64,000 nucleotides of DNA, from NCBI RefSeq assembly GCF_000015865.1, contig NC_009012.1, positions 2,535,081 to 2,599,080 of the forward strand. Direction: 5' to 3'. The notes below the pieces were generated by a model, which saw nothing but the letters and a program-made list of their open reading frames with translations, searched no databases and was not told the DNA's origin. This DNA comes from Acetivibrio thermocellus ATCC 27405 (lineage in GTDB: Bacteria > Bacillota > Clostridia > Acetivibrionales > Acetivibrionaceae). The translations under genes were made by a program, and so were the position numbers. Positions 1-64,000 of the stretch are shown here, piece by piece; position 1 is the stretch's first letter, and each line of letters begins with the position of its first letter.

Positions 1-2433
1 CTTATTTGGGCTGTTTTGTCTGTCTTAATTTTTGGTATCATTATAATTTTCCTGACCGTCATGCTGGTCATGAGTGTCATGCCTTTACCTAAGAGTTTTG
101 CTGCAAACCAGGTTCTGACCGTAGATTTGGCAGCAGATACAGGGGAAATTTGTTATGGTGCCATTGGTGGTCTTTATGCAATGGGTAGCCCGGGCGTACC
201 TACAGATAACGTAATTGTTCCTTTGGGAATGAAGGCTATTTCGCAAAAGGCTCCTGACGGACTTCAACATCCTACCGGTGACGCGCTTAAGGTTGCTCCA
301 CAGTTTATTGAAGCCGGTGGCGAATATGTTATGATAATGATGCAGGATATATACAGGAACTGGCCCTATGAAGATCTTGGTATTAATGACTATCTTGCGA
401 AAATTGAGACAATATGCAGAAAAGTTGTTGCAGATCCATACCGTCACAAGTATGTATATGTTCCGATTAATGAGCCTGAATGGATTTGGTACAGGGGAAA
501 TATGACTAAGTTGTGTAACGAGTGGAAAATGATGTACGATAAAATCCGCTCAATTGACCCCACGGCTAAGATTGCAGGACCTAACTATGCAGTATACAAC
601 AGTTCGGCTTATCGTCAATTCATGACCTTCTGTAAAAACAACAATTGTTTGCCGGATATAGTGACATGGCATGAATTGGATGATGGATTCTTTTCAAACT
701 GGTATAACCACTATAATGATTACAGGAACATTGAGAAAAGCCTCGGAATTTCGCCAAGACCGATAAACATAAACGAATATGGCAGAATCAACGTAGACGG
801 AGGTATTCCCGGAAATCTCGTGCAATGGATAGCACGCTTTGAAAACAGCAAAGTGTATGCTTGTCTTGCCTATTGGACGACAGCAGGAACCTTGAATGAC
901 CTTGTAACTCAGAACAATAAGGCAACCGGTGCATGGTGGCTGTATAAATGGTATGGAGAACTTACGGGACACACCGTACAGGTAACTCCGCCAAGCTTAA
1001 ACGGATCGCTTCAGGGCTTGGCTGCTCTGGACAGAAACAAAAAACAGGCCCGTGTTATTTTCGGTGGGTCACTGAGAAGCACTGACGTATTTAATACTGA
1101 TGTAGTAGTTAAAGGTTTCAATTCTCACTCCTACTTTGGAAACTCAGTTCATGTAATTGTTTGGGGAGTGGACAATACCGGTACCAATCCTTCCAGTGGG
1201 CCATACCTCGTACATGAAGGTGACTACAACATTTCCAACGGACAGATTACGGTAACTGTCAATAATATGAAAGCATTATCTGCATATCATATGATAATAA
1301 CTCCTAATACAGACCTGTCGCCCGCCAATAATAGAAATCGCTATGAAGCAGAGTATGCAAGAATTTTGGGAACAGCAACCGTTTCTCACGGCGGTCATTC
1401 CGGTTATTCCGGGACAGGCTTTGTTGAAGGATATGCCGGAAGCAATAATGCGAGCACCAATTTTGTAGTAACTGCCGAAACAGACGGATACTACAATGTA
1501 ACCTTGAGATATTCTGCCGGTCCTTACCCGGGAGCACCTAAAACCAGATATTTAAGGATGGTTGTGAACGGCGGGCTCCATAAGGATGTTGCTTGTATCC
1601 AGACTGCTAATTGGGATACATGGGAAAGCACCACTGTCAAGGTATTCTTGCAGGCAGGTATCAACCGTCTGGATTTCAAGGCTTTTGCTTCGGATGAATC
1701 AGACTGTGTAAATATAGACTATATTGATGTTGAACCCACATCCGGAACCATTAACGTTTATGAAGCCGAGGATCCTGCAAACACACTGGGTGGAGCGGCT
1801 GTAAGACAAAGAGATAATGCTGCGTCAGGCGGACAATATGTAGGCTGGATTGGCAATGGTTCTAATAATTATCTCCAATTCAACAACGTTTATGTTCCGC
1901 AGGCAGGTACATACAGGATGGTAGTTCAATTTGCAAATGCGGAAGTATTTGGTCAGCACTCTTATAACAATAATGTAGTTGACAGATATTGCAGTATTAG
2001 TGTAAACGGAGGACCCGAAAAAGGGCATTATTTCTTCAACACCCGTGGATGGAATACATATCGTACAGATATAATAGACGTATATTTGAATGCCGGAAAC
2101 AACACAATCAGATTTTATAACGGCACATCGGGAAGTTATGCACCGAATATTGATAAAATAGCAATTGCCGCTCCCTTTGAAGGAGGAACCGAACCAACTC
2201 CACCAGAAGAGGATTTTGTATATGGAGATGTAGATGGAAACGGCACGGTTAATTCAACAGATGTAAACTATATGAAACGGTATTTATTAAGGCAAATTGA
2301 AGAGTTCCCCTATGAAAAAGCTTTAATGGCAGGAGATGTGGATGGAAACGGCAATATTAATTCGACAGACTTGTCTTATTTGAAAAAATATATATTAAAA
2401 CTCATATCAGCATTCCCGGCAGAAACTAACTAG
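1..2433 (+). CDS. Dockerin-bearing GH39-like glycosidase with two CBM6-like modules (5' partial)
   Basis: Secreted cellulosomal glycosidase. The frame is open to base 1, so the gene probably begins just upstream; a TTG at 16 is the first possible start inside the window and is used for numbering. A hydrophobic signal segment covers about residues 1-29. A clan GH-A catalytic domain (about 30-430) has the acid/base motif INEPEW (E153) and a likely nucleophile in NINEYG (E254), resembling family GH39. Two beta-sandwich modules starting YEAE (about 442 and 580) look like CBM6/CBM35. The C-terminus (about 736-805) is a type I dockerin with two calcium loops (GDVDGNGTVNSTD, GDVDGNGNINSTD), which should plug the enzyme into a scaffoldin cohesin. 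It is followed by a terminator and two more dockerin genes on the same strand. The exact substrate is not visible; beta-xylosidase or alpha-L-arabinosidase-type activity is an inference. Confidence 0.85.
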   Translation, partial: LIWAVLSVLIFGIIIIFLTVMLVMSVMPLPKSFAANQVLTVDLAADTGEICYGAIGGLYAMGSPGVPTDNVIVPLGMKAISQKAPDGLQHPTGDALKVAPQFIEAGGEYVMIMMQDIYRNWPYEDLGINDYLAKIETICRKVVADPYRHKYVYVPINEPEWIWYRGNMTKLCNEWKMMYDKIRSIDPTAKIAGPNYAVYNSSAYRQFMTFCKNNNCLPDIVTWHELDDGFFSNWYNHYNDYRNIEKSLGISPRPININEYGRINVDGGIPGNLVQWIARFENSKVYACLAYWTTAGTLNDLVTQNNKATGAWWLYKWYGELTGHTVQVTPPSLNGSLQGLAALDRNKKQARVIFGGSLRSTDVFNTDVVVKGFNSHSYFGNSVHVIVWGVDNTGTNPSSGPYLVHEGDYNISNGQITVTVNNMKALSAYHMIITPNTDLSPANNRNRYEAEYARILGTATVSHGGHSGYSGTGFVEGYAGSNNASTNFVVTAETDGYYNVTLRYSAGPYPGAPKTRYLRMVVNGGLHKDVACIQTANWDTWESTTVKVFLQAGINRLDFKAFASDESDCVNIDYIDVEPTSGTINVYEAEDPANTLGGAAVRQRDNAASGGQYVGWIGNGSNNYLQFNNVYVPQAGTYRMVVQFANAEVFGQHSYNNNVVDRYCSISVNGGPEKGHYFFNTRGWNTYRTDIIDVYLNAGNNTIRFYNGTSGSYAPNIDKIAIAAPFEGGTEPTPPEEDFVYGDVDGNGTVNSTDVNYMKRYLLRQIEEFPYEKALMAGDVDGNGNINSTDLSYLKKYILKLISAFPAETN

Positions 2434-2614
2434 GCTCCGGCGGGATAAAACACCTGCTCTTGATTCACGGAACGCAGCCAATACTGTTATGAAACAGCCG
2501 ATTTATCAAGGTATGCTAAGCCGAATGCAGATAAAGCCGCACTTTTATACTCTCAAATAAAAAGGCCTTTTTACGTATCAAATATTAACATATAATAAGT
2601 ATACGTCACAAACC

Positions 2615-2659
2615 AAAAACCCAGAACGAACCAATTAATAAAGTAGTTCTGGGTTTTTT
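2615..2659 (+). terminator. Rho-independent terminator
   Basis: A 13-bp perfect stem (AAAAACCCAGAAC at 2615-2627 against GTTCTGGGTTTTT at 2646-2658) with an AT-rich loop and a U-run. It lies 180 bases after the first dockerin gene and suggests that this gene and the next are separate transcription units. Confidence 0.85.
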
Positions 2660-2705
2660 CTAACTCATTGTATGTAAAAATTCTAAATGTAGAAAAACAG
2701 ATAAT

Positions 2706-2723
2706 GGGGAGGGATTAATTACG
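2706..2723 (+). promoter_or_regulatory. Strong ribosome binding site followed by ACG instead of ATG
   Basis: GGGGAGGG at 2706-2713 is an ideal Shine-Dalgarno, and exactly seven bases after it, in frame with the GH43 gene, stands ACG (2721-2723). The codons from ACG onward (then Ile-Lys-Gly-Ile-Leu-Lys-Phe) supply the positively charged n-region that the signal peptide otherwise lacks. Either ACG is used as a start or an ancestral ATG has been lost by one T-to-C change. The next canonical codon, GTG at 2748, is 34 bases from the ribosome binding site. Confidence 0.6.
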
Positions 2724-2747
2724 ATAAAGGGGATTTTAAAATTTATT

Positions 2748-4505
2748 GTGTTGGTTTTGGTTATGATACTATTAGCCACCTCAGTGTGTTACTCAAGTAA
2801 TCCTTCGATAACGCAGGCTTCAACGGGTGCCGATGGTGCTATAGCAAAGCTTCAGTCATATAATTATTCGCATATGTACATAAGAAATGCAAACTTTGAT
2901 GTAAGAATAGATGATAATGTTACACCGGAAACAGATGCCCAATGGGTGCTTGTTCCCGGCCTTGCCAACAGCGGCGAGGGATATGTGTCTATTCAATCTG
3001 TTGATCATCTGGGATATTACTTAAGACACTGGAATTATGATTTCAGATTGGAAAAAAACGACGGGACCAGAATTTTTGCGGAGGATGCAACATTTAAAAT
3101 GGTTCCGGGGCTTGCGGATCCTTCATATACTTCTTTCCAGTCCTATAATTATCCTACCAGATATATAAGGCATTATAATTACCTGTTGAGGTTGGATGAA
3201 ATTGTAACAGCCCTTGACAGAGAGGATGCCACATTCAGAGTGATTGACAGTTCATCTGTGGATCCCGACAAAGCGGATGATTCGGTTATTGTAACAAATC
3301 CGATCGTCAGGCGGCGGGCAGATCCCTGGGTTTACAGGCATACCGACGGTTATTATTATATGACGGCATCCGTACCGGAGTATGACAGAATAGAGCTAAG
3401 ACGGTCGAGAACATTGCAAGGACTTTCAACAGCCACACCTAAGACGATATGGAGAAGGCACTCCAGCGGAATTATGGGAGGACATATCTGGGCTCCGGAG
3501 ATTCATTTCATTGACGGAAAATGGTATATTTATTTTTCAGCAGGAACATCCACTAATTACTTCGATATACGTTTGTATGTCCTTGAATGTTCGGATTCAA
3601 ATCCTCTTACCGGAACCTGGGTGGAAAAAGGTCAATTAAAGACCAACTGGGAGTCTTTCACCCTCGATGCAACCACCTTTGAACACAACGGTACAAGGTA
3701 TCTTGTATGGGCTCAGAAAGACCCTAAAATAGCTAGTAACAGCAATATTTATATTGCCAAAATGAATGGGCCTCTTGCCATAACCGGAAACCAGGTTATG
3801 ATTTCGACACCCGAATATTCATGGGAAAAGATAGGTTATGCTGTCAATGAAGGCCCTGCCGTTTTAAAGAAAAACGGTAAAATTTTCATAACCTTTTCAG
3901 CAAGCGCTACAGACGCAAACTATTGCATGGGATTGTTAACTGCCTCCGACACCGCCAATTTATTGGATCCGAAATCCTGGCACAAATCGCCGAACCCCGT
4001 ATTTCAGAGCAATCCATCCACAGGGCAGTACGGACCCGGGCATAATTCCTTTACAACTTCACCCGACGGAAAAGTGGATATTATGGTATATCATGCGAGG
4101 AACTACCGGGATATAACGGGAGATCCTTTGTATGACCCGAACAGGCATACCCGTGCGCAAATAGTCAACTGGAATGCTGACGGTACACCGGACTTCGGAA
4201 TACCGGTTGCTGACGGAACAAATGTTATATATATCCCGCCCCAGACACCAACACCAATACCTACAAACAGTCCTACACCCAGTGATTTAATCTACGGCGA
4301 TATAAATGGAGATAATTCTGTCAATTCAACGGATTTAACAATTTTAAAAAGATATTTGCTTGGAAGTACTGTCCCGACGGCACCGAACTGGAGACTGGCC
4401 GCCGACCTTAATTTGGACGGAAATATAAACTCAACGGATTTTACAATACTTAAGAGGTACATTTTAGGCAGAATTGAAGCACCGCCCTGGGTAAATCAGA
4501 CATAG
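2748..4505 (+). CDS. Dockerin-bearing CBM42-GH43 glycosidase (arabinofuranosidase-type)
   Basis: Secreted cellulosomal enzyme. The coordinate given is the first canonical in-frame start (GTG); initiation nine codons earlier, at ACG 2721, fits the ribosome binding site better. After the signal peptide, residues about 34-165 form a beta-trefoil with the repeated motif LQSYNYxxxYIRxxNF, typical of CBM42, which binds arabinofuranose side chains. Residues about 180-500 are a five-bladed GH43 domain: RADPWVYR (D192) would hold the general base and NEGPAV (E368) the general acid. A PTP-rich linker leads to a type I dockerin from about 515 (GDINGDNSVNSTD, ADLNLDGNINSTD). GH43 plus CBM42 suggests alpha-L-arabinofuranosidase action on arabinoxylan, arabinan or arabinogalactan; the substrate is inferred. 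Its CBM42 is closely related to that of the next gene. Confidence 0.88.
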   Translation: MLVLVMILLATSVCYSSNPSITQASTGADGAIAKLQSYNYSHMYIRNANFDVRIDDNVTPETDAQWVLVPGLANSGEGYVSIQSVDHLGYYLRHWNYDFRLEKNDGTRIFAEDATFKMVPGLADPSYTSFQSYNYPTRYIRHYNYLLRLDEIVTALDREDATFRVIDSSSVDPDKADDSVIVTNPIVRRRADPWVYRHTDGYYYMTASVPEYDRIELRRSRTLQGLSTATPKTIWRRHSSGIMGGHIWAPEIHFIDGKWYIYFSAGTSTNYFDIRLYVLECSDSNPLTGTWVEKGQLKTNWESFTLDATTFEHNGTRYLVWAQKDPKIASNSNIYIAKMNGPLAITGNQVMISTPEYSWEKIGYAVNEGPAVLKKNGKIFITFSASATDANYCMGLLTASDTANLLDPKSWHKSPNPVFQSNPSTGQYGPGHNSFTTSPDGKVDIMVYHARNYRDITGDPLYDPNRHTRAQIVNWNADGTPDFGIPVADGTNVIYIPPQTPTPIPTNSPTPSDLIYGDINGDNSVNSTDLTILKRYLLGSTVPTAPNWRLAADLNLDGNINSTDFTILKRYILGRIEAPPWVNQT

Positions 4506-4564
4506 GAACATAGATTGGGAACTCAATTATATTTATTTTTAAATAAATTTTTGGGAGGGACGTC

Positions 4565-7513
4565 ATGAATAATTTAAAAAAGTATACATTGGTCGCTGTA
4601 TTTGTTTTCCTGACGGCAGTATGCTTTCAGCATCCTGGAATAACCAGTGCTGCAACAACAATTACCATAGACCCTGATGCAACCTATCAAACCATCGAAG
4701 GCTGGGGTGCAAGCATATGCTGGTGGGGAAATCAGATTGGCCGGTGGTCTCCCGATAACAGGAACAGACTGATTGAGAAAATTGTCAGCCCGACCGATGG
4801 ACTGGGATATAATATATTCAGGTACAATATCGGCGGCGGAGATAATCCCGGTCATAATCATATGAGGGACTATGCTGATATTCAAGGATATCAGAATGCG
4901 GACCGTTCGTGGAACTGGAATGCTGATGCCGCCCAAAGGGCCGTTCTTACCCGGCTGATAGAAAGAGGGAGATATTACGGATCGGAAATTATACTTGAAG
5001 CGTTTTCCAACTCTCCACCCTACTGGATGACGAAAAGCGGCTGCGCTTCCGGAACTTCCGACGGTTCCAACAACTTAAGAGATGACTGTTATGACGATTT
5101 TGCCGATTATCTTACCGAGGTTGTAAAACATTTCAGGGATGCATGGGGGATTACCTTCAGGACTCTGGAACCCATGAATGAACCCAATTCAGACTGGTGG
5201 AAGGCCGGTGGCAGGCAGGAAGGCTGCTCCTTTTCCTACGCCAATCAACAGAGAATTATTAAAGAGGTTGGAGAAAAATTAAAAGCAAAAGGGTTGACCG
5301 GGACAACTGTCAGTGCTGCCGATGAAGCCAGTATTGACACGGCCCTGGAAGGGCTTCAGTCCTACGACGCAACCACTTTGTCCTATATGTCCCAGCTTAA
5401 TGTGCATTCTTATTTCGGCTCGAAAAGAGCCCAGCTCAGAGACCTTGCAAAATCCAAAGGGCTCAGAATCTGGCAGTCGGAATCCGGTCCGTTGAGTTTT
5501 AACGGCGATATGGCAGATTCATGTATAATGCTGTCAAAACGTATTGTTACCGACTTGAAAGAATTACAGTGTGTGGCGTGGCTGGACTGGCAAATAATAG
5601 ACGGGGGCAATTGGGGCAGTATATATGTGGATGATGCGTCCCAGACCTTTACCCTTACCGAAAAATTCTATATGCATGCAAATTACAGCAGGTTTATAAG
5701 GCCCGGTTATACAATCATAGGTGCCAATAATGAAAAAACAATTGCGGCAATAAGCCCCGATAAAAAGAAGCTTGTTATCGTCGCAACCAACGACAATAAA
5801 TCCTCCAGCGCAAATTATACATTTAACCTGACAAGGTTTTCAGGCGTAAACAGCACTGTGGAGGTTTACAGAACATCTCCCAGCCTAAGCCTTGCAAAAA
5901 GCATTATAACAGCGTCGAATAAAATTGTTTCCGACACTTTGCCTCCGTACTCGATAAATACATATGTCATAACCCTTGACGGTGGTGTTGAATCAGTACC
6001 GGCGGTCGGGCTTCAATCCTATAATTATCCCAACAGATATGTAAGACACGCAGACTTTGATGCAAGGATAGATGAAAACGTAACTCCTCTGGAAGATTCA
6101 CAATGGAGGCTGGTTCCGGGCCTTGCCAACAGCAGCGAAGGGTATGTTTCCATCCAGTCGGTAAACTATCCTGGATATTACTTAAGACACTGGGATTATG
6201 ATTTCAGGCTTGATAAGAACGACGGAACCACAATTTTTGCTGAGGATGCAACCTTTAAACTGGTTCCGGGCCTTGCAGACCCTTCCTGTGTTTCTTTTCA
6301 GTCATATAATTATCCCGACAGATATATAAGGCACTATGGATACTTGTTGAAACTCGAGAGAATTTCAACCGATCTGGACAGGCAGGATGCAACCTTTTTA
6401 ATAATCAGCGATGATTCTCCCGGACCTATAACAGATTCAGGGTATATAATGGCTTATTTCAAACAGGCGCCGGGCGAGTATGGGCTCAATCTTTGCTACA
6501 GTACGGATGGGCTCCACTGGAGAAATATAAACGACGGAAAGCCGGTTTTGTATGCGCAAATGGGAACAAAGGGAATTAGGGATCCGTATATTTTCAGAAA
6601 GCAGGACGGAAAGTTCGGAATAGTTGCAACCGACATGCTGGGGACTAATTGGGGAGATACGAGCCAGTATATTCATTATTGGGAATCCGAGGATTTGATA
6701 AACTTTACCGAACGTTTAATAAAAGTGCATAATAAAAGCAACATGCATGCCTGGGCTCCGGAGGTATTCTATGACGAGAACAGGAAGCAGTACGGGATAT
6801 ACTGGGCAGGCAATACGGATTATAACCGAATATATGTAAACTATACAACGGATTTTGATACAGTAAGTGACTGTCAAGTGTTTTTTGACCCCGGCTATGA
6901 TGTAATTGATGCTCACATTGTCAGTGACAAAGGAATGTATTATTTGTTTTTCAAAGACGAGAGAGCCTCGGGAAAAGCCATTAAGGTAGCCAGATCAAGC
7001 TCCTTGACTCCCAACAGCTTCACTGTATTTACGCCGAATTTTATAACCTCGCCCAATACGGAGGGACCCTTTGTTTTCAAAGACAATAATTCCGACTCAT
7101 GGTATATGTATGTTGACATTTATTCCAACAACGGTATTTTTGAATGCTGGAAGACAAACGATTTAAATGCCTTAAGCTGGACGAAGGTCACCGGAATCAG
7201 TGTACCGCCGGGAGTAAGACATGGAAGCGTTGTAAAGGTTAATCGATGGGAACTGGAAACTGCCATTTCCCGAAAAGTAGTTACTCCACCTGCTCCAACA
7301 CCGCCACCGGTGCTTAAAGGTGATGTAAATGCCGACGGAGTGATTAACTCATCGGACATAATGGTATTAAAAAGGTTTCTGTTAAGAACAATAACGCTTA
7401 CGGAAGAAATGCTTTTAAATGCGGACACCAATGGAGACGGTGCGGTAAACTCTTCAGACTTCACATTGCTAAAACGGTATATATTGCGCAGCATAGATTC
7501 TTTCCCGGTTTAA
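4565..7513 (+). CDS. Dockerin-bearing bifunctional GH30-CBM42-GH43 glycosidase
   Basis: A 982-aa cellulosomal enzyme with two catalytic domains. A GGGAGGG site six bases before ATG 4565 fixes the start; a signal peptide ends near residue 30. Residues about 32-470 are a GH30 TIM barrel plus beta domain: TIEGWGAS near the start, PMNEPNSDWW (acid/base E206) and WQSESGPL (nucleophile E306). The RYNIGGGDN and SNSPPYWM stretches recall subfamily GH30_5 endo-beta-1,6-galactanases, which is from memory and not proven. A CBM42 follows (about 481-610), then a second GH43 domain (about 622-905; base D673 in IRDPYIFR, acid E833 in NTEGPFVF), and a type I dockerin from about 917 (GDVNADGVINSSD, ADTNGDGAVNSSD). 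It lies 59 bases after the CBM42-GH43 gene on the same strand and is likely co-transcribed with it. Confidence 0.88.
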   Translation: MNNLKKYTLVAVFVFLTAVCFQHPGITSAATTITIDPDATYQTIEGWGASICWWGNQIGRWSPDNRNRLIEKIVSPTDGLGYNIFRYNIGGGDNPGHNHMRDYADIQGYQNADRSWNWNADAAQRAVLTRLIERGRYYGSEIILEAFSNSPPYWMTKSGCASGTSDGSNNLRDDCYDDFADYLTEVVKHFRDAWGITFRTLEPMNEPNSDWWKAGGRQEGCSFSYANQQRIIKEVGEKLKAKGLTGTTVSAADEASIDTALEGLQSYDATTLSYMSQLNVHSYFGSKRAQLRDLAKSKGLRIWQSESGPLSFNGDMADSCIMLSKRIVTDLKELQCVAWLDWQIIDGGNWGSIYVDDASQTFTLTEKFYMHANYSRFIRPGYTIIGANNEKTIAAISPDKKKLVIVATNDNKSSSANYTFNLTRFSGVNSTVEVYRTSPSLSLAKSIITASNKIVSDTLPPYSINTYVITLDGGVESVPAVGLQSYNYPNRYVRHADFDARIDENVTPLEDSQWRLVPGLANSSEGYVSIQSVNYPGYYLRHWDYDFRLDKNDGTTIFAEDATFKLVPGLADPSCVSFQSYNYPDRYIRHYGYLLKLERISTDLDRQDATFLIISDDSPGPITDSGYIMAYFKQAPGEYGLNLCYSTDGLHWRNINDGKPVLYAQMGTKGIRDPYIFRKQDGKFGIVATDMLGTNWGDTSQYIHYWESEDLINFTERLIKVHNKSNMHAWAPEVFYDENRKQYGIYWAGNTDYNRIYVNYTTDFDTVSDCQVFFDPGYDVIDAHIVSDKGMYYLFFKDERASGKAIKVARSSSLTPNSFTVFTPNFITSPNTEGPFVFKDNNSDSWYMYVDIYSNNGIFECWKTNDLNALSWTKVTGISVPPGVRHGSVVKVNRWELETAISRKVVTPPAPTPPPVLKGDVNADGVINSSDIMVLKRFLLRTITLTEEMLLNADTNGDGAVNSSDFTLLKRYILRSIDSFPV

Positions 7514-7537
7514 ACGATAAAGTCCCGGTATGAAATT

Positions 7538-7580
7538 AGCCTGTTAGAGACTTCGAAGCAGTTTCTAACAGGCTTTCTTA
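7538..7580 (+). terminator. Rho-independent terminator
   Basis: An 11-bp stem (AGCCTGTTAGA at 7538-7548 against TCTAACAGGCT at 7564-7574) is followed by TTCTT, directly after the third dockerin gene. The 160 bases from here to the convergent lipoprotein gene hold nothing further that I recognise. Confidence 0.8.
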
Positions 7581-7742
7581 CGTTTGCAGTATGTACTTCC
7601 ATTTCTTTTATATGCAAAATCTTCCTCGGTTCTTTCCAGAGATCCCAAGCTTACACCTGAGAAAAGCATCTGTTTTTCACATGTTTTGGCAAATCTACGA
7701 GATATACGGTTTTTGGAGGTTCCGGAATTATATTACTGTGCC

Positions 7743-9065
7743 TCACGGTCCGGTACCAACCCCGTCAATTCTCCATCCGCCTTTTTTGGATTCCTTCTTC
7801 AATATAACAAACCTTGTCCGAACCCCATTATTTTCTACTATAGGTTCTTCGAATTCATAATCAACACTAACCTGATACTCCAGTACTCCCGGTTCGTTTC
7901 CAAATGCATTAAATTCTTTTATATCCAACAATTTTGCTTTTTTTACGTTTGTGTCAATTTTACTTTCATTTTTATTGAAAAGGTCATCACTGCTCATACC
8001 TATTGACAAATATTTTAATTGATTTTCCCTGGTCGTACATGCCCGTATTATTTTCTCGTCACGTTCATCCACCGCTTTGAAATACTCTCTGACAATATCC
8101 TCCGGCTGCATTTTGGACAGCCTTATTTCCAATTCATCCTCAAAATCAATATAATCTTCAATCCATTCATTCCATTCCTTGCCCGCAATATCTTTCAATC
8201 TCTTTCTATTGAGAGCGCAGGCCATAAAATCCTGCCTTCCGGCATCAATGTATGCACCTATGATTTCATTATCATATTTAACAACAATACCTCTGGCATT
8301 TATTCTCGGCTTCATATAATTAGGAAGAGGATCTCTAAGCCGGTAAATCTCTACTTCCACTTCTTTCCCAAGATACTCGGAAAAGTCAAGACCTATTCCC
8401 TTGGACAGTTCATTGACATAAGCCCAGTATATCTTTTCGGGATATTCTCCCGCTCTATGTTTTAGATCATCCGGCAATTTCTCCTTTAAAGTATTTATTC
8501 TATAGTCAACCGTCCATGTATACCCGCCAAACAGTTTCACTATCTGTCTTTCCACATTTGTATCAGGATTTGTATACTCGTTCAAATCAGCCATATATCT
8601 GAAAAAACTATAGTCAGCCTCAAACTTTGTTCCTTCGTCTTCTATGTATCCTATTTCATAAAGTGTATCGTATGCAAAAGTAATCTCCTTTTTGTCGCCG
8701 TTTGTTTTGGTAATAATCAATTTATTATTTTTGTAAGCAGTTGCTCTCATTTTGCTTATTTTAGATTCATCCTCAAGTGGTTTGCTTTTGTCTATCATAA
8801 ACATAATATCACGTATCATTTTTTTGTCTGTAATAGTTATAGGTTTTACTTCATTTCCGTAATATCCATCAGGATCGGGGATAAATTCAATTGATGCAAC
8901 ACCTTTGGTCATTCCGGAAGTTTCACTCTGCTTTTCCTCAGCCTTGCTTTCCTGTGTGTTTTGCGGAGAGGGAATTTGACCGTTTTCCTTCGTATTACAT
9001 CCTGCCAAAAAAAGCATTATCGCTGTCAATAGAAGCACCAAACAACTTTTGCACAGTTTATTCAT
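7743..9065 (-). CDS. Putative lipoprotein of unknown function
   Basis: A 440-aa exported protein. The N-terminus has Lys residues, a hydrophobic stretch and the lipobox LAGC (Cys23), so it should be a lipid-anchored protein on the outer face of the membrane. Residues 24-50 are Gln/Ser/Glu-rich, a typical tether. The rest is mixed alpha/beta and charged, without a motif I can name. The last 110 residues (from about MQPEDIVREYFKAVDE) look like an NTF2/SnoaL-like or DUF4829-type fold, often found in such lipoproteins, but this is a weak impression. The start is supported by a GGGAGGA-type site just upstream. Convergent with the dockerin genes; no operon partner is evident. Confidence 0.7.
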   Translation of the reverse strand: MNKLCKSCLVLLLTAIMLFLAGCNTKENGQIPSPQNTQESKAEEKQSETSGMTKGVASIEFIPDPDGYYGNEVKPITITDKKMIRDIMFMIDKSKPLEDESKISKMRATAYKNNKLIITKTNGDKKEITFAYDTLYEIGYIEDEGTKFEADYSFFRYMADLNEYTNPDTNVERQIVKLFGGYTWTVDYRINTLKEKLPDDLKHRAGEYPEKIYWAYVNELSKGIGLDFSEYLGKEVEVEIYRLRDPLPNYMKPRINARGIVVKYDNEIIGAYIDAGRQDFMACALNRKRLKDIAGKEWNEWIEDYIDFEDELEIRLSKMQPEDIVREYFKAVDERDEKIIRACTTRENQLKYLSIGMSSDDLFNKNESKIDTNVKKAKLLDIKEFNAFGNEPGVLEYQVSVDYEFEEPIVENNGVRTRFVILKKESKKGGWRIDGVGTGP

Positions 9066-9216
9066 TTTTTATTCCTCCCAATTTCAATTGCCAGATATTA
9101 ATTCGTAAAATAAATTCAGATATGTTAAAAATAACTCTGCATATAATTACACAAAAAATCATTGCCGAAGGTAATCCTTGACACCTTCTGGTCATGGTTC
9201 CGTGATAAAAAAACAA

Positions 9217-9411
9217 TTATTCAAAAACACCTACAATTTCTCCTCGCTGGATAATATGGGGTTCAATAGCTTTCAGCAAATGTCTTTTTCCTGCACTACT
9301 CTTTAAATTAAATTCCGGTGATTTGTCTTCCCCTCTGCCGGTATGCTGTAATGGAAATTTTCCGTTGTTCGTTAAACCAACGCATTCAAATTCTAATTTG
9401 CCATCCTGCAT
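9217..9411 (-). pseudogene. Internally deleted PEBP/YbhB-family gene
   Basis: A 64-aa frame whose first ~38 residues match the start of bacterial phosphatidylethanolamine-binding proteins of the YbhB/YbcL type (NNGKFPLQHTGRGEDKSPEF) and whose last ~24 match the family's C-terminus (HLLKAIEPHIIQRGEIVGVF, compare the usual LLKAMEGHIIxxGELVG). The roughly 100 residues in between, including the ligand-binding core, are missing, and the join is in frame at about residue 40. Full-length members are 150-180 aa. The remaining peptide cannot form the fold, so this is treated as a remnant left by a precise internal deletion, although it may still be translated (AAGGAA-type site upstream). Confidence 0.65.
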
Positions 9412-9464
9412 CTAAACTCATTCCTTTCGATTTATTTGCCTTTTGTTGCATTTTGCAGAAATCG

Positions 9465-10652
9465 TCACTGTTCCATGCAATACCCATAACTTTTCGGAAG
9501 CACATATCTCTTAAACTCATTGTTAAAAAAGTCGTCTGTCATTCCTGCAATATAGTCAAGCACAATTCTTGGCTTGCTGTTGCTACGCAAATACTCTTCA
9601 CTCATATTATCTAAAAACCACTCATATATGGAGGATTCTTTATTTTCCGTTTCCAAATCCTTTAAATACAACTCAAACAGTTCTCTGAACATTCTCTTTA
9701 TTTTCTCATTCTCAGTCATTTTTACAGGATTTTTATAAATATACTTATAGTTAAAATCAAGAAGCAGTTTCAAAGCATTGTACTTATCTTTGGAAAACAT
9801 AATATACGGCCTGTTATAACTATTTTCTATTATATCTTTTGCAAGGTTGTTAATAATATCCCGATTGGTATTTCCCAGCACCCTTACAACTTCACCCGGA
9901 ATATCCTCCCTCTTTATAAGCTTTACTGTTATTGCATCCTCAATATCCCTTCCTATATATGCAATTATATCGCATATCCGTACCAGACAGCCCTCCAGCG
10001 TCATTGGCCGCAGCTTTTTGCTGTAGTCTTTTTCCGTCCAGCACTTTTCATAATCCTCCAAAAATTTATCCCAATTTTTGTTCGTTTCCGGCGCATATTC
10101 CTTTTCGAGAATTTCACCGTTGTGGCAGAGGATACCGTCAAGTACCTGCAATGTCAGGTTCAATCCCCGTGCTCCGTTTTCCAACTCCATCAAAAACCTC
10201 ACGCTTTGAGCATTATGGTTAAAATACAGGTTCTCTTTTTTATTAATGATTTCATTCAAATAATTCTCACCGTCATGCCCGTATGGTACATGTCCCAAGT
10301 CATGCCCAAGCGCAATTGCCTCAATCAAATCCTCATTCAGACTCAAACACCTTCCAATAACCCTTGCTATCTTTGAAACAAATTGAACATGCAGAACCCT
10401 GTGGGTAATATGGTCGTTTTCGAAAAGGAAAAATGCCTGCGTTTTGTCAATATATCTTGTATAGGCAAGAGAATGTATTATCCTGTCGGTATCGTGGAAA
10501 AAAGCAGGTCTGATATTAATCCTGTCCTCTATTTCCTCCCGTTCCGGATGCCGGCGAACCCCCATGATGCTCTTACAAGCATATTTTGATAATATCTTTT
10601 CTCTTTTTAAATTGTTTTTAATTATTTCACTGTAAATTTCATTAGAATCCAT
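9465..10652 (-). CDS. HD-domain dGTP triphosphohydrolase-like protein
   Basis: A 395-aa cytoplasmic HD phosphohydrolase related to dGTPase (Dgt), which splits dNTPs into nucleoside and triphosphate. Visible motifs are HDTDRIIHSLAYTRYIDKTQ (53-72), the metal ligands H84 (ITHRVLHV) and H117-D118 (ALGHDLGHVPYGHDGE), and a downstream VRICDIIAYIGRDIEDA segment that provides the last aspartate. The order and spacing are those of the short Dgt-like branch that lacks the long N-terminal extension. The gene stands alone on the minus strand between two gene remnants. Substrate preference among dNTPs cannot be told from sequence. Confidence 0.85.
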   Translation of the reverse strand: MDSNEIYSEIIKNNLKREKILSKYACKSIMGVRRHPEREEIEDRINIRPAFFHDTDRIIHSLAYTRYIDKTQAFFLFENDHITHRVLHVQFVSKIARVIGRCLSLNEDLIEAIALGHDLGHVPYGHDGENYLNEIINKKENLYFNHNAQSVRFLMELENGARGLNLTLQVLDGILCHNGEILEKEYAPETNKNWDKFLEDYEKCWTEKDYSKKLRPMTLEGCLVRICDIIAYIGRDIEDAITVKLIKREDIPGEVVRVLGNTNRDIINNLAKDIIENSYNRPYIMFSKDKYNALKLLLDFNYKYIYKNPVKMTENEKIKRMFRELFELYLKDLETENKESSIYEWFLDNMSEEYLRSNSKPRIVLDYIAGMTDDFFNNEFKRYVLPKSYGYCMEQ

Positions 10653-10731
10653 AATTAAACACCCCTCAGTTAAAATAATTCCCGCCGCCTGATGTCCGGC
10701 AGCATAATTTTTATCCTCTTTTTTTATCCTC

Positions 10732-10915
10732 TTAAAGAGTAAGATTTTTCAAAGTTACCTCAAGAGTATGGTCATTCAGTACTCTTATACCCACATCAAC
10801 TTTTTGCGTTGTTTTTATTGGATATCTCTCCATTTTGAAAAAAATACATCATAAATACAACAGCTGAATCCCTTGAGGGATCCAGCACACGTTTCCATGC
10901 ATATTCAAAATCATA
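10732..10915 (-). pseudogene. Remnant of an oligopeptide-binding protein gene (oppA-type)
   Basis: The 520-base gap between the dGTPase-like gene and recR holds a degraded stretch on the minus strand. One frame reads YDFEYAWKRVLDPSRDSA from 10915, the hallmark segment of ABC peptide-binding proteins (SBP family 5, usual form DFEYAWKRVLDPxTxS). About 25 residues later the frame shifts and continues as VDVGIRVLNDHTLEV, matching the next family block (VGVKALDDYTLEVTL). Stops lie on both sides. About 60 codons of a gene that is normally over 500 codons long survive. The rest of the gap shows only the recR terminator. Confidence 0.75.
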
Positions 10916-11082
10916 ATGTCAATTATCAGTCTTTTAGACACTGTTTTCAAGCAAAACCTCTTCATCATCGTTTCCCCAGCTGCAACAAATTTTTGTTGCC
11001 ATAACCACCAATATCTTATCATACATAAAATTTCAAGTAAACAAGTTTTATTTTTATATATAGATTTTGCTTAAAAATGTTA

Positions 11083-11131
11083 ATAAAAAAACCATAGTTT
11101 CAAGGCACTCTTTATACCTCTCCCTATGGTT
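11083..11131 (-). terminator. Terminator of the dnaX-ybaB-recR operon
   Basis: Read on the minus strand, an 8-bp stem (AACCATAG ... CTATGGTT, arms at 11124-11131 and 11090-11097) is followed by a run of seven T. It lies about 45 bases after the recR stop codon. Confidence 0.7.
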
Positions 11132-11174
11132 GCATGCAAATATTTTATTGGCTCTGTTTAATCATTTGAAGTAG

Positions 11175-11774
11175 CTAAATCTCGCGCCTTCCCTCCAAAG
11201 CCTTTGCCAATGTAACTTCATCAGCATATTCAAGATCTCCGCCGACAGGTATTCCATGAGCTATTCTTGTAGTCTTAACACCCAAAGGCTTAATAAGCTT
11301 TGAAATATACATTGCAGTTGCTTCACCTTCAATATTGGGATTTGTTGCAATAATGACCTCTTTGACGTTTCCTTCCTTTATCCTGTCTAAAAGCTCCTTG
11401 ATTTTTATATCCTCAGGTCCAATCCCCTGCATGGGTGATATCGCACCGTGCAGCACGTGATAAAGCCCTTTAAACTCCCGTATTTTCTCCATTGCAACAA
11501 CATCCCTGGGGTCTTCAACGACGCAAATTACAGAACTATCCCTTTTTTCCGAACTGCAAAGCGGACAAACATCAGTATCGGTTAAATTGCCACATACCGA
11601 ACAAAATTTTGTTTTCTGCTTTGCTTCAGTTATAGCGTTTGCAAGCCTATCAACTTTTTCCTGGGGCATATCCAGCACATAAAAAGCCAATCGCTGGGCA
11701 GTCTTGTGCCCTATGCCGGGGAGCTTCTCAAACTCCTCTATAAGCCTTGCAATCGGTGCGGCATAAAAGCTCAT
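11175..11774 (-). CDS. recR: Recombination mediator protein RecR
   Basis: A 199-aa protein, the normal RecR length. It works with RecF/RecO to load RecA at single-stranded gaps during recombinational repair. Visible: the N-terminal helix-hairpin-helix ([14 protein letters not shown], 18-31), a four-cysteine zinc finger (C58, C61, C70, C73) and the Toprim domain ([13 protein letters not shown] from about 84; [15 protein letters not shown] later). It follows ybaB by 31 bases in the conserved dnaX-ybaB-recR arrangement. Confidence 0.97.
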
Positions 11775-11805
11775 GCATATTCACCCTTTATCATCAAAAC
11801 ATCAA

Positions 11806-12153
11806 TTAAAACAAACCGGGAATTCCACCCAATCCGCCCGTAATCTTGCTAATCTCGGCTGTAACCATTTCATCGGCTTTTCTCAGAGCTTCGTTAACCG
11901 CTGCAAGTATAAGGTCCTGAAGCATTTCAACGTCATCAGGGTCAACAACCTCCGGTTTTATCGTAATTTCCTTAATATCTTTTCTTCCTGTGGCAACTAC
12001 AGTAACTGCTCCTCCGCCGGCAGACGCTTCAACAGTCTTTTCCTTGAGTTCTTCCTGAACTCTCTCCATATCCCTCTGCATCTTCTGAGCCTGCTTTACA
12101 AGGTTGTTTATATTGCCACCGAATCCCGGAAAACCGCCCTTTGCCATTAACAT
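11806..12153 (-). CDS. ybaB: Nucleoid-associated protein YbaB/EbfC
   Basis: A 115-aa DNA-binding protein of the YbaB/EbfC family, which dimerises and binds DNA without strict sequence demand. Family hallmarks are the Gly/Phe-rich start ([19 protein letters not shown]), the long coiled helix and the [20 protein letters not shown] strand segment. It sits between dnaX and recR as in most Firmicutes; the RBS (GGAGG) lies directly upstream of ATG 12153. Length is standard for the family. Confidence 0.95.
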
Positions 12154-12263
12154 CTACCTCCAATTTTGTGTTGTATCTTCAGATTGTTATATCCGAATTT
12201 AAAAATACCTAACCAACATTATATATCAATATATGCTAAAAAGACCAGTAAAATTTTTGAAAT

Positions 12264-13907
12264 TTATTCGTCAATTATATTGACCTCAACATCAAACTTT
12301 TGAGCAAAATCCTGCGCTTTCTCAACCAGCTTGTCCTCTTCATCATTTTTTCCTGTATCAACAATGTCCTCTTCGTCAAAACATTTAACCCTGACCTCTT
12401 TTCCAAGGCATTCGCGAAGGCACTCTTCTATCACTTCAAGGTTCTCGGACTTTTCAACAAGCATTTTACAGCCGTTATTTTTAAATACTATCCCGACTTG
12501 GTTGGAACCCAACTCTATAAGTTTGGTATCCAAAAGATAGGCATATACAGCCATTCTGCCCCTGCTTTTCAGCTCGTCCAGCACCTTGCCCCACACTTCA
12601 ATTCCCTTTACATTTTTTGCAATATTCTTTTTTTCAATACGCTCGTTAACTTCAGGTGACGAATTTTTTTCATCCGAATCCACACTTCCGGAATCCTTTT
12701 GAGAACCGCCCGAACCGTCAGAACCATTTTGGGGTATGGCAACACCCTTTTCCAAAATATCATTAACATTCTTCTCAAGCAGCCGGATTCTCTCCAATAC
12801 CCCGGCATCTCCCGGGTCCAACCTGTTTTCGCAAAGCTTGATAAGTGTTGTTTCCAAAAGAACCCTGGGATGTGTGGACCATTTTAACGCCGCTTCCAGT
12901 GAAGACAGCTCCTTTATCACCGTTACAATCTCAAACAACTCCAAACCTTTGCATTGTTCCTTCATTCTTTGAATTGAGTCCGCAGAGGCATCAATTATAT
13001 CTTCGGGATTTGATAGCGAACTGCAAATCATTAAATTCCTGTAATACATCACCAGCTCCGAAACAAACTGGCCGATATTCTTGCCCTCCATCACCAGCTC
13101 ATCAACGGCATTCAACACTCTGCCTACCTCTTTGTTTTTTATGGCATCCACAACCTCAGCGATAAAAGTATCTGTCACAAGGCCTACCACAGACAAGACA
13201 TCCTCATAGGTCAGCTCCTTGCTTCCCAAGGATATGCACTGATCCAATATGCTTATGGCATCCCTTAAAGCACCGTCGGATAGCTTTGCTATCAATTTGG
13301 AAGCTTCCCTTCGTATTTCCACTCCGCTTTCTTTTGCAATATACTCAATTCTCTTTACAATACTGTCAACCGGAATTCTTCTGAAATCAAACCTTTGGCA
13401 GCGGGACAGTATGGTTGCAGGAAGCTTGTGCGGTTCGGTGGTGGCAAGAATAAATATCACATGGGCCGGAGGCTCTTCAAGTGTCTTTAAAAGGGCATTA
13501 AACGCGCCTGTTGAAAGCATGTGAACTTCGTCAATAATATAAACTTTGTATCTGGCTTTCGAAGGTGTATATATAACTTCATCCCTGAGAACCCTTATAT
13601 CATCCACACTGTTGTTTGAAGCAGCATCTATTTCTATGACATCCAAAAGACTCCCGTTAAGTATCCCCTGGCAAATCTCACACTGATTACACGGGTCACC
13701 GTCTTTTGGATTCAAACAGTTTACGGCTCTCGAAAATATTTTTGCCATTGTGGTTTTTCCTGTACCTCTCGTACCGCAGAAGAGATATGCATGAGCTATA
13801 CGTCCGGAGCAGATGCTGTTCCTAAGCGTTCTTACAACGTGTTCCTGTTCAACCACATCTTCAAAAACCAAGGGCCTCCATTTTCTATACAAAGCCAGAT
13901 ATGACAC
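12264..13907 (-). CDS. dnaX: DNA polymerase III subunit gamma/tau
   Basis: A 547-aa clamp-loader ATPase that loads the beta clamp and, through its C-terminal tau part, couples the polymerases. Walker A is GTRGTGKT (45-52), a zinc finger uses C64, C73, C76 and C79, Walker B is DEVH (126-129), and the TLEEPP and ATTEPHKLP sensor segments follow. About residues 375-440 are a low-complexity Gly/Ser/Asp/Glu linker, and the last ~110 residues form the tau domain. First gene of the dnaX-ybaB-recR operon, immediately downstream of the SRP RNA gene. No obvious programmed frameshift heptamer was seen, so gamma production is uncertain. Confidence 0.96.
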   Translation of the reverse strand: MSYLALYRKWRPLVFEDVVEQEHVVRTLRNSICSGRIAHAYLFCGTRGTGKTTMAKIFSRAVNCLNPKDGDPCNQCEICQGILNGSLLDVIEIDAASNNSVDDIRVLRDEVIYTPSKARYKVYIIDEVHMLSTGAFNALLKTLEEPPAHVIFILATTEPHKLPATILSRCQRFDFRRIPVDSIVKRIEYIAKESGVEIRREASKLIAKLSDGALRDAISILDQCISLGSKELTYEDVLSVVGLVTDTFIAEVVDAIKNKEVGRVLNAVDELVMEGKNIGQFVSELVMYYRNLMICSSLSNPEDIIDASADSIQRMKEQCKGLELFEIVTVIKELSSLEAALKWSTHPRVLLETTLIKLCENRLDPGDAGVLERIRLLEKNVNDILEKGVAIPQNGSDGSGGSQKDSGSVDSDEKNSSPEVNERIEKKNIAKNVKGIEVWGKVLDELKSRGRMAVYAYLLDTKLIELGSNQVGIVFKNNGCKMLVEKSENLEVIEECLRECLGKEVRVKCFDEEDIVDTGKNDEEDKLVEKAQDFAQKFDVEVNIIDE

Positions 13908-13949
13908 AAAACATCCTCCTACTTTCCCATATCAAAAAGCTGACTAATA

Positions 13950-13982
13950 TAAAATAAGCTATTTAATAATTAAATAGCTTTC
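13950..13982 (-). terminator. Terminator after SRP RNA
   Basis: An 11-bp perfect stem (AAGCTATTTAA at 13956-13966 against TTAAATAGCTT at 13970-13980) with a 3-base loop is followed on the minus strand by ATTTTAT. It lies between the SRP RNA and dnaX; being AT-rich, it may terminate only partly and leave dnaX some readthrough. Confidence 0.55.
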
Positions 13983-14032
13983 CACAACAATTTGATATAT
14001 TTTATTTTGCTGTTGATTGTTTTATTTAAATT

Positions 14033-14301
14033 GGTCGTGCACCTATATTCGACATGCATATACAAGCGTAACCAGTGCAGTTAGCTCGAACCAGGCAATC
14101 CCACGGCACACGAAAGTGACTACTTACCGCTGCTTTCTTCCGAACCTGACGGGGTTCATAGGCTTCCGTTGCGTAGGACCCAATTTTCATCGCCACTTGC
14201 AAAGGGCAGACCTTACAGAAGCATGCCTATTATAGGAATTCGACCCTGCTATAGCGGATTGCAGGTAACAGGGCACCGCTACCTCCCCGTCTAGCACGAC
14301 C
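14033..14301 (-). ncRNA. ffs: Signal recognition particle RNA, large (Bacillus) type
   Basis: About 269 nt on the minus strand. Complementary termini (GGTCGTGC at both ends) close the molecule. The 5' Alu part reads GGGGAGGTAGCGGTGCCCTG followed by CCTGCAATCCGCTATAGCAGGG, the Alu domain present in Gram-positive large SRP RNAs. The S-domain apex has GTCAGGTTCGGAAGAAAGCA, containing the GGAA tetraloop of helix 8 where Ffh binds. This RNA with Ffh targets membrane and secretory proteins during translation. The dnaX-adjacent location is conserved in Firmicutes. Confidence 0.95.
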
Positions 14302-14734
14302 AAATATTAACTTATCAGTATTCCGCTTAATGAATATTTATTATCATTAATATTATTAAGGGAATGCTTTATATATTATACTTAATTATTGATGATTCTT
14401 CAAGACATTTATTCTATTAAATTTCTATATATTTATTACTCTTTTTCCTATAATTGTGTCCATTTGCATCTTAAGTTTATAATCAGATATATTAGGTTTA
14501 GACAATTATACAGTTTAGTTTTTTAAATCAATTTAAGGTGCATCGGTACAATAAATATAGTGTTTCCGGTCTTAAAGCGGTTTTGTGTATATGCAGAAAA
14601 ATTAAATAATATATTTAAAATTACCTGTTATATGTGATAAAATGGTATAAAATTATAGTTCTTGTAGATATAAAAACATAAAACGTCCTGAAATTCGAAG
14701 ACACGCAAAAAACTGAGAGAAATGAGAAATAACG
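14302..14734. other. Intergenic region without recognisable gene
   Basis: About 430 AT-rich bases between the SRP RNA and the broken BNR gene. I see only stops in all frames and several TATAAT-like hexamers; the SRP RNA promoter must lie at its left edge, but no clear -35/-10 pair stands out. Confidence 0.5.
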
Positions 14735-16213
14735 ATACAGACAGCAGACCTACTGATAAATTTTATAATTTGGGAAAAAAACATCGAGTTTCAGACCTGC
14801 CACCTCTATTCCGTTTGTTTCGGTAACAACACATTTGTTGCTGTAGGCAGCAATGGCGCCATAAAGATATCGAAGGATGGAAACAGCTGGTCAAGAATTA
14901 ATTTGGATCTTCATTCTGACCTATTTGACGTTATATATGCAGATGATAAATTTGTAGCTGTCGGTGGTGGAGGAATTATCATAACTTCTCACAACGGTAT
15001 AAACTGTACAAAAATTGAAGCAGAAATAAAAAGCGGAATTTTAAAAATACATTGGAACGAGAAACAGTATTTAGGTATTACCAGAAATAGTCTGATAGTT
15101 TCATCCGATGGAAAAACTGGAATGAATTATCCGCGGACACAACAGAAATGGCATCCATTGCATACGGAAATAACAATTATGTAATTGTAAAAAGAGATGG
15201 TAAAATACTAACATCATCCGACGGACACGAGTGGAAAGAAAAATATTTTTTACAAGGCGGCAGTTTTACAAGTGTCACATATAACGGAAACATGTTTGTT
15301 GCTGCAGGTGCATATACCGTGGCTTTGCCATACGGCGGCCCTCTAACTTACGGTAAATGCGTGATAATGACATCACCGGACGGAAACAATTGGCAACTGC
15401 AGGATGCAGGGTATAATGCCGATCTTAAAGGTATAACATGGAGCGGAAAAAAATTTGCTGTCGCAGGTACGAATATCATATTATCTTCAGAAAACGGAAT
15501 CACGTGGAATGCCGTTGAAGTTAATGCCATTCTTCATGACATTGCTTTTGGCAACGGAATATTTGCAGCCGTCGGTTATGACGGCGTTATCATGTCTTCT
15601 GTGGATGGAGAACATTGGGAAACAAAAGTTGAAGCTTTGCGTTATGATTTGACTAATATAGTGTGGTACGATAACAAATTTATTGCCATTGGTTCAGGCA
15701 GTACACCCTCCATAGTTGTATCCGGGGACGGAAAAACGAGGGTTGCAAGAGGTCCAAAAGATGCCTCTTACAAGTGTGACTCCTCTTTGCATAACGTGGA
15801 ATGGCGAAAAACTGGTTGCAGCCGGCTACGACAGTACTATTCTGACCGCCGTGCCAAAGGATATAGTTAAAGTGAAGGTGAATGACAGACCCATAGTATT
15901 TGATGTGGCGCCAATAATCGGTGAAGGAAGAACACTGGTGCCTCTCAGGCACATCTTCGAAGCCCTGGGAGCAGAAGTAAAATGGGATGCATCAACCAGA
16001 ACAGTAACCGGAATCAAAGGTTCGGACAAGATTATACTGAAAATTGACAGCAAAGAAGCCCTTGTAAACGGTGAAACAAAAGAGCTGGATGTACCTGCAA
16101 CTATAGTAAACGGAAGGACACTTGTACCTGTAAGGTCTATTTCGGAAAGCTTGGGCGCCGAAGTTTCATGGGATGATAATTCAAAAACCGTCATAATTAA
16201 AACAAACTTCTAA
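14735..16213 (+). pseudogene. Frameshifted BNR-repeat / copper amine oxidase-like domain protein
   Basis: Three consecutive frames together encode one protein. The first (to about 15116) and second (to about 15740) carry repeated blades of the type FVAVGxxGxIxxSxDGxxW, a BNR/Ycf48-like beta-propeller. The third (to 16213) ends in a copper amine oxidase N-terminal-like domain (IGEGRTLVPLRHIFEALGAEV and VNGRTLVPVRSISESLGAEV), a surface-protein module common in clostridia. The first shift sits in an A run at 15112-15116: one more A restores SSDGKNW. The second lies at about 15731-15750, again just after a GGAAAAA. The upstream end runs into a stop near 14720 without a signal peptide, so the 5' end is missing too. 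Dead gene, unless the shifts are sequencing errors. Confidence 0.75.
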
Positions 16214-16329
16214 TGAAAGCAACACTATTATTCATACTTTGCTTTTAGCATCAGACGCCTTTGCTGACAATAAATTTATAAAAACCAACCGCTTCAGATA
16301 ACTCTTTCATTGCAAGGTTTTAGGACCTA

Positions 16330-16377
16330 TTTTCGTCTCGAAAATACTATATTAACACACAGTGATAATGATATAAT
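16330..16377 (+). promoter_or_regulatory. Possible celO promoter with adjacent palindrome
   Basis: A perfect inverted repeat, TTTTCG-TCT-CGAAAA (16330-16344), lies about 30 bases before a TATAAT hexamer (16372-16377) upstream of celO. A good sigma-A -35 at the right distance is not evident. The palindrome could be an operator for a sugar-responsive regulator; this is inference. Confidence 0.3.
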
Positions 16378-16458
16378 TAAAATAGCACATGTTTTTTTAT
16401 TTACACAATTTTTGTTTTTATTTTTCCATAATTTATGGAGTTGGGGAGGGTAGTTTTA

Positions 16459-18441
16459 ATGGGTCAAAAACATTTTAAAAGAAGTCTGTTGTCTGTATTA
16501 ACAATTTCAGCCCTGATTATCTCCTGCCTTTTCAGTTTTATTTTCGTTAACGCAGATGACACTTCTGAAGAACCCGCTTTGGAAGGCCTGTCTATACACT
16601 ATATGGACGGCACACTGGACGTAAAATATCAGAGCATGCGTCCTTACATAATTATTCATAACAACAGCGGCATGGATGTGGACATGGCCGACCTTAGGGT
16701 AAGGTATTACTACGAAAAAGAGGGTGTTACCGAAGAAGTCCTTACATGCTTTTATACAGCAATAGGTGCGGACAAAATATTTGCCGAATTTCATCCCGAG
16801 CTGGGATACGCTGAAATCGGCTTTACCAGTGATGCCGGAATTATAAAAAGCGGTGGCAACAGCGGGCAGCTGCAGCTGGTACTGAAAAAAATATCGAACG
16901 GTTACTACGACCAAAGCAATGATTATTCTTATGACCCAAGTTACACTGATTATGCAGAATATGATAAAATAACACTCTATTACAAAGGTAAACTGGTATG
17001 GGGAAAAGAAGGACCTCCTCCGCCACCGGAACCGACACCTCCGCCAAACAACGACGACTGGCTTCATGTGGAGGGAAATCTAATCAAGGATGCCCAGGGA
17101 AATACCGTTTATCTTACAGGAATCAACTGGTTTGGATTTGAAACTGACGGAGCAAACGGTTTTTACGGCCTTAACAAATGCAACCTTGAGGATTCTCTTG
17201 ATTTAATGGCAAAATTAGGTTTTAATATTCTCAGAATCCCCATCAGTGCTGAAATTATTCTGCAATGGAAAAACGGCGAACGTGTAGAAACTTCCTTTGT
17301 AAACACCTATGAAAACCCGCGTCTTGACGGCCTCAGCAGTCTTGAAATACTGGACTATACAATAAATCACATGAAGAAAAACGGTATGAAAGCCATGCTT
17401 GACATGCACAGTTCAACCAAGGACTCATACCAGGAAAACCTCTGGTATAACAAGGATATAACCATGGAAGAATTTATCGAAGCCTGGAAATGGATTGTCG
17501 AAAGATACAAAGACGATGATACGGTCATTGCAGTGGATCTCAAAAATGAACCTCATGGAAAGTACTCCGGTCCGAATATCGCCAAATGGGATGATTCGGA
17601 TGATCCAAACAACTGGAAAAGGGCGGCGGAAATCATTGCCGAAGAAATTCTTGCAATCAATCCAAATCTTTTAATCGTCGTAGAGGGTGTTGAGGCATAC
17701 CCGATGGAAGGGTATGATTACACCAACTGCGGTGAGTTTACCACATACTGTAACTGGTGGGGCGGAAATTTAAGAGGAGTTGCCGACCATCCTGTTGTCA
17801 TATCCGCTCCGGACAAGCTCGTATATTCCGTACATGATTACGGACCGGACATCTATATGCAGCCGTGGTTTAAAAAAGATTTCGACATTAACACCCTTTA
17901 TGAGGAATGCTGGTACCCAAACTGGTACTACATTGTCGAGCAAAATATTGCGCCTATGTTAATCGGCGAATGGGGAGGCAAGCTTATCAATGAAAACAAC
18001 CGGAAGTGGCTTGAATGTTTGGCTACCTTTATTTCAGAAAAGAAACTGCATCATACCTTCTGGGCTTTTAATCCCAACTCAGCCGACACCGGCGGTCTAA
18101 TGCTTGAGGATTGGAAAACCGTTGATGAGGAAAAATATGCAATAATTGAGCCCACATTGTGGAAGAAAGGTCTGGATCATGTAATACCGCTGGGAGGAAT
18201 TACGGAGGATACCTTTAAATATGGTGACGTTAACGGTGATTTTGCCGTAAACTCCAACGACCTTACATTGATAAAACGCTACGTCCTTAAAAATATTGAC
18301 GAATTCCCCTCTTCTCATGGATTGAAAGCTGCCGACGTGGACGGAGATGAAAAAATAACCTCCAGTGATGCTGCTCTTGTAAAAAGGTACGTTCTAAGAG
18401 CCATAACATCATTCCCGGTGGAAGAAAACCAAAATGAATAA
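16459..18441 (+). CDS. celO: Cellulosomal cellobiohydrolase CelO (CBM3b-GH5-dockerin)
   Basis: A 660-aa secreted enzyme that releases cellobiose from cellulose. ATG 16459 is chosen because GGGGAGGG (16443-16450) lies eight to nine bases before it; the in-frame ATG at 16435 precedes this site. Signal peptide to about residue 31; CBM3 about 37-180 (cellulose binding; GLSIHYMDGTLDVKYQSMRP start); Pro-rich linker; GH5 about 200-565 with acid/base E364 (DLKNEPHG) and nucleophile E504 (LIGEWGG); type I dockerin at the C-terminus (GDVNGDFAVNSNDLTLIKRY, ADVDGDEKITSSD). Length and order match the described CelO of A. thermocellus. It is a single-gene unit with its own terminator. Confidence 0.93.
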   Translation: MGQKHFKRSLLSVLTISALIISCLFSFIFVNADDTSEEPALEGLSIHYMDGTLDVKYQSMRPYIIIHNNSGMDVDMADLRVRYYYEKEGVTEEVLTCFYTAIGADKIFAEFHPELGYAEIGFTSDAGIIKSGGNSGQLQLVLKKISNGYYDQSNDYSYDPSYTDYAEYDKITLYYKGKLVWGKEGPPPPPEPTPPPNNDDWLHVEGNLIKDAQGNTVYLTGINWFGFETDGANGFYGLNKCNLEDSLDLMAKLGFNILRIPISAEIILQWKNGERVETSFVNTYENPRLDGLSSLEILDYTINHMKKNGMKAMLDMHSSTKDSYQENLWYNKDITMEEFIEAWKWIVERYKDDDTVIAVDLKNEPHGKYSGPNIAKWDDSDDPNNWKRAAEIIAEEILAINPNLLIVVEGVEAYPMEGYDYTNCGEFTTYCNWWGGNLRGVADHPVVISAPDKLVYSVHDYGPDIYMQPWFKKDFDINTLYEECWYPNWYYIVEQNIAPMLIGEWGGKLINENNRKWLECLATFISEKKLHHTFWAFNPNSADTGGLMLEDWKTVDEEKYAIIEPTLWKKGLDHVIPLGGITEDTFKYGDVNGDFAVNSNDLTLIKRYVLKNIDEFPSSHGLKAADVDGDEKITSSDAALVKRYVLRAITSFPVEENQNE

Positions 18442-18462
18442 TTAGAAATAAATCATTAATCT

Positions 18463-18500
18463 AAAAAGCTGTGGAAAATGCAACTTCCACAGCTTTTTTT
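18463..18500 (+). terminator. Rho-independent terminator of celO
   Basis: A 14-bp stem (AAAAAGCTGTGGAA against TTCCACAGCTTTTT) with an eight-base loop and seven T. Placed 20 bases after celO and before the convergent operon; the A-run on the other side means it could act in both directions. Confidence 0.88.
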
Positions 18501-18555
18501 ACTTATTTTTTATACGCATTATCAGGCTTCATTCAAAATTTTTTCAAATTGCACA

Positions 18556-19320
18556 TTACTCTTTTTTATCACTGCTGTCTTTCGTTGATTTAACATTCTT
18601 TGGCCTGGAATAATAATATTGTATGGTCGCCAAAGCAATTGCCGAGACTATAGGCCAAAACCACGTATATTTGCCCTGTGTGCTTCCTGTCGAGTTCTTT
18701 TGGTCGTCCTCTGAAGAATCCGAAGAAGTATTGTCGGGATTTTCGACAATCACACATCTTGCGCCATCCGGTACGTTATCCACTTTCTCCAGCATCACAT
18801 TGTCGAATGAAGCTTTTCCGGTATTCAAATTACCATATCCGCCCAAACCCAAAGACACTTTTATCGTCTCTACATTCTCACCAGTTTTAATATACAACTC
18901 AGTGTATTGCCATTCATCAACAGTACCTCTTATATCTTTTGAATATGTAGTAACTCCTTCCAAAGACAAGTTTGCTCCCAAAACATCGTTGCCCACATTT
19001 TCAGTTTTAATCCAGCCTGAAAGTTTGTAATATGAGTTCGGGCTGACCGTCACTTCCTGAAGATATCTTGCATCTCTTGCCTCTCTATTCTCAATAGTAA
19101 CATAGTACTGCCCGCTTTGAGCACCTTCCTGCTCCACTTTAAACTCGACAACACCGTTCTGATAATTCCAAACCCATGTACTCCAGCCAAGAGGCATATT
19201 ATTATCCACTTCTTCAAAAGACGGATTTTTTAATAAATTTTCCGCCGCAAATCCCCACTGACAAAGCAGCATACTAAACAGCAAAGCAGAAGCAACACAG
19301 ACTGCCACTTTTTTTAACAT
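18556..19320 (-). CDS. Membrane-anchored carbohydrate-binding-like protein
   Basis: A 254-aa exported protein, last gene of a five-gene operon. It has a signal peptide (cleaved near AFAAENLL, about residue 26), then a beta-sandwich domain of about 150 residues starting NLLKNPSFEE and GWSTWVW, the typical opening of CBM4/CBM9- or DUF642-like jelly rolls. A Ser/Asp/Asn-rich spacer (about 195-220) leads to one transmembrane helix (WPIVSAIALATIQYYY) and a short Lys-rich tail. It therefore sits on the outer face of the membrane and may bind the glycan made by the operon. The catalytic role, if any, is unknown. Confidence 0.75.
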   Translation of the reverse strand: MLKKVAVCVASALLFSMLLCQWGFAAENLLKNPSFEEVDNNMPLGWSTWVWNYQNGVVEFKVEQEGAQSGQYYVTIENREARDARYLQEVTVSPNSYYKLSGWIKTENVGNDVLGANLSLEGVTTYSKDIRGTVDEWQYTELYIKTGENVETIKVSLGLGGYGNLNTGKASFDNVMLEKVDNVPDGARCVIVENPDNTSSDSSEDDQKNSTGSTQGKYTWFWPIVSAIALATIQYYYSRPKNVKSTKDSSDKKE

Positions 19321-19367
19321 TTAGATCCCAGCCTCCAAACAATATATTTTACAATATTTCATTCCGG

Positions 19368-20657
19368 CTATTTGATCATATTAGCCACTTGTTTTCCAAG
19401 TCTCACCGAATAATTTTGCCCTCTGTCCTCCGGATATATTTGGGCCATAGAAGCCAAATACAGGTTCTCCACAGGAGTGGCAATTTCCGGTAAAATCTTT
19501 GAATATTGCTGTACAATAACCGGTTGTGCGTAATCCGTCCTGTTGATATGAACCCGTTTTATCTTTGATTCATCCCAATTTGGGAACATGATTTTCAGGT
19601 ATTTTACAAACTCCCTCTGAATTTCCTCGTCGGTTAGAGAATAAAACTCGTTCTTTTTGTCCAAATACCTTGAAAGATAGACAACATGTGACTTATAATC
19701 ATTGTCGGCAACCAAGTTGGTATGTTCTATCAAAAGTACAAACGGAAAATCTTTTTCCGCAATCGTAACCCAATAGTAATCCGACAACTTCTCCGAAAGC
19801 TCCAGAATCATGCAAATATTAGCTTTGTACTTTACTTTTGAAAGCTTTTCACTATATTCTTCCGGAAGAGGAACATTCATTTTGCCGAAGATTTCCGGTG
19901 AAGTTGTAACAATAACCCGATCAAAATTATATACTTTTCCGTTACTATGGACATTCAGGGTTTTATCTTTTTGAGGTTCAATTCTGTCCACAGGGCTTGA
20001 GTAATGTATTTCCCCTCCGGCATCGATTATTCTTTCCACCAATTTGTCATATATAATCCCGAAACTGCCTTTCATATATCCCAGCAGTTCTTTATTGATA
20101 TTTTTTCCTCTTGTGGAGCCCCTGAGTTTGAATTTGTTCCACAACCAGGTACCCGAAATTTTATCAGCGTCATAATCAAACTTCGAAACCAGCAGCGGCC
20201 CCCATACTTTTTCGTACACATCCTTGCCCGCGTTTTTGATTATCCAGTCCCTGGAGCTGATGTTTTCCAACTCCATCCAGTCTTTTAGAAACTTTGCCTT
20301 AAAGACAAGCAGCCCCATTCTTATCCTGTCGATAAACGAAAGCTCCTTAAAAAGAAGCAAATCTATCGGAGAAGTAAAAGGATAAAGCTTGCGGTTAATA
20401 TATATGGCATTTTTTGGCTCAAGCCACATAAGCTCGGAAGACAGATTCAATTCTTCAATCAGTTTAATTATTTCGACATCATTGGTAAATATATGGTGAT
20501 AAAATACTTCCAGTTTTTCATTGCCTACTTCTACGGTCCTTACCAGCCCGCCATGCTGATTCTCAGCCTCAAATACGGAAACTTTACAGCCCTTTTTGAC
20601 AAGTTCATTTGCAGCAACAAGTCCTGTGGCTCCCGCGCCGACAACACATATATTCAT
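19368..20657 (-). CDS. FAD-dependent amine oxidase-like oxidoreductase
   Basis: A 429-aa flavoprotein. The N-terminus has the Rossmann dinucleotide fold MNICVVGAGATGLVAANEL with the downstream acidic VFEAENQHGG motif, as in protoporphyrinogen oxidase/monoamine oxidase-type proteins, and the C-terminal FAD-closing segment (ENLYLASMAQIYPEDRGQNY) is present. Members of this branch are commonly found in cell-surface glycan clusters, where some resemble UDP-galactopyranose mutase in fold, but the mutase signature residues were not identified here. It lies 44 bases after the glycosyltransferase gene and 47 before the carbohydrate-binding gene. The substrate is unknown. Confidence 0.8.
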   Translation of the reverse strand: MNICVVGAGATGLVAANELVKKGCKVSVFEAENQHGGLVRTVEVGNEKLEVFYHHIFTNDVEIIKLIEELNLSSELMWLEPKNAIYINRKLYPFTSPIDLLLFKELSFIDRIRMGLLVFKAKFLKDWMELENISSRDWIIKNAGKDVYEKVWGPLLVSKFDYDADKISGTWLWNKFKLRGSTRGKNINKELLGYMKGSFGIIYDKLVERIIDAGGEIHYSSPVDRIEPQKDKTLNVHSNGKVYNFDRVIVTTSPEIFGKMNVPLPEEYSEKLSKVKYKANICMILELSEKLSDYYWVTIAEKDFPFVLLIEHTNLVADNDYKSHVVYLSRYLDKKNEFYSLTDEEIQREFVKYLKIMFPNWDESKIKRVHINRTDYAQPVIVQQYSKILPEIATPVENLYLASMAQIYPEDRGQNYSVRLGKQVANMIK

Positions 20658-20701
20658 AATCTTTTAACTCTCCTTTTTATTTGAGATATCATGCTTCATT
20701 T

Positions 20702-22048
20702 TCAATTTTTTTTGGCCGGCAAAATCTGTTTTATAATAAACCCCGCACCAAATAAAACCACCAGCACAGTCAGGAAAGCAAAGGGCATGGCCACAGGATC
20801 GTAATTTCTCAGCCAAAAAACATCCTTCCACGACAAATCATATATGTACCAGTGGTTGGCAGTAACACATACACTCAAAACCGTCAAAGGTATTGCCATC
20901 CACTTTTCCCACAGGACGCAAATTGTAAGGAATATTATGGCGGGAAGCAAATATCTTTCATGCATTCTTGTTATAAAGGTAAAAGCGCTTGAAAGGATGA
21001 AGAAAGATGCAAAGTACATTGCAAAATCGCTTTTCCTTTTTTTCAGCAGATATGCAAAGGCTATGCCTATGCAAATTAAAAACAGTATAGTTCCCCACGT
21101 TTTATAGGACAATATGAAGAATATATTTGAATCCTTTACAGGTTGTCCTCCCAAAAGTGTCCACAAGTTAAAGGCATTGGCAGTGGCATACGGATAATCT
21201 TCAACACTCGTCAGATACAAGTTGGGCATCCACCAAAAGTAGTCAATGCTCTCAGCTATAAAATCTTTAACAACGGAAGTACTCTTCATTCGTTCATAAA
21301 GATCGGTATGATAATAGAAAGGATAAATAACGATAAAATAACATGACAATCCTACACAAATAGCCACCAATGTTTCCTTGATACTTTTAACAATCTTTTC
21401 TTTTGTGATGTTGGAAAAGTCAAACAGTTCTTTGTAAAAAAGTATGCCCAGCGGTGTAAGAAGCGCACTTTGAGGCTTGGTCAGAACAGCAATGGCATAC
21501 AATACCACCGCAGTCATTTTCCGGTTTACACTAAAAGCATATATCATACCTACAAGCAACGTTGCCGGTATCGAATCAAATTGTCCCCAAATCGATGAAT
21601 TGAAGAAAACTCCCGGATTAAGTGCATAAACCACTCCCAGAATAAATCCAAGCCTTTCTTTTTTGTACTTTTTGCCAATTTTATAAATAAGATAAGCACC
21701 TACCAGTTCTGAAGCAACAGCCCACAGCTTTATCAAAAATGCATGGGTTGACGCATTGACTGAAAAAGCCTTTGCTATTATTCCCGTAATCCACAGCAAA
21801 TACATATATGCCGGTGCATACACAACATGGTAACGCTCATAAAAACCTACCGGACCATTTTCGGCAAGATACAGGCTCCAGGCCCTGTATCCTCCCATGT
21901 CCACCTGATAACTTGGAATCGTGGTCAGAAGCAATCTTATTAATATTACGACCGTCCCGGTAATTATAAACATATTTCGAGATACGGGTTTTCCATCCTC
22001 GAAAAACCAACTTTTTTTATTTGTACTCATGGTATTAACATTATCCAT
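20702..22048 (-). CDS. GT-C fold membrane glycosyltransferase-like protein
   Basis: A 448-aa protein with about ten transmembrane helices. After the first helix comes an extracytoplasmic acidic motif (SYQVDMGGYRAWSLYLAENG) containing the Asp typical of lipid-phosphosugar-dependent GT-C enzymes (GT39/GT87-like), and later PGVFFNSSIWGQFDSIPATLL, the WGQxD signature of DUF2029/mannosyltransferase-like proteins. These enzymes transfer a sugar from a polyprenyl carrier on the outer membrane face. Third gene of the five-gene leftward operon with GtrA. Donor and acceptor are unknown. Confidence 0.78.
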   Translation of the reverse strand: MDNVNTMSTNKKSWFFEDGKPVSRNMFIITGTVVILIRLLLTTIPSYQVDMGGYRAWSLYLAENGPVGFYERYHVVYAPAYMYLLWITGIIAKAFSVNASTHAFLIKLWAVASELVGAYLIYKIGKKYKKERLGFILGVVYALNPGVFFNSSIWGQFDSIPATLLVGMIYAFSVNRKMTAVVLYAIAVLTKPQSALLTPLGILFYKELFDFSNITKEKIVKSIKETLVAICVGLSCYFIVIYPFYYHTDLYERMKSTSVVKDFIAESIDYFWWMPNLYLTSVEDYPYATANAFNLWTLLGGQPVKDSNIFFILSYKTWGTILFLICIGIAFAYLLKKRKSDFAMYFASFFILSSAFTFITRMHERYLLPAIIFLTICVLWEKWMAIPLTVLSVCVTANHWYIYDLSWKDVFWLRNYDPVAMPFAFLTVLVVLFGAGFIIKQILPAKKN

Positions 22049-22149
22049 GTTCAGAAAATCCCACCCTGTATAATTATTTTTTCTCTCAAGTCAATAAACA
22101 CCCAAAACAAGCCAAATTCACATATTTTACAAATAAAACTATAACAAAT

Positions 22150-24519
22150 CTAATGTGTTTTGTAAATAACAACGTCGACTCCGTCATCGTAGAAAACACT
22201 GAAAGTATTTCTGATAAGCTCTTCATTCACGGTAAACCCTTGAGAATTTCTCAGCCCGTTGTCAATAACTATGTAACTGATATTGTTTTCCTCCACAAGT
22301 TTTTTAAGTGTGTTTTGGTCAGTGGCAGTAAGAATTCTTCTCCTTATGTCATTCCGAAGATCCCAGTCGTAACCTGCAGACGCCACAAAATACGGCCAAC
22401 CGCAGAATATCTTTCTACCTGACAGAAGCAGAGGATGAAGATGGTAATTATCCGTCAGGAAAATTTCATCTTTGCCGGTATCATTTTTCACTTTCACCAA
22501 CAAAGGATCATCACAATTGATTGTAACATAAGAATTGTTAAGATTGTAAAGCACTTTCAGATCCGCAAAACCTGTAATTGTAATCATCACGGAAACAAGT
22601 ACAGCCACAAGGGTGGCAAAAGGTTTTTTTACTTTGAAAAGGAAGAATATAAAAGATGCCACAAAAATATTTACAAGTATGGAACCAATAATCACATATT
22701 TATGGTTTATATCAACGCCTAATGTCAGCTTGACAGAGCTTGCAAAGATAATCGGAGTGCTAAATGCCAGTATTAACGCCCTTGTCCCCCGGGGCACGGG
22801 AGAATTTTCGTAAAACATATATGCCATGCATGCAAACACCACCAACAGCAAAGCAAACAGCATTGAACCAGTAAAAAGCTGCTTGTTTATAATTTTGTCG
22901 TCACTGTCCAGTTTGTACTTTATGAAGAAGTAGCCAATAACTTGTGTCACAGCTATAAACAACAAGCTTATATGATATTTGTATTTGCTGTTTCTTGAGA
23001 GCAAATTTATGGCCACAATAAAAGGAAGAAGTCCGAGAAGTTCAATATAAAAAGCCGTAACGTAAGGAATCAGTTTAAAGAAATGCTCGAGTGTAGCCCA
23101 CAAACCATTATTCGCAAAATATCTGGACAAATCCTGTTCCAGCCCGTTGGTGTTTGCCAGAAAACCAATATATATGCTGGGTGAAACCACAGAACCGCCG
23201 CTTTTTACAAAAAATTGAGTCTGGCAATAAGCCAACACGACAGTAATTGACGCCATAATCAGATACTGAAGTCTGTGTTTCGAGAAAACAGCCATAACAA
23301 AAAGCACTAAAAGCGCCGCTATAACCACCGCTCCATTCCAAAAACTTGAAAGCCCAAGAATAACCCCCAGCACCACAGATGTAAATATACTTTCCGGAAT
23401 CCACGCGTTTTTACTGAAAATAAATTCTTTAACATATGATTTCCAAAAACTTTCAGAGTCTTTGTTTTCATCGGGCATTTGTTCTTCATCGGATTTTTTC
23501 ACTCTTTCCTGATAAAGCTCGCCAATGCTTGTCATCATCTTAATAAACAAAGGAAGAATCACTATCAGAACAAGCATCATAATTCCCAATACAAAAGGCA
23601 AATGCCGCTGATTTACATAAACCTTCTGCGCATAAAGTCCCCATTCTTCATTCAACGTATTACCAATATGCTCTTTTAAATTTTTTAATTCTTTCAAAGC
23701 TTCTTTTATCGAAGGTTTTCCCGTGATAAAAGTAAAGAAAGCAAAGGAACTTCTGAAAAAGAACAATATTCCCGTCACAACTCCGATAATTTTTTCGCCC
23801 AGCAGCAGCACGGCAAATGAATAAAGCAGCATCAAAAATGAAACGATCGACAAAATTGACGGCAGATTAAACGCCCAGTCAAGTCTTAAGCCTAAAAACT
23901 CCAGATTTCCCGCCAAAAACATGAACATAAAATGATATCTCATATTACCGTCTGCAAAGTGAGGGTATCCCGAGGGAAAGTTAGAACCATAGGAAAAAGA
24001 CCTAATCACCGCAAGATGGGTTGAAAAATCACTTGAGACTGACCATCCAATTCTCATTACACCGTCTTTTATGTTAAAAGACCCAATCACCAAAAATGTC
24101 CATATGCTCAAAAAAGCCAAAACATAAGCGATTTCAATAACGTTGCTTTTCAAAAACGAATTGTCTTTTATCTTTGAAACTACAGATTTTAACGATTTAA
24201 ATAAAGCTGGAATATCCGTTTCGTCTTTTGCAATGAAAAAGATAATAATAAATGAAAAAATCAGGAAGGAAGTCATATTGCCATACAACATTGGTTCGCC
24301 GGTCGTTCTGAACAAATAGGCACTTATATATGTGGTCCATGTCATTAAAAGTGTTCCCGTCAAAAACGATGCCGGAAGTGTAACCATCCATGCCGGCAGT
24401 TTTACTTGTTTTCCAGTTAATGATAAAGATTTTGTAAAATCAAATATGGAAGGCAGCAATTGTTTCAAAATAAGATATCCACTTATCCATGAAACCGCAA
24501 TATATAAAAGTCCAAGCAT
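22150..24519 (-). CDS. Large multi-spanning membrane protein, probable GT-C type
   Basis: A 789-aa protein; ATG 24519 is preferred over the adjacent TTG because AAGGAG lies nine bases before it. It has roughly 16 transmembrane segments, a large loop between about 270 and 310, and a C-terminal soluble portion of about 110 residues with DDPLLVKVKNDTGKDEIFLT, in the style of membrane glycosyltransferases whose tail faces outside. The segment ending YHFMFMFLAG after SFSYGSNFPSGYPHF resembles DUF2298-like archaeal/clostridial proteins. It is the second gene after GtrA. Function in glycan or glycolipid assembly is inferred from the neighbours. Confidence 0.65.
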   Translation of the reverse strand: MLGLLYIAVSWISGYLILKQLLPSIFDFTKSLSLTGKQVKLPAWMVTLPASFLTGTLLMTWTTYISAYLFRTTGEPMLYGNMTSFLIFSFIIIFFIAKDETDIPALFKSLKSVVSKIKDNSFLKSNVIEIAYVLAFLSIWTFLVIGSFNIKDGVMRIGWSVSSDFSTHLAVIRSFSYGSNFPSGYPHFADGNMRYHFMFMFLAGNLEFLGLRLDWAFNLPSILSIVSFLMLLYSFAVLLLGEKIIGVVTGILFFFRSSFAFFTFITGKPSIKEALKELKNLKEHIGNTLNEEWGLYAQKVYVNQRHLPFVLGIMMLVLIVILPLFIKMMTSIGELYQERVKKSDEEQMPDENKDSESFWKSYVKEFIFSKNAWIPESIFTSVVLGVILGLSSFWNGAVVIAALLVLFVMAVFSKHRLQYLIMASITVVLAYCQTQFFVKSGGSVVSPSIYIGFLANTNGLEQDLSRYFANNGLWATLEHFFKLIPYVTAFYIELLGLLPFIVAINLLSRNSKYKYHISLLFIAVTQVIGYFFIKYKLDSDDKIINKQLFTGSMLFALLLVVFACMAYMFYENSPVPRGTRALILAFSTPIIFASSVKLTLGVDINHKYVIIGSILVNIFVASFIFFLFKVKKPFATLVAVLVSVMITITGFADLKVLYNLNNSYVTINCDDPLLVKVKNDTGKDEIFLTDNYHLHPLLLSGRKIFCGWPYFVASAGYDWDLRNDIRRRILTATDQNTLKKLVEENNISYIVIDNGLRNSQGFTVNEELIRNTFSVFYDDGVDVVIYKTH

Positions 24520-24567
24520 CAAGCATTCTCTCCTTGCAAAAATTGATTATTACAAATCTTCTTCATT

Positions 24568-25086
24568 CTATTTATAAATAACCTTTTTGTACAGAACAAA
24601 ATTCCAGCATACCACCAAACCCATGACCAGAACCTTGGAAATGGCAGGAATAATGCCGATTTTGTCACTTAAAAGCCATAATAACGCGCTGGTGGCAAAT
24701 AAATTAAAAACAAATAAGACAGCATACTGTCCCAACTGTTTAAAAATATTGACTTTTGATTTGAATGACCAAATCCTGTTGACAAGAAAATTAAACCAAA
24801 AAACAACCACATAGGCAATTGCATTCGCAAACAGATAGCTGTATGTATCGGCTTTCAAATCATAATTAAACCAGTTTTCCGCAATGCTTTTCGCCAAAGG
24901 GTATCCTGCGGGGAAAAACCTTTTAAAAATATAATAATAAAATGAAAAAAACAGCGCGTATTCAATTGCAAAGCCTGTAAAACCCGTAATCACATATCTT
25001 TTCATTTGAGAAAAGGTTTCAGGGGTCAATAGTTCTGAAAAAAATTTGTACTTTTTAAGCCTGTCCAATATATTGTTTACTAACAT
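24568..25086 (-). CDS. GtrA family membrane protein
   Basis: A 172-aa protein with four transmembrane helices in the GtrA pattern: RYVITGFTGFAIEYALFF for the first helix and FNFLVNRIWSFKSK after the third, the family's signature. GtrA-like proteins are thought to flip polyprenyl-phosphate-linked sugars across the membrane. ATG 25086 is used; a TTG four codons earlier overlaps the GGGGGAG ribosome binding site. First gene of the operon running to 18556, which fits a role in supplying the membrane glycosyltransferases with carrier-bound sugar. Confidence 0.87.
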   Translation of the reverse strand: MLVNNILDRLKKYKFFSELLTPETFSQMKRYVITGFTGFAIEYALFFSFYYYIFKRFFPAGYPLAKSIAENWFNYDLKADTYSYLFANAIAYVVVFWFNFLVNRIWSFKSKVNIFKQLGQYAVLFVFNLFATSALLWLLSDKIGIIPAISKVLVMGLVVCWNFVLYKKVIYK

Positions 25087-25223
25087 AAACTCCCCCAACT
25101 GTTAAAAAGTAAAACTGCTTTAGTTCAATTATAGCAATTTACATACAATAAATCAAATTAAAAAATTCAACTGAAGTGAAATTGGACCTTGCTTGTTTTT
25201 TTAATGTAAAAAAGCATACTAAT

Positions 25224-25241
25224 CAAAATTTCGCAAAAATG
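25224..25241. repeat. 18-bp direct repeat at left end of IS30 element
   Basis: CAAAATTTCGCAAAAATG here is repeated exactly at 26625-26642 on the other side of the element, consistent with an unusually long target-site duplication. Confidence 0.8.
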
Positions 25242-25319
25242 TAAATTGCAATATTAAATGCAACACCTATAGTGGAAATCATCCATAATTTTAGGTGTTA
25301 AAGTACAACATCATCTTTT

Positions 25320-25441
25320 AGCCCTTCTTAACTACTATCTTGAGCGAGTGCAGAGGGTAGTCAAGGGTTATCGATAGATAAGACAAAGTCTTTACCCTTG
25401 ACTACCCTCAAATGAGCTTTAAAATATCTTGGATGAAGGGC

Positions 25442-25442
<1 letters not shown>
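25320..25442. repeat. Nested hairpin inside the IS30 element
   Basis: Outer arms AGCCCTTC (25320-25327) and GAAGGGCT (25435-25442) enclose a perfect 16-bp inverted repeat, GAGGGTAGTCAAGGGT (25353-25368) against ACCCTTGACTACCCTC (25394-25409). The right outer arm overlaps the transposase stop codon. Could be a terminator or a protective RNA structure. Confidence 0.7.
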
Positions 25443-26551
<1,109 letters not shown>

Positions 26552-26780
26552 TCATACATGATTTCTCACTATGGTTGTCAATTTTTTATTTCATTTTACT
26601 GTTGCATTTAATTTTACAACGAACCAAAATTTCGCAAAAATGATAAAGAAATTGACTTTCAAGGCAAAAGAAAGTAAAATTGATAATATAAGCATTTACG
26701 CCACCATACATTAAACTATGTGCCAAAACTGACAGTCCGTATTTTTTTACAGGAAAATTGTCAAAGGCGGTGGAATTAAC

Positions 26781-27656
26781 ATGTCATCCAAGGAATACTT
26801 TTCCGACACAGATTCTTTTGAAAATACTCCATGTCCTTTGTGCGGCAGTGAATCAAGCAGCTTACTGTATGAAATAAATTCATATAAATATAACAAGTGC
26901 AATAATTGTGAACTTGTATATCTAAATCCCAGGCTTAAAGAAGAGTCCTTACTGGAATACTATGCACAAGACAGTTTCTATGCGGAATATAGCTCGGGGA
27001 CCGGCTATGAGATACAGGAAAGAGCATTGCGCAGTACTTTCTCCAGGTATATGAAAGAATTGCACAAAAGAAATGTAACCGGCGGAAAACTTCTGGAAAT
27101 TGGATGCGGCTTTGGTTTTTTGCTGGATGAGGCAAAAAACTATTTTGATTATAGAATCGGTACGGATTTTTCCAGCGAAGCCGTAAGTCACGCAAAAAAG
27201 TATGCGGATAATGTTTATTGCGGCGGACTTGAAGCAATTCCCAGTGACACCTCAACCAAATTCGACTGTGTAATAACGTTCAGTGTTCTCGAGCATGTTT
27301 ACAACCCCAATACCTTTATTCAGGAAATCCAAAATTATATGGCGCCAAATGGCTCTTTGGTTGTTTCCACTCCTTTTATAGGCGGGATGTGGTACAAAAT
27401 ATTAGGAAAAAAATGGTCGTTTTTTATTCCTCCGGAACACGTTTGCCTGTATAATCACAATTCAATATCACAATTATTGAAGCAAAACGGTTTCAAAAAC
27501 ATTGAAATGTTTATCTCTTCACACGCCTGGCCTGTTGCCGGATTTTTATCAAAAATGGGAATGCGCAAACTAAGTTCCATGACACTAAAGCTCAAAATCG
27601 GAGATGTTCCGCTTTTTGTGCCTTTTACAATAATAAATATTATCGGCTCCAAATAA
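26781..27656 (+). CDS. SAM-dependent methyltransferase with N-terminal zinc-binding motif
   Basis: A 291-aa class I methyltransferase. The N-terminus has two CxxC pairs (C18, C21, C40, C43), a small zinc ribbon seen in methyltransferases of surface polysaccharide and antibiotic-sugar clusters. The SAM-binding motif I is LLEIGCGFGFLLDEA (104-118), followed by a typical FDCVITFSVLEHVYNP motif II/III region. It is divergent from the GtrA operon and probably belongs to the same glycan function; the IS30 element now separates their promoters. A strong terminator follows. The acceptor is unknown. Confidence 0.85.
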   Translation: MSSKEYFSDTDSFENTPCPLCGSESSSLLYEINSYKYNKCNNCELVYLNPRLKEESLLEYYAQDSFYAEYSSGTGYEIQERALRSTFSRYMKELHKRNVTGGKLLEIGCGFGFLLDEAKNYFDYRIGTDFSSEAVSHAKKYADNVYCGGLEAIPSDTSTKFDCVITFSVLEHVYNPNTFIQEIQNYMAPNGSLVVSTPFIGGMWYKILGKKWSFFIPPEHVCLYNHNSISQLLKQNGFKNIEMFISSHAWPVAGFLSKMGMRKLSSMTLKLKIGDVPLFVPFTIINIIGSK

Positions 27657-27767
27657 TTTTGACCACAGGATTTGCAAGTGAATCTGACGTATTCTGGAAC
27701 TTCCAGAAAAGGTAAAACTACAACATGAATAAAAATGATTTAAGAAAAACTTTGCATATAAGAGAAT

Positions 27768-27823
27768 TAAAAATCTCCTCCTTGTGTGAAAATTGCAAAA
27801 CAACACCAAGAAGGAGATTTTTA
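27768..27823 (+). terminator. Rho-independent terminator
   Basis: AAAATCTCCTCCTTG (about 27770-27784) pairs with CAAGAAGGAGATTTTT (27807-27822), with one bulge, and ends in a T-run. It closes the methyltransferase gene and may also serve the convergent SLH gene. Confidence 0.75.
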
Positions 27824-27914
27824 TAGCGGCATTATTATCTTTTGCACAACATTATTAAAAAATGTTTTAAAACCCAATTTTCAACTTTCTTTCAGGCTTT
27901 GGTTTTCGTAACAA

Positions 27915-30148
27915 TCAATTAACAAGTACTTTGCCGCCGTCCTCATCTATTTTAAACTCATAATCTCCGGCCGCAGCCTCTATATGTCCAAAGGCCCAAT
28001 GTTTCTTATCCAAATCCGTAAATTTACTTGAGTCTACATTTATTGGGTCTCTGTACAACATATTATTAATCATAACAACCGCTTCCGCCCGGGTAACCTT
28101 GCCGTTTGGTTTAAAACTTCCGTCTTCATATCCTCTGATTATCTTGTTTCGGCTGACTTCTTCAATGAAATCCGACGCCCAATGTCCCTTTGTATCTGTG
28201 AAGCTTGATTTTACGGCCTTTTTCTCATCCAAGTCCAGACACTTAAATATAACCGTTGCCAGTTCCGCCCTGCTTATGGTCTCATTCGGTCTGAAAGTTG
28301 AATCTTCATATCCTTTGAAAATACCGGCATCGGTTACAGCTTTTATATATCTTGCCGCCCAATGGTTTTTATCCACATCTTTGAACCCTGTTTCTTCTAT
28401 ATTGTCCGGAACGGAAAGTCCCATAACATTTGCCAATATGGTTGCTATTTCTGCTCTTGTTATGTGATTGTCAGGTTTGAATGAATTATCCGGATATCCA
28501 TTTATATAGGATTTATGAATTATGTTTCCATGCCTTCCCGTCCTGGCCATGCCTTCAATGGTTGATAATGCATTTTTAGGATTAATCAGCTTTTCATCTT
28601 TTACTTCAAATTTGTTCTTTATTTTTACTTCAGAGTTGGGTATCTCATTAATCTTTACTTTATACGTTATTTCACCGGACCCATTTTTATTCAAATTCGA
28701 TATTTTCCACTTTATTGTATTGCCTTCGACTACTCCGCGACCGGCTTCCAATACTTCCGTATATGTAGGAACCTGGGTGGAAAGTTCAAATTCGCCGGTT
28801 TGTGAATCCGTTAAATTGTAATATTCAACTTTATATGTAATCACGTCATTTCCCGAATATATTCTCTTATCCGTAGTCACAAGGATAAAAATGTCTTTTT
28901 GCATCTGTCTTTCTTCACTGTCTTCAGACTCTTCGTCATTTTCAGGAGTCGAAGTCACGGTAGGATCAGGTGTTGTTTGGGCTGTTTTCTCTTCAACTAT
29001 TTCAAATTCAACTTCATCAAAAATAAAAACGGGTGTGTTGCCTTTTGATATATAAGCTGCGACCTCAACTTTATACTTTCCCGGCTTTGCATTTTCTGTT
29101 GACCAGATAGCACTCTCAATTTTTGATTCGCCCTGTGCCAAAGTCAAACCGGATTTATTATTTTCCCATCTTTTATGTTCAACTTCATCATAAACTACAG
29201 TAATTACCTGAACATCTTTCATCGTTTCGCTGGGATGCATATTTGTTATAATTCCATCTACTTTTACCGTTTCACCTACAGCATATTTGTTTTTATCAGT
29301 TTTTACCTTTACCTTGACATTTTGTGTGAAAATATCATTAGGCATAAATTTAGCATATATATCCATGTCTTTTTCCGGTCTGAAGCGATAATTAGCTTCC
29401 GATGATATTTTTTTACCTTCCACATACCAACCTTCAAATTCATATCCTTGGTAAAGAACGGCAGTGATTTCAGCATAATCGCCCAAACTTATTCTTTCAC
29501 TTCCAAAAACAAAACCGTAACCATCGCCGTATACATTAATGTCAAAATATGCATTTTCAGCGTCAGCACCTGAAAGAGAAATATCCGGAGCAATTACATT
29601 TCCCTTTTTATCAACCAGCAAATATTCAACTTTAGAACCATTTAATGCCGCGTCCGAAAATTCATCTGAACGGAACGCCGGCACGGTAACCGTAAATACA
29701 TCCCCTTTTTCGAAAGCAATGTCATTATAGCACACTATTCTCACATTATTTCCGACAGAATAACTATACTCATTAATCGAAACGGACAAGGTACCGGAAC
29801 CTTTAGCCATGAGTTTTACACTATAGTTACCATTTGCCGGAAGATAAATAATTTTTTTACCCTCTTCAACTAGAGAATAATGCTGCTTTCCGGAATGTCC
29901 TGAGGTTCATCGTCTATTATAGAAACTACAAGCGCATTTTTTGAATTATATACTTCAACATCTATCGGACAGTTAATTTTTACAACTCTTGTTGAAGCAG
30001 GGGTAAAATTCTCACCGGTGCTTGTGGCATAATCTTCTTTATAATTTGACAATCCATCCGCATAACTTGCAAATGGAACAAATGAAAAGAAAATTGACAG
30101 AATTAATAAAACACTTAAAACCTTTTCCTTGTTTTTAAACCTATTCAT
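27915..30148 (-). pseudogene. S-layer homology (SLH) surface protein broken by a frameshift
   Basis: Two frames form one gene. The 5' part (30148 down to 29870, 92 aa) has a signal peptide ending at SYADG and stops at a TAG in SSIIL. The 3' part reads on in another frame from about 29875 (SLVEEGKKIIYLPANG-NYSVKL, then the first ATG at 29810) for over 640 residues. That part contains a bacterial-repeat-like domain (YEFEGWYVEGKKI), a CARDB-like domain, an acidic Thr/Pro/Glu spacer, a DUF11-like domain and three C-terminal SLH motifs (GYPDNSFKPDNHITRAE, GYEDSTFRPNETISRAE, GYEDGSFKPNGKVTRAE) that would bind secondary cell-wall polymer. The SLH part cannot be exported as it stands. Confidence 0.8.
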
Positions 30149-30201
30149 CTTAATCTGCCCGTTTAAATAAATTGATTTTTTGATTTTGCTATTTTTACAA
30201 T

Positions 30202-30540
30202 TTACCTTTCATTTTTTATCACATATACTGTTTCTCCCTGTATCACCTCCGCACTTTCTTCTATTAACAATGAATTGCTGAGACAAAATGCCGGCCGGAC
30301 ACTGGACTTCGACAATCCGTCAGACTCTCCAAAGTATGCAATTCCTTTACGACCTAGGCTTCCTCCCATACCAACCACCCATACACCATCACCGTTGTTT
30401 CCAAAATATGGCGTATACAAATACCAAACCCTCTCTTTTTCTCCTTCTTTTGCATAACCAAGATATCTTTCTTTATTTTCAAAATATTTAAGTGGTTCCC
30501 CTTCTTTAGGTATCAAAGGAGAGCTTTCTGTCAATCCTAC
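30202..30540 (-). pseudogene. C-terminal fragment of a DUF6273-like protein
   Basis: About 112 codons with no proper start: a TGA stands in frame at about 30541 and the first start-like codon is TTG 30534. The pieces YLYTPYFGNNGDGVWVVGMGG and SSVRPAFCLSNSLLIEES match the end of DUF6273 modules (FGE-like fold; usual ending xGVRPAFxLxxxL) found in clostridial surface proteins. The upstream part is absent and the next bases belong to another degraded gene. Confidence 0.6.
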
Positions 30541-30619
30541 TCAAACTCATTAAGCTTTTTCAGTTGATAGATGCTGTGTCTATAATAAATTTATTTAAAA
30601 ATGTAAAAAAATGTTTTTA

Positions 30620-30782
30620 TTACGACCATAATAATGCCTTTTGAAAATAACTGATGTATTCACTAAAAATATCATATTTTTCCTCTTTGCTTAACAAAAC
30701 TAATTGCTCAAACTTTTCACATAAAAGCGGATAGCCTGTCCAATTTTTCGTAGAACTTCTTCCACTTCTTTATCCAACATTG
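30620..30782 (-). pseudogene. Degraded gene split by an IS256 element
   Basis: On the minus strand the target of the IS256 insertion still reads as protein when the element is removed: SMLDKEVEEVLRK across the target site (other half at 32176-32310, which includes QLMDAIGFKFYKKYNNC), then after a frameshift YPLLCEKFEQLVLLSKEEKY ending in TAA at 30620. The family was not recognised. It was already, or has since become, frameshifted on both sides of the element. Confidence 0.45.
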
Positions 30783-32175
30783 GTTATAGTCTCAAGTAGT
30801 GGTGTAAATTTCGTGGAGGCTAATTGACAAAAGTAACCACGATATGATTTCTACTTTATTAGGGAAACAAAACAAAACAAATAAAGTAGAGGAGGTCATA
30901 CCGTGGCTACTAATAATAGAATGGCACTTTTAGAACAACTTAGCAAGTATGTTGTTGAAAAAGATAAAGATTTTTTAAAAGAAGCATTAACATTACTCAT
31001 TAATGCCCTAATGGATGCGGAAGTTACATCAATAATAGGTGCTGAAAAGTATGAAAGAAATAATAATAGAAACAACTATCGCAATGGATATCGTCTAAGA
31101 GAATGGGATACTCGAGTAGGAACATTACAGTTAAGCATTCCCAAGTTACGTCACGGAAGTTATTTTCCAAGTCTTTTAGAACCGAGGAAAATGTCAGAGA
31201 AAGCATTATTGAATGTAGTTCAGGAAGCCTATGTTCATGGAGTAAGTACCAGGAAGGTGGATGAACTTGTAGAAGCTCTTGGAATGAAAGGGATTGATAA
31301 AAGCGAAGTATCAAGAATCAGTAAGTAACTGGATGAATTTGTAGAAGAATTTAAAAACCGTAGACTGGAAGGAGAATATCCTTACCTTTGGCTTGATGCC
31401 ACTTTCCCCAAGGTTCGGGAAGGAGGCAGGGTATGCAGTATGGCACTAGTTATAGCAGTAGGAGTTAATCAACAAGGTGAACGGGAAATATTAGGTTTTG
31501 ATGTAGGGATGAGTGAAGACGGGGCTTTTTGGGAGGAGTTTTTAAGAAGGCTGGTAGCAAGGGTCTAAAAGGTGTAAGGCTTGTAATCAGTGATGCACAT
31601 GAAGGGCTGAAGGCTGCAATAAAGAAGATTTTAACGGGAAGTGCATGGCAAAGATGCCGTGTACATTTTATGAGAAACGTATTAAGCCAGGTACCAAAGC
31701 ATTATCAGGGAATGGTATCATCGATAATACGGACAATATTTGCCCAGAATGATCAGGAATCTGCGAGGGAACAGTTAAGGCATGTAGTAGATGAGCTTAA
31801 AAATCGTTTTCCAAAAGCAATGAAAATTCTTGAAGAAGCAGAAGAAGAAATCCTGGCATATATGGCTTTTCCCCGTGAGCATTGGGCACAGATACACTCC
31901 ACCAATCCTCTTGAGAGACTTAACCGGGAAATTCGCCGTCGAACGGATGTTGTTTGCATATTTCCAAATCGTGAGGCGGTAATCCGATTGGTAGGAGCAA
32001 TGCTCATGGAACAAAATGATGAATGGAAAGTAGGGCGGCGCTATTTCAGTCTGGAATCAATGTCAAAGATTACATCGATAAATGAATTTACATTGACACC
32101 AGTAGCTTTATTACATAAATGAGGTGAAAAAATGATAAAGTAGAAATCATTTTACACCACTTGACAAGACACTAT
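30783..32175 (+). mobile_element. IS256-family insertion sequence, decayed
   Basis: About 1.39 kb between two copies of CCAACATTG (30774-30782 and 32176-32184), a 9-bp target duplication normal for IS256. The imperfect inverted ends share AGTGGTGTAAA (30798-30808 and its complement at 32150-32160) close to ATAGT termini. The only gene inside is broken, so the element can move only if a transposase is supplied in trans. Confidence 0.82.
30903..32122 (+). pseudogene. IS256-family transposase with a stop codon and a frameshift
   Basis: A mutator-type transposase of about 405 codons. Residues 1-141 are open (DAEVTSIIGAEKYER, RNGYRLREWDTRVGTL), then TAA at 31326-31328 replaces the usual GAA/CAA in SRISK-x-LDEFVEEF. 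The frame resumes through YLWLDATFPKVREGG (first catalytic Asp) and is broken again at about 31560, where one G appears to be missing from LVARGLKGVRL. The last part, from 31565, holds VISDAHEGLKAAI (second Asp) and EHWAQIHSTNPLERLNREI (catalytic Glu region). A clear dead transposase. A GGAGG site precedes the GTG at 30903. Confidence 0.92.
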
Positions 32176-32332
32176 CCAACATTGATTTCAGAACCTGTAT
32201 TCCAACAACACATCTTTTATTATAATTTTTATACAGTTATTATATTTTTTATAGAATTTAAAGCCAATCGCATCCATTAACTGAATTATTTTGCTAAATA
32301 CAATATCCTTTGTCTGATATGTGTCCAAATAA

Positions 32333-32376
32333 AAATAAGATTATAAGAAATAGCATTTTTCTTATAATCTTATTTC
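32333..32376. terminator. Strong hairpin, probable terminator
   Basis: AAATAAGATTATAAGAAA pairs perfectly with TTTCTTATAATCTTATTT across a short loop; 18 bp. AT-rich with T-runs on both strands. Lies between the IS256 right flank and the DUF4353-like gene, about 120 bases after that gene's stop. Confidence 0.65.
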
Positions 32377-32497
32377 AATAATATATCAAATACTTTAGCA
32401 CTTACCTTTTCACTTTCAAAAATCAATTATACTATGTCTGACCAAGTTTCCCTGCCAAAGACTTATATTCCGCCTTTCAAGCCCGGAGCCATTACTT

Positions 32498-33358
32498 TTA
32501 TTCCTCCAGCTTACCAAGACAGCCTTCAGCTATATTCAAAACACCCTCACACTTTACATCTTTGCCCCCGACACTTACTTTAACATCCGCATTGTTAATG
32601 CTCACACTTCTAACACTGTCTATTGCATCATCTTTTGCCCTGATTTTTATCGTACCTCCGGTTATATTTACATATCCTTTGTGAGGCTCCTCCGTATTTT
32701 CCACCTTAATCCCATCGGCCTCTGCCGTAATATCAATATTTCCACCGCTTATTGTCACACTGTCATTACCTTTCAGACCGTTATTAAAAGCTTTGACGGT
32801 AATATTTCCACCTGTTATTTTCAAATCATTGCTTGTACCGATACCATTGTTAAAATTGGCGTTAACTGTCAAATTCCCATTACCCTTTATAGTAATATCA
32901 TCTCTACTGTAAATACATGCATTTGGTTTGTTATCCTGAGGATCCTCAAATTCATAGAATTCAGCATCCGTCAAAACATTGTCTTTACCGTCCGCCAACT
33001 CAATTTTTACCTTTTCGGCGCTCTTTATGTATATTGGAGCTGATTTTGTATTTGTAATGTTTACCCCATCGAGTACCAAAACAGCTTCAAATTCTTTGCC
33101 AATATCGACCAATATTTGGCCGTCGTTCCATGTTCCACTAAACGTATACATCCCTGGCTTCGTGATTTTTACTTCCCTTTCACTAACACTTAATCCGTCA
33201 ACATTGTCTGCATTAACTTTATCATTATCAAATACTATTTTTGCATTAACATCTCCCGTGGAAACTCCACTTGGCTGCACTGCCCCTTTGCCCCCACATC
33301 CTGTTAATGCCAAAGTTGTTAAAATGCTTGCTGCTAATATAAGTTTTTTAATTGACAC
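32498..33358 (-). CDS. DUF4353-type carbohydrate-binding lipoprotein
   Basis: A 286-aa lipoprotein (lipobox LTGC, Cys21) made almost wholly of a right-handed beta-helix-like repeat domain: phrases such as YIKSAEKVKIELADGKDNVL, DDITIKGNGNLTVNANFNNG, DSVTISGGNIDITAEADGIK and INITGGTIKI-like turns. This is the carbohydrate-binding domain (DUF4353/Cthe-type) usually encoded next to CotH-like kinases, as it is here (52 bases downstream of the cotH gene). It is probably exposed at the cell or spore surface. The family's biochemical ligand is not well established. It appears intact and shares an operon with the gene upstream. Confidence 0.8.
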   Translation of the reverse strand: MSIKKLILAASILTTLALTGCGGKGAVQPSGVSTGDVNAKIVFDNDKVNADNVDGLSVSEREVKITKPGMYTFSGTWNDGQILVDIGKEFEAVLVLDGVNITNTKSAPIYIKSAEKVKIELADGKDNVLTDAEFYEFEDPQDNKPNACIYSRDDITIKGNGNLTVNANFNNGIGTSNDLKITGGNITVKAFNNGLKGNDSVTISGGNIDITAEADGIKVENTEEPHKGYVNITGGTIKIRAKDDAIDSVRSVSINNADVKVSVGGKDVKCEGVLNIAEGCLGKLEE

Positions 33359-33409
33359 TTACTCCAACTCCCCTTCAGTATTTTATTATAGATTTTTTAT
33401 ATAGTATCT

Positions 33410-35803
33410 TTATATTTTTTTGAATACTGCCTCAATGCTGCAATCCCGGTCGTCAAAGAGTTTGACGGATATTGTTTGAGAATTCTTGTCCCCCACAATT
33501 TCCGCCCCCTCTATCTTCCAACCGGCAAATGCATAGCCTTCTTTAGGAATCGCAGTTACAGTTATTTCATAATCCGTATAATACTTGCCGGTCCATTTAC
33601 TGTTCGTAATGTTGTCAGGCAAGGTGTTTAACTTAATAGTGCCTTGTTCAGGATTACTAATGTTTAGCGTGACGTTGGTCAGCTTGCCTTTTAATTTGAA
33701 GAATTCAGCCATGTATTTGGTGATATAATCAAATCTGTTTTCAAAGAATATAATCATTGATTCATCAGGATTATCTGTTACTTTATATAGTTTTTCTATT
33801 ACCAAGTCTTTATTAAAATTATAGTTTGCCAGATCCATAAATGTTTTGACAAATTGTTTGCAAAACTCTTCATTTTTGATCAGGTTAGCTATAAAAGGAT
33901 CTTGATAATACTTAGCAAATGCATTAAAATCGTAGAAATAAATTACGTTATTCATATAACTTTTTATGCAATTATCCATATCAAATAGCATCCATCTCCA
34001 CTTACCGTCTTCATAGGGTTTACCAGACTTCGTATTTGCCCTCCATAGCTGAATATTTTGTCTATATGAAAAATCAACATTACCCAAATATATCTGAATA
34101 CAGTATAAATCAATTAAGCTTTTAATATCAATTTGTTCACATACATAATTATAGTTTTCTTCTACTGACAGGTCATAATTCGCCATAAATGATAATAAAT
34201 TTTTGTAATCATCAAAGCAAGTCTGTTCTCCTGATTCAAGCATATCATTTTTTATTATACTAACGTTATCTTTATCTACACCAAAATGTTCTTCAATATA
34301 ATGAGTAGAATATCTTTCCAATATCTGATATTCACCCCAGTATTCCCCGTCTATAAAAAGTGAACATGGTTTAGCTAGTTGCGTGGATATATTACGATCA
34401 GCAACCAAGCTTTGCAAAAATCCTTCTTTATAATCACAAGCACGTAAAATAAACGATTTTTGAAAAGATATTTCATCAAATAAGGGAGTTAATAATCCGC
34501 TTTGACCATCATAAAATTTTCTGGCAAATACATTAAAACTTTTAAATTGTAATTTCCTAGTGTAATTACCGCGTATTCTTATACCAAGCATTTGTTGTAA
34601 AGCTAAATTTCCTTTCTCAAAATAAAAGATTTCAGCAGGTCTTTCCCAAAGAAAGCCTCTTTTCCCCCAATTTGGTAACGGTTCTTCTCCTGCTTTCCCA
34701 CTGAGTTCCCATTGTTTGTACTCTCTTCCTTTAACATAAATGCCTTTTTCGTCATCAAATAAATTAGCCGGGTCCGTAACCAAGGAAACAACATTAGTGT
34801 TCTTATATTTATCCAATCCTACAAAATAGCTCTTAGTAACAATCTCACTACAATTCCCGTTTTTATCATATGCAACCGCTCTCACAATAGTTGCTTTATC
34901 AACTAACTCTTCGGGAAATTTTTCCTTCTGGGTAGTTGTATCCCTCTTAAGTCGATAAACATTCTCATTGGGAGTTGCATCTTTAATTAAAATCGGTCCT
35001 TCATACTTTATTGAATTCATATTAGGATCCGTGCTGTCAAGCGTATAATAAATCTCCGTACCCGGTTCGGCTGTTAATGTCAACATAAATGGTTCACTGT
35101 AAAACCCTGAGTCAGCCGAAAACACAGGAGGCTGAACAGCAATAAATTCCCTATTCTCCTCCATAGGAGTTCCTTTGGTAATTTTATAAGTGACTGTATT
35201 ATTAACTTCGAATCTGCTGTAAGATTCATCACCGTTCAATTCCGGATAGGTCACTTTGTCTATGATTTTTCCATTGGGAAGTGTGAGAAATACAGATTCA
35301 CCTTGTGAAGTCAGCTTGAAATTTGCATATATTCTATCTGTCTCGGAGCTTTCTATAACTTCATCGCCCACTGCATAAACAAGCAAGTATTCCTTTGGCT
35401 TGATCTCAACATCCCCAAAAGTATATCTAAACAAATCAGTTTTCTTATCCGACAGGCCAAACCCCATCAAGTTAATAACTCTATCCGTTGGATTGTATAA
35501 TTCTATCCAATCATAACAATCTCCATTTTCATCAGGCAAAAAACTGTTATTAACGCTGCACACTTCATTAATTACGATATTAGGCAGTAAATAGCTTGTC
35601 GGTTCAACATAATCATCCATCTTTACCTTACCGCAATGTTTGCACACATATATCGTGTAACCATATTCTTTTTCCGTAGCATCCACAGTTTGGTATTCTT
35701 CAAACTGATGTATGCTGGAATTAAGATAAAGCCCCCCCGTAAAGAAAGCAACCGATATCAACAAAGAAAATACAATAGTAACAATCCTTCTCTTCGTAAC
35801 CAT
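33410..35803 (-). CDS. CotH-type kinase protein with lamin-tail domain
   Basis: A 797-aa exported protein. N-terminal membrane segment (about 8-26), a CxxC zinc knuckle (YVCKHCGKVK), a lamin-tail domain (about 72-195: IVINEVCSVNN, DWIELYNPTD), a chitobiase C-terminal-like Ig domain (PPVFSADSGFYSEPF, TEIYYTLDSTDPN), then the CotH domain (about 400-690: LGIRIRGNYTRK, LRACDYKEGF, WGEYQILERYS, RWMLFDMDNCI with the DMD metal site), and a bacterial-repeat tail (GYAFAGWKIEGAEI). CotH is an atypical protein kinase of spore coats; clostridial relatives are often associated with cellulosomes or the surface. It forms a two-gene operon with the DUF4353-like lipoprotein. Confidence 0.87.
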   Translation of the reverse strand: MVTKRRIVTIVFSLLISVAFFTGGLYLNSSIHQFEEYQTVDATEKEYGYTIYVCKHCGKVKMDDYVEPTSYLLPNIVINEVCSVNNSFLPDENGDCYDWIELYNPTDRVINLMGFGLSDKKTDLFRYTFGDVEIKPKEYLLVYAVGDEVIESSETDRIYANFKLTSQGESVFLTLPNGKIIDKVTYPELNGDESYSRFEVNNTVTYKITKGTPMEENREFIAVQPPVFSADSGFYSEPFMLTLTAEPGTEIYYTLDSTDPNMNSIKYEGPILIKDATPNENVYRLKRDTTTQKEKFPEELVDKATIVRAVAYDKNGNCSEIVTKSYFVGLDKYKNTNVVSLVTDPANLFDDEKGIYVKGREYKQWELSGKAGEEPLPNWGKRGFLWERPAEIFYFEKGNLALQQMLGIRIRGNYTRKLQFKSFNVFARKFYDGQSGLLTPLFDEISFQKSFILRACDYKEGFLQSLVADRNISTQLAKPCSLFIDGEYWGEYQILERYSTHYIEEHFGVDKDNVSIIKNDMLESGEQTCFDDYKNLLSFMANYDLSVEENYNYVCEQIDIKSLIDLYCIQIYLGNVDFSYRQNIQLWRANTKSGKPYEDGKWRWMLFDMDNCIKSYMNNVIYFYDFNAFAKYYQDPFIANLIKNEEFCKQFVKTFMDLANYNFNKDLVIEKLYKVTDNPDESMIIFFENRFDYITKYMAEFFKLKGKLTNVTLNISNPEQGTIKLNTLPDNITNSKWTGKYYTDYEITVTAIPKEGYAFAGWKIEGAEIVGDKNSQTISVKLFDDRDCSIEAVFKKI

Positions 35804-36114
35804 AAGGCCTATTGTTCAATAAAAAATGAACTCCCCTTTCTATTTTTATGGAACTCTTTATAATTATTATATTTTTATTTTGATTATATGTCAATTATTA
35901 CTAAGGCTGATTTATCGTAGATTCATTCAACTTTTCAATTATGTGTATATGTTTTATGTCTACTTTCGACTCTCGTAAGGACAATTTTGTGGGACTTATT
36001 TTCAATAAAATTGAGAAAAGTTTGGTTTTTGATTTTTATGAAAAGGTGATATAAATTGAAACAAAAAAATACGGGCAAAATCTGGAAAGACCTTACCCGT
36101 ACTTTTCAACAACT
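35804..36114. other. Intergenic region
   Basis: AT-rich, without a supportable gene. It includes the promoter region of the CotH operon and, at 36063-36106, a weak hairpin (ATACGGG ... CCCGTAC) with T-runs, which could terminate the leftward transcript from the agr-like region. Confidence 0.4.
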
Positions 36115-36321
36115 TTAATCAGGCTTTGCATTCTTAAAAAAATTTTCCTGCAGCATGTCGGGTTTTGCCGTATTGCTCTCAATGAAATTGGAATAAGACT
36201 TCGTATATTTATCAAGCACTTTTCTGTCTCTCTCCGTCAATTCCGTTGTCCCGTATTTTTCCTTTTTGTGCACAGCATCACATCCAATTATATATTTTCC
36301 TAGCTTTGCTTTGTCATGATG
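36115..36321 (-). pseudogene. Open fragment of unknown gene, no start codon
   Basis: A 68-codon frame ending in TAA at 36115 and preceded by an in-frame TGA, with no ATG/GTG/TTG near its beginning. It encodes a charged peptide (KLGKYIIGCDAVHKKEKYGT, then TELTERDRKVLDKYTKSYSN). The composition is protein-like and not a shadow of another gene, so it may be the 3' end of a lost gene. I do not recognise it. It does not resemble AgrB. Confidence 0.35.
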
Positions 36322-36438
36322 TCAAATTCTCAAAAAGCTTTGTTGTAATATTAAAATATGAAGAAAACAAATCTATTATACCAAAAAAGATGTGCATTTA
36401 ATGAAAATATATACATTTGGTGAAAGTTAAAGATTCAA

Positions 36439-36464
36439 AAAAAGCGCCTTGAATTCGGCGCTTT
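36439..36464 (-). terminator. Terminator-like hairpin after the agrD-like gene
   Basis: AAAAAGCGCC (36439-36448) pairs with GGCGCTTT (36457-36464) around a GAATTC-containing loop, with T residues on both strands. It would end the leftward transcript carrying the sensor-like and peptide genes. Confidence 0.65.
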
Positions 36465-36571
36465 ATAAATAAACTCATTTATGTATTTACGTCACTTTTC
36501 TAGTGATAAGACAGTGTACAAATCTTATCCCCTAAATAATTCTCTTCTCCATGAAGTCGTCCTTAAGGATG

Positions 36572-36694
36572 TTATTTTTTTAGTGCCTTAGGTGTCTTTG
36601 GTTGATAAAAGATGAAAAACGAAGCTGAGCTGGCCACCATGGATGCAATCACAAATAATACCGCAGAAATTGCACCTAACACTTTGTTTTTCAT
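36572..36694 (-). CDS. AgrD-like cyclic lactone autoinducer prepeptide with serine at the ring position
   Basis: A 40-aa peptide gene, ATG 36694, preceded by AGGGGG. The layout is that of AgrD: a Lys-bearing N-terminal amphipathic/hydrophobic leader (MKNKVLGAISAVLFVIASMV), a short core, and an acidic/proline C-terminal recognition tail. The core and tail read ASSASFFIF-YQPKTPKALKK. In AgrD the pattern is C-x4 followed by [DEY]-[EQ]-P-x-x-P; here S-F-F-I-F is followed by Y-Q-P-K-T-P, so serine replaces the ring cysteine. Serine-based lactone autoinducers are known in some staphylococci (S. intermedius group). It lies 92 bases after the AgrC-like gene on the same strand. No AgrB protease is encoded in this window. 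Confidence 0.7.
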   Translation of the reverse strand: MKNKVLGAISAVLFVIASMVASSASFFIFYQPKTPKALKK

Positions 36695-36785
36695 AAATAA
36701 CATCCCCCTATTTTTTTATTTAATAGAACAAACCCCTTCCAAGTTTGTCCTATTAGCCTTAGTTAATCTTCAGTTTAATCTTTGG

Positions 36786-37667
36786 TTAATCATTATCACT
36801 CACGATTTTATTGTCTATGTCGGCCTTCATGGAATCAAGGAACTTTTTAATTTCCTCGTACTGCTTTTCTTCAACAAGAGTTTTCATATAATCTATATTT
36901 TGAATAAATTCTCTTCCGTCGTATTTTCTCTTCAGTTCCTCTTCTTTCTGGATTATCTCTCCCATTTTAAACACGCTCTTCACAAGAATAACGGTAAAAA
37001 TGATGTTAACTAAAAAGCAAAGTATGGTAAGAACTTTATTGCTGAATGTTTCAAAAATAGTAATGTTGTTAAGGAACAGACTGTATACGATAAACAAATT
37101 CATACAACTAAACGACAACTGTAAAACCAAAAACTTAACCCGGCTGGTATATGGCTTGTCCTTTTGTCTATCCATTAAATAGCGAATATTTAAATCAAAT
37201 TTGTAAATAAAATAGCATATCAATATCATTACGGCAAAATATACTAATGCAGTTGCGACCGTCACTGTCTGGCTGCTGTCAAATTCTTCTCTTGTCCATC
37301 CAAACAAAAGCATCAATGAAATCGCTATCGTTGCCTGTGCAACCGTGAAAACTATTACCATAACCAATGAGCCGACGACCGCCTCAACAATATTCACTCT
37401 GTAAATCAAGAGCATGAGAACCAAGAAGCTTATTACCTGAATTGCCGGTACAAGTATGTTTTGTATTACAATTCGATCCGTCGACCCAAAGAGGTTTTGA
37501 ATAAAAACTTGACTTGCCCTAAACACAGCCGCCGCACTGACTGCCATAACTAACACATTATAAAACTTCGCTATTTTGGGCTTGCCCAAAATCAACCACG
37601 TGAACAAAGCCATCAAAAACTGTTCCGGCAACGAAACCGCACAAAAATATATAATTGAACTCGACAT
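36786..37667 (-). CDS. AgrC-like membrane sensor without kinase ATPase domain
   Basis: A 293-aa protein with about six or seven transmembrane helices (residues 1-230) in the arrangement of AgrC/ComD peptide receptors. After the last helix comes a coiled linker (MGEIIQKEEELKRKYDGREF) and a short helical pair (IQNIDYMKTLVEEKQYEEIK) that aligns with the dimerisation region of HPK10 kinases. At the place where the phosphorylated His-Asp would stand there is Arg-Glu (GREF). The protein ends there, with no N, G1 or G2 ATP-binding boxes, so it cannot be a kinase alone. The adjacent serine-AgrD gene suggests a peptide receptor, immunity or partner role. A GGGTTCC-complement RBS precedes ATG 37667. 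Confidence 0.68.
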   Translation of the reverse strand: MSSSIIYFCAVSLPEQFLMALFTWLILGKPKIAKFYNVLVMAVSAAAVFRASQVFIQNLFGSTDRIVIQNILVPAIQVISFLVLMLLIYRVNIVEAVVGSLVMVIVFTVAQATIAISLMLLFGWTREEFDSSQTVTVATALVYFAVMILICYFIYKFDLNIRYLMDRQKDKPYTSRVKFLVLQLSFSCMNLFIVYSLFLNNITIFETFSNKVLTILCFLVNIIFTVILVKSVFKMGEIIQKEEELKRKYDGREFIQNIDYMKTLVEEKQYEEIKKFLDSMKADIDNKIVSDND

Positions 37668-37839
37668 ATAGGAACCCTCTCATCTTCGCTAATTATAAAT
37701 TATCATACGATGCTCGACTTTTCAACTTACCTGCAAAATATTCACTTTTTTCGACTTATTTCTTGTGGCTTTTAATTCTAAAAGCAACATTTTGTTTCTT
37801 TTATAACCCTTTATTTTACATAACGTCCTGTTTAGACAT

Positions 37840-38556
37840 TTACAGACATGATGATACAAAATATTTAAAAATATTTAAAAAAGACAAATCTCTTTTCCAC
37901 ATATGTTCCGGATGCCACTGCACTCCCACGGCAAATTTGCAATTTTTATGTTCAATTGCTTCAATTATACCGTCTTCACTTGTGCCGGTTACAATAAAGT
38001 CCGGAGCCGGTTCTCTGACAGCCTGATGATGGAAGGAATTTACGGCTATTGATTCAGCGCCGTGGGCATTTCTTACTTTGGAGCCCGCTTTAAGCATGAC
38101 TTTATGTACAGGATACCACCTTGGAGCGTTTTGTGAATGTTTAATCAGCCGCTTCTCTTTATTCTGGGAATATATATCCTGGTACAGTGTTCCTCCAAGT
38201 GCCACATTCAAAACCTGTATACCTCTGCAAATTCCAAATATCGGTTTGTCTTTCGCCACTGCTTCTTTTGCTATAAAAAGCTCCATCTTGTCACGGTGGG
38301 GAGAAATTTCTCCGTTATAACTGTAATTCCACTCTCCCCAATGCACAGCATCCACATCCGGTCCTCCCGAAAGCAAAAATCCGTCAAACTCTTCAACCAT
38401 TTGGGACAACAAACCTTCATCCTCGGTAACGGGCAAAAGAACAGGCATCCCTCCTGACAGAATTATGGCTTCACAGTATATATTATTAATATACATTTTA
38501 TTCTCATTGTAGTCAAATGAGGGCGTTATTCCAATTACAGGTTCATTTCTTCCCAT
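37840..38556 (-). CDS. Gamma-glutamyl-GABA hydrolase family (peptidase C26) protein
   Basis: A 238-aa class I glutamine amidotransferase-like hydrolase of the PuuD type, which cleaves gamma-glutamyl amides. The nucleophile is C110 in FGICRGIQVLN, and the catalytic pair is H215 and E217 in GVQWHPEHM; LLSGGPDVDAVHWGE (61-75) is also family-typical. No neighbouring putrescine-degradation genes are present, so the true substrate may be another gamma-glutamyl compound. A single-gene leftward unit, 172 bases upstream of the agr-like genes' receptor. Confidence 0.88.
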   Translation of the reverse strand: MGRNEPVIGITPSFDYNENKMYINNIYCEAIILSGGMPVLLPVTEDEGLLSQMVEEFDGFLLSGGPDVDAVHWGEWNYSYNGEISPHRDKMELFIAKEAVAKDKPIFGICRGIQVLNVALGGTLYQDIYSQNKEKRLIKHSQNAPRWYPVHKVMLKAGSKVRNAHGAESIAVNSFHHQAVREPAPDFIVTGTSEDGIIEAIEHKNCKFAVGVQWHPEHMWKRDLSFLNIFKYFVSSCL

Positions 38557-38663
38557 GTGCTTTTTTACCTCCGTCTTGGCAGGGTTAACTTTGCGACAGC
38601 CATAGCAACAGCCACATCATATATTTATTATACGCCTTCTGTTTATATACCCTCAATGAAAAA

Positions 38664-38712
38664 AGCGTCTTTCAGTCAAGCAAGAAATCTCAACCCAAAG
38701 ACGCAGTTATAT
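38664..38712 (-). terminator. Hairpin terminator-like element
   Basis: GCGTCTTT (38665-38672) pairs with AAAGACGC (38697-38704); T-run TTTTTTCATT on the minus strand after the left arm. Located about 80 bases downstream of the STAS gene, which it would terminate. Confidence 0.6.
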
Positions 38713-38785
38713 TTTTAAAGCAACTCTTTCAAAATGCAAATAAACTCCTTTATTTTCCATTAATTATCATCTCAATATAGATTGT

Positions 38786-39121
38786 CTATACCTTGCTTAA
38801 AGCTTCAGCCTCTGTATCATAAATTTCTATAAATCTATTCAGCCTTGTAACCTCAAAAAGTTTTTCAATGTCCGGTGTAAGGTTGCACAATATCATTCTT
38901 CCCTTTTTCTCTTTAAACTTTTTATAAGTATCAATAATAATTCCCAAACCGGCACTGTTCATATATATTACTCCGTCCATACTGATTATGACCGTCTTAC
39001 CTTCATTTTCCCTTGCGAGATTATCCAACAAATCTTTAAACTCATTCTGAGTGGAAATCCTTATCTGCCCTGTAAGCTTTACAATTTTAACCCCGTCCAC
39101 CTCTTTTTTTTCAACCTTCAT
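38786..39121 (-). CDS. STAS-domain anti-sigma factor antagonist
   Basis: A 111-aa SpoIIAA/RsbV-like protein. It has the STAS core with the phosphorylatable serine in DGVIYMNSAGLGIIIDTYK (Ser at about 57) and the usual GxIRISTQNEFKDLLD opening. In the unphosphorylated form such proteins bind an anti-sigma kinase and free its sigma factor; a PP2C phosphatase would reactivate it. A candidate phosphatase with a PAS domain lies only 1.8 kb away. AAGGAGG precedes ATG 39121. No anti-sigma kinase or sigma gene is adjacent. Confidence 0.9.
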   Translation of the reverse strand: MKVEKKEVDGVKIVKLTGQIRISTQNEFKDLLDNLARENEGKTVIISMDGVIYMNSAGLGIIIDTYKKFKEKKGRMILCNLTPDIEKLFEVTRLNRFIEIYDTEAEALSKV

Positions 39122-39595
39122 ACTTTAGCCTCCTTCAGGTTTTTTAATGATAAAGCTGCAAAGTATGGCGACCTTATATTAAATTTATTATCCCTATTGA
39201 TTATCGTCAAATTAAAATATTTTACAATCGTTTTCGCTTTATTTCTGAAAAAAATACTTGCAATTATTTCATAAAAACAGACGGTAAACAGACTACGAAG
39301 AATAGTTCTGACATATTTTACTCCGTTTGACAACTTTGGCAGTGAACAAAAATAAGAACGCTAAATCATATTATACATGAATCAAACTTCTATTTCAATA
39401 AAATAAAAATAAAACAAAATTTTATGGAAAATTGCACCTTAAATACTAAAGTAAAATATTTCTATGCCGATATTGTAAATGTAAACAAAAATTCTTCGTA
39501 CCAATTTTCTCGTATTGATTCGTATTAATTCTTCATACTAAAACTCCATACGAAAAATATACATAATATACTTTACAGTAGATGGGAGGAATAGT
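39122..39595. other. Intergenic region with TTCGTATT repeats
   Basis: No gene I can support. From about 39490 to 39555 several related words occur (TTCTTCGTACC, TCTCGTATTGATTCGTATTAATTC, CTCCATACGAAAA) in front of a small gene, which may be a regulatory site. The rest is AT-rich with no features. Confidence 0.35.
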
Positions 39596-39736
39596 ATGTT
39601 CTACATAGGAAAAAAAGTCAGGTATATCGATAATGACGCCGTTGTTTTAACCTGGCTGGAGGATGAGGTTTTACTTTTCATCGAAGAAAATTATGTCAAA
39701 TGGGTGGATAAATCACTTATTGACGTTGTACAATAG
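39596..39736 (+). CDS. Small hypothetical protein (46 aa)
   Basis: ATG 39596 has a near-ideal GGGAGGA site six bases upstream, and the frame ends at a TAG just before a strong terminator, so this looks like a real small gene. The product (MFYIGKKVRYIDNDAVVLTW, then ...LLFIEENYVKWVDKSLIDVV) is soluble, acidic and rich in aromatic residues, and looks like a small SH3/KOW-like beta barrel. I do not recognise the family. It stands convergent with rubredoxin. Confidence 0.65.
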   Translation: MFYIGKKVRYIDNDAVVLTWLEDEVLLFIEENYVKWVDKSLIDVVQ

Positions 39737-39760
39737 AACGTGTAAAGGTAACATGTTATA

Positions 39761-39790
39761 AAAAACGGGACTCTTTTGTGTCCCGTTTTT
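39761..39790. terminator. Bidirectional terminator
   Basis: A perfect 10-bp stem, AAAAACGGGA against TCCCGTTTTT, with a 10-base loop. It lies between the 46-aa gene and the convergent rubredoxin gene and has a T-run in both directions. Confidence 0.9.
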
Positions 39791-39796
39791 CAGTTT

Positions 39797-39955
39797 CTAT
39801 TCTTTTTCAAACATATCCTTTCCAACACCACATATAGGACATACCCAGTCATCAGGTATATCTTCAAACGCCGTGCCCGGAGCTATGCCTCCGTCCGGAT
39901 CTCCCTTTTCCGGGTCATATATGTACCCGCATGCCGTGCAAACATACTTTTCCAT
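39797..39955 (-). CDS. Rubredoxin
   Basis: A 52-aa iron protein with all four ligands: C6 and C9 in [11 protein letters not shown]39 and C42 in [10 protein letters not shown]. The [20 protein letters not shown] loop is canonical. It carries single electrons in the cytoplasm, in clostridia often to peroxide- and superoxide-reducing enzymes. AGGAGG lies seven bases before ATG 39955. No redox partner gene is adjacent. Length and sequence are fully standard. Confidence 0.97.
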
Positions 39956-40106
39956 CTTATTACCTCCTGTGACACAATATATATGTGATTACAATATATA
40001 ATATTATTATACCATTATTATAACTTTTGAAAACACAAAACAAGTATACAAACATATCTTGTTTAATAAATACGCTTAATAAAGTTTAACTATTATACAT
40101 GTTTTA

Positions 40107-40700
40107 TTATAGCACGGACGGAAGCTTTGGATTGCGATTTAATTTCCATAAAACATATCTAATGCCCATTGATATAATATCCGCCATTTTCATCACTATG
40201 CTGAGGCGAGTGTTCTGAAGTATCAAATAATCCATAAACCCGCCAAAGTTTACAATACCGGTTATGTATATGTCTCCCACCGGCGCAAGGTCCTTGTTAA
40301 CACCGGACCCTGGTTTGATGGAACCTTCCCCCACGGTTATAAAACCCACATGGTCCATTCTTCCAAGACAGGCATCAATGGCAATGACTAGAGGTCTGTC
40401 ATAGCGTTTGGAAATTTGTTCCATAACCGTGTCAATGTTCTTTGCATGAACAGGTTCATCCAAATTACCATGGACATAAACATTCTTATAATTGATATCA
40501 TTTATTTTGTAACCCACCAACGGCCCAAGACTGTCACCTGTCGACCTGTCCGTTCCGATACACACAAATACTATTGAATTGTAATCATTATTCTTGAATG
40601 AATTGCTTATCAGCATGTACAATGCATCGGCAAATTTTTGCAAAGCCCATTCGCTGTTTGCATCAATTCGTACTTGTCTACAAACCGTTTTTGCCAGCAT
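40107..40700 (-). CDS. yyaC: Spore protease-like protein YyaC (DUF1256)
   Basis: A 197-aa protein of the YyaC family, which is confined to endospore formers and is related in fold to hydrogenase-maturation and GPR-type proteases. Motifs: [20 protein letters not shown] near residue 45, [35 protein letters not shown] and [19 protein letters not shown]. Its exact role in sporulation is not settled. It is divergent from the PAS-PP2C gene. The length is normal. Confidence 0.9.
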
Positions 40701-40952
40701 ATCAAATCTCCCGGTTTTTATAGCTATTTACAACCACTATCTATATTATTTCCCAATACGGTTATTTTATTACTTTCTTCTTGATTTTAGTCTGTACACT
40801 GTATGCATTATTGAGACGTGATATTGATATTGGAGGTCCCCTTTGTTATAATGTATAGGAAATTATAGCTTTATTCATATTTTTACCTGAATTCTTCCAT
40901 TAGTATATTCGTTTTGGGAATTTTCTATCCCGGTATGAAAGGATTTGTGGTT

Positions 40953-42089
40953 ATGGATGCATTAAATAACAAGCTTTATTTTATAGACAGCACGAAACAT
41001 AAGATCTTTGTAGAACAAATTATAAACGGAATGCATGACTGGGTAAGGGTTATTGATATTAACGACAATATAATCTTTGTCAACGAATCCATGGCAAAAG
41101 CACTGGGCAAAAACGTAATCGGGGAAAAATGTTATAAAGCCATCGGAAAAAGCGAGCCCTGTGAAAACTGTACCTCAAGAAAAGCAGTTTTCGAAGGAAC
41201 AATTCAAGCCAAGGAAGAAATCATAGGGGATAGAATTTTCTCCGTCAAAAGTTCCCCCATCAGGGATGAGAACGGCCAAATTACCGCTGTTGTTGAAGTT
41301 CTCCGTGACATAACCGAAATGAAAAAAATGCAGAAAAAAATCCTTGAGCACAACCAAAAACTTCAGAGCGAGCTTAACATGGCAAGAAGACTTCAATGCA
41401 GCCTTCTTCCAAAGGAACTGCCCCAGGACAAGATTGATTTCTCATATGTTTACAGGCCCTGTGAAGCCATCGGAGGGGACTTTTTGGATATATTCAAGAT
41501 CGATGATGAGCACATTGGAATATATATCGCCGATGTATCCGGGCATGGAGTACCGGCTTCAATGCTTACAGTTTTCTTACGCTCTTCAATAAACAAAAAA
41601 ACCCTTTCGCCCGCAGAAGCTTTAAATCAGCTCTACAAAGAGTTTAACCGGGATTATTATGACCAGGAGTTGTACATCACAATATTTTATGCCATCATTG
41701 ACACTAAAAATAAAAATATCATATATTCAAATGCAGGCCACAACGCCAGTCCCGTATTATTCAACCATGAAAGCCACAGGTTCGACATTCTTAGAATACC
41801 CGGAGTTCCCATCAGTGACTGGGTTGACAATCCGGAATATACTGAAAAAAGTATTTCAATTGAAAAAGGCGACCGATTGTTTATGTATACCGACGGTATT
41901 GTGGAACTGCGAAACAACAAAGGTGAGCAGTTTGGCGAGGAAAGGCTCCTTAACATTTTGCTGGGTGAAAAAATGCCTCCTGCAATGACTCTTGACCGCA
42001 TCATAGAAGCTGCCATGGAATTTGCAAATATCAAAAATTTCAATAAAATAATAGACGATATTACAATGGCCTTGCTGGAAATCTTATAA
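40953..42089 (+). CDS. PAS-domain PP2C-type (SpoIIE/RsbU-like) serine phosphatase
   Basis: A 378-aa signalling phosphatase. ATG 40953 is chosen because AAAGGA lies nine bases before it; in-frame starts at 40935 and 40914 lack a site. Residues about 12-125 are a PAS domain with a CxxC pair (KSEPCENCTS), which could sense redox state or bind metal. A coiled coil (about 125-150) leads to the PP2C domain: GGDFLDIFKIDDEHIGIYIADVSGHG with the metal-binding Asp residues, NAGHNAS and YTDGIVELRN. Such enzymes dephosphorylate STAS proteins; the nearest is at 38786-39121. The gene's stop codon directly abuts that of the convergent gene. Confidence 0.9.
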   Translation: MDALNNKLYFIDSTKHKIFVEQIINGMHDWVRVIDINDNIIFVNESMAKALGKNVIGEKCYKAIGKSEPCENCTSRKAVFEGTIQAKEEIIGDRIFSVKSSPIRDENGQITAVVEVLRDITEMKKMQKKILEHNQKLQSELNMARRLQCSLLPKELPQDKIDFSYVYRPCEAIGGDFLDIFKIDDEHIGIYIADVSGHGVPASMLTVFLRSSINKKTLSPAEALNQLYKEFNRDYYDQELYITIFYAIIDTKNKNIIYSNAGHNASPVLFNHESHRFDILRIPGVPISDWVDNPEYTEKSISIEKGDRLFMYTDGIVELRNNKGEQFGEERLLNILLGEKMPPAMTLDRIIEAAMEFANIKNFNKIIDDITMALLEIL

Positions 42090-43232
42090 TCACGGTTTCT
42101 CGGCCAAAGCCAGTGCTTTTAGTGCCATAAGATTGTCAAAGGAATAAAATTCTCCTGTCTCACTGTTCCCAAATCCTCCGTAATATTGGGAATTTTCATC
42201 GGTCACCATAAACTCAAGCATTCTGTCCAAAAGTTTTTGAGAAAGCACTTCATCCCCCGAAAGTCCGGCAAAAATCGAGCCCAAAGCATATACTGCCGTG
42301 CTTTCCATATCGGACACAGGTTTTTGGCTGTACGGATTATACCATGCATATACTTTACCTTTTTCCATCTCATTTCGAAGCCAGTTTAGGAGTTCATCAT
42401 CGAAAATGCCGGCCTCTGCCATGGAAAGAGCGGTGTAAAGGGTATACACCAGGCATATTCCGCCCTTTTCCTGATACTCTTCATCAAAAGAATACCTGCC
42501 AAGGTTGTAGTCAAAATATTTGTAAAATAAAGGTGAAGTCTCAATCTTCCCTTTCTTAATGATATTCAAACTTCTATCATATACTTTTCTCCAGCCTTTA
42601 TTGTATTTCTGCAATTTTTTTATTACTTTCAAATTTAAATAACACAAAGGAGTGGAAGTCTTTGGAATGTTGTACTTCCAGTCAAAAAACTCATAAAGAC
42701 TTCCGTCTTTTACCTGGACATCATATATTTTTTTCTGCAGCAAAAGTGCAAAATTTTTATAATCTTTTTCCCCCCACTTTTCATATGCTTCAAGAAGCGC
42801 GCCAATAATCCTTAAATCATCTATGGAAGCATTGCAGAAAACGTCATTTCCCTCTTTCCATTTTATAAAGAAGTTCTCAGTTACAAGATTTACCTTAATA
42901 TACCGGTATTCCATGTCAAACAAATTCTTATCGTTGTTTATAAGAGCGCATTCCATAAGTATGCCTGTTGACTCCGACAAAGTGTTTGAATCTCCCATAC
43001 TCGGGTGGGTGTTCGTTGTGATTCCTCCTTCAGAATCCATCAGACGGCTCTTTATAAATTTTAAAAGGATGTGTTTTTTTTCCCCGTACTTATTTCTTTG
43101 GAAATCTCCGTCCAAAAATATGCCGGATGCGTCAGTTAAAAGTCCGTTTCCAAATCTCCGGCTGTAAATTATGCCTCCGAGCATGAGAACAAAAGAAACA
43201 ATGACAACAAGCCCCAAATAAAATCTTTTCAT
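42090..43232 (-). CDS. Membrane-anchored alpha/alpha-toroid protein, GH8-like
   Basis: A 380-aa protein with one N-terminal membrane helix (residues 5-23) and an extracytoplasmic domain rich in helices. Phrases such as SRLMDSEGGITTNT, LSESTGILMECALINNDKNL, ASIDDLRIIGALLEAYEKWG and STAVYALGSIFAGLSGDEVL recur in (alpha/alpha)6 enzymes of the GH8 clan, with ESTG and DDLR at the positions of the catalytic acid and base. Polysaccharide hydrolase activity is therefore possible but not shown. GGGGG precedes ATG 43232. Tail-to-tail with the PP2C gene with no base between the two stop codons. Confidence 0.6.
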   Translation of the reverse strand: MKRFYLGLVVIVSFVLMLGGIIYSRRFGNGLLTDASGIFLDGDFQRNKYGEKKHILLKFIKSRLMDSEGGITTNTHPSMGDSNTLSESTGILMECALINNDKNLFDMEYRYIKVNLVTENFFIKWKEGNDVFCNASIDDLRIIGALLEAYEKWGEKDYKNFALLLQKKIYDVQVKDGSLYEFFDWKYNIPKTSTPLCYLNLKVIKKLQKYNKGWRKVYDRSLNIIKKGKIETSPLFYKYFDYNLGRYSFDEEYQEKGGICLVYTLYTALSMAEAGIFDDELLNWLRNEMEKGKVYAWYNPYSQKPVSDMESTAVYALGSIFAGLSGDEVLSQKLLDRMLEFMVTDENSQYYGGFGNSETGEFYSFDNLMALKALALAEKP

Positions 43233-43324
43233 TGTCTTTCCCCCTGTAATGAATGTATGAGTTCCCCTACTCCAATATTCATCCTTTCAAACACAGGGGT
43301 ACAGTTTGTCCTTAAAAAAATCTG

Positions 43325-43356
43325 CATAAAAACAGGGAGGCCCGAAAGCCTCCCAT
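43325..43356 (-). terminator. Rho-independent terminator
   Basis: GGGAGGC (43335-43341) pairs with GCCTCCC (43348-43354); on the minus strand the hairpin is followed by TGTTTTTATG. It closes the YcdB-like gene 25 bases after its stop. Confidence 0.8.
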
Positions 43357-43377
43357 TAAAAATCCATGTCCTAAATG

Positions 43378-45573
43378 TTAAATCTGAAGGTAGTTGTAGA
43401 TTATTATCAAAGCGTCCGCTCTTTTTAGCTCATCTTTCGGCCTGAAATATTCTCCGTGGCCATTTACAATCTTAAGACCTTTTGCTATAACGACATATCC
43501 GATTAATTCAGGATTAATTTCATCCTTATCCTTGAAGGTGCAGTTGAAAATCTCACTGATATCTGCCACTTTATCATATTTTAATGCCCTTATAACAAAC
43601 TTCACGCTTTCTTCCCTTGTCAAATAAGCTTCTGGATTTTTTTCGCCCTCTTTTACAATTCCCTGTCTTATGAGGGTTTTATAAAGCTCTTCGGTCTCGT
43701 CGTCGCTGCTTAGCGAAGTTTTTCCGTAGAACGGATACTCCCCTAAAACTTGGGAAATAAGAAGCAGGAAGTCTTTTTGTTTTATTTTTTCATCAGGCTT
43801 TAATTCAGGGCCTTCCAACCCAATTCCCATTTCAGCCATCATTTCAATTTGCTTTTTGGCATAGTGGTCCGAAATATCGGTGTATTCCAGAACCTTGTCT
43901 TCTTTATACGGCGTTCCGTCACCGTATAAAATTGTTCCGGTATAGGCATCCAATATTGCGGGTTTTTTTGTATTAACAGCGTATACAAGCCTTGCTTCCG
44001 TTTTATTGTCCGGAGATGCAACTGCATCCGAAGCTACTTTCTCGATGTATACGGCATTATTTCCGTCTATAATGTACTGAAGCTCAAGGCCTATTTCCTC
44101 AAAGAAAATTTCATAGATCTTTTCGATCTCAAGAGCTTTTTCCACGGAGGGAAACTCAATATCGTACCATTCCACTTTGTAGTTTTGAATTTTACCGGTT
44201 ACAGCGTCAAATCCCACAGTGATACCGTTGCCCGGGAACGGAACTCCATTGACCTTTCTCGTGTAGTTGAATACATGATATGCAGGTTGTTCATTTTGAG
44301 AATATGATTTTTCAGCATATAATATTATTGCTCTGTCGGTTGTTTCATCATATTCAGTTTCTTTGAATTTTTCCGGCTGAATCTCCTTTAAAAACTTTTC
44401 TACAATTTTCTTTGCAGCTTCCCTGTCAAATTTCACAGTATCTTCTTTGTTGGCTTTATTGATGTTAAAGCTTACTATCTCACCGGTCTTTGCATTGATA
44501 GAAACATCTACGCTGCTATAGTCCTCTCCGGTTTTGTCTGCGTTTTTGACAAAACGAAGATCCCAATTGTAATTCGTTCTGGTGGGCCATTCTTTGTAAA
44601 GATTCGCCCAATCAACCACAAATGTATCGTCAAGCTCCAATACTTTTAATTCTCTTGCTATCTTTTCCGCCTCTTCTTGAGTAATAAGTCCTGCAGCTTC
44701 CTCCACAGCTTTTATTTCCTCCGGTGTCAGAGCCACACCCTGCGAACCCATACCGCTATCAAAAAGCGACATGCTCTTTTTTACCGCCTCATTGAAAGTT
44801 ATCACAAATTCAGCCCCTTGCATAGTTCTTTCTCCCGTAAAGGCATCAATATAATATCCCGAACCGTATATGGGAGTATATGCAGGAAATACTCTCACGC
44901 TGTCGTTTTTAATTACAGCATTGTATGTAAGTCTCAAACCAAGATTTTTGATGTACGCTTCCTGTGCTTCTTTAAGGCTTATAATTTTTTCAGCCGATGG
45001 AAAAATTACGTCCTTATTCCATGTTTTGTTGTAGCTTACGAGCTCGCCGGTCTGTTTGTCGATTGCAATCGAAATGTCATTTGATGGAATGGGAATTCCG
45101 TTGTATGTTCTTATATATCTGAAATAATATGCTCTATCATAAATCGATGTATACTGATTAGCCTGTATAAACTTTAAACTGTCCAATATTCCGGGATTGA
45201 GCTTTTCAATAATTTCCTCGGCTTTGGTTTTTGCCTCATCCCTGCTTATGCTTATTTTCGGAAACTTTGAATCGTATTGATGCATGTAATTGTAGTAATA
45301 ATAGTTCAATATATCACCTGTACTGTCCACGCTGACGGAAACAATTGAGCCCTCATCCCCTTTTGTCTGCCACTCCAGATTCCACAGTGTAACACCTCCG
45401 CTGGAACTTGCGGAATAGGAAAATTCGCTGTTTTCTTCAGGAATTACAAGCAACTGCTTTACTCTTTTGATTGCATCCTCAAGCCCTGGATCTTCCTTTG
45501 CAAAAGCGACCCCGGGTAAAGCCGTGGATACAATCATAACCAGTGCCAGAACCAGCACCAATTTCTTTCTCAT
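43378..45573 (-). CDS. YcdB/YcdC-repeat protein with C-terminal SLH-like region
   Basis: A 731-aa secreted protein. Signal peptide to about residue 25 (GVAFAKEDP). Two large homologous halves (about 30-270 and 290-560) contain PepSY-like phrases: ISRDEAKTKAEEIIEKLNPG, YYFRYIRTYNGIPIPSNDIS, AIDKQTGELVSYNKTW and, in the second half, FDREAAKKIVEKFLKEIQPE and FDAVTGKIQNYKVEW. Residues about 600-731 resemble degenerate SLH modules (YTDISDHYAKKQIEMMAEMG, YFRPKDELKRADALIIIYNY), for cell-wall attachment. Relatives are spore-former surface proteins thought to inhibit or regulate proteases, which is not demonstrated. Single-gene leftward unit. Confidence 0.78.
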   Translation of the reverse strand: MRKKLVLVLALVMIVSTALPGVAFAKEDPGLEDAIKRVKQLLVIPEENSEFSYSASSSGGVTLWNLEWQTKGDEGSIVSVSVDSTGDILNYYYYNYMHQYDSKFPKISISRDEAKTKAEEIIEKLNPGILDSLKFIQANQYTSIYDRAYYFRYIRTYNGIPIPSNDISIAIDKQTGELVSYNKTWNKDVIFPSAEKIISLKEAQEAYIKNLGLRLTYNAVIKNDSVRVFPAYTPIYGSGYYIDAFTGERTMQGAEFVITFNEAVKKSMSLFDSGMGSQGVALTPEEIKAVEEAAGLITQEEAEKIARELKVLELDDTFVVDWANLYKEWPTRTNYNWDLRFVKNADKTGEDYSSVDVSINAKTGEIVSFNINKANKEDTVKFDREAAKKIVEKFLKEIQPEKFKETEYDETTDRAIILYAEKSYSQNEQPAYHVFNYTRKVNGVPFPGNGITVGFDAVTGKIQNYKVEWYDIEFPSVEKALEIEKIYEIFFEEIGLELQYIIDGNNAVYIEKVASDAVASPDNKTEARLVYAVNTKKPAILDAYTGTILYGDGTPYKEDKVLEYTDISDHYAKKQIEMMAEMGIGLEGPELKPDEKIKQKDFLLLISQVLGEYPFYGKTSLSSDDETEELYKTLIRQGIVKEGEKNPEAYLTREESVKFVIRALKYDKVADISEIFNCTFKDKDEINPELIGYVVIAKGLKIVNGHGEYFRPKDELKRADALIIIYNYLQI

Positions 45574-45691
45574 GTTCCTTCACTCCTTGTTTTTTATTAA
45601 TTTTTTAATTCTCAAAGACAGTAATTCTATTTATTAGACAGATTATCATTCCCAAAAGTTCCTTCAATTTTAAAAAAATTTTATTTTTCAC

Positions 45692-46519
45692 CTATTTTTC
45701 TTTAACCAGTTCAAATACCACAATCTCAGGTCTTGCAAAAAACCTTACGGGAATACCCGAAGTACCTACTCCGGTGCTGACATAAACCCGGGTATATCCT
45801 GTATCCACCATGCCTGTCCTGTATTTCTGGCCGTAAATCGAAGGAATATAGGGAGCCCACAGCCCAAAAAGCGTAACCTGTCCTCCATGGGTATGGCCGC
45901 TCAGTACAATATCCACCTTGTAATTTCGAATATTTTCCGCATAATCGGGATCGTGGGACAGCAAAACAACAAAGTCATCCTCGCTTACACCCTTAAGATA
46001 CGACTCTATCGGCTTTAAATAGCGCTTAAAATAACCAACTCCACAAACCTTTATTCTGCCGCTGCCATAAGTAATCCACAGGTCCGCATTGTCAAGAAGG
46101 GTTATCCCTGCTTCCCTCATGCTTTGTCTTACCAGGTCTCCATTACGATAATAGTCGTGGTTTCCCAATACCCCGTACTTTCCAAGAGGAGCTTTAAGGC
46201 CGCTCAACTCTTCAAAACAGGGTTTTATATATTGTCCGCCTTTTTCCACATAATCTCCCCCGACAAAAATAATGTCCGGATTAAGATTATTGATTTTCTT
46301 GACCAGATTTCTGACTCTCTTTCCGGAAAAAAACGGACCATGGTGAATATCCGAAACAAAAACTATTCTCTTCCCGTCAAAAGAATTCGGTATATCCCCG
46401 TCCCTTATCTCCATGTACGTTATTTTAAGCCAATAGGGCTCTATAAACATATATGCCAGTATTAAAATACAAGCCGTCAATATCGATAAAAAAATATTCC
46501 ATTTTCTTTTCATATACAA
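45692..46519 (-). CDS. Membrane-anchored metallophosphoesterase (YkuE/YaeI-like)
   Basis: A 275-aa protein with one N-terminal membrane helix and an outward-facing calcineurin-like phosphoesterase domain. All five metal-binding blocks are visible: FVSDIHHG, VGGDYVEKGG, LGNHDYYRNG, LLSHDPDYA and LSGHTHGGQ. Members hydrolyse phosphodiester or pyrophosphate bonds, sometimes of lipid intermediates such as UDP-diacylglucosamine; the substrate here is unknown. The start may be TTG 46519 or ATG 46513; neither has a strong site. Divergent from the amidase gene, 157 bases apart. Confidence 0.9.
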   Translation of the reverse strand: MYMKRKWNIFLSILTACILILAYMFIEPYWLKITYMEIRDGDIPNSFDGKRIVFVSDIHHGPFFSGKRVRNLVKKINNLNPDIIFVGGDYVEKGGQYIKPCFEELSGLKAPLGKYGVLGNHDYYRNGDLVRQSMREAGITLLDNADLWITYGSGRIKVCGVGYFKRYLKPIESYLKGVSEDDFVVLLSHDPDYAENIRNYKVDIVLSGHTHGGQVTLFGLWAPYIPSIYGQKYRTGMVDTGYTRVYVSTGVGTSGIPVRFFARPEIVVFELVKEK

Positions 46520-46676
46520 TTACAATCCCACTAAATAAAATGATTTTTAGTTTGGCTGCTTAATTATACCATATATACATTCGAACAACAAAAATCCGCG
46601 TTTTAATTTCTTGATAATTTCTAAACTTTGTGATTAATTCATATAATTTTATGAGTAAAAAATAAGGAGAAATGCC

Positions 46677-47786
46677 ATGTATGCGTTCATAACCATAAAA
46701 AAGTCCATACTTATAGGTACCGTTTTTGCAATTACAATTTGCGCCTTCAGTATAGCCCTGTATAATGCCTCTCCGGCTCTGCCAAGCGTAGCCATAAGCG
46801 AAGAGCATATAATTATGCTCGATGAAATGTTTAAAATCAGAAGCAAAGCCTTCCTGGATAACGACTTGAAACTGATAGAAACACTCTACAACAAAAAAAC
46901 AAAGTTTGGGATATGGGCACTTGAACATGAGAAAAAAAAGATGAAATACCTCCATGACTGGGCTGACAAACAAGGCATAAAATTTACCGATATAAAACCC
47001 AAAGTTAAAATCTACCAGGTAAAGGAAAGGGGCAGCGGCTATTTAATTAACTTCATAGCCTCTACAGAGTATCATTACCACTACGAAAATCAGCCCGAAA
47101 TCACCAATTTTTTCAGAATCGGAACCTACCATTCCATGAATCTGGATAATGTTGACGGTCAATGGCTTATTTCAAAAGAATGGTATACTGATCCCTTTGC
47201 CGACTCATTAAACACCGACAATATAAAAGTGGACGAATTTAAACAGTATTTATTGAATTCTTCTCCCAGAGATTTCTCCAAGCTAAACAAAAGGCGCATA
47301 AGTGCGGTGGAATATGCCGACCGCTACTGTGGGGCCGCCGCCGATGAGCAATACGGCTATTCATACAATAAAAAATACAAAAATTACAACCCTTTAGGCG
47401 GAGACTGCGCAAACTTTGCCTCCCAAATTCTCTATGAAGGAGGCAAATTCAAGCAGACCGGAGCATGGAGGTATGAAAAAGACGGAAGCAAAGCATGGGT
47501 CAACGCCCATGCTTTCAACAGCTACATGCTCTACAGCGGCAGAGGTTCATTAATCGCAAGAGGTACCTACAATCAAGTTTTCAAAGCTTCATTCAAGCTT
47601 CTGCCGGGGGACTACATAGCCTACGAAAAGAAAGGAAAAGTAGTCCACATATCCGTTGTCACCGGCGCCGATTCAAAGGGCTATACCCTGGTCAACTGCC
47701 ACAATACAGACAGATACAGAGTCCCGTGGGATTTAGGATGGAGTGACAAAGGTATTAAATTCTGGCTGGTTCGTGTAAACTACTAA
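46677..47786 (+). CDS. Exported amidase-domain (Amidase_6) protein
   Basis: A 369-aa protein with an N-terminal membrane/signal helix (residues 8-30). Residues about 40-190 form an NTF2-like or unknown domain. The C-terminal ~160 residues are the putative amidase domain (Amidase_6, PF12671 in memory): YNPLGGDCANFASQILYEGG carries the nucleophilic Cys, KVVHISVVTGAD the His and LVNCHNTDRYRVPWDLGW the closing segment. The NlpC/P60-like fold suggests action on cell-wall peptides. AAGGAG precedes ATG 46677. Convergent with the helicase gene, 36 bases apart, without an obvious terminator. Confidence 0.85.
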   Translation: MYAFITIKKSILIGTVFAITICAFSIALYNASPALPSVAISEEHIIMLDEMFKIRSKAFLDNDLKLIETLYNKKTKFGIWALEHEKKKMKYLHDWADKQGIKFTDIKPKVKIYQVKERGSGYLINFIASTEYHYHYENQPEITNFFRIGTYHSMNLDNVDGQWLISKEWYTDPFADSLNTDNIKVDEFKQYLLNSSPRDFSKLNKRRISAVEYADRYCGAAADEQYGYSYNKKYKNYNPLGGDCANFASQILYEGGKFKQTGAWRYEKDGSKAWVNAHAFNSYMLYSGRGSLIARGTYNQVFKASFKLLPGDYIAYEKKGKVVHISVVTGADSKGYTLVNCHNTDRYRVPWDLGWSDKGIKFWLVRVNY

Positions 47787-47822
47787 ATTGCTGCAACAAT
47801 AACTACGTCCATATTACTCAAA

Positions 47823-50792
47823 CTACATCCATATATTACTCAGCTGTTTCTTTGCACCGAAGAAGTTTACTCTTCCGTAATTCTCCACAATTTTTTTGCC
47901 CTCTTCACCTTTAAGATACACAATATCGCCGGGGCTTACATACCTGTTCCAGTGCTTTTTGAATACCAATGCTTTCTCCTTGTGATTAAACAGGGACGGA
48001 AGAGGATGATAGCAAACCAGCTGAGGATTTGACTTGTTTAACCCCCACCCTATCATGCAATTCAATCTCTCAAAAGTACCCTCGGGCATTTTTTCCTCAT
48101 ACCTTTGCACAGCATATCTCTGGTCCTCTATGGGAGCCAGAATTTCTGCCAAAGATGCGGCAAATGTCTGCGAGTCTTCCTTCGATGCCTCAAGATAAAC
48201 CCTCAGGCTTCCGTCGGCTCTTTCCGTAACAGTTATTTTTCTTTCATACAAATCACGGCTTATAAAACCGCATTCCTTTAAGGCATAAAACAAACATTTG
48301 GATATGTCGGTTATAGTGTCAATGGCAGGCCGTCCCATAAAAAGGTCATTTCCGTATTTCCAGAATCCTCTTATATCCGTAACGGATTTAACTCCCATAA
48401 GCACCCCTGCCGCAAGAACAGGGAGAGTGCCAAAAGGCCCAAAAGTCATGCCTGCCGCCGCCATCATAATCGCTCCGATGCTTCCTATACCGCACGCCAC
48501 TCCCAATTTAAGCTTTCTTCCCAAAGTGCCGAACTCTTTTTTCATAAGGCCCGCAGTCTTTATTTTACATGGCTTCGACATTCTTAATTCACAGCAGCCC
48601 ACTTCAATGTTTAAAAATGGTTCCCCTATCTTCCATGCATTGTAGACTTCTTCCCGTTGCCTCAATTTTTTTAACATTCTTGCGTTGATGCTCTGTATTC
48701 CTTCCTGCATTATTTTGGTTTCACCAAAGGACAGGGCTGCATCCACATGGTCAATTCCCTGCTGAATCCTTCCGTCCTCACATATTCCGTAGAACTGTTT
48801 GTGCTTTTTCAAAAGCCTTTCAAGGTCGTTGTATCCTCTTTCCAATCCCGGGGCAATGCATACCACGTCCCAGTTGTTTGCAAGTTTCCGGGGCTCTTTC
48901 TCGTTCTTTCGGATACTTCTTCCCCTGAGTTGGTTGACTGAGGCAAAGGTTGTGGCCGTGGACAGATCAATTAAGGTATTTAGCGCAATACTGTCCCAGC
49001 CCTCGCTGAAAAGTCCTCTTGTACCTATCAGGCACTTTGTGACACCTTCTTCAAGAAGGTATGTGGTAAACAACACAGCCGTCTTTGAATTCCAGTCCCT
49101 TCCGGAACCGGCAATAGCGCAGAACAATCCTTCAACCCCCGGCTGTACTTCAAGCTTTATATCAAGGGAATTCTCTTTTGCCCATTTATTTCCGATCTCC
49201 ACATACTTTTCGGCAATATCGTCATCACAAAGCAAATTCTTCGCAGTTACCATTATTGGATTGAGCTTGTCGATTTCAGGGTCGGCAACAAGCTCTTTTA
49301 ACACACTTACGGCTCCTCCGCTCTCCTCATCCAATACGTTGTTCACCTTTTTGAGCGACAAGGCATTGGAAATCTCAAAATCCGTAATAACGGCCACTCT
49401 GAGTTTGTCCCCCATACTGAGCATTTCTTCTTTTATAATATCCTTTACAGCCAGAAGCTTGCTTCTGCTGTAAGCCAAAACCCTGTCAACGGGAGAATTG
49501 TGATTTCGTATTCCTTTTTCTGTAAGAATAAAGCCAAGGCTCCTTAACGCCAGCTTTATGTCTTCATACATCACCTTGTCTTCCTCGCTGTCGCTCACCT
49601 TAAGCTTGTGAAGCGCGTAATCCTCAATAAGATAGCACCAGTCTTCCACCGACATTTCATTATACATGTCTTCCGTTACGGTTATGTCCCAGGGAAGCTT
49701 GCAGCCATTTTTAATAAGGTATTTGACACCTGCCACGGCAAATCCCGGTCTTGAATTGATAAACTTTGTCCAAGCCTGCTTTTCGCCGGATACAAGTTTT
49801 CTTTCAACAATCCTTTTTTCTATCCAGTTGTAGAAATCACAATCCTTTTTATCAAATTTCTCAATCAGCTTTTTATACCTCTCATGGGTCTCTTCTATAA
49901 ATTTAAGCTCTTCCTGTGTCGGTATGCAGAAATAAACCAAATCCTGATAGGGTGAGAGCATGCCGTCCTTTACAACAGCAGGAGTTGGCAGCTGAAAATC
50001 TATCTCTCCAAGGAGTGCGGTGTAGCATTCGTAACTTTCCCCTTCGTCGCTCGAAGGCGGAGTTGCAGTAAGCCCGATAATGTTCTTTGCATCTATTTCT
50101 TTTATTATTTCTCTCATCACAACGGCCCAATAATTTTTGAGGTGATGGCATTCATCAAACACAACGGTCTTGGCGCCCATTTCCTTAAGCTTTTTTATAA
50201 GCTCCCTTGTGTTGGGATGAAGAATCTTGAGAAAATCTCCGCCAGACCCTTCAAAAACGCTGTTTCTAAGCTTCTTTGTGTACTTTGAAAGCTCCTTGTT
50301 GTATTCGGCAAGATTTTTTTCCCTCATCTTGTGTATCCTGTCCAAAGCCTCTTCTTTGGCTATCCCCAAAGACTCGCTTATGGATTCGGCCCACATATTC
50401 TCGGACACACTTCTGTATGAATCCGTATCATTGTCCGGTATGCTGAGAACCTGATATGTAAATACATTAATGGGTTTTAATGAATTGGGATTCGAACCTA
50501 TTATATCATCCTTGTTAATGTTTGAGTCTTCCGGTATGAAAAGATCAAATTTGTCAATCCACTGTCCCTGAATGGCTGTATTGGGACATATAATCACCGC
50601 CGGAACCTGAAGTCTTATGACACATTCCAGTCCAACAATGGTCTTGCCCGCTCCCGGAGGCGCCACCACATGAAAATGCAAAGGGCCGCCTTTACTTTTA
50701 AGCTGCTCGTTTTTAAAGCTTTGAAGAATCATCTCCTGGTGTTTTCTGAACGGATATCTGAATTTTAACGAGTCAAATTGGACATTGCTCAT
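47823..50792 (-). CDS. Large superfamily 2 DEAD/DEAH-type helicase
   Basis: A 989-aa SF2 ATPase. Motif I is VAPPGAGKT (43-51), motif II DECHH (213-217) and motif III GLTATPP (about 237). The second RecA lobe ends in FSEGWDSIALNTLIDLS and FASVNQLRGRSIR (motifs V and VI), the layout of type III restriction/RAD25-like helicases. Between the motor and the end lies an extra ~300 residues with a strongly hydrophobic stretch (about 764-800: IGSIGAIMMAAAGMTFGPFG) that could insert in a membrane. No nuclease or methylase is adjacent. Role unknown; genome defence or nucleic-acid repair is possible. GTGAGGG site before ATG 50792. Confidence 0.82.
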   Translation of the reverse strand: MSNVQFDSLKFRYPFRKHQEMILQSFKNEQLKSKGGPLHFHVVAPPGAGKTIVGLECVIRLQVPAVIICPNTAIQGQWIDKFDLFIPEDSNINKDDIIGSNPNSLKPINVFTYQVLSIPDNDTDSYRSVSENMWAESISESLGIAKEEALDRIHKMREKNLAEYNKELSKYTKKLRNSVFEGSGGDFLKILHPNTRELIKKLKEMGAKTVVFDECHHLKNYWAVVMREIIKEIDAKNIIGLTATPPSSDEGESYECYTALLGEIDFQLPTPAVVKDGMLSPYQDLVYFCIPTQEELKFIEETHERYKKLIEKFDKKDCDFYNWIEKRIVERKLVSGEKQAWTKFINSRPGFAVAGVKYLIKNGCKLPWDITVTEDMYNEMSVEDWCYLIEDYALHKLKVSDSEEDKVMYEDIKLALRSLGFILTEKGIRNHNSPVDRVLAYSRSKLLAVKDIIKEEMLSMGDKLRVAVITDFEISNALSLKKVNNVLDEESGGAVSVLKELVADPEIDKLNPIMVTAKNLLCDDDIAEKYVEIGNKWAKENSLDIKLEVQPGVEGLFCAIAGSGRDWNSKTAVLFTTYLLEEGVTKCLIGTRGLFSEGWDSIALNTLIDLSTATTFASVNQLRGRSIRKNEKEPRKLANNWDVVCIAPGLERGYNDLERLLKKHKQFYGICEDGRIQQGIDHVDAALSFGETKIMQEGIQSINARMLKKLRQREEVYNAWKIGEPFLNIEVGCCELRMSKPCKIKTAGLMKKEFGTLGRKLKLGVACGIGSIGAIMMAAAGMTFGPFGTLPVLAAGVLMGVKSVTDIRGFWKYGNDLFMGRPAIDTITDISKCLFYALKECGFISRDLYERKITVTERADGSLRVYLEASKEDSQTFAASLAEILAPIEDQRYAVQRYEEKMPEGTFERLNCMIGWGLNKSNPQLVCYHPLPSLFNHKEKALVFKKHWNRYVSPGDIVYLKGEEGKKIVENYGRVNFFGAKKQLSNIWM

Positions 50793-50987
50793 TTTCCCTC
50801 ACCCATCCCGTAATATAAATAAAATGTAAAATTATTATATGATATTAATACATTCCTTTCAAGTTTTTGTGGAATTCTTTAACGTTTTGTACGGGATGGC
50901 AAAAAGAAAAAAATAAATAAGAGGACTAAATACTTAATCCCCTCATTTTATAATATTGATAAATTCTTATAATTTTTTAAACAACAA

Positions 50988-51200
50988 TTAGTCACTAATG
51001 CCAAATCTCTTCTTGAATCTGTCAACACGTCCACCGGTGTCTACAAGCTTCTGCTTTCCTGTGAAGAAAGGATGGCAGTTTGAACAAATTTCAACATTAA
51101 TCTTTTCCTTTGTGGAACCTGTTTCATAAGTTGCTCCACAAGCGCATTTTATAACCGTCTGATAATATTTTGGATGAATTCCTTCTTTCAACTCTTTCAC
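50988..51200 (-). CDS. rpmE: Ribosomal protein bL31 (zinc-binding form)
   Basis: A 70-aa large-subunit protein. The four zinc ligands of the C+ form are present: C19, C21, C39 and C42 (KCACGATY and ICSNCHPF), so it should be the zinc-containing paralogue that is replaced under zinc shortage. KEGIHPKYY and [11 protein letters not shown] are canonical. In most Firmicutes rpmE follows rho directly; here an IS30 element of 1.2 kb lies between them, so its expression may now depend on a promoter in or after the element. Confidence 0.97.
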
Positions 51201-51346
51201 CTTCTTTCATAAACCTTTTGTGAAAATGCATTTCCGACGCATTTTCGTAAAATTTTCATAAATTATTTTAATTCTTTGCCGAAATAGTTTTCAAAACGCA
51301 AGCATTATTTTAACACAAATATCTATAATACGCAAGAATTATTTAT

Positions 51347-51362
51347 CAAGAAATGCAACGTT
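51347..51362. repeat. 16-bp direct repeat at left end of the second IS30
   Basis: CAAGAAATGCAACGTT here is repeated exactly at 52586-52601. Read on the minus strand with the bases that follow, this copy still encodes the original last codons of rho (AACGTTGCATTTCTTGATAAATAA; Asn-Val-Ala-Phe-Leu-Asp-Lys-stop). Confidence 0.88.
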
Positions 51363-52585
51363 ATAAATTGCAATATTAAATGCCGTGCAAAATTTGGTAA
51401 ATCCATTGCTTACTGGAATAAATTCTATACATCATACCGCCATTTCTATGGCTGACCTATAACCAAACATTCTTCTTGGATATTCATTAATCCATCTCTC
51501 TATACTTTTTATTTTTGCTTTACTTACTTTTGATATATCTGTTCCTTTTGGTATAAATCTTCTTATCAGTTTATTAATATTTTCGTTCGTTCCTCTTTCC
51601 CAAGAACTATAAGGATGAGCATAATACACTTTCGTCCTGTCCTTGCCTGGCTCTGTTTTTGATTTCTCTATCCCTCTATAGTCCAAAAACTCTGTCCCGT
51701 TATCTACTGTTATCGTTTTAAACTTCTCCCTAAATTTCCTTCTATACTTCCTTTCTAATTCATCTATTGCTTTGATTACTGATTCCTGCGTTTTGTCTGG
51801 TAGTTTAAGAATTATTTCTTCTCTTGTCTTTCGTTCACTTAATACCAGTAATACTGCTGCGCTATTTTTTCTGCCTACTACACAGTCCATCTCCCAGTGT
51901 CCATATTCCTTCCTATCGTTAACTTCTTTCGGCCTTTCCTCTATGCTGCTTCCCTTAAGATTTTTCAGTGCTATCTTCTTTACCCTTTGATATATGCGTT
52001 TTTTACCATCCTTTTTCACTGGCAAATATTTATTCGTTAGTCTTAAAAATACATCCCCTCTATCAATGTAGTTATATAGTGTTTTCGTGCAGATACTCGT
52101 TTTAAACTTCAGTCCCTTTGCTTTTATTTGTCCAATAACAGCATCAGGAGAATATTTTTCATTTATTATCTTTGATTCTATATACCTCACTAATTCATGG
52201 TCATTTCCTATCTTTAACCGTGGACCTTTATTCTTCCCGTTCTCTACATATCTCCTTTGGGCTACATCTGCACAATACTCTTTTCTGTATGTTAAATCAC
52301 TATTTTGTAAATATATTGTCCCACGGGTTATTTCTCTTTCTATTGTCCTTCTGTGCCTGCCCAACCTCTTTGCTATTTCCGTTACTGTATACTTTTCTTT
52401 TAGGTACAACTCTATGGCGTATCTTTCTCTTTCATTTAGGTGTTTGTTTTTTCTTGTTTCTGTGTTATTATTCATATATAACTCATGGTACTCCTTTGCT
52501 AATGTTTTTCTTTGGTTATTAAACATTTTACAATGGATTACCATGAGTTTTCTATATATTACGGCATTTTATTTTACAACTTCCC
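51363..52585 (-). mobile_element. IS30-family insertion sequence (second copy), inserted in rho
   Basis: 1,223 bases between 16-bp direct repeats. Ends are ATTGCAATATTAAATGCCGT (left) and, inverted from the right, GTTGTAAAATAAAATGCCGT; these closely resemble the ends of the first IS30 element, so the two belong to one subgroup. It has one complete transposase gene. The insertion point is inside the final codons of rho, so the element supplies the present stop codon of that essential-type gene. Confidence 0.88.
51432..52544 (-). CDS. IS30-family transposase
   Basis: A 370-aa DDE transposase, intact. The N-terminal HTH region reads [40 protein letters not shown] (about 35-75). The catalytic core contains [23 protein letters not shown] and [21 protein letters not shown]. 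It shares the IS30 pattern with the 25.4-kb transposase but differs at most positions. Being complete with intact ends and perfect target repeats, the element is probably a recent arrival. Confidence 0.95.
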
Positions 52586-54530
52586 CAAGAAATGCAACGT
52601 TTATACTGTTTACAAATTCAGCATTGCTTTTGGTCTGCATCAAACGGTTTATAATTATTTCAGTAACTTCAGCCGTTCCCAGATTGCTCATTGCTTTCCT
52701 GATAGCCCAAATTCCTTCAAGCTCCTTCTGGTCAAGGAGCAATTCCTCTCTTCTGGTTCCGGATTTGTTTATATCTATTGCAGGGAATATTCTCTTTTCG
52801 GAAAGCTTTCTGTCAAGATGGATCTCCATGTTTCCGGTTCCCTTGAACTCTTCAAATATAACGTCGTCCATTCTGCTTCCCGTTTCAATCAAAGCCGTTG
52901 CCATAATTGTAAGGCTTCCGCCGTTCTCAATATTTCTTGCTGCACCAAAGAATCTTTTCGGCTTGTGAAGCGCCCCCGGGTCAAGACCACCCGAAAGAGT
53001 TCTTCCTGTAGGAGGAATTGTAAGATTGTATGCCCTTGCAAGCCTTGTGATACTGTCAAGCAATATTACAACATCTTTTTTCTGTTCAACAAGTCTCTGA
53101 GCCCTTTCAAGCACCATTTCGGCAACCTTTATATGATGCTCCGGAACTTCATCAAAAGTGGAATATATTACCTCGCCCTTAATGGAGCGCTGCATGTCTG
53201 TTACCTCTTCAGGTCTTTCATCTATAAGAAGTACAATCAGCTCCATCTCAGGATAATTGGTACTAATAGCGTTTGCAATTTTCTTTAACAGTACGGTCTT
53301 ACCCGCTTTGGGAGGTGAAACAATCATACCGCGCTGTCCTTTTCCAATGGGAGCTATTAAATCAATCATCCTCGTTGACAATTCTCTCGGAGTGGTTTCA
53401 AGAGTAATCCTTTCGTCAGGATAAATCGGCGTTAACTGGTCAAAAGGTATTCTCTTGGCCGCAACTTCCGGAGGATCTCCATTAACCGATTGGACATAGA
53501 GCAGAGCCTGGAATTTCTCTCCTTCTTTCGGAATACGCCCTTTTCCTTTTATTTTATCTCCTGTTTTCAAGTTGAAACGTCTGATTTGCGACGGTGATAC
53601 ATACACATCTTTAGGACCGGAAAGATAATTGTCGCTCCTTAAAAATCCATAGCCGTCAGGCAATACTTCCAGTACTCCTTCCACCGGGTCGTCACTTTCA
53701 ATCTTTTCAAATACACTTGGAAGTTTGTCGCCTTCTTTCTTTTGCTCGGGCTGTTTGCGCTCCGCCTTTGCCTTTTCTGCATCGGCATCCGGCACCGTCT
53801 CAGTTTCCGCTTTAGCCATCGAACCTTCTGCAGTGCTTACGGCTTGTTCCTGTTTTACAGCATCCTGTTCCGAAGCTTTGTCATCGCTTTGCTCTTTTTG
53901 CTGCGCTAAAGCTTCCTCAGAATCTGCCTTTGAAGCATCAGCACTTTCAGCTGCATCCTGATTGTTTTGAGCAGCTTCAGCCTCTTTGGATTCAGTTTTT
54001 GATTTTGGTCCTCTCTTTGTTTTGGATTCGGATTTCGATTCAGGTTCTTTGGATTCGGATTTTGATTCGGCTTTTTCAGATTCGGATTTTGACTCAATCT
54101 TGGATTCAGCTTCGGATTTGTTTTCCTCAGCTTTTACCGGAGCAGACTCGACATTTGCCTCTTCCTGCTGTTGCTGAACCTTGACTGATTTCGGTCTCCC
54201 CCTTTTGGATTTTCTCAGCACCACCGGCTGTTCCTCAGCTACAGGAGCTTCTGTGTTTTGAGAAACCTGGCCGTCATTTTTCTCATCCTTTTGCCCATCT
54301 TTATTATCAACTGTTTTTTCTTTTTCATCTTCTCCAACAACTGTTTTTTCTTTTTCATCTTCTCCAACGACTTGTTGCTGAGCATCATCTATACCATTGT
54401 TTCTGCCCACTTCGCAAATTTTTTCGATAAGTTCACTTTTTTTATATGTGGTAACTCTTTTTATCCCCAACATTTTAGCAATATACCTTAAATCCTCAAG
54501 CGTTTTTTCCCTCAGCTTTATTTCGTCCAT
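52569..54530 (-). CDS. rho: Transcription termination factor Rho with IS-altered C-terminus
   Basis: A 653-aa hexameric RNA helicase that terminates transcription. The N-terminal Rho domain starts [18 protein letters not shown] low-complexity insert of about 200 residues (60-265) rich in Glu, Lys, Ser and Gln follows, then the RNA-binding domain ([19 protein letters not shown]) and the ATPase with Walker A PPKAGKT, Walker [17 protein letters not shown] and the Q/R-loop segments. The present end, [10 protein letters not shown], is partly encoded by the IS30 element; the pre-insertion end was NVAFLDK. The catalytic core is complete, so function is likely kept. The large insert resembles the insertions in Rho proteins of other clostridia. 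Confidence 0.95.
54308..54367. repeat. 30-bp tandem repeat within rho
   Basis: Two adjacent near-identical 30-base units encode the repeated decapeptide [10 protein letters not shown] in the acidic N-terminal insert of Rho. It shows how this insert may grow by slippage. Confidence 0.85.
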
Positions 54531-55045
54531 ATTACACCACCTTATTTATACATAATTATATATTTCCAACTAAGCGGGAGTTCATACAATTAGATAATGC
54601 CAATATACCTTTATAACCGGAAAGGTTCGTATTTTGAGGAGAATCATAGAGTTATCATTAACAAGCAATTGATATTATATCAGCGCCCATCATTTTTGTC
54701 AATTGCAAATTTACCTTTCCCCTAAAAACTCACAATTTTACACCTAATCAATAACATACTTTTTGTCTCTCTGTATTATTTATAATGATAAACTTATTAT
54801 ATTATTATTGTGAAAACAGCTCGAGTTTATGCAAACAGATGTGATAAATTACAATTTCTCTAAAACAACAACAGCCTCCCAAAATCATCTCATAAAACTT
54901 TCTTAGCAAAATAATAATTCTTTTCTCTCTGATTTTTTATTTCCCTGTCTGTCCACTCTAAGTCAAAATCAGCAAAATTCATGTAAAATCCCGTATAAAA
55001 TCAATTCAATAAATATGTCTAATTATATTATAAAACATTTTTTTA
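54531..55045. other. Intergenic region upstream of rho
   Basis: 515 AT-rich bases. The rho promoter must lie near the left edge. A 30-codon frame at 54890-54982 (minus) is described among rejected items. I see no RNA gene or repeat. Confidence 0.4.
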
Positions 55046-55723
55046 TCATTTTCCATCTCTTTTTTTCACAATTGATTCGTTAGTTTTAATATCCAGGGAC
55101 TGTCCATCGTCCACAAGGAGAATGTGCTTTGTCTGCAAATTATTTTTCAGATGTTCATTTGTTGAAGCATAAATTATTTTACATGCCGGACATTTTTTGC
55201 ATCTTAAATAAATTTTATCAGAAAGTAATAATAATTCAATATCATTATTGCCACATTCACAAAATAAATTTCCTTTTTCAGCGATATCATGAATGATATT
55301 CAGCGAGTCAAACATAACCTGGGTGTTTACAAAATAATTGTCATAGCCAAGAGTGTCAATCAATTCATCAAATTCCTTTTCAAGACTGTCCAATTTTTCC
55401 CTTACATCCTCGTCGTTGCCTATAAAGCACTGCTGCATCCCTGTTTTAGGACAGTTTAACACATGTATTTCACCGGACACAAGCTCTTTTCTGCCGAACA
55501 GGTAAATATGGTCGGTACCACAACCTATACAGGGTATGACAATCCTATAATCATTCAGACCCTCTCTTGCTATAACCAGTGATGAGCCATTGCATCTACA
55601 GGTAAAACTGCTTTCTTTTTTGCTTGACATTTCAAAGAGTGATATGTTGATAAATTGAAACGCGCCACAGGATGAACACTTGTACGCAATGGTTTTACTG
55701 GTATCGATTATCATTTTACCCAC
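55046..55723 (-). CDS. Cysteine-rich zinc-ribbon protein of unknown function
   Basis: A 225-aa soluble protein with several zinc-ribbon-like cysteine pairs: YKCSSCGAF (14-22), CRCNGSS, IPCIGCGTDHIY, CECGNND and LRCKKCPACKIIY. The first four recur in the order expected for two tandem ribbons; the central helical part (EKLDSLEKEFDELIDTLGYD) is predicted coiled. There is no recognisable enzyme motif. Proteins of this type with a CxxC-rich start occur near spore and surface genes in clostridia, but the family is not known to me. GAGGTGG site before ATG 55723. Stands alone between rho and the divergent CPBP gene. Confidence 0.75.
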   Translation of the reverse strand: MGKMIIDTSKTIAYKCSSCGAFQFINISLFEMSSKKESSFTCRCNGSSLVIAREGLNDYRIVIPCIGCGTDHIYLFGRKELVSGEIHVLNCPKTGMQQCFIGNDEDVREKLDSLEKEFDELIDTLGYDNYFVNTQVMFDSLNIIHDIAEKGNLFCECGNNDIELLLLSDKIYLRCKKCPACKIIYASTNEHLKNNLQTKHILLVDDGQSLDIKTNESIVKKRDGK

Positions 55724-56026
55724 CTCTAATTATATAATTCGTTGAGTACGAGAAAAATCCTTTTTTTCCGGTTTCTTTTTCTCTGTCATACAGTCCTATT
55801 TTTCAGCCTTGGCAGGTTTTTATATTAACAAATATACAAAATAATAACCTAATTGCTGTATAATTATACCTAAGTATTTCAATTTTCCAAAAAACTGTTC
55901 AATTTATCGCTTCCAACTGTCAAATTTTTAACACTGTCTATATAGAATAATTATGTACTTTTCACTATAATATAATAAAAACCAGCAATAATAATATAAA
56001 AAATCAACAAGTAAAGGATGTGCGAA
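55724..56026. other. Divergent intergenic region
   Basis: About 300 AT-rich bases between two divergent genes; it must contain both promoters. I see no RNA, repeat or small gene. Confidence 0.4.
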
Positions 56027-56905
56027 ATGAGAGATTTACCTTCTGTTTTGCCAAAATATATGAAAGCTTTATTAAAGTCTCTGGCTTTCATAATACTGTA
56101 TATATCCATATATTTTGCCGCACAGGTCGCCGTTACGGTGTTCTACTCCGCCATGATCATAACCCATATGATAATTACCGGTCAGTCTATAGATTGGACT
56201 TCAGTATACGACGTCATACTTGTGAATACCACAACCGCAGTACTTATTTCAATATTATTGACACTTCCCATATACTTTATTATCCCAAAAATCCAAAAGC
56301 AGAATTTTTTTGATGTATTTAAGTTTAAGAAAACCGGGATTTCGATTTTGGGTCTTAGTTTAATACTGGGAACATCTTTAAACCGGTTTATTTCCCATGC
56401 TTTTTCTTATCTTGAACGGCTGACGCCTCTTGAAAATGTAATGCAGGAACATCAGGAAACTATAGGAAGAATTATGGAGGGGAATTTTGTCATTGTTTTT
56501 ATAACCGTGGGAATTATGGCTCCGATAATTGAGGAAATCATTTTCCGCGGACTTGTGCTAAATGAACTCAAAAAAGTCGTTCCCGCCTGTCCGGCAATAA
56601 TCCTTCAGGCCATAATCTTCGGCATTTATCACATGAATCCCTTGCAGGGAGTATACGCCTCCCTATTGGGAATCGTCCTTGGCATAGCGGCTGAAAAGAC
56701 AGGATCAATATGGACGCCGATATTGATTCATATTTCCTTTAACAGTATAAGCACTCTGTTGAGCAAAATGCCGGTGGATATTCCGGAAAGCTATTTTCCG
56801 TCCAGTGAACATTTCGCGTTTGTTTCAAGTATTGTGTTCACGGCACTGTCTTTTGCTTTGATACTGAGGCTCTCTTCACGACATCGCGACATCACCTCCG
56901 AATAG
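56027..56905 (+). CDS. CPBP-family intramembrane metalloprotease (CAAX protease-like)
   Basis: A 292-aa protein with about eight transmembrane helices. ATG 56027 is used because AAAGGATG lies seven bases before it; ATG 56018 overlaps that site. The family motifs are all present: EEIIFRG (E169-E170, R173), IFGIYHMNPLQG with the His, and HISFNSI near the end. These proteins are glutamic/metallo-type Abi proteases related to Rce1; bacterial members may process peptides or give bacteriocin self-immunity. No peptide gene is adjacent. Single-gene unit. Confidence 0.92.
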   Translation: MRDLPSVLPKYMKALLKSLAFIILYISIYFAAQVAVTVFYSAMIITHMIITGQSIDWTSVYDVILVNTTTAVLISILLTLPIYFIIPKIQKQNFFDVFKFKKTGISILGLSLILGTSLNRFISHAFSYLERLTPLENVMQEHQETIGRIMEGNFVIVFITVGIMAPIIEEIIFRGLVLNELKKVVPACPAIILQAIIFGIYHMNPLQGVYASLLGIVLGIAAEKTGSIWTPILIHISFNSISTLLSKMPVDIPESYFPSSEHFAFVSSIVFTALSFALILRLSSRHRDITSE

Positions 56906-57026
56906 TTGAAATTATCTTTCTGAAGACTCGTCTTCCTTTTATTGTAAATCATCACCTTTTACAAAACATAACATATTATATACTGTAAACTAAAATCAAT
57001 TTACGACCGGGAAGGGGGTCTTCACC

Positions 57027-57224
57027 ATGCCTGACATCAATTACAACGAATTAAAAAACCAGCTTAAAGCAGAACTTAAAGCCGAATTGGAAGCCGAGCT
57101 TGATGTTGATGTAGGCGAAAGAGAATTCCATAAACAATTCAACAAACAGATTAACTACAACGTTTTGACACAAAAGCAAATTCAGGGTCAGGAAGCCGAA
57201 AGCGAATCTGAAATCAAAGACTGA
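57027..57224 (+). CDS. Small charged coiled-coil protein (65 aa)
   Basis: ATG 57027 follows GAAGGGGG by nine bases, so translation is likely. The N-terminal half is a Lys/Glu/Ala repeat (NQLKAELKAELEAELDVDV) predicted to be a charged helix; the rest is Gln/Asn-rich (KQFNKQINYNVLTQKQIQGQ). No known family. It lies 125 bases before the carboxypeptidase-regulatory-like gene and may share its transcript. Composition (few hydrophobic residues, Gln-rich) resembles small spore-coat or acid-soluble proteins, which is only an impression. Confidence 0.65.
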   Translation: MPDINYNELKNQLKAELKAELEAELDVDVGEREFHKQFNKQINYNVLTQKQIQGQEAESESEIKD

Positions 57225-57349
57225 CAGCAAAAAACGGCATTAATTTAGTAATCTGTGCGATGGGGGGCTTTTCCCCCACTTTGTATAATTTGCCGGACAC
57301 TATAATATTTTCAGGCATATATAATCTCTTTAACTGAGGAGGTGACAAT

Positions 57350-57811
57350 ATGGATATTAATGATAAACTGCTCGCACAAAAAGAAAACATAGACAAAAGT
57401 GCGGCAAGATTCATAAAAGCTTTGGAGAGAGACAGCATTCAGTACAATTCGCAGGATCTTGACCAGGAGCAAAAAGTGGATGTCAATCCGGTTCAGCTGA
57501 ACACCCAAAATGTCCACGTTCATATCAGCCCGGATACAAACTATACCTCAGGAAAAATCACCGGTATTACATGCCTGAAAAAGAACAATCAAATTGCAAC
57601 AAATGTTATCATATTTCTGTATTTCGGGCGCGAATGCGGCTCTCCTGTATGCAGAACAACTTCCGATTCCCAGGGAAACTATGTTTTCGATGAATTGCCT
57701 CCGGGATTCTATGTCATAAATGCACAGCTTGGAGATAAGCTTAAATATCAGTCGCATTATATAAAAGTTCTTCCCGGACAGAGCGTAAATCATCCCATCC
57801 TCTTGAACTGA
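57350..57811 (+). CDS. Protein with carboxypeptidase-regulatory/SpaA-like Ig domain
   Basis: A 153-aa protein without a signal peptide. Residues 1-60 are charged and unstructured-looking; residues about 65-150 are a transthyretin-like beta sandwich of the CarboxypepD_reg/SpaA type, with SGKITGITCLKKNN, SDSQGNYVFDELPPGFYVIN as hallmark and VLPGQSVNHPILL at the end. Such domains are structural or binding modules. AGGAGG lies before ATG 57350. Together with the 65-aa gene it might form a spore-coat or surface pair; this is inference. Confidence 0.8.
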   Translation: MDINDKLLAQKENIDKSAARFIKALERDSIQYNSQDLDQEQKVDVNPVQLNTQNVHVHISPDTNYTSGKITGITCLKKNNQIATNVIIFLYFGRECGSPVCRTTSDSQGNYVFDELPPGFYVINAQLGDKLKYQSHYIKVLPGQSVNHPILLN

Positions 57812-57913
57812 CATATCCTTTTAAAACCGATACTTAATTTTTCTATAAAAACATCATCCGTATTTTTTGAGGCATCAAGCTTTCCCGCTTTTGCCTCTTT
57901 CGTTTCAAAAACG

Positions 57914-57950
57914 GAAAAACCCTCACAGCTTAAATAACTGTAAGGGTTTT
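57914..57950 (-). terminator. Terminator of tRNA-Thr
   Basis: AAAAACCCTCACAG (57915-57928) pairs with CTGTAAGGGTTTT (57938-57950), one mismatch; on the minus strand a T-run follows. Seven bases after the tRNA 3' end. Confidence 0.85.
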
Positions 57951-57956
57951 CGCAAT

Positions 57957-58032
57957 TGGAGCTGGTGGACGGATTCGAACCCCCGACCTGCTGATTACAA
58001 GTCAGCTGCTCTACCAGCTGAGCTACACCAGC
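57957..58032 (-). tRNA. tRNA-Thr (anticodon UGU)
   Basis: 76 nt with encoded CCA. Acceptor arms GCTGGTG and CACCAGC pair fully; anticodon loop CTTGTAA gives TGT; T-loop GTTCGAATC is canonical. Confidence 0.97.
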
Positions 58033-58212
58033 GTAAAATATTTAATTACTTTCTTCATGCAGATGATGTACCCAACTGCGTAAATATAATAACACGCTTT
58101 TCAAGTTAAAGTCAACCCCTTTTTTTGCAAAAATATGTACGTTTACGTTGTATAATTCAGGATTAAGCTCCAAAAGTCTAAAATATATTCAGCGATAAAA
58201 ATTTGGGGAACT

Positions 58213-58248
58213 TAAAAAGAGATGCCTCATCTCTAGACACCTCTTTTG
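58213..58248 (-). terminator. Terminator of the PL1-PL9 gene
   Basis: On the minus strand AAAAGAGGTG pairs with the CATCTCTTTTT segment (one G-T pair), loop TCTAGAGATGAGG, followed by T residues. It lies 20-55 bases after the pectate lyase stop. Confidence 0.7.
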
Positions 58249-58267
58249 AGCATCAAATTTCAAGTTA

Positions 58268-61036
58268 TTATTTAAATATTGCATTGTCAAGTCTGTCAAA
58301 CAGTTTTCCTCCGTTACCCGAACCGGTGCAGTTTTGCAATACAATTTTCGCCGGATTACCGTTGCCGGTAAATCCATGCTTTTTATTGTTTTTAGCCACA
58401 CAATTTATAAGTATATGGGGTACTGAAGCGGTGTCATCTCCAAGTTTGTACCCGTTACCGTCTCCGCCTGTATCTTTTCCGTTCACACCATAACCGTTTC
58501 CTATAGCCTGGCAGTTTTCCAAAGTTACAACGCCTATAGCTCCTGTTTCTTTCTTGGTATACAAGTCCCACCCGTCATCACAGTTGTTAATGGCTATACA
58601 ATTTCTAAATACGTTACCTTCTCCGCAGGTAAGTTTTGCCGCAAAACCGTCGGCATCCTCACGGCGGGAATCCATGTTCATGGTTGACAGGCAGTCTATT
58701 ATAAGATTATTGCTGGGCCATTTGTCTTTTGTATTATAGGAGGTATTGTATCTTGACAGCTGGAGTCCTGAGTCGCGGTTCTCTCTGAACGTACATTTTT
58801 CAATAATATTGTAGTGTCCTGAGAGCAGCATTCCGTTGTCTCCCGCTCCTTTTATGGTTATTCCTTTGACATGCCAGTATTTGGCATCAAGAACAATACC
58901 TCTGTTGGAGGAATTTTCCGTCATCGCTGAGAAGTCAATAATTACTTCTCCGTCCCCATAGGCCGCCAACGTCTTTCTTGCGTTTGGCAAACCGTCATTT
59001 CCTTCTTTTATGAGTATAGTTTTTGAATATTTGTATGTTCCTGCTTTCAAATATATTGTCTTTCCCGGTTGAATCAAGTCAATGGCTTGCTGAAGCGTCA
59101 TTGAACCATTGGGTGAAAGAATAATGTCTCCTTCCACAGGGATTGCAGATGTTGATGTTGGCACTGTTGGCGTTGGTGTGGTTACAGGCTTGGTTGTTGA
59201 GGGCGGCGTTGTTGCCGGTGTGTATCCTGACCCCCCGGCACTTACAATTACTTTGTCAATTCGCGGTCCACCGTCATTTGAACGTGTTTTGATTCTTATA
59301 ACATTATCCGAACCGCTGTTCATATTTGCTTTTACACTGAGAGTGCTCCATATATTCCATGCTCCTGTGCTTGGAAATTCTTTATTGCTTTCAATGGTAG
59401 TGCTGTTTACTTTGATTTCCATCGGCAGGCTTTTCCCCGAACCGTTTGAATATACAATGGTAATTGTCACCTCACCGGTTACAGGTGAATTAACTTTTTT
59501 CATTTCAATATACGCATCTTTCGTCTGGTCAAACACAACATAGTTGGATTCCACTTTGGCGTATTTCAAATGGTTGCTGCTGCTTTCCGCCTCGTGTACC
59601 ACACCTTCGGTCGGAGTTGAACTCGGATGCGTATCGGTGGGCGTCGGCGTTGCCGGAGGTATCTCGTTACCATAAGGCAGCTTCTCAATTATTTTTAACA
59701 GGTATCTGTTCAGTATGCTCCTATCGGTCGAATTCACTCTGCCGTCAAGGTTCACATCCGCAGCCTTAAGCTGTTCTTCATTTAAATCAACACTTTTCAT
59801 AAGATATCTTTTCATTAAAATCGAATCTGTTGAGTTGACATTTCCGTCTCCGTTCAAATCACCATATTTCACAGTCGGCTGCTGAGTATTTTTCGGTTGC
59901 GTCGGTGTAGCCGCAGGTGGATTTGTCGGAGATGTAGTCGGCAGTACAATATTACCCTGGACACCGGCATAACGCAGCACAGTTTCTTTAACCTGGCTTG
60001 CAGGCTGCAATACATGGTCATACTTGTATGGCGGCTCAAAGCTGCATGTTGAAGTAGTAGGCTGATTTCCTTTACAATCAATAAATATATTGTCTCTTAC
60101 ATCCCAATATCCGATTTTACTGCTGTAATACGAACCAATCGGTCCTTCCGCAAAGCCTGTTTTGCTGTCTACCGCTCCACATCCGACCCTTTCAAAAATG
60201 TTTCCTTCGATTCTTAATTTTGCGCCCACTCTTGAGTTTATACCGCTGCCTAAAACATCCACATAATAGTTGTTGAACATATGCCCTGTACCGCCTCTGT
60301 AGCTTGGCGTACGGGATTTAACGTTTGCACATATATTATGATGGAAAGTTATTTTTCTGTCATAGTCATCACCGTCCGATGAGCCTATAAGACTTGTTTT
60401 GTAGGAGTCATGGAAATAGTTCCACGATACAGTTATATATTCGCTGGACTTTTTAATATCCAAAAGTCCGTCATACCAGTCAACATCTCCGCCTTCGGTG
60501 TCTCCGTCATTCGGGTCAACTATTCCGTCACCGTTACAGTCGCCAATCTCGTTATACAATTCACAGTGGTCAATCCAAATATTCTGGGAATTCTCAATAC
60601 CGATTGCATCCATAGGGGCTCTTGTATGGTGAATTTTCAAATTTCGAACAATGATATTTTTTGACTTGACTATATTGATTCCGGCACCTTCCAATTCACC
60701 TTTGCCGTCAACACCGAGAAATGTAATGTTGCTTACTTTTTTACAGGCAATAACTTCTGAACCGGTCAATTTTCTGTCAAACTTGATTACAAGAGGTGAT
60801 GTGTCTTTATTCTTTTTCCTTTGGCTTAACAGCTCGTTAATCTGCGATATACTGGTGGCAGTCACTTCTTTACCGCCCGTACCGCCCGTGGTACCGCCGT
60901 TCAACGTTGCAAATCCAACCAGTTCAAAGCTTGGCGCCGCTTGAACAGAAGAATTTCTGGATATTACAAAAAACATACCAATAAACATTGATAAAACCAA
61001 CAAGAACGAGATTTTTGCCGAAACTCTTTTTTGCAT
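58268..61036 (-). CDS. Cellulosomal pectate lyase, PL1-dockerin-CBM-PL9
   Basis: A 922-aa secreted enzyme that cleaves polygalacturonate by beta-elimination with two lyase domains. Signal peptide ends near VQAAPS (about 33). PL1 domain about 35-375: FLGVDGKGELEGAGINI, NIWIDHCELYNEIGD and VKSRTPSYRGGTGHMFNNYY, with the Arg that abstracts the proton in the last block. A type I dockerin lies internally (about 395-460: GDLNGDGNVNSTD, ADVNLDGRVNSTD). A CBM35/CBM6-like module follows (about 485-610: VHEAESSSNHLKYAKVESN), then Thr/Pro linker and a PL9 beta-helix (about 640-922: DIILSPNGSMTLQQAIDLIQ, NIIEKCTFRENRDSGLQLSR). The order matches a known A. thermocellus PL1/PL9 enzyme. Confidence 0.92.
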   Translation of the reverse strand: MQKRVSAKISFLLVLSMFIGMFFVISRNSSVQAAPSFELVGFATLNGGTTGGTGGKEVTATSISQINELLSQRKKNKDTSPLVIKFDRKLTGSEVIACKKVSNITFLGVDGKGELEGAGINIVKSKNIIVRNLKIHHTRAPMDAIGIENSQNIWIDHCELYNEIGDCNGDGIVDPNDGDTEGGDVDWYDGLLDIKKSSEYITVSWNYFHDSYKTSLIGSSDGDDYDRKITFHHNICANVKSRTPSYRGGTGHMFNNYYVDVLGSGINSRVGAKLRIEGNIFERVGCGAVDSKTGFAEGPIGSYYSSKIGYWDVRDNIFIDCKGNQPTTSTCSFEPPYKYDHVLQPASQVKETVLRYAGVQGNIVLPTTSPTNPPAATPTQPKNTQQPTVKYGDLNGDGNVNSTDSILMKRYLMKSVDLNEEQLKAADVNLDGRVNSTDRSILNRYLLKIIEKLPYGNEIPPATPTPTDTHPSSTPTEGVVHEAESSSNHLKYAKVESNYVVFDQTKDAYIEMKKVNSPVTGEVTITIVYSNGSGKSLPMEIKVNSTTIESNKEFPSTGAWNIWSTLSVKANMNSGSDNVIRIKTRSNDGGPRIDKVIVSAGGSGYTPATTPPSTTKPVTTPTPTVPTSTSAIPVEGDIILSPNGSMTLQQAIDLIQPGKTIYLKAGTYKYSKTILIKEGNDGLPNARKTLAAYGDGEVIIDFSAMTENSSNRGIVLDAKYWHVKGITIKGAGDNGMLLSGHYNIIEKCTFRENRDSGLQLSRYNTSYNTKDKWPSNNLIIDCLSTMNMDSRREDADGFAAKLTCGEGNVFRNCIAINNCDDGWDLYTKKETGAIGVVTLENCQAIGNGYGVNGKDTGGDGNGYKLGDDTASVPHILINCVAKNNKKHGFTGNGNPAKIVLQNCTGSGNGGKLFDRLDNAIFK

Positions 61037-61436
61037 AAAGCTATCCTCCTAAAAATTATTTAAAATAACAAATATTGTAATTATAGATATTTAAAAAACG
61101 TTTGATTGCTTTTAAAGCAATGCGGGCAATTTGCAAGGTATTTATTAAAATGTTTTGAGGAAGATAATTGCAAATAAGTTATACATATTATCCTACTGCT
61201 CAGAAATGCTCCATGATTTACTTGAAAAACTTGTTTCTCTTCAAAATACGCATGGTCAAAACTATTATCAATAATATTCGACTAATATTTACCAACACTT
61301 TTACAACAGTATTTTATAATAATTCTGCAATTATTTATACATAACATTTTTGCTGTTTTGTTCGTTTTTTTTACATTTGAAAATAAAAAATAAAAAAACC
61401 CTGTAATCCAAAAAGGATTACAGAGGATTGTTTTTA
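61037..61436. other. Intergenic region upstream of the PL gene
   Basis: 400 AT-rich bases. It holds the upstream region of the pectate lyase gene and the tRNA-Val terminator at its right edge; I see no gene or RNA otherwise. Confidence 0.4.
61391..61424 (-). terminator. Terminator of tRNA-Val
   Basis: A perfect 9-bp stem, CTGTAATCC (61401-61409) against GGATTACAG (61415-61423), followed on the minus strand by GGTTTTTTTA. Confidence 0.88.
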
Positions 61437-61512
61437 TGGTGGGCGCTATAGGGCTCGAACCTATGACCCCCTGCTTGTAAGGCAGATGCTCTCCCAGCTG
61501 AGCTAAGCGCCC
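61437..61512 (-). tRNA. tRNA-Val (anticodon UAC)
   Basis: 76 nt with encoded CCA. Acceptor arms GGGCGCT and AGCGCCC pair fully; loop CTTACAA gives anticodon TAC; GGTTCGAGCC T-arm is canonical. Confidence 0.97.
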
Positions 61513-61680
61513 GTCTATCTTTCATGCAAAAAATATTATATCACATTGAAATAAAAAGTCAATAATATTGAAAAGGTAGTTATTTCATCCTTTCCCAAAT
61601 CAAATCAGCATTATGCCAGTCACAAGTATACTGTCTGCAACCACGAACATACATACCATTTATATATTTAATTTACATAA

Positions 61681-61712
61681 GTTGTTATAAAGAAAAGTTG
61701 TTATAAAGAAAT
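61681..61712. repeat. Short tandem repeat
   Basis: Two adjacent copies of GTTGTTATAAAGAAAA/T (16 bp, one mismatch) in the intergenic region between tRNA-Val and the CLC-type gene. No function is evident. Confidence 0.75.
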
Positions 61713-61789
61713 TCAATGCAAATTGGCTGTTAAAACAGAATATTTGCTATTATTCCGATAAGAATACATTTTTAAACGCAAGTGCTGAA

Positions 61790-61819
61790 TTGATAAAATA
61801 AAACACATTGTGCTATAAT
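61790..61819 (+). promoter_or_regulatory. Sigma-A type promoter of the CLC-type gene
   Basis: TTGATA (61790-61795), an 18-base spacer and a perfect TATAAT (61814-61819). It would give a leader of about 75 nt containing the hairpin GCAGG-AATCG-CCTGC (61827-61841). The rest of the tRNA-Val to CLC gap (61513-61899) has only a short tandem repeat. Confidence 0.6.
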
Positions 61820-61899
61820 CGGCTTTGCAGGAATCGCCTGCCAACCGACGGTCTCTGCATCGTATTTGATATAAGTTTTCTTCTTCGGAGATGACATTT

Positions 61900-63198
61900 A
61901 TGAAACAATCAACCACTTTTTACCGCAATCAATTTATCATGTGCATTGCAGCCATTCCGCTCGGTGCAGTAACAGGTGCAATCTGTGCCGTTTTTGGCTT
62001 AACCTTGCTTAAGATTACAGATTACAGAACCAATCATTATCTTTATCTGCTTCCGTTTCTTGGAATCGCCGGCGTCTTCATTACTTGGTGTTACAACAGG
62101 TTTGGCAACGACAGTGCAAAAGGAATGGCTCTTTTGTTTGAAATACACCAAGACAAGCGCTCATCCATTCCTTTAAGGCTCATTCCTTTCGCAGTGGGCA
62201 GTACATGGCTGACCCATTTGTTTGGAGGCAGTGCGGGCCGCGAAGGAGTTGCCACACAAATCGGCGGTACTTTGGGCAGCTATATAGGGAATAAAATCAG
62301 AGTTTCCGGGGCAAATAAAATATTAATGATTTCCGGCATGGCGGCAGGTTTCAGCGGTTTGTTTCACACACCTCTTGCAGCCGTTTTTTTTGCTCTTGAG
62401 GTTCTTCACTGTGGAGTAATTGAGTATTCCGCACTTCTTCCGTCGTTCGTATCCGCCTATACTGCAAGCTGCATTTCAGAAATTCTTGGCCTTCAAAAGT
62501 CAACTTATTTTTTAGATTGTAGAATAGTGCCAAGCTTTTCCTTCATAATGAAGATAATCGTATTAGGTGTACTGTTCGGTCTTACAGGCATGCTGTTTTC
62601 AATTTTGCTGAAGAAATTAAGAGCGCTGTTAACAAATTATATAAAAAATAATATTATACGAATATTTGTATTCGGTACAATTATCGGTATTATTTCTATC
62701 ATCTGTTTTCAAGGCAGATATTCCGGGCCGGGTACAAACCTCATTTCGGCATGTTTTTCGAACGACATTATGCCATGGGATTTTATGCTCAAAATACTCT
62801 TTACTGCGTTGACTCTGGCAGCCGGATACTATGGCGGAGAGGTTGTACCGTTATTCTCCATCGGTGCATCCGCAGGTTTCGTACTGGCAAATGTGTTGGG
62901 ATTGCCTATTGAACTGTGTGTGGCTCTCGGATATGCGGCAGTTTTCGGAAGTGCCACCAATACATTTTTCGCACCTCTGTTTATAAGTACGGAAATCTTT
63001 GGAACTGAATACCTTCCCGTGTTTGCTGCAGTATGTGCCATAGCTTACATGTTCAACGGAAACAATTCCATCTACCCTCTTCAGATTCCTCATGAGGCAA
63101 TAAGCAAAGTTCTGCCTTTAAGTGAAAAAAACTTCGCCGGAAAAAAGATATTTAAAATCTTAAACCACCAATACAAAGACAGAAAGGTATATCATTAA
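61900..63198 (+). CDS. CLC-F type fluoride/proton antiporter-like channel protein
   Basis: A 432-aa CLC-family membrane protein with about ten to twelve helices. ATG 61900 is chosen since GGAG lies nine bases before it; ATG 61891 touches that site. The ion-path motif is GGSAGREGVATQIGG (109-123), where chloride CLCs have GxEGP, and the following helix reads ISGMAAGFSGLFHTPLAAVF. This combination is the signature of the CLC-F branch, which exports fluoride. The other conserved block is GGEVVPLFSIGASAGF. Fluoride export is inferred from these motifs. Monocistronic, between two tRNA genes. Confidence 0.85.
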   Translation: MKQSTTFYRNQFIMCIAAIPLGAVTGAICAVFGLTLLKITDYRTNHYLYLLPFLGIAGVFITWCYNRFGNDSAKGMALLFEIHQDKRSSIPLRLIPFAVGSTWLTHLFGGSAGREGVATQIGGTLGSYIGNKIRVSGANKILMISGMAAGFSGLFHTPLAAVFFALEVLHCGVIEYSALLPSFVSAYTASCISEILGLQKSTYFLDCRIVPSFSFIMKIIVLGVLFGLTGMLFSILLKKLRALLTNYIKNNIIRIFVFGTIIGIISIICFQGRYSGPGTNLISACFSNDIMPWDFMLKILFTALTLAAGYYGGEVVPLFSIGASAGFVLANVLGLPIELCVALGYAAVFGSATNTFFAPLFISTEIFGTEYLPVFAAVCAIAYMFNGNNSIYPLQIPHEAISKVLPLSEKNFAGKKIFKILNHQYKDRKVYH

Positions 63199-63232
63199 AG
63201 GAAAAGAAAAATAAAAAAACTGCACACTTTTC

Positions 63233-63253
63233 TTGATACCGTAATCGTATCAA
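63233..63253 (-). terminator. Hairpin downstream of tRNA-Pro
   Basis: A perfect 7-bp stem (TTGATAC against GTATCAA) with a 7-base loop. On the minus strand the T-run starts about 15 bases later, so terminator strength is doubtful. Confidence 0.4.
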
Positions 63254-63268
63254 ACCAGTGTCCAGTAA

Positions 63269-63344
63269 TGGTCGGGGTGAGAGGACTTGAACCCCCGGCC
63301 CCATGGTCCCAAACCACGTGCGCTACCAGCTGCGCTACACCCCG
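63269..63344 (-). tRNA. tRNA-Pro (anticodon UGG)
   Basis: 76 nt with encoded CCA. Acceptor arms CGGGGTG and CACCCCG pair fully; anticodon loop TTTGGGA gives TGG; GGTTCAAGTCC T-arm. Confidence 0.97.
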
Positions 63345-63611
63345 ATATTTTAACCACTTTTTTAACGACAAATGTTATTTTACTACACAGCATGTTTCAA
63401 TTCAATCTCATATTTGTTCTTCTTCTGCAAATTATTGTGCCTATTCTTCATTTTTCTTTTAAAATCGGATATTTTCGTATGCTGATTACAAAATACCCAG
63501 CCCAGTATTTGTAACACAATGTTAACTTGATACCGGTAATTACATGACTTATAATTAACCTGAGGAATCTTGTTTGTTTATGTAAACTAATCTTCCGAAG
63601 AACAGAAAGAG

Positions 63612-64000
63612 GTGTTACATATAAAAAGATTATTAGGCCAAATACGCAGAGCCATACAGGACTATAACATGATTCAGGACGGTGACAGAATAGCGGTTGG
63701 GGTGTCCGGCGGCAAGGACAGTCTTACCCTTCTCGTTGCCTTAAGACAGCTTAAGAATTTTTTGCCGGTAAAGTTTGAGCTTAAAGCCATAACTCTCACA
63801 ATGGGAATCGGAGAAGTTGATCTTTCACCAGTCAGAGAACTGTGCGAAAGAATTGATGTAAGTTATACCGTTGAAGAGACCCTTATCGGTAAAATTGTAT
63901 TCGAGGAACGCAAAGAAAAAAACCCCTGCTCCCTTTGTGCAAATCTCAGACGCGGCGCTCTGCACAATACCGCCAAAAGACTGGGATGCAACAAAGTTGC
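63612..64000 (+). CDS. TtcA/TilS-type tRNA-thiolation ATPase, 5' part
   Basis: An N-type ATP pyrophosphatase cut off by the window's right edge; 129 codons are seen. The PP-loop is VGVSGGKDSLTLL (SGGxDS), and NPCSLCANLRRGAL carries the CxxC of the TtcA group, whose members form 2-thiocytidine-type modifications or other tRNA thiolations with an iron-sulfur cluster. GTG 63612 is the only canonical start that keeps the family's N-terminus (HIKRLLGQIRRAIQDYNMI); the ribosome binding site (AGAAAGAG) then touches it. Starting at ATA 63621 would place the site at a normal distance. ATG 63669 is too far inside. Confidence 0.85.
   Translation, partial: MLHIKRLLGQIRRAIQDYNMIQDGDRIAVGVSGGKDSLTLLVALRQLKNFLPVKFELKAITLTMGIGEVDLSPVRELCERIDVSYTVEETLIGKIVFEERKEKNPCSLCANLRRGALHNTAKRLGCNKV

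Follow-up and report, generated by a model that had tools for sequence, protein, structure and literature searches.

The window analysed here is a stretch of 64,000 nucleotides from Acetivibrio thermocellus ATCC 27405, whose genome is a single contig of 3,843,301 bases and has A. mesophilus and A. straminisolvens among its near relatives. On the minus strand of the window, a gene for a 293-aa AgrC-like membrane protein (36786..37667) is followed 91 bases on by agrD (36572..36694), which encodes the 40-aa precursor of a serine-lactone autoinducing peptide; neither an AgrB gene nor a kinase gene was found at the locus. Between the two genes lies a hairpin (36721..36755, minus strand; z −3.0 when the intergenic sequence was folded and compared with mononucleotide shuffles) and then an TCTATTAAATAAA element. 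A TCTATTAAATAAA-like stretch 5' of agrD recurs in near relatives, many of them of the window's branch. Hairpins made of other letters occupy the same place at L010, L011, L014 and L019 (z −2.0 to −4.3, again against mononucleotide shuffles), and folding of the intergenic stretch gave no hairpin before agrD at L012, L013 and L015-L018. The hairpin or the TCTATTAAATAAA stretch could set a high level of agrD expression. A terminator-like stem-loop stands 3' of agrD (36441..36464, minus strand), detected by a pattern scan that found three in the region against 1.2 in shuffles. Upstream of the receptor-like gene is a Peptidase_C26 gene of the glutamine amidotransferase class (37840..38556, minus strand; Pfam 227 bits), which is also found upstream in many relatives of the window's branch and adjoins 13 of 57 receptors. 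Downstream of agrD, positions 32498-35803 of the window (minus strand) encode a CotH-type protein of 797 aa, which also contains Fn3_assoc and lamin-tail domains, and a Cthe_2159-type carbohydrate-binding protein.

The agrD product matched TIGR04223 with 56.1 bits (E 2.6e-15; cut-off 19) and is an AgrD, as the initial annotation had proposed. Its 40 aa are counted from the second of two in-frame ATGs, 9 nt from an AGGGGG ribosome site that the first ATG (36703) touches. The residue at the ring position is Ser, giving a core S-F-F-I-F followed by Y-Q-P-K-T-P, from which a lactone autoinducer had been predicted. This serine-lactone product has in fact been in print since 2017: according to the accessible part of PMC5322536, Clo1313_2818 of Clostridium (Acetivibrio) thermocellum has a lactone ring from S25 to F29 followed by Y30 and P35, and its cyclic pentapeptide was confirmed in supernatants by targeted LC-MS/MS. 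The window peptide is identified with the Clo1313_2818 peptide because the positions of the ring, Y30 and P35 fit, whereas those of the Cys-type paralogue do not. In the same accessible text, growth was slowed by 50 uM of the cyclic peptide but not by the linear one, suggesting that the ring is recognised by something, and the authors reported candidates for AgrB, AgrC and AgrA as not identified.

The expectation that lactones of this kind belong mainly to the S. intermedius group was not supported: the present one has been published, and 27 of the 66 related modules have Ser at that position of the ring, the other 39 having Cys and none a third residue. The receptor tree requires at least 13 Cys/Ser changes over the 57 rows in which this residue is clear, so that Ser is a recurrent alternative in the family and not an oddity.

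The adjacent protein matched no curated family over cut-off in Pfam or NCBIfam. No Pfam HATPase match was found in it, SPOB_a gave none at E ≤ 1, and the frame ends at 293 aa. Among 27 kinase-less members scanned (A3), each curated family listed was matched by one member only, the best scores being E 0.0022 (NCBIfam AgrC) and 0.0023 (Pfam). Alignment to GHKL kinases and a structure prediction, both proposed in the initial annotation, were carried out. A profile of 27 kinase-less relatives matched a second profile, built from nine full-length GHKL kinases of the order and the class, at 99.2% (hhalign) over 208 columns, which lie wholly in the membrane part. The protein is thus homologous to AgrC-type multi-helix sensors, and the original description of a receptor-like neighbour without a kinase was correct. 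Helix 1 carries an S-x-P-E motif in 51 of 57 receptors, a motif shared with the L056-type kinases and with the half-size sensors described below for L109-L112 and L114. The AlphaFold2 model (11 sequences; mean pLDDT 74.6, pTM 0.66) predicts, at moderate confidence, seven long helices and then a short cytoplasmic helix pair. A solved relative was sought by comparing the profile with PDB sequences, where the best match was a phosphate transporter at E 0.046, and by Foldseek, where the best E was 2.2; both were rejected. The search for phage relatives gave no match. To the extent covered by a literature search that reached few subscription papers and included the accessible parts of PMC5322536, PMC3880215 and PMC11210211, we found no published description of the adjacent protein or of a kinase-less AgrC beside AgrD.

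The initial annotation had read the C-terminal helix pair as dimerisation-like (DHp), with Arg-Glu in place of His-Asp. The register is as claimed, since R252-E253 occupy the positions expected for His-Asp, but the statistical likeness failed: a profile of 37 such tails set against nine genuine DHp segments yielded nothing significant (hhalign P 0.2), and we rejected the tail as an altered DHp. In 17 sequences (A1) the register holds Arg or Asn, except for L016, which has Ile, so that the phosphoacceptor His is missing, and E253, Q256 and N257 of the tail are invariant in 17/17 relatives. Other branches carry a different tail, and L052, L063 and L067 have none; therefore, a single tail-based mechanism cannot hold for all relatives. 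Some relatives in the other branch have a membrane-proximal His (HEF/HDY type; 10 rows flagged), which was rejected as a phosphoacceptor on inspection by eye, the same column also holding S, T, N and Y.

In other orders, sensors of half size (~150-160 aa) are encoded directly 5' of a separate GHKL kinase gene (L109-L112, L114 and L120), with AgrB near most of them, and this shows that a sensor part and its kinase need not share one gene. At L117-L119, half-size sensors stand beside AgrB and an agrD match, with no kinase within the stretch examined.

Kinase-less relatives free of stops were found in 13 of 14 family genomes, the source genome included (18 matches), and dN/dS was 0.07-0.18 across 12 pairs. 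In the order, 39 of 58 genomes gave a match at 1e-5, two of them (G023 and G042) through full-length kinases only. When sampling was widened to the class, 26 of 243 genomes matched at 1e-6 and 11 of these came from the order, suggesting that the kinase-less form is centred there. The peptide frame, whose absence from related genomes would have spoken against the initial annotation, recurs together with the receptor: among 69 distinct kinase-less receptors in the fetched loci (at least 50 bits and 215-345 aa), 66 have agrD within 1 kb downstream, as do all 57 receptors of at least 150 bits, and among the three with no clear agrD, L108 still shows a weak frame of agrD type that scores 13.8 bits. 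The source genome itself contains a second module, composed of a 282-aa receptor and a Cys-type agrD, near 2859273-2860365; an XRE protein is encoded at the paralogous locus L002. At another locus, L021 (G001:C3:2037276-2039887), the first helix of the receptor matches 1.7 kb upstream of the remainder with agrD still adjoining, and the gene looks as if it were interrupted by an insertion.

The pairing was also counted from the side of agrD. Among the 149 agrD genes found in 58 genomes from the order, 55 have a receptor match but no agrB next to them, 50 have agrB but no receptor match, 4 have both and 40 have neither; in total, 59/149 are beside a kinase-less receptor match and 54/149 beside agrB. 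This count used all 149 agrD rows, 119 of 123 AgrB rows (four partial or weak ones were dropped) and 62 receptor places, less full-length kinases and two fragments (G001:C3:2039789 and G050:C277), and it scored one agrD (G016:C1:3651747) as having neither neighbour though it adjoins a dropped partial AgrB. Six of the 40 agrD genes with neither neighbour were inspected, and each had a kinase-less receptor match directly upstream. In the receptor tree, which omits four near-identical kinases, L108 and L113, two long-branched kinases fall inside the kinase-less set (AU test p 0.245), and a single origin of the kinase-less form is neither shown nor rejected.

AgrB was matched in the genome only at 2812695 and 1593116, so the initial annotation was right that the window locus has none beside its agrD. 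One of these AgrBs has its own agrD and the other does not. The agrD-less AgrB is conserved, and no agrD was found with it in 10/10 family regions fetched, the source genome's included, although several of these regions end at a contig end, and a gene that by eye is nadA-like adjoins it in 8 of the 10. Of the 119 AgrBs counted across the order, 59 lie more than 1.8 kb from any agrD. No AgrB was found in four draft genomes that have a receptor match (G003, G006, G007 and G050), which counts against an AgrB acting in trans. A third agrD of the source genome, of the Cys type, and the AgrB that accompanies it (L004 1477-2285, plus strand) come after a radical SAM-like gene and are faced on the opposite strand by a GHKL kinase gene (L004 2382-3506, minus strand); this locus is mentioned in the accessible text of PMC3880215 (Cthe_1309, Cthe_1310 and Cthe_3348).

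Candidate outputs were sought near the modules and in the genome. Of the 69 receptors, 41 have an XRE-type gene no more than 400 bp away (upstream and in the same orientation in 23 cases, downstream and convergent in 16, and otherwise placed in 2), as compared with ~1.8% of random 1.1-kb stretches of 10 genomes (2 XRE matches in 400 kb), a comparison in which control and count may differ in reach because the XRE model was built from five XREs adjoining such modules and may favour them. HTH_3 has 20 matches in the 3.84-Mb source genome. None of the 13 receptors with an amidotransferase neighbour, the window receptor among them, has an XRE neighbour. The genome has two strong GHKL kinases (72 and 61 bits) and nine further HATPase matches at 22-26 bits; the genome-wide check for AgrB and AgrC suggested earlier thus returned two AgrBs and two strong kinases, none of them at the locus. 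The sole LytTR match of the genome contains stops (L203 1765-2013, minus strand, near 3014360), so that no AgrA was recognised, and it stands upstream of a 361-aa GHKL kinase. At L060 (2176-5003, minus strand), genes for a response regulator and two full-length GHKL kinases stand ~2 kb from a receptor/agrD pair, and these kinases are a possible nearby partner of that kinase-less receptor.

We favour, with a probability of about 0.4, the reading that the pair is a two-gene module in which a sensor-only receptor for the autoinducing peptide signals via another protein, which may often be the neighbouring XRE regulator. The agrD gene gives the secreted cyclic lactone pentapeptide, the step already in print (PMC5322536, accessible part), and maturation of the peptide probably falls to the agrD-less AgrB encoded elsewhere. 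The adjacent membrane protein would be the sensor half of an AgrC and would bind the ring at the cell surface, as its homology and its fixed pairing with agrD suggest. Because the receptor cannot phosphorylate, it most likely signals by contact with a partner, and its last membrane helix and cytoplasmic tail are the parts most likely to make this contact. In many relatives the partner may be the adjacent XRE-type regulator, although the XRE could instead just regulate the locus; at the window locus, where no XRE is present, a regulator or kinase encoded elsewhere may take this role. A more far-reaching version, in which a widespread and undescribed branch of receptors reads cyclic peptides without phosphorylation and passes the signal to XRE regulators while an AgrB serves several agrD genes in trans, is put forward tentatively and is less probable than the reading itself.

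The strongest competitor, which we consider doubtful, is that the protein is a co-receptor or a decoy, forming mixed dimers with a distant full-length GHKL kinase or acting as a peptide sink and so tuning or blocking kinase signalling. The 99.2% match to the sensors of full kinases, the two strong GHKL kinases in the genome, the separate adjoining sensor and kinase genes of other orders and the three tail residues kept in all 17 relatives are consistent with such a role. However, the tail has no significant likeness to DHp and is missing in some relatives, and in the contexts listed no kinase gene adjoins the modules of the family, except at L060, 2 kb off.

It is rather unlikely that the protein is a dedicated partner of AgrD and not a receptor, either helping in maturation or export or protecting the producer. 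The near-obligate pairing with agrD persists while the tail varies or is missing, which marks the membrane core as the conserved part, and protection is conceivable since the synthetic cyclic peptide slows growth (PMC5322536, accessible part). Yet that growth effect was seen in a species carrying the receptor gene, the membrane core is homologous to kinase sensors, and about as many agrD genes (50/149) stand beside agrB with no receptor match within 1.7 kb. Finally, a relic of a decayed agr operon, to which the missing kinase, AgrB and AgrA at the locus and the interrupted LytTR match might point, is highly improbable and was rejected because the relatives are stop-free in nearly all family genomes and dN/dS is low, which also disposes of the possibility raised in the initial annotation that both genes are decayed copies of orthologues with an intact kinase.

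If the adjacent protein is a sensor-only receptor, as we favour, a partner open to testing would be at hand for many agrD genes that lack a kinase, and sensing through histidine kinases would no longer be a rule without exception for such peptides. The protein provides a concrete candidate for the receptor of a lactone peptide that an industrial cellulose degrader secretes and for which, according to the accessible text of PMC5322536, no receptor had been identified. In this heat-loving, cellulose-degrading host, the retention of the pair in relatives hints at an undescribed mode of signal sensing.

The AgrD described here corresponds to Clo1313_2818 and Cthe_3383 (PMC5322536 and PMC3880215), having the same 40 aa with S25-F29, Y30 and P35 as far as the positions and lengths in the accessible texts tell. 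Cthe_3383 is placed there beside sporulation-type (CotH) genes and a CotH gene lies downstream of agrD at the window locus; from length and neighbours we infer that Cthe_3383 is the window agrD. The accessible parts of both papers make no mention of the adjacent membrane protein. The window locus shares with the agrBDCA operon an AgrD and a receptor-like neighbour but lacks agrB and agrA, AgrB being encoded elsewhere in the genome. In the split AgrC-like genes of L109-L112, L114 and L120 the sensor is likewise separate from the kinase, but there the sensor has ~150-160 aa and a GHKL kinase follows, whereas the window receptor has 293 aa and none. AgrC receptor histidine kinases (HPK10/GHKL) carry a phosphoacceptor His and an ATPase domain, both absent from the window receptor, and what the two have in common is the multi-helix sensor part.
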